Source of the DNA: an uncultured Pseudomonadales bacterium | Lineage (GTDB): Bacteria; Pseudomonadota; Gammaproteobacteria; Pseudomonadales; Cellvibrionaceae | Assembly (NCBI GenBank): GCA_938048505.1 | Contig: CALIUX010000048.1 | Coordinates: 1-13,307 of the forward strand | Direction: 5' to 3' | Length of the DNA stretch: 13,307 nt | In this document: piece by piece, positions 1-13,307 of the stretch | How the letters are laid out: the number at the start of each line of letters is the position of its first letter | Numbering within the stretch: position 1 is the stretch's first letter | Program-made: the position numbers and the translations under genes | Notes under the pieces: model-generated | Seen by the model: the letters and a program-made list of their open reading frames with translations, nothing else | What the model was told of the DNA's origin: nothing | The model's database searches: none

Positions 1-54
1 TGCCTTTTAAATGGGCGTGTGAGTCTCATGACCTCTATTTTTATTTTCGATAGA

Positions 55-72
55 TAAGAATGATTGTTCTTA
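55..72. promoter_or_regulatory. Short inverted repeat upstream of the TonB-dependent receptor gene
   Basis: The sequence TAAGAA-N6-TTCTTA is a perfect 6-bp dyad lying about 77 bases before the receptor start codon. Its shape and position fit an operator or a weak hairpin in the leader. No convincing -35/-10 pair could be placed around it. The remainder of bases 1-148 holds no gene I can support. A T-rich stretch at 35-48 follows a small TGAG-T-CTCA dyad (about 20-28) and could be the tail of a terminator for a gene to the left. Confidence 0.25.
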
Positions 73-136
73 ATGCCTGAGTAATGGCTGTTGATCAGTT
101 AGTAAAAATGTTGAGGGAAGTTGTTTTACTTTGTTG

Positions 137-141
137 TGAGG
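137..141 (+). promoter_or_regulatory. Ribosome binding site supporting the GTG start of the TonB receptor
   Basis: TGAGG lies 7 bases before the GTG at 149. This is good Shine-Dalgarno spacing and favours the GTG over the in-frame ATG 16 codons further in (position 197), which has no comparable site. Confidence 0.6.
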
Positions 142-148
142 TGTTTTA

Positions 149-2353
149 GTGAATCAGTATTTTTATTTCGAGAGACAGCAGGCTCGAGTGTATGCGATGT
201 CAATTGTCGCGCTTGCTTTACCCTTGAGTGCTTGGAGTCAGTCAAATGATGTTCCTATCTTAGAGGAAGTGATTGTTACTTCCCAGAAACGTGCGCAAAC
301 ATTGCAAGAAATTCCAGCAGCGGTGACGCCAATCACAGGGGAATTCGTTGAAGAATTGCTTGCCGGTGGTGAAAATATTCGTGCATTGGCCGCACGTGCG
401 CCGAGCTTGCAGATTGAATCATCTAATGGTCGACAATCTCCGCGTTTTTATATCCGGGGTTTGGGGAATTACGATTTTGATGTGAATGCAACCCAGCCTG
501 TATCCATGATCTATGACAATATTGTTTTAGAGAATTCAGTCTTAAAGAGTTTGCCGTTATTTGATATTGAGCGCATTGAAGTATTACAAGGGCCTCAGGG
601 AACGCTTTTTGGTAGGGGGACCACGGCAGGTGTTGTCAAAATAGATTCTGTCAAACCTTCTAGCGATTACAGTGCTCAAACATCACTGAGCTACGGTAGT
701 CGTGAGACGTTGAATGCTCAAGCCGCAGCAGGCGGAGCTTTGTCTGATTCAGTGAATGGTCGCATGGCTTTTAATTATCTGCGACGTGGAGATTGGATCA
801 ATAACACAGTCAGTGATTCAAATGGTGATGATTTTGGCGGGTTTGATGAGCTAAGCTACCGTTTTCAGATTGGTGTAGAACCTTCTGATGATTTGTCACT
901 ACTCTTTAAACTCCACGGCTTTCATCAAGACGGTAATCAGCCACAAATATTCTATGCTAATGCCTTTACGCCAGGGACAGAAGGTTTGCGCCCTGGCTTT
1001 GATGAAACGGTTGTTTCGCATGATGCAGAGGCCGGTTTCGATCTTGATCATATTGGCGCGAGCGCTCAGGTGGAGTGGTATTTTAATGATATGACACTGA
1101 CATCGATAACGTCTTACGATACGCTTGAAAGTTCTAGTCAGGCAGATGTTGATGGTGGTCTAGCACCCTTTAGTGTTGCTTCGGGTGATGGCCTGTCAGA
1201 TCATTCACAAATTACACAAGAGCTAAGACTGTCTGGCGAGAGTGATGCACTCTTTTATCAGGTAGGTTTATTTATACTTGATGAAGATATTGTCGTAGAC
1301 AGTCAAGACTTTGATAATGATGGAAACTCAACATCACTCACCCAAGTCGATCAACAAACCGATTCTGCTGCACTATTTGGCCAAGTTGAATTTTTGCTTT
1401 CTGATGATCTTTCTATGACCGTTGGCGGCCGTTATACCAGCGATGATAAAGACCTTGAAGTTATCCCTGGAGCAGGCTCGCAAGCACCAGCCGCAACGAT
1501 TGATGCAGATGATGATTATTTTAATTGGGAAATGGCGCTCAATTATGAAATGACCGATGACCTGAGCCTCTATGCGAGGGCTGCAACAGCCTCCCGTGGC
1601 CCTGTGACTTTGGGGCGCTTTGGATTTACTAGCCAAGCCGATACAGAAGATGTTTTATCTTATGAGGTTGGTTTTAAGAGCTACTACTTTGGCGATCAGC
1701 TACGCTGGAACACCACTCTTTACCGTTATGAAATAGATGATCAGCAGCTGACGGCTACAGGTGGGTCTGGTAACACAAATGAATTATTGAATGCAGATAA
1801 AACTTTAGGTTCAGGTTTTGAAACAGACCTTGAGGCAATAATTACTGATAACTTTCGAGTGAGTTTTAACCTAAGTTACAACAATACCGAAATTGATGAC
1901 CCTGGCTTGCTCGTTGAGCAGTGTTCTTCTAACCCTTTATGTACAAGCCTAGATCCTGTTGTTGAGACGTTTGATGGCTTTTTTGGTGAGGTGAATCTTG
2001 TTTCGGTAGATGGTAACCCCTTGCCTAGAGCGCCCGAGTGGATTGCTAATATTAAGCTCGATTATGAGTACCCCTTCGATTTGGGTGTAGCGTATTTCTC
2101 GACGGATTGGAATTACCGTACAGACTCGAATATCTTCCTTTATGAATCTGTAGAGTTTGTCGCGGTTGAACGCTGGATCGGTGGTGCAAGAATTGGCTTT
2201 AAAACGCCAGATCGCAGTACTGATATTGCGCTCGTTTCCCGCAATATTACGGATGAAATTGTTGCTGAAGGAGCGCTAGATTTTTTGAATCCCACTGCAT
2301 TTGTTAATGAACCTAGGTATGTTGGGATTGAGTTTAGAAAGTCATTTGATTAA
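149..2353 (+). CDS. TonB-dependent outer-membrane receptor
   Basis: This 734-residue protein should be a TonB/ExbBD-energised 22-strand outer-membrane barrel that imports a specific ligand. An N-terminal hydrophobic export signal spans residues 17-30. It is followed by a TonB-box-like stretch (EEVIVT, residues 39-44) and a plug domain at about 50-165 that contains the hallmark QGPQGTLFGR (147-156). The rest is barrel-like sequence with many alternating aromatic strands, ending in RNITDE and a last strand finishing FRKSFD, so one Asp follows the usual terminal Phe. The TonB-box wording (EEVIVTSQKR, then IPAAVTPI) is typical of receptors common in marine gammaproteobacteria and sphingomonads, many of unknown ligand. 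The two genes that follow, in the same direction, are purine nucleoside enzymes, so a nucleoside or nucleic-acid breakdown product is a reasonable ligand guess. Siderophore uptake is the alternative. Translation starts at GTG. Family is certain; substrate is inferred. Confidence 0.93.
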   Translation: MNQYFYFERQQARVYAMSIVALALPLSAWSQSNDVPILEEVIVTSQKRAQTLQEIPAAVTPITGEFVEELLAGGENIRALAARAPSLQIESSNGRQSPRFYIRGLGNYDFDVNATQPVSMIYDNIVLENSVLKSLPLFDIERIEVLQGPQGTLFGRGTTAGVVKIDSVKPSSDYSAQTSLSYGSRETLNAQAAAGGALSDSVNGRMAFNYLRRGDWINNTVSDSNGDDFGGFDELSYRFQIGVEPSDDLSLLFKLHGFHQDGNQPQIFYANAFTPGTEGLRPGFDETVVSHDAEAGFDLDHIGASAQVEWYFNDMTLTSITSYDTLESSSQADVDGGLAPFSVASGDGLSDHSQITQELRLSGESDALFYQVGLFILDEDIVVDSQDFDNDGNSTSLTQVDQQTDSAALFGQVEFLLSDDLSMTVGGRYTSDDKDLEVIPGAGSQAPAATIDADDDYFNWEMALNYEMTDDLSLYARAATASRGPVTLGRFGFTSQADTEDVLSYEVGFKSYYFGDQLRWNTTLYRYEIDDQQLTATGGSGNTNELLNADKTLGSGFETDLEAIITDNFRVSFNLSYNNTEIDDPGLLVEQCSSNPLCTSLDPVVETFDGFFGEVNLVSVDGNPLPRAPEWIANIKLDYEYPFDLGVAYFSTDWNYRTDSNIFLYESVEFVAVERWIGGARIGFKTPDRSTDIALVSRNITDEIVAEGALDFLNPTAFVNEPRYVGIEFRKSFD

Positions 2354-2384
2354 TGATATAAGTATTTAATATTGCTCATTTAGG

Positions 2385-2416
2385 AAGCATACAACTGAAA
2401 ATTCAGTTTTATGCTT
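2385..2416. terminator. Hairpin between receptor and adenosine deaminase genes
   Basis: Arms at 2385-2399 and 2402-2416 are complementary at 14 of 15 positions (AAGCATACAACTGAA against TTCAGTTTTATGCTT). The inner A/T pairs would open to give a realistic loop. Only a weak T-run follows (TGTTATT), so this may be a leaky or attenuating terminator, or an mRNA processing/stability structure, rather than a full stop. It lies 31 bases after the receptor stop codon and ends about 60 bases before the preferred start of the next gene. Confidence 0.5.
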
Positions 2417-2477
2417 TGTTATTCGATCTATATGAGTAGTGTCAAATCCTTTTTTATTGGCGATTTTGGGTTGTTTT

Positions 2478-3944
2478 ATGTCTTTAAGGCGAAGAGTATA
2501 TTATTCATTACTGTTAATGGCTTGCGCGCTACTTGCATATGGTCATAAGGCTTATTCAGATGAGCGATGGTTTGAATCATTCAAAAAAAGTGCAACAGAC
2601 TTTGAGCTTTATCAGTTTCTTTATGCTCTACCTAAAGGCGCTGATTTGCATAATCACTTATCAGGCTCGAACTTCAGTGAGTGGTGGTATGAGCTTGCGC
2701 TTAATAAAGACATTAATCGCGGTTATCAGTATTACACCAAGGTAAAGATAAATAATTGCCCTGGGTATGGCGGCAATATGTTTGGTTTTTCGCCTTATCT
2801 TATGCTCTTTGTTAATTTACAAAAAAGCAGTTATGACGCTCTAACGGATTGTGAAAAAGAAGAGTATAAAAAGCTTGAAGATTTAACCCCTCAAGAAAAA
2901 GCTGGATGGTTAAGCAGTATCCGGCTAGATAAGGCGCATGAGGGGCGAGAAGAGTTCTTTCAAACACACTGGCAGAGACTGAAAGATCTTGCTGCTAACC
3001 CCTATATCCTTGCAGAGATGATCTACAAGAATATGCAAGCTTTCAGTAAAGAAGGTATTGTCTATTTGGAACTGCAAGAAGGTACTCGGTATTATAAAAA
3101 ACTGGATGGTACTTTTTATTCTCCAGAAGCGGTTGCTGATATATTTCGTGAGCGTATAAGCCGTAAAGATGCAAAAGAGACTGGCGTAACAGTCAGAATG
3201 CAGTATTACCTATTGCGTTTTATTGATAATGCAGAGGAAGATCTAGAATGGATTTATCGTTTTGTTGATCAAAATCGTGATCTGTATGTAGGGATAAATA
3301 TGGTCGGGCGAGAAGATAACGATAAAGGTTATCCTCTACGCTTTTTAAGTACCCTAAGAAAACTTCGGCAAAAGATACCTAAAATTAATTTGGCTATACA
3401 CGCAGGAGAGGTGGATGAGCCCAATAAGCATGTTAAAGATACACTCTTGCTGGGTGCTCAGCGCATAGGGCATGGCGTCAATTTAATCACGGATCCCGAT
3501 ACGCTGTTATTGATGAGAAATAATGATTTCTTGGTTGAAATCAATCTTGTGAGCAACTTGTTGTTGGAGTATGTCGGGCAATACTCTGAGCATCCATTTC
3601 CTGAGTACCTGCGCACAGGCATCCCCGTTGCACTCTCAACTGATGACAGGGGAATGTGGGATTCCAATATGACAGATGAATATTTTGTTGCTGTTAAAGA
3701 ATTTAATTTGTCTTGGTCTGAACTAATTTCATTAGGCCGTAATTCTTTAAGTCACAGTTTTTTAGAAGATAACATAAAGCAAAAAAAGCTTTCAGATTAT
3801 GAATCGAGAGTAATGATCTTTCAGCGCCAATTCCGTAAGAATCCAAATAAGATTTTAAAGACTAGTAAACCCATAAGCTATGGATTCTTGTGTAAGCGTT
3901 ATCAATTATGCTTTTCTGAAGAGGCTAAAGAGAATCAAAAATAG
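2478..3944 (+). CDS. Exported adenosine deaminase (metal-dependent, ADA/ADGF-like)
   Basis: This 488-residue enzyme is predicted to deaminate adenosine (or deoxyadenosine) to inosine outside the cytoplasm. All zinc and catalytic motifs of the adenosine deaminase family are visible: the HxH pair in LPKGADLHNHLSG (His58, His60), HAGE (His308 and its Glu), GHG (His332), and STDD (Asp389, Asp390). A segment of about 130 residues between the first motif and the rest of the barrel makes it longer than cytoplasmic Add (about 330 residues), as in secreted ADGF/ADA2-type enzymes. The N-terminus MSLRRRVYYSLLLMACALLA is a Sec signal, with probable cleavage after residue 27 (AYS). I chose the ATG at 2478. 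An in-frame GTG at 2439 would add 13 hydrophobic residues before the Arg cluster and spoil the signal layout. Sampled lines are about 30-43% GC, generally lower than the flanking genes. Deaminase activity on another purine is possible. Confidence 0.88.
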   Translation: MSLRRRVYYSLLLMACALLAYGHKAYSDERWFESFKKSATDFELYQFLYALPKGADLHNHLSGSNFSEWWYELALNKDINRGYQYYTKVKINNCPGYGGNMFGFSPYLMLFVNLQKSSYDALTDCEKEEYKKLEDLTPQEKAGWLSSIRLDKAHEGREEFFQTHWQRLKDLAANPYILAEMIYKNMQAFSKEGIVYLELQEGTRYYKKLDGTFYSPEAVADIFRERISRKDAKETGVTVRMQYYLLRFIDNAEEDLEWIYRFVDQNRDLYVGINMVGREDNDKGYPLRFLSTLRKLRQKIPKINLAIHAGEVDEPNKHVKDTLLLGAQRIGHGVNLITDPDTLLLMRNNDFLVEINLVSNLLLEYVGQYSEHPFPEYLRTGIPVALSTDDRGMWDSNMTDEYFVAVKEFNLSWSELISLGRNSLSHSFLEDNIKQKKLSDYESRVMIFQRQFRKNPNKILKTSKPISYGFLCKRYQLCFSEEAKENQK

Positions 3945-4012
3945 TCATTTTCATTTGGTGGTGGTCTGTTTTTGCAATTAATAGCCTGTTTTTTAATTAT
4001 CTGATTGTTGTA

Positions 4013-4033
4013 ACTTTAGTCGTATCACTTTAG
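4013..4033 (+). promoter_or_regulatory. Direct repeat in the NUP gene leader, possible regulator site
   Basis: ACTTTAG occurs at 4013-4019 and again at 4027-4033, a 14-base offset, within the 116-base gap before the NUP gene. A weak promoter-like pair overlaps it: TTGTAA at 4008 and TAGATG at 4031, with a 17-base spacer. This suggests the NUP gene may have its own start of transcription, but both elements are poor matches. Confidence 0.2.
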
Positions 4034-4049
4034 ATGCGGCTATAAATTT

Positions 4050-4056
4050 GAGGTGA
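4050..4056 (+). promoter_or_regulatory. Strong ribosome binding site for the NUP gene
   Basis: GAGGTGA lies just upstream of the ATG at 4061, with GAGG 7 bases from it. This fixes the start despite an unusually long stretch before the hydrophobic signal core, and disfavours the internal ATG at 4130. Confidence 0.65.
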
Positions 4057-4060
4057 ATAA

Positions 4061-5197
4061 ATGAAGTTTAATAGATTGCCTGTTCGGGCTGTTGATCGTG
4101 TTGGTGTAGGCAAGCTGATTTCAAACACTATGTCTATAGTTGTTATGTTTGTTATCGCTACTTTAGCTGGGTGTGGGACAACGCCAACAGCGTTGAATGT
4201 TTCTTCAGCGGTTGAGCCGATAAAACCTAAAGTTATTGTTGTGACTATGTTCGAAATTGGTGAAGATGAAGGCGATAAGGCAGGTGAGTTTCAGCTATGG
4301 AAGGAGCGCCGAAACCTCAATGTGCGATTTCCCTTCAAAAATTCTCATCACGACATTTATTACAACGATGAGAGTGGCATTATGGTAATAGTGACAGGTA
4401 TTGGTACGGCTAAATCATCATCTGCCATTATGGCCTTGGGCATGGATCCGCGGTTTGATCTGAGCCAAAGTTATTGGCTGGTTGCAGGTATTGCTGGCAT
4501 AGACCCCGAAGATGCCTCAGTAGGTTCAGCTGCATGGGCAGAAAATCTAATTGATGGTGATTTGGCGCATCATATCGATATGCGTGAAGCGCCTAAGGAT
4601 TGGGATACAGGCTATTTCCCTTTGTTTACTCAGAAGCCTTATGATCCAAATAAACAGCGCCCGCTAGGTGAGGTGTACCAGCTGAATTTGCCCTTTGTTA
4701 ATTGGGCTTATGAACTGACAAAAAATGTTGAAATTGATGATGATGCCTCTCTGTCTGATATACGAAACCAATACACTCAGCATCCTAATGCAAAGCGAAA
4801 GCCTTTTGTTATGAAGGGTGATCAGTTAGCTGCGATGACTTTTTGGCATGGTGAATTGCATAATACTTGGGCAAATAACTGGGTAAAGTACTGGACTGAT
4901 GGTGTAGGTGAGTTTGTAACGAGCGCCATGGAAGATACGGGCACTTATTTGTCATTGAATTATTTAACGCAAATTGACCGCGCTAATGTGAATCGACTAT
5001 TAGTCCTGCGTACCGGTAGCAATTACACCATGCAGCCACCGAATAAAACAGCAGTGCAAAACCTGATCGAAGAAGGTGAGGATTATGCAGGGCTGGATGT
5101 TGCACTGGAATCAGCTTACAAGGTAGGGTCTGTTGTTGTGGATGAGATTATTGGTAATTGGAGTGTCTATCAAGGCACAACGCCCGCAGCTCAATAA
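4061..5197 (+). CDS. Purine nucleoside permease (NUP) family lipoprotein
   Basis: This 378-residue protein belongs to the family named after the Candida purine nucleoside permease NUP. A lipoprotein signal ends in LAGC, with Cys38 as the lipidated residue and Gly at +2, which is compatible with the outer membrane. The mature part is soluble with no membrane helix, so it is unlikely to be a transporter itself. It carries motifs that line up with the nucleoside phosphorylase fold: VTGIGT (111-116, like the phosphate/glycine loop), VAGIAG (141-146), AMEDTG (about 289-294, like the Met-Glu ribose-binding motif) and RTGSNY (317-322, in the place of the base-binding S-D loop). Its role is therefore more likely nucleoside binding or cleavage at the envelope. 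It follows the exported adenosine deaminase in the same direction, which would supply inosine. Family assignment is firm; phosphorylase, hydrolase or binding activity is inferred. Confidence 0.85.
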   Translation: MKFNRLPVRAVDRVGVGKLISNTMSIVVMFVIATLAGCGTTPTALNVSSAVEPIKPKVIVVTMFEIGEDEGDKAGEFQLWKERRNLNVRFPFKNSHHDIYYNDESGIMVIVTGIGTAKSSSAIMALGMDPRFDLSQSYWLVAGIAGIDPEDASVGSAAWAENLIDGDLAHHIDMREAPKDWDTGYFPLFTQKPYDPNKQRPLGEVYQLNLPFVNWAYELTKNVEIDDDASLSDIRNQYTQHPNAKRKPFVMKGDQLAAMTFWHGELHNTWANNWVKYWTDGVGEFVTSAMEDTGTYLSLNYLTQIDRANVNRLLVLRTGSNYTMQPPNKTAVQNLIEEGEDYAGLDVALESAYKVGSVVVDEIIGNWSVYQGTTPAAQ

Positions 5198-5203
5198 AAC
5201 CCA

Positions 5204-5267
5204 CCTCATTCAATGTAAATAAATGATGATATGCTTTCTTTGATATCATCATTTGATGAGGCTTTTT
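5204..5267. terminator. Long hairpin terminator after the NUP gene, possibly bidirectional
   Basis: A perfect 12-bp stem (AAATGATGATAT at 5221-5232, ATATCATCATTT at 5243-5254) has a 10-base loop. It is enclosed by an outer 6-bp pairing (CCTCAT at 5204-5209, ATGAGG at 5256-5261), and a run of five T follows at 5263-5267. On the minus strand the inner stem is followed by ATTTATTT-like sequence, so it could also stop transcription arriving from the glycosyltransferase gene. The position between convergent genes fits. Confidence 0.7.
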
Positions 5268-5282
5268 GCCTTCCGTGAGCTA

Positions 5283-5329
5283 GCTCATGACCTCATAGTG
5301 ATTATGGGTCATGAGCGTTAATTTTTAAC
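5283..5329. terminator. Second hairpin in the convergent intergenic region
   Basis: GCTCATGACC (5283-5292) pairs perfectly with GGTCATGAGC (5307-5316). After a bulged T, CATA/TATG extends the stem, giving a 14-bp stem with a 5-base loop. GTTAATTTTTAAC follows and supplies a T-run for + strand transcripts. The left arm overlaps a perfect 12-base palindrome (TGAGCTAGCTCA, 5276-5287), which could form a competing structure. Confidence 0.55.
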
Positions 5330-5355
5330 TTTTAGATTAAGCTACAGTAAAAATG

Positions 5356-6459
5356 CTAAGTGGGCTGTAAGCTTTCGTCTGGGATAACCGGCTCTTGAGG
5401 TTGTTCTGCTTTGTCACTTCTTGTTTTAAATGCTTTTACTTGTGCCCATAGCTTATCTGATAGCTTTTGAGTGTTCTTCCAGCTGCCACTTTCTTCTTGC
5501 ATCCATTGAATGATTTCACTTGCAACATCAGGGTAAGCTACTTGCTTGGCGTGACCATGTTTAAGCCAATGAGCAACTTTATTTTGTTCTAGGGTATCCA
5601 TTGTCATTCCTAAAGAAAGCTCTTCTAGCGCTCTTGCATTGGATAACTGTTCCATTTGCCCTTGAAGCGGTTTTACTAACAGTTTTTTCCCTAATTGAAT
5701 CGCTTCGCTAGCCAATTCAAACCCTGCATTACAAATCACCCCTGAAGCACTGGATAGATCACGCTGAAATCCTTCGCGCGATAGCGGTTTTAACTGTATA
5801 TGATCATAGTTTTGGTACTTTTCATACGGACCATAAACGACAAACAGGTAGTTCTTAAAGGGCTCTAAAAGCCGAATCACATCATCGTGGGATTCAAACC
5901 CCAGGTAGACTACAATTTTATTCTCTTCCGGTGCGTGCTTAGAGGTATGCACTTCTGCAATAGGCGGTAGAATAGGTTGGTCAAAATGATGCCAGTGCAA
6001 GCCTAGGTGTACATCTGCAGGTGCAAAATGACGCATGATAGCGCGTGACATAATGTTATCGCCGCGCCTAGGTACATTGCTGTAAAAAGCATATTGATGC
6101 CCCACGCCAATGCACGTTACATTTTGTCTTTTTGCCGCCCATGCTGTAATGGGTTCAAAGTCTGTCACCACTAAATCATAGCCGCTTAAATCTAATGTTC
6201 GAATATCACGTAAAAGTGTTCGAAGGCTATTGTGCGCGATTGTTTTGGGTATGCTGAGCTGACCTGCTTTATGAATAAAGGTCAGCCCTTTTTTACATTG
6301 CCATCTCCCAAACGGCTCCATATCAAAGAATTTGTCTTTATCACGCCCTGAAAAAAGATAATCGACTTCAATATTGGCTTTGTTAAAGGCTTTGGATAAT
6401 GCACGCGCGCGTGTAATGTGACCGTTGCCGGTCCCTTGTACGCCATAGAGTATTTTCAT
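5356..6459 (-). CDS. MJ1255/VC2487-type glycosyltransferase (GT-B fold)
   Basis: This 367-residue protein resembles the glycosyltransferase family named after MJ1255 and VC2487, related to MurG/GT28 enzymes. The N-terminal Rossmann half opens with the glycine loop GVQGTGNGHITRARAL (GTGNGH at 9-14), a common acceptor-side signature in GT-B enzymes. The C-terminal half carries NAGFELASEAIQLGKK (from Asn244) followed by PLQGQMEQ, matching the nucleotide-sugar donor site region of GT28. There is no signal peptide, so it should act at the cytoplasmic face of the membrane. Its ATG lies two bases after the stop of the PAP2 phosphatase gene, so the two are almost surely cotranscribed and perhaps translationally coupled. 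The last 25 or so residues are polar, Pro/Glu-rich and probably disordered. Sugar donor and acceptor cannot be told from sequence; a glycolipid is the natural guess. Confidence 0.82.
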   Translation of the reverse strand: MKILYGVQGTGNGHITRARALSKAFNKANIEVDYLFSGRDKDKFFDMEPFGRWQCKKGLTFIHKAGQLSIPKTIAHNSLRTLLRDIRTLDLSGYDLVVTDFEPITAWAAKRQNVTCIGVGHQYAFYSNVPRRGDNIMSRAIMRHFAPADVHLGLHWHHFDQPILPPIAEVHTSKHAPEENKIVVYLGFESHDDVIRLLEPFKNYLFVVYGPYEKYQNYDHIQLKPLSREGFQRDLSSASGVICNAGFELASEAIQLGKKLLVKPLQGQMEQLSNARALEELSLGMTMDTLEQNKVAHWLKHGHAKQVAYPDVASEIIQWMQEESGSWKNTQKLSDKLWAQVKAFKTRSDKAEQPQEPVIPDESLQPT

Positions 6460-6461
6460 TG

Positions 6462-6977
6462 TTATACCAGTTGACTAATCAGTATTAAGCATAAAGAGCT
6501 ACCTAATGTAGCGCCTGCTAAAACATCAGTAGGGAAGTGTACGCCCAGCATGACACGTGCTGCGCCAACACATAGAGCCCACGGGAAGAGTACCCAAGCC
6601 ATAGCGGGGAATGCCCAGCTGACTGCAACCGTTACAAGGAAGGCAGCAGATGTATGACCTGATGGAAAGCTGAATTTGTCAGATGGTCTAATCACGCTAG
6701 TAAACCCCGGAATGGCTTCGGGAGGGCGGTTGCGTTTAAACGTATTTTTGCAAATGAAATACACTGCACGCTCGAGCACAAACCCGAACGCTAAGAGTTT
6801 GACCAAGATCCAATGCTCTGCCAGCATAAATAATAAGCCAGCTAAAACATAGAAAGGTCCATTGGCGGTATAGGAAACAATGCGGCTCAGCCCAATAACC
6901 GTTTGACGGTGTTTAAGCTTGAGGCACCACCTAAAAGTAAGGACATCCGCGTGCTGAATTGCTTGAAATATTCGCAT
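6462..6977 (-). CDS. PAP2-family membrane phosphatase
   Basis: This 171-residue integral membrane protein belongs to the type 2 phosphatidic acid phosphatase family, which removes phosphate from lipid phosphates or lipid pyrophosphates, usually at the periplasmic face. All three motifs are present: K77-x6-R84-P85, then PSGH at 105-108 (His108 acid/base), then R141-x5-H147-x3-D151, where His147 is the nucleophile. The usual Ser before Arg141 is Ala here. About four to six hydrophobic segments are visible. It precedes the glycosyltransferase by two bases, suggesting the two act on one lipid substrate, for example recycling or trimming a lipid carrier. Undecaprenyl-pyrophosphate, phosphatidylglycerophosphate or lipid A phosphatase roles are all possible. 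The leader upstream has no clear Shine-Dalgarno. Confidence 0.87.
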   Translation of the reverse strand: MRIFQAIQHADVLTFRWCLKLKHRQTVIGLSRIVSYTANGPFYVLAGLLFMLAEHWILVKLLAFGFVLERAVYFICKNTFKRNRPPEAIPGFTSVIRPSDKFSFPSGHTSAAFLVTVAVSWAFPAMAWVLFPWALCVGAARVMLGVHFPTDVLAGATLGSSLCLILISQLV

Positions 6978-7071
6978 GAGTCATCGTTATTATTTTTAAG
7001 TTAACAATAACTGAAAATGTTAAATTCATTTTGTGACAAATGCATGCAGCTTTTATGGCTATTTGATGACA

Positions 7072-7100
7072 CGTTCAATATTATGCCATTACGTTGAACG
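7072..7100. repeat. Short inverted repeat between dolP and the PAP2 gene
   Basis: CGTTCAA (7072-7078) and TTGAACG (7094-7100) form a 7-bp dyad with a 15-base spacer in the 183-base gap downstream of dolP and upstream of the PAP2 gene. No T-run follows on the minus strand, so it is a poor terminator and more likely an operator-like dyad or chance. I saw no gene or RNA in the rest of the gap. Confidence 0.25.
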
Positions 7101-7160
7101 CTATACCGTGATTCTTCTCAGTAGCCTTCAATATTGGATATTCTGTTTGATTCTATTGTT

Positions 7161-7793
7161 TTAAATCGGTGCGCGTTCATGCTCAGGAACTAGCTCTACT
7201 GCACGTACAACACGCCTAACGCCTTTGGTCGTGCTGGCAACCTCTGCAATGGCAGCTGCCTCTTTTTCGGTTAGTAGGCCCATAATGTAGACGATGCGGT
7301 TTTCGACAATGATTTTCACGCGGTTAATTTCTATTAATTTTTTCTTAACAATCTTGCCTGTGATTTTTGTTGCAATCCAATTATCGTTTGTGCGTGAAAA
7401 AATGGTCGACTTGCTCGCAATTTGTATCTCATTATTAACTTGTCTTACTGCTGTCATGTCGCGCGCTATGGCACCAGCTACTTCGCGCAACTGCTGATTT
7501 GGCACTTCCCCTGTCAGCAAAACAATTCCGTTGTAGCTTGCGACATTAATATTGGCCTTTTTGAGTTTGGGGTCGGCTTTATCAATATTGACCTTTAAAT
7601 GCCTTTTGATTTGCACATCATCAATTTTCTCGCCTCTTGATCTTTGACCTGGGTCTTGGTGAACAGGGCTTTTATGTGTAGCAGATAAAAATTGTGTGCA
7701 GCCTGATAAATTAAAGCCGCTGATCAAGAATGACAAAATAAGTAAAGCGCGTACAAAACGTATGGCTTTCTGATAAGAAGAGGTGAGATACAT
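7161..7793 (-). CDS. dolP: DolP (YraP), two-BON-domain outer-membrane lipoprotein
   Basis: This 210-residue protein matches DolP, which binds anionic phospholipid, sits at the division site and outer membrane, and supports envelope integrity and BAM function in E. coli. The signal ends in LSGC, with Cys32 lipidated and Thr at +2, consistent with outer-membrane sorting. Two BON domains follow, at about 58-126 (ending VNNEIQI) and 137-205 (starting NDNWIATKI). Trp139 corresponds to the Trp in the lipid-contacting helix of the second BON domain of E. coli DolP. The linker after the Cys is longer and more polar than in E. coli. The ATG lies two bases after the diaA stop. A GGAG (7799-7802, minus strand) inside the end of diaA gives a 5-base spacing, so translation is probably coupled. 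Last gene of the lpoA-yraN-diaA-dolP series. Confidence 0.92.
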   Translation of the reverse strand: MYLTSSYQKAIRFVRALLILSFLISGFNLSGCTQFLSATHKSPVHQDPGQRSRGEKIDDVQIKRHLKVNIDKADPKLKKANINVASYNGIVLLTGEVPNQQLREVAGAIARDMTAVRQVNNEIQIASKSTIFSRTNDNWIATKITGKIVKKKLIEINRVKIIVENRIVYIMGLLTEKEAAAIAEVASTTKGVRRVVRAVELVPEHERAPI

Positions 7794-7795
7794 GA

Positions 7796-8383
7796 TTACT
7801 CCATACCAAATAAGTTGTGGTCAATAAGGTCGCATAAACAATAAAGCGAAAGGAGGTGGATTTCATGAATCCTGCCTCGCGAATCAATGTCGGCTCTGAG
7901 TTCAATATCGTGATTGTCTAGTAGGCTAGACACGTCGCCGCCATCGCGCCCAGTGAGTGCAATAACATTTAAGCCTCTTTCATGCGCGGTGGTCACTGCC
8001 TGAATAAGGTTAGACGCGTTCCCGCTACTGGTAATCACAACCAGCGTGTCACCTTCTTGCCCGAGTCCCCTAATAGGCTTTGCGTATACTTCGTTATAGT
8101 GAGCAGGTGTGACCATTGCTGTATAGCTGGCCATGTTGCTACCTAGCCAGATGGCCGGCAGGCTGGGGCGTTCCTTTTCATAACGGTCAATCAAAGCGGC
8201 TGAGAACATTTGCGCTAAGGCAGAAGAGGGGCCATTACCACAGACAAGGATCTTACCTTCGTGTAGTAATGTTTGAACTAATGCATCGGCGGCTTCTTCA
8301 ATACGAGGAATAAGCACTTCACCAACATTCATCTTTGCTTCGATGCTGGCTTGAAACATTTCATAGGTGCGTTGCGATGACAT
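7796..8383 (-). CDS. diaA: DiaA, SIS-domain DnaA-binding initiator protein
   Basis: This 195-residue protein is the expected length for DiaA (E. coli 196). It has one SIS (sugar isomerase) domain: ILVCGNGPSSALAQ at about 45-58, then TLVVITSSGNASNLI, then VIALTGRDGGDVSSLL. In E. coli, DiaA tetramers bind DnaA and promote ordered assembly at oriC. The C-terminus LCDLIDHNLFGME keeps the Leu-Phe pair that in E. coli DiaA contacts DnaA. It resembles the GmhA heptose isomerase family, but the operon position (yraN before, dolP after) and the tail point to DiaA. The His next to the first SIS loop in E. coli (AQHF) is Met here, which does not matter for a non-catalytic role. The ATG at 8383 has only a weak Shine-Dalgarno. 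A 104-base gap without recognisable features separates it from yraN. Confidence 0.9.
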   Translation of the reverse strand: MSSQRTYEMFQASIEAKMNVGEVLIPRIEEAADALVQTLLHEGKILVCGNGPSSALAQMFSAALIDRYEKERPSLPAIWLGSNMASYTAMVTPAHYNEVYAKPIRGLGQEGDTLVVITSSGNASNLIQAVTTAHERGLNVIALTGRDGGDVSSLLDNHDIELRADIDSRGRIHEIHLLSLYCLCDLIDHNLFGME

Positions 8384-8487
8384 GATAATAGCTTCTTGGT
8401 TATTGTTCGGTGTATAAAATGTTTAGTCGGTACTACAGTATTTAGTTAATGCATTGTGTTTAGCAGCCAGTACACCGTGTCGCTAGC

Positions 8488-8844
8488 TTAATGGCTAATA
8501 AATGCATTGGGCAGCCATATAATACTCTCAGCGTTTAAGTTAATCATACCCATGACATCAAAGCGCATGGCGGTTGTATGAGGTAGGCGCTGGCTGAGCA
8601 TGTAATGCTGGGCTGCACAGATGATTTTTTGCTGCTTGGTTTGGTTGACCGATTCAACGGGGTTTCCAAAAGCAGCATTTTTTCTATTTTTTACCTCTAC
8701 AAAAACCCACTGTTCATTATCTCGAAAGATTAAATCGATTTCACCGAGCTTGCAGCGGTAGTTAGAGGTTACATACGTTAAGCCTTGCTCCTCTAAATAA
8801 TGTTTTGCAATGGCTTCTCCGGCTATTCCAATGGTGGTACTCAT
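8488..8844 (-). CDS. yraN: YraN family protein (UPF0102, nuclease-like fold)
   Basis: This 118-residue protein matches the UPF0102/YraN family, which has a PD-(D/E)XK/Holliday-resolvase-like fold but no settled function. The core motif is visible: GEAIAKHYLEEQGL, then GEIDLIFRD (GEID acidic residues), then FVEVKNRK, with PVESVNQTKQQKI and RFDVMG following as in the family. I chose the ATG at 8844, because GGGAG (8853-8857, minus strand) lies 8 bases upstream. The in-frame GTG at 8853 would put that site directly against the start. It sits between lpoA and diaA as in E. coli. A role in DNA processing is inferred from the fold only. Confidence 0.88.
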   Translation of the reverse strand: MSTTIGIAGEAIAKHYLEEQGLTYVTSNYRCKLGEIDLIFRDNEQWVFVEVKNRKNAAFGNPVESVNQTKQQKIICAAQHYMLSQRLPHTTAMRFDVMGMINLNAESIIWLPNAFISH

Positions 8845-8852
8845 TACCTTCA

Positions 8853-8857
8853 CTCCC
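8853..8857 (-). promoter_or_regulatory. Ribosome binding site deciding the yraN start
   Basis: GGGAG on the minus strand stands 8 bases before the ATG at 8844. It overlaps the alternative GTG at 8853, which argues for the shorter protein. Confidence 0.5.
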
Positions 8858-8917
8858 TGTGTTTAATGGCGGATTTTGAACTGTTATGCTCTATTGCGTT
8901 TTATTTTGTTGCGAACT

Positions 8918-10897
8918 TCATTCTTCTGGCGGTGCATCGGCAGGTGAATGAAATAGGTGTGGACGTCCTTTTTTAAACATCGCCCATTGTTGTTTACGTA
9001 AAAATTGTCGTTGGCCGTTTAAGGATAAAATGCCAATTTGCCCCCAAAAGCGGGCGTTTTTGGATTCTTGCAATTGCATCAGACGAGGGTACAAGTAATA
9101 GGTGTCTACACCTAGGGCGTATAACCTTTGCATGCTAGCGCTCAAAGGACGATTGGCTGTGACCAAGCTTTTTTCCGGTGAATCTTGAAAAAACCAAGGC
9201 AGGTGACTGAACTGAATACCATTGAGGTCTGAGTCGTTACCGGCGCTGTTACCTTCATAAATACGGCTTGTGCTATAGATAGGAATACGGCCCGCGTAGT
9301 GGAATGCAAAAAGTGGTTTGATCTGGCGGCCTTGGCGGGGTTTGGCCATCAAAAAAATCATATCCACATCTTTGCGTGGCCTAGGTTCGAATTTGAACCC
9401 TCCGATGTGACTTTGAAGTTGTTTTGCACGCCGTTTGCTATCGTTAATGCGCATAGCGTTTTCGATAAGACCTGATAATTCAGGGTCGGAGCTATACCGT
9501 GTAACACCGGCAATGCTCCCCCCCAAAGATTGCCAATGACGCGTAAAGGCCTGTGCTGCGCGTTCACCCTGTTGGCTGCTAGGCACCATAATCAGGGCCG
9601 TTTCTTTACCGTCTTTATGGGCACGTTCAGCAGCCTGAATCGCTTCGTCTTCAATACCGAGGCCAAGTTGGAATAGTTGCTTAGGTGCATGTACGCCTTC
9701 AGCAATATTGTTTAAACCTAGCGTGATGACTGGCAGTTGTGGCCGTAAAGCGAGCTGATCAATATCTTTTTTACTCAAGGGGCCGATAACCACTTCAGCG
9801 CCTTCGGATATGGCTAGATCATAGTGCGCATTAATGTCACCCTCACTGACGTCATAAAAGGCTACATCGGGCACGGTTCCGCCTGCCGCTTGATTCGTAT
9901 AGTAAGCGGCCATAAAACCATCACGAATCGCAGAACCGGCTTTACCTAATTTACCTGAGGTGGGCAGTAGTACGGCAACATTATTGGGCTGATTGTTGAC
10001 AATGTCGGCAATCAGCGCAAGATCAGCGGGAAGAGGCCGGTTAGCAGGGTGAGTACTCCATTCTGCCTGCCATATCTGCAAGGCACTATATTGCTGGCTG
10101 ATGTTACGCTGATTATCTTTACTGACGACGGCAAGCGTATACCAGCCTTCTTCAGTCGTTTTACCATTTTGTTGGTTTTTTTGTCGTGCTTGCTCAAGCT
10201 GTTCTAGATCCAGCTCCATGAGCGTCATCCAGATCAGCTCTTGGTTAATCTGCTGATCTGGGTGTTCGTCAAGTGAGCTTACAGAACTGGACTGAGCGCT
10301 GATGGGTTGAATGCCCCCATTCAAAATACTTGCCGAGGGTCTGCTTAATACTGTGCTTTGCGCACGATCGGTATAGCCTGATGTTTGCTCGAGGACTTCG
10401 GCAAGTTCAATGCGCTCGGTGATACTCATCTCCCATTCGCCTAAATCGTAATAGAGCTCAGCACGATGCGCGCGAATCGGCAGTAATGACGTAGGGGGTG
10501 AGGGCATCCTGAGTAATGCATGAACGCGATCACTTTCCAGAAGGCCTTTGGCTTCATAGATATTTTGCGTTTTAATAAGGGCGTGGCTTTGAATATGTGT
10601 ATGTTTGACGTAGAGTGCGTCGCTCAAAGGTTCTGCAGGTACTGTTTGAACAATAGCTAATGCGCGTTGAGGGTTGTTAGCTCTAAGAAACGCTTCTGCT
10701 GCAATCAGTAATTGCTCTGACTTTTTTACGCCCTGCTGCTTTAATGCTTGGCTGTACAGCTCTTCTGGTGTTGCGGCAATGGCTGAGCTGCCTTTTATGC
10801 TTGGCTCTTTAGTTGGCGAGCTTTGGCAGCCGCTCATTAGCATGCTGACTGAGAGTAAACTCGATACAACGAGGGGGCTGAACCAGTGCTTTTTCAT
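8918..10897 (-). CDS. lpoA: LpoA, outer-membrane lipoprotein activator of PBP1A
   Basis: This protein of about 659 residues matches LpoA (E. coli 678), the outer-membrane lipoprotein that reaches through the peptidoglycan to stimulate the synthase PBP1A. The signal ends LMSGC, with the lipidated Cys at residue 24 and Gln at +2. An N-terminal TPR-like helical domain runs to about residue 280, containing AEAFLRANNPQRALAIV and RAELYYDLGEWEMS. The C-terminal domain from about residue 300 has the periplasmic-binding-protein fold typical of LppC/LpoA: VAVLLPTSGKLGKAG, then VIGPLSKKDI, then PVITLGLN. A Ser/Gln-rich segment at about 169-209 interrupts the helical domain. It is the first gene of the yraN-diaA-dolP operon and divergent from rsmI. 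The ATG is used here; a GTG lies one codon upstream (10900), and AAAGG fits either start. Confidence 0.93.
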   Translation of the reverse strand: MKKHWFSPLVVSSLLSVSMLMSGCQSSPTKEPSIKGSSAIAATPEELYSQALKQQGVKKSEQLLIAAEAFLRANNPQRALAIVQTVPAEPLSDALYVKHTHIQSHALIKTQNIYEAKGLLESDRVHALLRMPSPPTSLLPIRAHRAELYYDLGEWEMSITERIELAEVLEQTSGYTDRAQSTVLSRPSASILNGGIQPISAQSSSVSSLDEHPDQQINQELIWMTLMELDLEQLEQARQKNQQNGKTTEEGWYTLAVVSKDNQRNISQQYSALQIWQAEWSTHPANRPLPADLALIADIVNNQPNNVAVLLPTSGKLGKAGSAIRDGFMAAYYTNQAAGGTVPDVAFYDVSEGDINAHYDLAISEGAEVVIGPLSKKDIDQLALRPQLPVITLGLNNIAEGVHAPKQLFQLGLGIEDEAIQAAERAHKDGKETALIMVPSSQQGERAAQAFTRHWQSLGGSIAGVTRYSSDPELSGLIENAMRINDSKRRAKQLQSHIGGFKFEPRPRKDVDMIFLMAKPRQGRQIKPLFAFHYAGRIPIYSTSRIYEGNSAGNDSDLNGIQFSHLPWFFQDSPEKSLVTANRPLSASMQRLYALGVDTYYLYPRLMQLQESKNARFWGQIGILSLNGQRQFLRKQQWAMFKKGRPHLFHSPADAPPEE

Positions 10898-11029
10898 CAC
10901 GCGATAACCTTTCCGCTTGTGCTTAAAGTATTCATTGAAACGTCGCCATTGAGCATTTTACGGTACCCATATCTGTACAAAATCGGTGTTTACTGACCTG
11001 ATTTATTATATTGAATCTACCCCACTAAG

Positions 11030-11055
11030 GAGTGAGCGTTAGGCAACGCTCACTC
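11030..11055. promoter_or_regulatory. Perfect 11-bp stem-loop in the rsmI leader
   Basis: GAGTGAGCGTT (11030-11040) and AACGCTCACTC (11045-11055) pair completely around an AGGC loop. It lies 15 bases before the rsmI ribosome binding site, in the 180-base gap between divergent lpoA and rsmI. No T-run follows, so it is not a classic terminator. A leader hairpin affecting mRNA stability or translation, or an operator, is possible. The rest of the gap holds TATAAT-like elements on both strands (for example TATAAT on the minus strand near 11015) but no complete promoter I could defend. Confidence 0.45.
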
Positions 11056-11070
11056 ACATCATAACCTTAT

Positions 11071-11074
11071 GGAG
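11071..11074 (+). promoter_or_regulatory. Ribosome binding site deciding the rsmI start
   Basis: GGAG stands 6 bases before GTG at 11081. The in-frame ATG at 11069 overlaps this site and has no Shine-Dalgarno of its own, which favours the GTG. Confidence 0.5.
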
Positions 11075-11080
11075 CATAAT

Positions 11081-11956
11081 GTGTCTGACCCTACCGATTC
11101 GGGTACTCTTTTGGGTACGCTGTATATTGTGGCTACACCTATTGGTAATTTAGGCGATATGGTACCGCGTGCTATCGATATTCTCCACAAAGTCTCTGTG
11201 ATTGCAGCAGAAGATACGCGCCATAGTGCTAAGTTGTTACAGCATTTTGGTATTCAGACGAAAACCATGGCCTATCACGACCACAGCGATGATGCTCGAG
11301 TGCAGGCTATTATTGACCGGCTTGTACGTGGCGACAGCATTGCCTTAATCAGTGATGCGGGAACCCCTTTGATTTCTGATCCCGGTTATCGCTTAGTACA
11401 TGCTGCCAGGCAGCAAGGTATTCGAGTTGAGCCGATCCCAGGTGCGTGTGCGCTCGTAGCAGCGTTGAGCGCGAGTGGTTTGCCCAGTAATCGATTCTGC
11501 TTTGAAGGGTTTTTGCCTGCTAAGAATGCTGCAAGAGAACAGGTGTTGCAGAGCTTAATGAGTGACCCGCGCACACTTATTTTTTATGAATCACCGCACC
11601 GCATTGAGGCCAGCCTGCAATCTGTAATGACTGTTTTGGGTGGACAACGAGAAATTGTGGTGGCCCGTGAAATCACAAAAACGTTCGAAACCTTCTTAGC
11701 AGGTACTGTTGCGGAGGTAATACAGATGTTGGCGTCGGACCCTAATCAAAAACGGGGTGAAATGGTTTTGATGATACGCGGCTTTGAAGAAGTAAAAGAA
11801 AAAGCGATTGATGCAGATGCAGAGCGCTTGCTTGGCTTATTGTGTGAAGAGCTACCTCTTAAAAAAGCGGCTGCATTAGCCGCTAAAATAACGGGCTTGA
11901 AAAAGAATGCACTGTATCAATATGGTTTAGAGATGTCTGGTAAAGGGGCGCGCTAG
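11081..11956 (+). CDS. rsmI: RsmI, 16S rRNA (cytidine-1402-2'-O)-methyltransferase
   Basis: RsmI uses S-adenosylmethionine to 2'-O-methylate C1402 in the decoding centre of 16S rRNA, together with RsmH, which methylates the same base at N4. The protein (291 residues from the GTG, 295 from the ATG at 11069) matches the family length (E. coli 286). It has the tetrapyrrole-methylase-like fold motifs: LYIVATPIGNLGDM, then AAEDTRHS, SDAGTPLISDPGYRLV, PGACALVAALSASGLP, FEGFLPAK, LIFYESPHRI and KGEMVL-like RGEMVLMI. The C-terminal helical part ends ELPLKKAAALAAKITG with KKNALY, as in E. coli. It is divergent from lpoA, the conserved gammaproteobacterial arrangement. The GTG start is chosen on the ribosome binding site. 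Confidence 0.95.
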   Translation: MSDPTDSGTLLGTLYIVATPIGNLGDMVPRAIDILHKVSVIAAEDTRHSAKLLQHFGIQTKTMAYHDHSDDARVQAIIDRLVRGDSIALISDAGTPLISDPGYRLVHAARQQGIRVEPIPGACALVAALSASGLPSNRFCFEGFLPAKNAAREQVLQSLMSDPRTLIFYESPHRIEASLQSVMTVLGGQREIVVAREITKTFETFLAGTVAEVIQMLASDPNQKRGEMVLMIRGFEEVKEKAIDADAERLLGLLCEELPLKKAAALAAKITGLKKNALYQYGLEMSGKGAR

Positions 11957-11988
11957 GTTTTTGGGTGAATGCTTTTAGTCGATGCTTT

Positions 11989-12026
11989 TTTAGTTAGTAC
12001 TTTGTTAGTTAGTGCTATTTGTTAGC
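11989..12026. repeat. Imperfect TTAGTTAGT repeats between rsmI and the GIY-YIG gene
   Basis: TTAGTTAGT followed by ACTTTG, then TTAGTTAGT followed by GCTATTTG, then TTAGC, form short imperfect tandem repeats in the 104-base gap between two convergent genes. They lack a GC-rich stem and look like simple-sequence drift; no convincing terminator was found in this gap. Confidence 0.3.
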
Positions 12027-12060
12027 TCTTTTACGTGAACGCTTTGATAAACATAATTGG

Positions 12061-12351
12061 TTAATCCTCGTTGCAGATGAGCAATTCTTTTTGGGCTTTA
12101 GTCATTTTTTTAATCGCGTATTCTCTTTGGTAAGCTTGCTGCTTACTAAGCTCTTTCTCTGAGTAGGCTAGAGTCAGTGGGCGCCTGCAGCGCGTATATT
12201 TTGCGCCTTTTCGGTTGCAATGATTATGCTCCTGAACGCGCCGATTAAGGTCAGTCGTAACGCCCGTGTATAAGCTGCCATCAGCGCAGCGCAGAATATA
12301 AATTGCCCAGCTGGGTTTGGGTTTCGAGAGCTCAGTTTCATTGCTTGTCAT
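12061..12351 (-). CDS. GIY-YIG domain protein, YhbQ/UPF0213-like
   Basis: This 96-residue protein consists almost wholly of a GIY-YIG nuclease-type domain. SWAIYILRCADGSLYTGVTTD (residues 14-34) holds the variant IYI...YTG core, followed by LNRRVQEHN with the catalytic-type Arg37. Then come KGAKYTRCRRPLTLAYSE and a helix with REYAIKKMTKAQKE supplying the conserved Glu. Length and wording match E. coli YhbQ, a small stand-alone family with reported or presumed nuclease activity but no clear pathway. In E. coli yhbQ lies a few genes from dolP, so the neighbourhood is also in keeping. The first 13 residues are polar and probably disordered. The start has no clear Shine-Dalgarno. It converges with rsmI. 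Confidence 0.87.
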   Translation of the reverse strand: MTSNETELSKPKPSWAIYILRCADGSLYTGVTTDLNRRVQEHNHCNRKGAKYTRCRRPLTLAYSEKELSKQQAYQREYAIKKMTKAQKELLICNED

Positions 12352-12446
12352 AGGTAATCTATGCGGTTCTTTTTATATGCCTTAACCTGTCTTGTAATCT
12401 GATGTTGAGAGTCAGGTTTGCCTAAGTAGCTGATCACAGTCGCTTG

Positions 12447-13307
12447 CTAGCTTGCAACTTTACGGAAAAGCCATTCTAAAGGGCCAGTTTTGAAATATTT
12501 AAACCACATAACACTAAACGTAACCCCACAAACACAAAATATTAATGCGCTGAATAATGAAAAATTAATTGTTTGCTTTACTAGCAATCCCATAGATTCA
12601 AGAATCCCCATACCTAAAATGACATGAGCAACATACAAGGTTAAAGATAATTTTCCTGTCTGACATAACCACTTATGTATGTTGCTTTCTGGAAATGTAT
12701 CAGAAAAATATAAGCAACCTATCAGCACTATTACAGCGGAGCTTCCAGCAGAAATAATGTATTGCGGTAAAGGAGGAATGATAGACGTTGAAAATAAAAA
12801 TCTCACCTCATCGTTTGTCATTTCCAGTGCAGTGCCATCTCCGATAGTTAGTCTGATTATATAAAATAAACTCTCGGTGATAATCAAAGTTATTACAGCA
12901 CTTAAGAGCAATCTTTTTCTTGTTGCCTTTTGAGAAAGGTCTTTCCTGCCCAACCACATACCGAATATTAAAAAGGCAGTCCAAGGAAATATTGGGTGAA
13001 AACCGTTAAACACTATATGTCGAACCATTCCATCAAACGACCAAAAATTTTCATAGGTCAAAGATGCCCAATTCCAGTTTTGTTCGTAATTAAAAAACAG
13101 CATTAAGCTAGGGAATGCTAGCATTAGCATTATTGATAATAGCAGCAGTGTTCTGTCATTAAACATAAAAACAACAGAGGCAATTAAGAAATAGAATCCG
13201 TAGAAATGTAGGATATCTGCTTCCCAGATTGGTGTATATAGAAGCCCTATGAATACCAGTAATAAACCACGTTTTATAAGTGATATACGGCCTTTAGAAA
13301 TAGATAT
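12447..13307 (-). CDS. DUF418/acyltransferase-like multi-pass membrane protein, N-terminus beyond window
   Basis: The reading frame is open from 12447 through the right edge, so at least 286 residues are present and the start is outside the window. An internal ATG at 13166 is not the start, because the 47 codons upstream are clearly coding: RGLLLVFIGLLYTPIWEADILHFYGFYFLIA, here broken as RGLLLVFIGLLYTP then IWEADILHFYGFYFLIA. That wording, with FHPIFPWTAFLIFGMWLGR, GKLSLTLYVAHVILG and a terminal GPLEWLFRK, matches the DUF418 / heparan-glucosaminide-acetyltransferase-like membrane family. At least seven hydrophobic segments are visible. Members are thought to move acyl groups across or at the membrane; the substrate here is unknown. 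Sampled lines are about 28-35% GC against 55-63% sampled in rsmI and lpoA, hinting at a different origin. Confidence 0.75.
   Translation of the reverse strand: MSISKGRISLIKRGLLLVFIGLLYTPIWEADILHFYGFYFLIASVVFMFNDRTLLLLSIMLMLAFPSLMLFFNYEQNWNWASLTYENFWSFDGMVRHIVFNGFHPIFPWTAFLIFGMWLGRKDLSQKATRKRLLLSAVITLIITESLFYIIRLTIGDGTALEMTNDEVRFLFSTSIIPPLPQYIISAGSSAVIVLIGCLYFSDTFPESNIHKWLCQTGKLSLTLYVAHVILGMGILESMGLLVKQTINFSLFSALIFCVCGVTFSVMWFKYFKTGPLEWLFRKVAS

Follow-up and report, generated by a model that had tools for sequence, protein, structure and literature searches.

An uncultured Cellvibrionaceae bacterium carries a three-gene locus that likely encodes a cell-envelope system for capturing and cleaving purine nucleosides. 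The window, that is, the whole 13,307-nt stretch analysed here, is one entire contig (C48) of a 2.42 Mb assembly which is 72.5% complete. As the original prediction had stated for positions 149..5197, three genes on the same strand encode a TonB-dependent receptor, an exported deaminase and a NUP lipoprotein, and both the open reading frames (149-2353, 2439-3944 and 4061-5197, all on the plus strand) and the Pfam matches agree with this arrangement.

Results

Organization of the locus

The receptor and deaminase genes are separated by 85 bp and the deaminase and NUP genes by 116 bp. A scan of the window found no terminator-like site on the plus strand between the three genes, so that their co-transcription is plausible. 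Over the whole window, 9 terminator-like sites were found against 4.5 expected, promoter-like sites showed no excess (12 versus 12.6 expected), and there was neither a tRNA nor an RNA family above its gathering score. In line with the stated lack of an inner-membrane transporter in the window, none of the ten window proteins run against Pfam matched a nucleoside transporter. The assembly contains a single NUP and a single PF00962 deaminase, both within the window, and no CNT transporter was found in it, which is weak evidence because about a quarter of the genome is missing. On another contig (C103), two NCS2 permeases lie beside the end of a receptor resembling TBDR4, the second receptor type described below (29% identity).

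The three proteins

The first gene (149..2353, plus strand, GTG start) encodes a 734-aa outer-membrane receptor, TBDRw, which has both domains of TonB-dependent receptors above the Pfam cut-offs (PF07715 Plug, 62.3 bits against 23.9; PF00593 TonB beta-barrel, 104.8 bits against 27) and which we propose, from its locus context, to be a purine-nucleoside receptor. After the signal peptide, its translation contains the stretch LEEVIVTSQKR (260..292, plus strand), which we take to be TonB-box-like and of which LEE...T.QKR is kept in 8/8 aligned receptors. A plug stretch common to the receptor subfamily (416..547, plus strand) reads ESS.GR..PR.Y.RGLGN.DFD..A.QPVS...D....EN..LK, where letters denote positions invariant across the alignment of the 8 receptors. 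The best named receptor models for TBDRw are those of siderophore, haem and B12 receptors, all far under cut-off.

The second gene (2439..3944, plus strand; start GTG, or possibly ATG at 2478) encodes a 501-aa ADGF/ADA2-like adenosine deaminase with an A_deaminase match of 131 bits. The seven metal and catalytic positions of the adenosine deaminase family are identical in all 37 aligned rows: H71 and H73 of the HxH motif (2649..2657), presumably metal ligands; H321 and E324 (3399..3410), taken to be a metal ligand and the catalytic Glu; H345 (3471..3473), the presumed catalytic His; and D402-D403 (3642..3647), which we regard as the Asp pair for metal and substrate. By a simple score rather than a trained predictor, a hydrophobic N-terminus occurs in 38 of 41 long-deaminase homologues (window included) versus 0 of 15 for a second deaminase. 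Both results are in line with the description of an exported deaminase with all metal ligands. Moreover, Cys107, Cys138, Cys485 and Cys491 are invariant (37/37 rows), which fits an oxidizing compartment.

Like the ADGF/ADA2 proteins (human ADA2, 3lgd; Helix pomatia AMP deaminase, 9nte), the deaminase has an N-terminal extension and shares the HxH, HAGE, GHG and DD motifs in the alignments to both, with the stretch following the first strand left unaligned by profile. It differs from them in being bacterial, in the four invariant cysteines of its own group and in scoring under the NCBIfam ADGF cut-off (TIGR01431, 105.5 versus 315 bits). Structural matching of its model covers 414-424 residues with ADGF members and fewer with ADA1, whose Z score is slightly above theirs. 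By profile, the AMP deaminase 9nte ranks first among solved relatives (E 2e-34) and human ADA2, named an adenosine deaminase, is also close, so that adenosine and AMP are not distinguishable as its substrate from these comparisons.

The third gene (4061..5197, plus strand) encodes a 378-aa protein with a strong match to PF06516 (364.5 bits; gathering cut-off 27), the NUP family, which has at least 5947 proteins at E 0.001. Its lipobox cysteine, Cys38 (LAGC, 4172..4174), is a Cys in 39/41 aligned rows, and the fetched NUP homologues have a lipobox-like motif in 30/52 and a hydrophobic N-terminus in 51/52 cases. In the predicted model, a single N-terminal helix precedes a globular alpha/beta domain of the MTAN fold, and the several membrane-spanning helices of a membrane permease are absent; the membrane permease that the Pfam name implies is ruled out by the predicted model and fold. 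The best 50 fold matches are hydrolases except for one uridine phosphorylase at row 50, so the modelled NUP is closer to nucleosidases (MTAN, futalosine hydrolase) than to phosphorylases. The original prediction of a NUP lipoprotein with nucleoside-phosphorylase-like motifs was thus right as to the lipobox and the family, but the resemblance is more to nucleosidases.

At the sequence level, only PF06516, and not the MTAN family PF01048, was reported for NUP at E 0.001. A search against PDB sequences returned 8 chance-level rows (E 0.16 or worse), and a profile search gave none. The first alignments to E. coli Mtn left the motifs unpaired and placed differently, and a deeper profile alignment paired them in one of two settings, non-significantly (E 0.63). 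In this weak alignment, E76 (4286..4288; non-significant alone) and E291 (4931..4933) stand at the places of MTAN Glu12 and Glu174, while N321 (5021..5023) replaces Asp197, a residue presumably for base recognition; all three are invariant (41/41). Among the fold matches is the periplasmic MTA/SAH nucleosidase of Aeromonas hydrophila (5b7q), from which NUP differs by its larger size, its lipobox, the Asn tentatively placed at Asp197 and the missing PF01048 match.

Conservation of the trio

Among 144 same-family genomes, 55 had a deaminase match, with 33 loci of the long type (window included), and 32 had NUP. The other 32 long-type loci and a weaker one (L067) were fetched, up to 20 kb each. 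Conserved adjacency had been set beforehand as a point on which the prediction could fail, and it held: in each of the 11 loci whose deaminases are closest to that of the window (66-71% identity; type A), receptor, deaminase and NUP follow one another in identical order on one strand, which indicates that the grouping is not chance. A deaminase match lies no more than 15 kb from NUP in all 30 close NUP loci, the window among them, and is of the long type in 27. Conversely, 28 of the 33 long deaminases have NUP within 15 kb (one NUP being of a distant type) and five have none. Of 15 distant NUP matches, seven have a deaminase match within 15 kb, two of them long.

The locus is patchy, since NUP occurs in 36 of 390 genomes sampled across the order and in 5 of 369 across the class. 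Deaminase and NUP matches are both absent from three genomes that belong to the same genus as the window, and six NUP loci (L004, L111, L112, L115, L116 and L117, with L111 and L116 under 8 kb) showed no marker gene. In the receptor tree, TBDRw groups with the receptors of L043, L123 and L124 (100/100), apart from the other ten type A receptors. The window's NUP groups weakly, on a long branch, with the NUPs of loci that pair the deaminase with TBDR4 (type B). As the receptor and NUP groupings disagree, the trio looks to have been assembled more than once, judging from the sequence trees.

Loci with swapped parts

A different receptor, TBDR4, accompanies the deaminase in 14 more loci of the family; a representative of TBDR4 had no BLASTP match to TBDRw at E 0.001. 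DUF3450, ExbB-like and TonB genes follow in 10 of the 14, and also in L098, which is from outside the family. Some TBDR4 loci further have, as ORF clustering showed, a second ExbB, ExbD and TPR genes. These DUF3450/ExbB/ExbD/TonB genes amount to a dedicated energiser. The fetched stretch includes NUP in 13 of the 14 loci (at the edge in L059), and match coordinates place NUP in L061 as well; a PuuE-type allantoinase gene is divergent in 12. Genes for an amidase, a gamma-glutamyltransferase-like protein, TauE and a class V aminotransferase are often present, and a second deaminase and allantoate-amidohydrolase-like genes are also frequent. L059 and L061, with genes named by family searches, and L062 and L063, named by similarity and devoid of NUP, add guanine deaminase, hydroxyisourate hydrolase, OHCU decarboxylase and a membrane urate oxidase, with XdhC in three of the four.

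Outside the family, 13 close NUP loci (L098-L110) and seven more distant ones (L111-L117) were fetched. Six of the close loci have the long deaminase with TBDR4 (in L104, a partial deaminase match only). Five others, together with L003, combine a receptor of the window's type (40-43%) and an exported TRZ/ATZ amidohydrolase in place of the deaminase (type C), and ribokinase is near NUP in three of these six, with a weaker, opposite-strand ribokinase in two. The type C transporter at 7292-8293 of L003 may or may not be a ribose carrier, as it matches Ureide_permease best in Pfam and the sugar model only weakly. In L107, the neighbours of deaminase and NUP are an ExeM-like nuclease, a 5'-nucleotidase-like protein and a transporter that its similarity to L067 marks as NupC-like; in L067, a 5'-nucleotidase-like protein was also recognized by eye. 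A deaminase, TBDR4 and an NCS2 permease occur together in both L113 and L114. In addition, a PNP_UDP_1 protein with a hydrophobic N-terminus adjoins NUP in 6 loci, and a contig scan with one protein as query gave 2 loci. The parts that would be interchangeable among these loci belong to two TBDR families (one of them accompanied by an ExbB/ExbD/TonB energiser of its own), two families of deaminases and two of putative nucleosidases.

Receptor relatives outside the trio

The receptor was searched for in the 144 same-family genomes, with up to seven candidates scored per genome and four weaker partial rows dropped. At least 24 full-length relatives (one in two pieces) with at least 41% identity were found besides the window's; 11 belong to type A loci and 13 lie elsewhere, two of these (L067 and L128) being already known to have a deaminase or NUP match. 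The fetched stretch contains nucleoside or nucleobase genes in 10 of the 13 loci, against 1 of 20 control stretches drawn from the same or sister genomes, and in 8 of the 13 when query genes from the same locus are dropped. Together with the conservation of the trio, this genomic context supports the predicted envelope purine-nucleoside capture, and the ligands of TBDRw are probably purine nucleosides.

The receptor of L123 (67% identity) is accompanied by a short deaminase, a ribokinase, a ribose/allose-type ABC transporter and a RihC-like hydrolase, and that of L129 by a RihA-like hydrolase, both Rih-type matches scoring under their cut-offs. NupC, DeoB, DeoD, DeoA and DeoC are near the relatives in L130 and L131 (DeoB and DeoD named by eye), and the exported amidohydrolase and deo genes are near that of L132; NupC in L067 and L130-L132 agrees with the PF07662 match positions. 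In L125, the neighbours are the pyrimidine-degrading PreA, a dihydropyrimidinase and an NCS1 permease. No marker gene accompanies the relatives in L126, L127 and L133, the last being on a contig of 7.8 kb. ZnuABC/Zur-like genes, read by eye as zinc-uptake-like, are near that of L126, and another ligand is therefore possible for some family members.

Discussion

In the proposed pathway, the TonB-dependent receptor would actively import purine nucleosides across the outer membrane, as its comparative context suggests. The ADGF-like deaminase, whose family and active site are evident, would then convert adenosine to inosine in the periplasm, and the NUP lipoprotein, going by its modelled fold and a tentative residue mapping, would release the base and free ribose from inosine and guanosine by hydrolysis. 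Under that mapping, the Asn in place of the Asp of the adenine-cleaving MTAN would suit 6-oxopurines, which would explain why the deaminase acts first. Base and ribose would cross the inner membrane separately, the bases possibly through NCS2-type permeases such as the two present on contig C103.

The original prediction left open whether nucleosides are bound or cleaved by NUP; cleavage by hydrolysis is favoured over binding because of the fold, the active site and the ribokinase evidence. That NUP binds nucleosides uncleaved and passes them to an inner-membrane permease would accord with its lipoprotein nature, its Pfam name, the NupC-like gene in L107 and the CNT found in 12 of the 32 NUP genomes, but is very unlikely given that E76 and E291 are invariant and that the other 20 NUP genomes have no CNT match. 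On the other hand, the loss of CNT that would be expected if the NUP route had replaced it was not borne out by a hand count (12/32 NUP genomes versus 24/112 of the others), CNT being not rarer, which tells against the proposed route. It is also unlikely that the same route ends in phosphorolysis, with NUP releasing ribose-1-phosphate in the periplasm. PNP and MTA phosphorylases belong to the same fold class, and the PNP_UDP_1 neighbour could be read in this way; however, the hydrolases that make up nearly all of the best 50 fold matches, the Glu at the MTAN Glu12 position (weakly aligned), the ribokinase of type C loci, which acts on free ribose, and the RihA/RihC-like hydrolases of two receptor loci without NUP all argue for hydrolysis.

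As for the substrate, the closeness of the deaminase to the H. pomatia AMP deaminase and the 5'-nucleotidase-like proteins of L107 and L067 would fit nucleotides or NAD-like compounds, with the deaminase acting on AMP and the receptor importing nucleotides. We consider this improbable, as the likewise close human ADA2 is named an adenosine deaminase and the presence of CNT (NupC) and deo genes around receptor relatives speaks for nucleosides. A receptor for an iron or zinc chelate or cobalamin, with incidental neighbours, is quite unlikely: the siderophore, haem and B12 models and the zinc-uptake-like genes of L126 hint at it, but it is at odds with the enrichment of nucleoside and nucleobase genes over the controls and with the recruitment of two TBDR families to the same enzymes. 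Purine-nucleoside capture with hydrolytic cleavage is thus the reading that we prefer. More broadly, and with somewhat less confidence, we favour a nucleoside-dedicated TBDR family in Cellvibrionaceae-like and related gammaproteobacteria, where nucleoside use would have been assembled repeatedly from interchangeable exported parts, nucleosides would be dismantled in the periplasm and enter as base and ribose, and the so-called "purine nucleoside permease" family would, in this setting at least, consist of secreted nucleosidases.

In E. coli, nucleosides are taken up through the passive Tsx channel with NupC/NupG. The locus would resemble this system in that a dedicated protein carries nucleosides over the outer membrane. 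It would differ in that this protein is a TonB-dependent receptor and that the nucleosides are deaminated and cleaved before they reach the inner membrane. Full-text searches of open-licence literature (titles and abstract starts) found no TonB-dependent nucleoside route, nor did keyword-matched passages of PMC8027193, PMC2847192, PMC3223726, PMC5343134, PMC4659666, PMC3400609, PMC9815663 and PMC3712917 (PMC10526354 gave no passage). The words "nucleoside" and "purine" are absent from the main text of a marine TBDT survey (PMC3400609), and "TonB" from the text of a Shewanella regulon paper that names nucleoside regulators (PMC3223726). Passages of earlier work describe nutrient-specific TonB-dependent transporters for maltose and N-acetylglucosamine and predicted ones for hydroxyproline and histidine (PMC4659666, PMC5343134), with regulon analysis assigning TBDRs to hydroxyproline, histidine and N-acetylglucosamine (PMC5343134). 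Like these, the locus ties a substrate-specific TBDR to matching catabolic genes, whereas the substrates would here be nucleosides. As a nutrient TBDR locus, it is of a known kind; the nucleoside substrate class and the periplasmic dismantling would be new. The locus offers a candidate receptor family recognizable by its plug stretch and, from the model, a likely function for the probably misnamed NUP family. According to passages of PMC8027193, the compounds from diatoms that are drawn down by marine bacteria include nucleosides.

Neighbourhoods of receptor relatives and of related gene sets

Among relatives of the window's TonB-dependent receptor found outside the trio, one (locus L125, 8573-17696) adjoins a pyrimidine-degradation set comprising PreA, dihydropyrimidinase and an NCS1 permease, a neighbourhood suggesting that pyrimidines may also lie within the range of this receptor family. 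Another relative is located close to ZnuABC/Zur-like genes (L126, 2182-10265), which, with gene names assigned by eye, represents the sole clear non-nucleoside neighbourhood among the window-receptor relatives.

TBDR4, the different TonB-dependent receptor that accompanies the deaminase in place of the window's receptor type, is followed by DUF3450, ExbB-like and TonB genes in loci L046, L047, L048, L050, L051, L052, L056, L057, L059 and L061 within the family and L098 outside it, as if this receptor were provided with an energiser of its own by the genes behind it. In the window's own genome, the end of a TBDR4-like receptor adjoins two NCS2 permeases (L122, 3-4340) on the 6 kb contig C103, on which no deaminase or NUP gene was found.

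Outside the family, the deaminase and NUP genes of L107 (241-11732) adjoin those for an ExeM-like nuclease and a NupC-like transporter, together with one 5'-nucleotidase-like and one outer-membrane-like protein, a set that looks like a complete chain from nucleic acid down to base. Two NUP proteins, P0123 and P0124 (the latter's name pointing to a verrucomicrobial genome), rank third and fourth by score among the NUP matches listed; at 643-644 aa they are almost twice the usual NUP length and possibly contain two NUP domains within a single chain.

Remainder of the window

Outside the trio, the gene content of the rest of the window (5356-13307) appears ordinary, including an MJ1255/VC2487-type glycosyltransferase, PAP2, a BON protein, an LppC lipoprotein, an RsmI-like methylase, GIY-YIG and DUF418 proteins, and isomerase-like and YraN-like ORFs, both named by eye.
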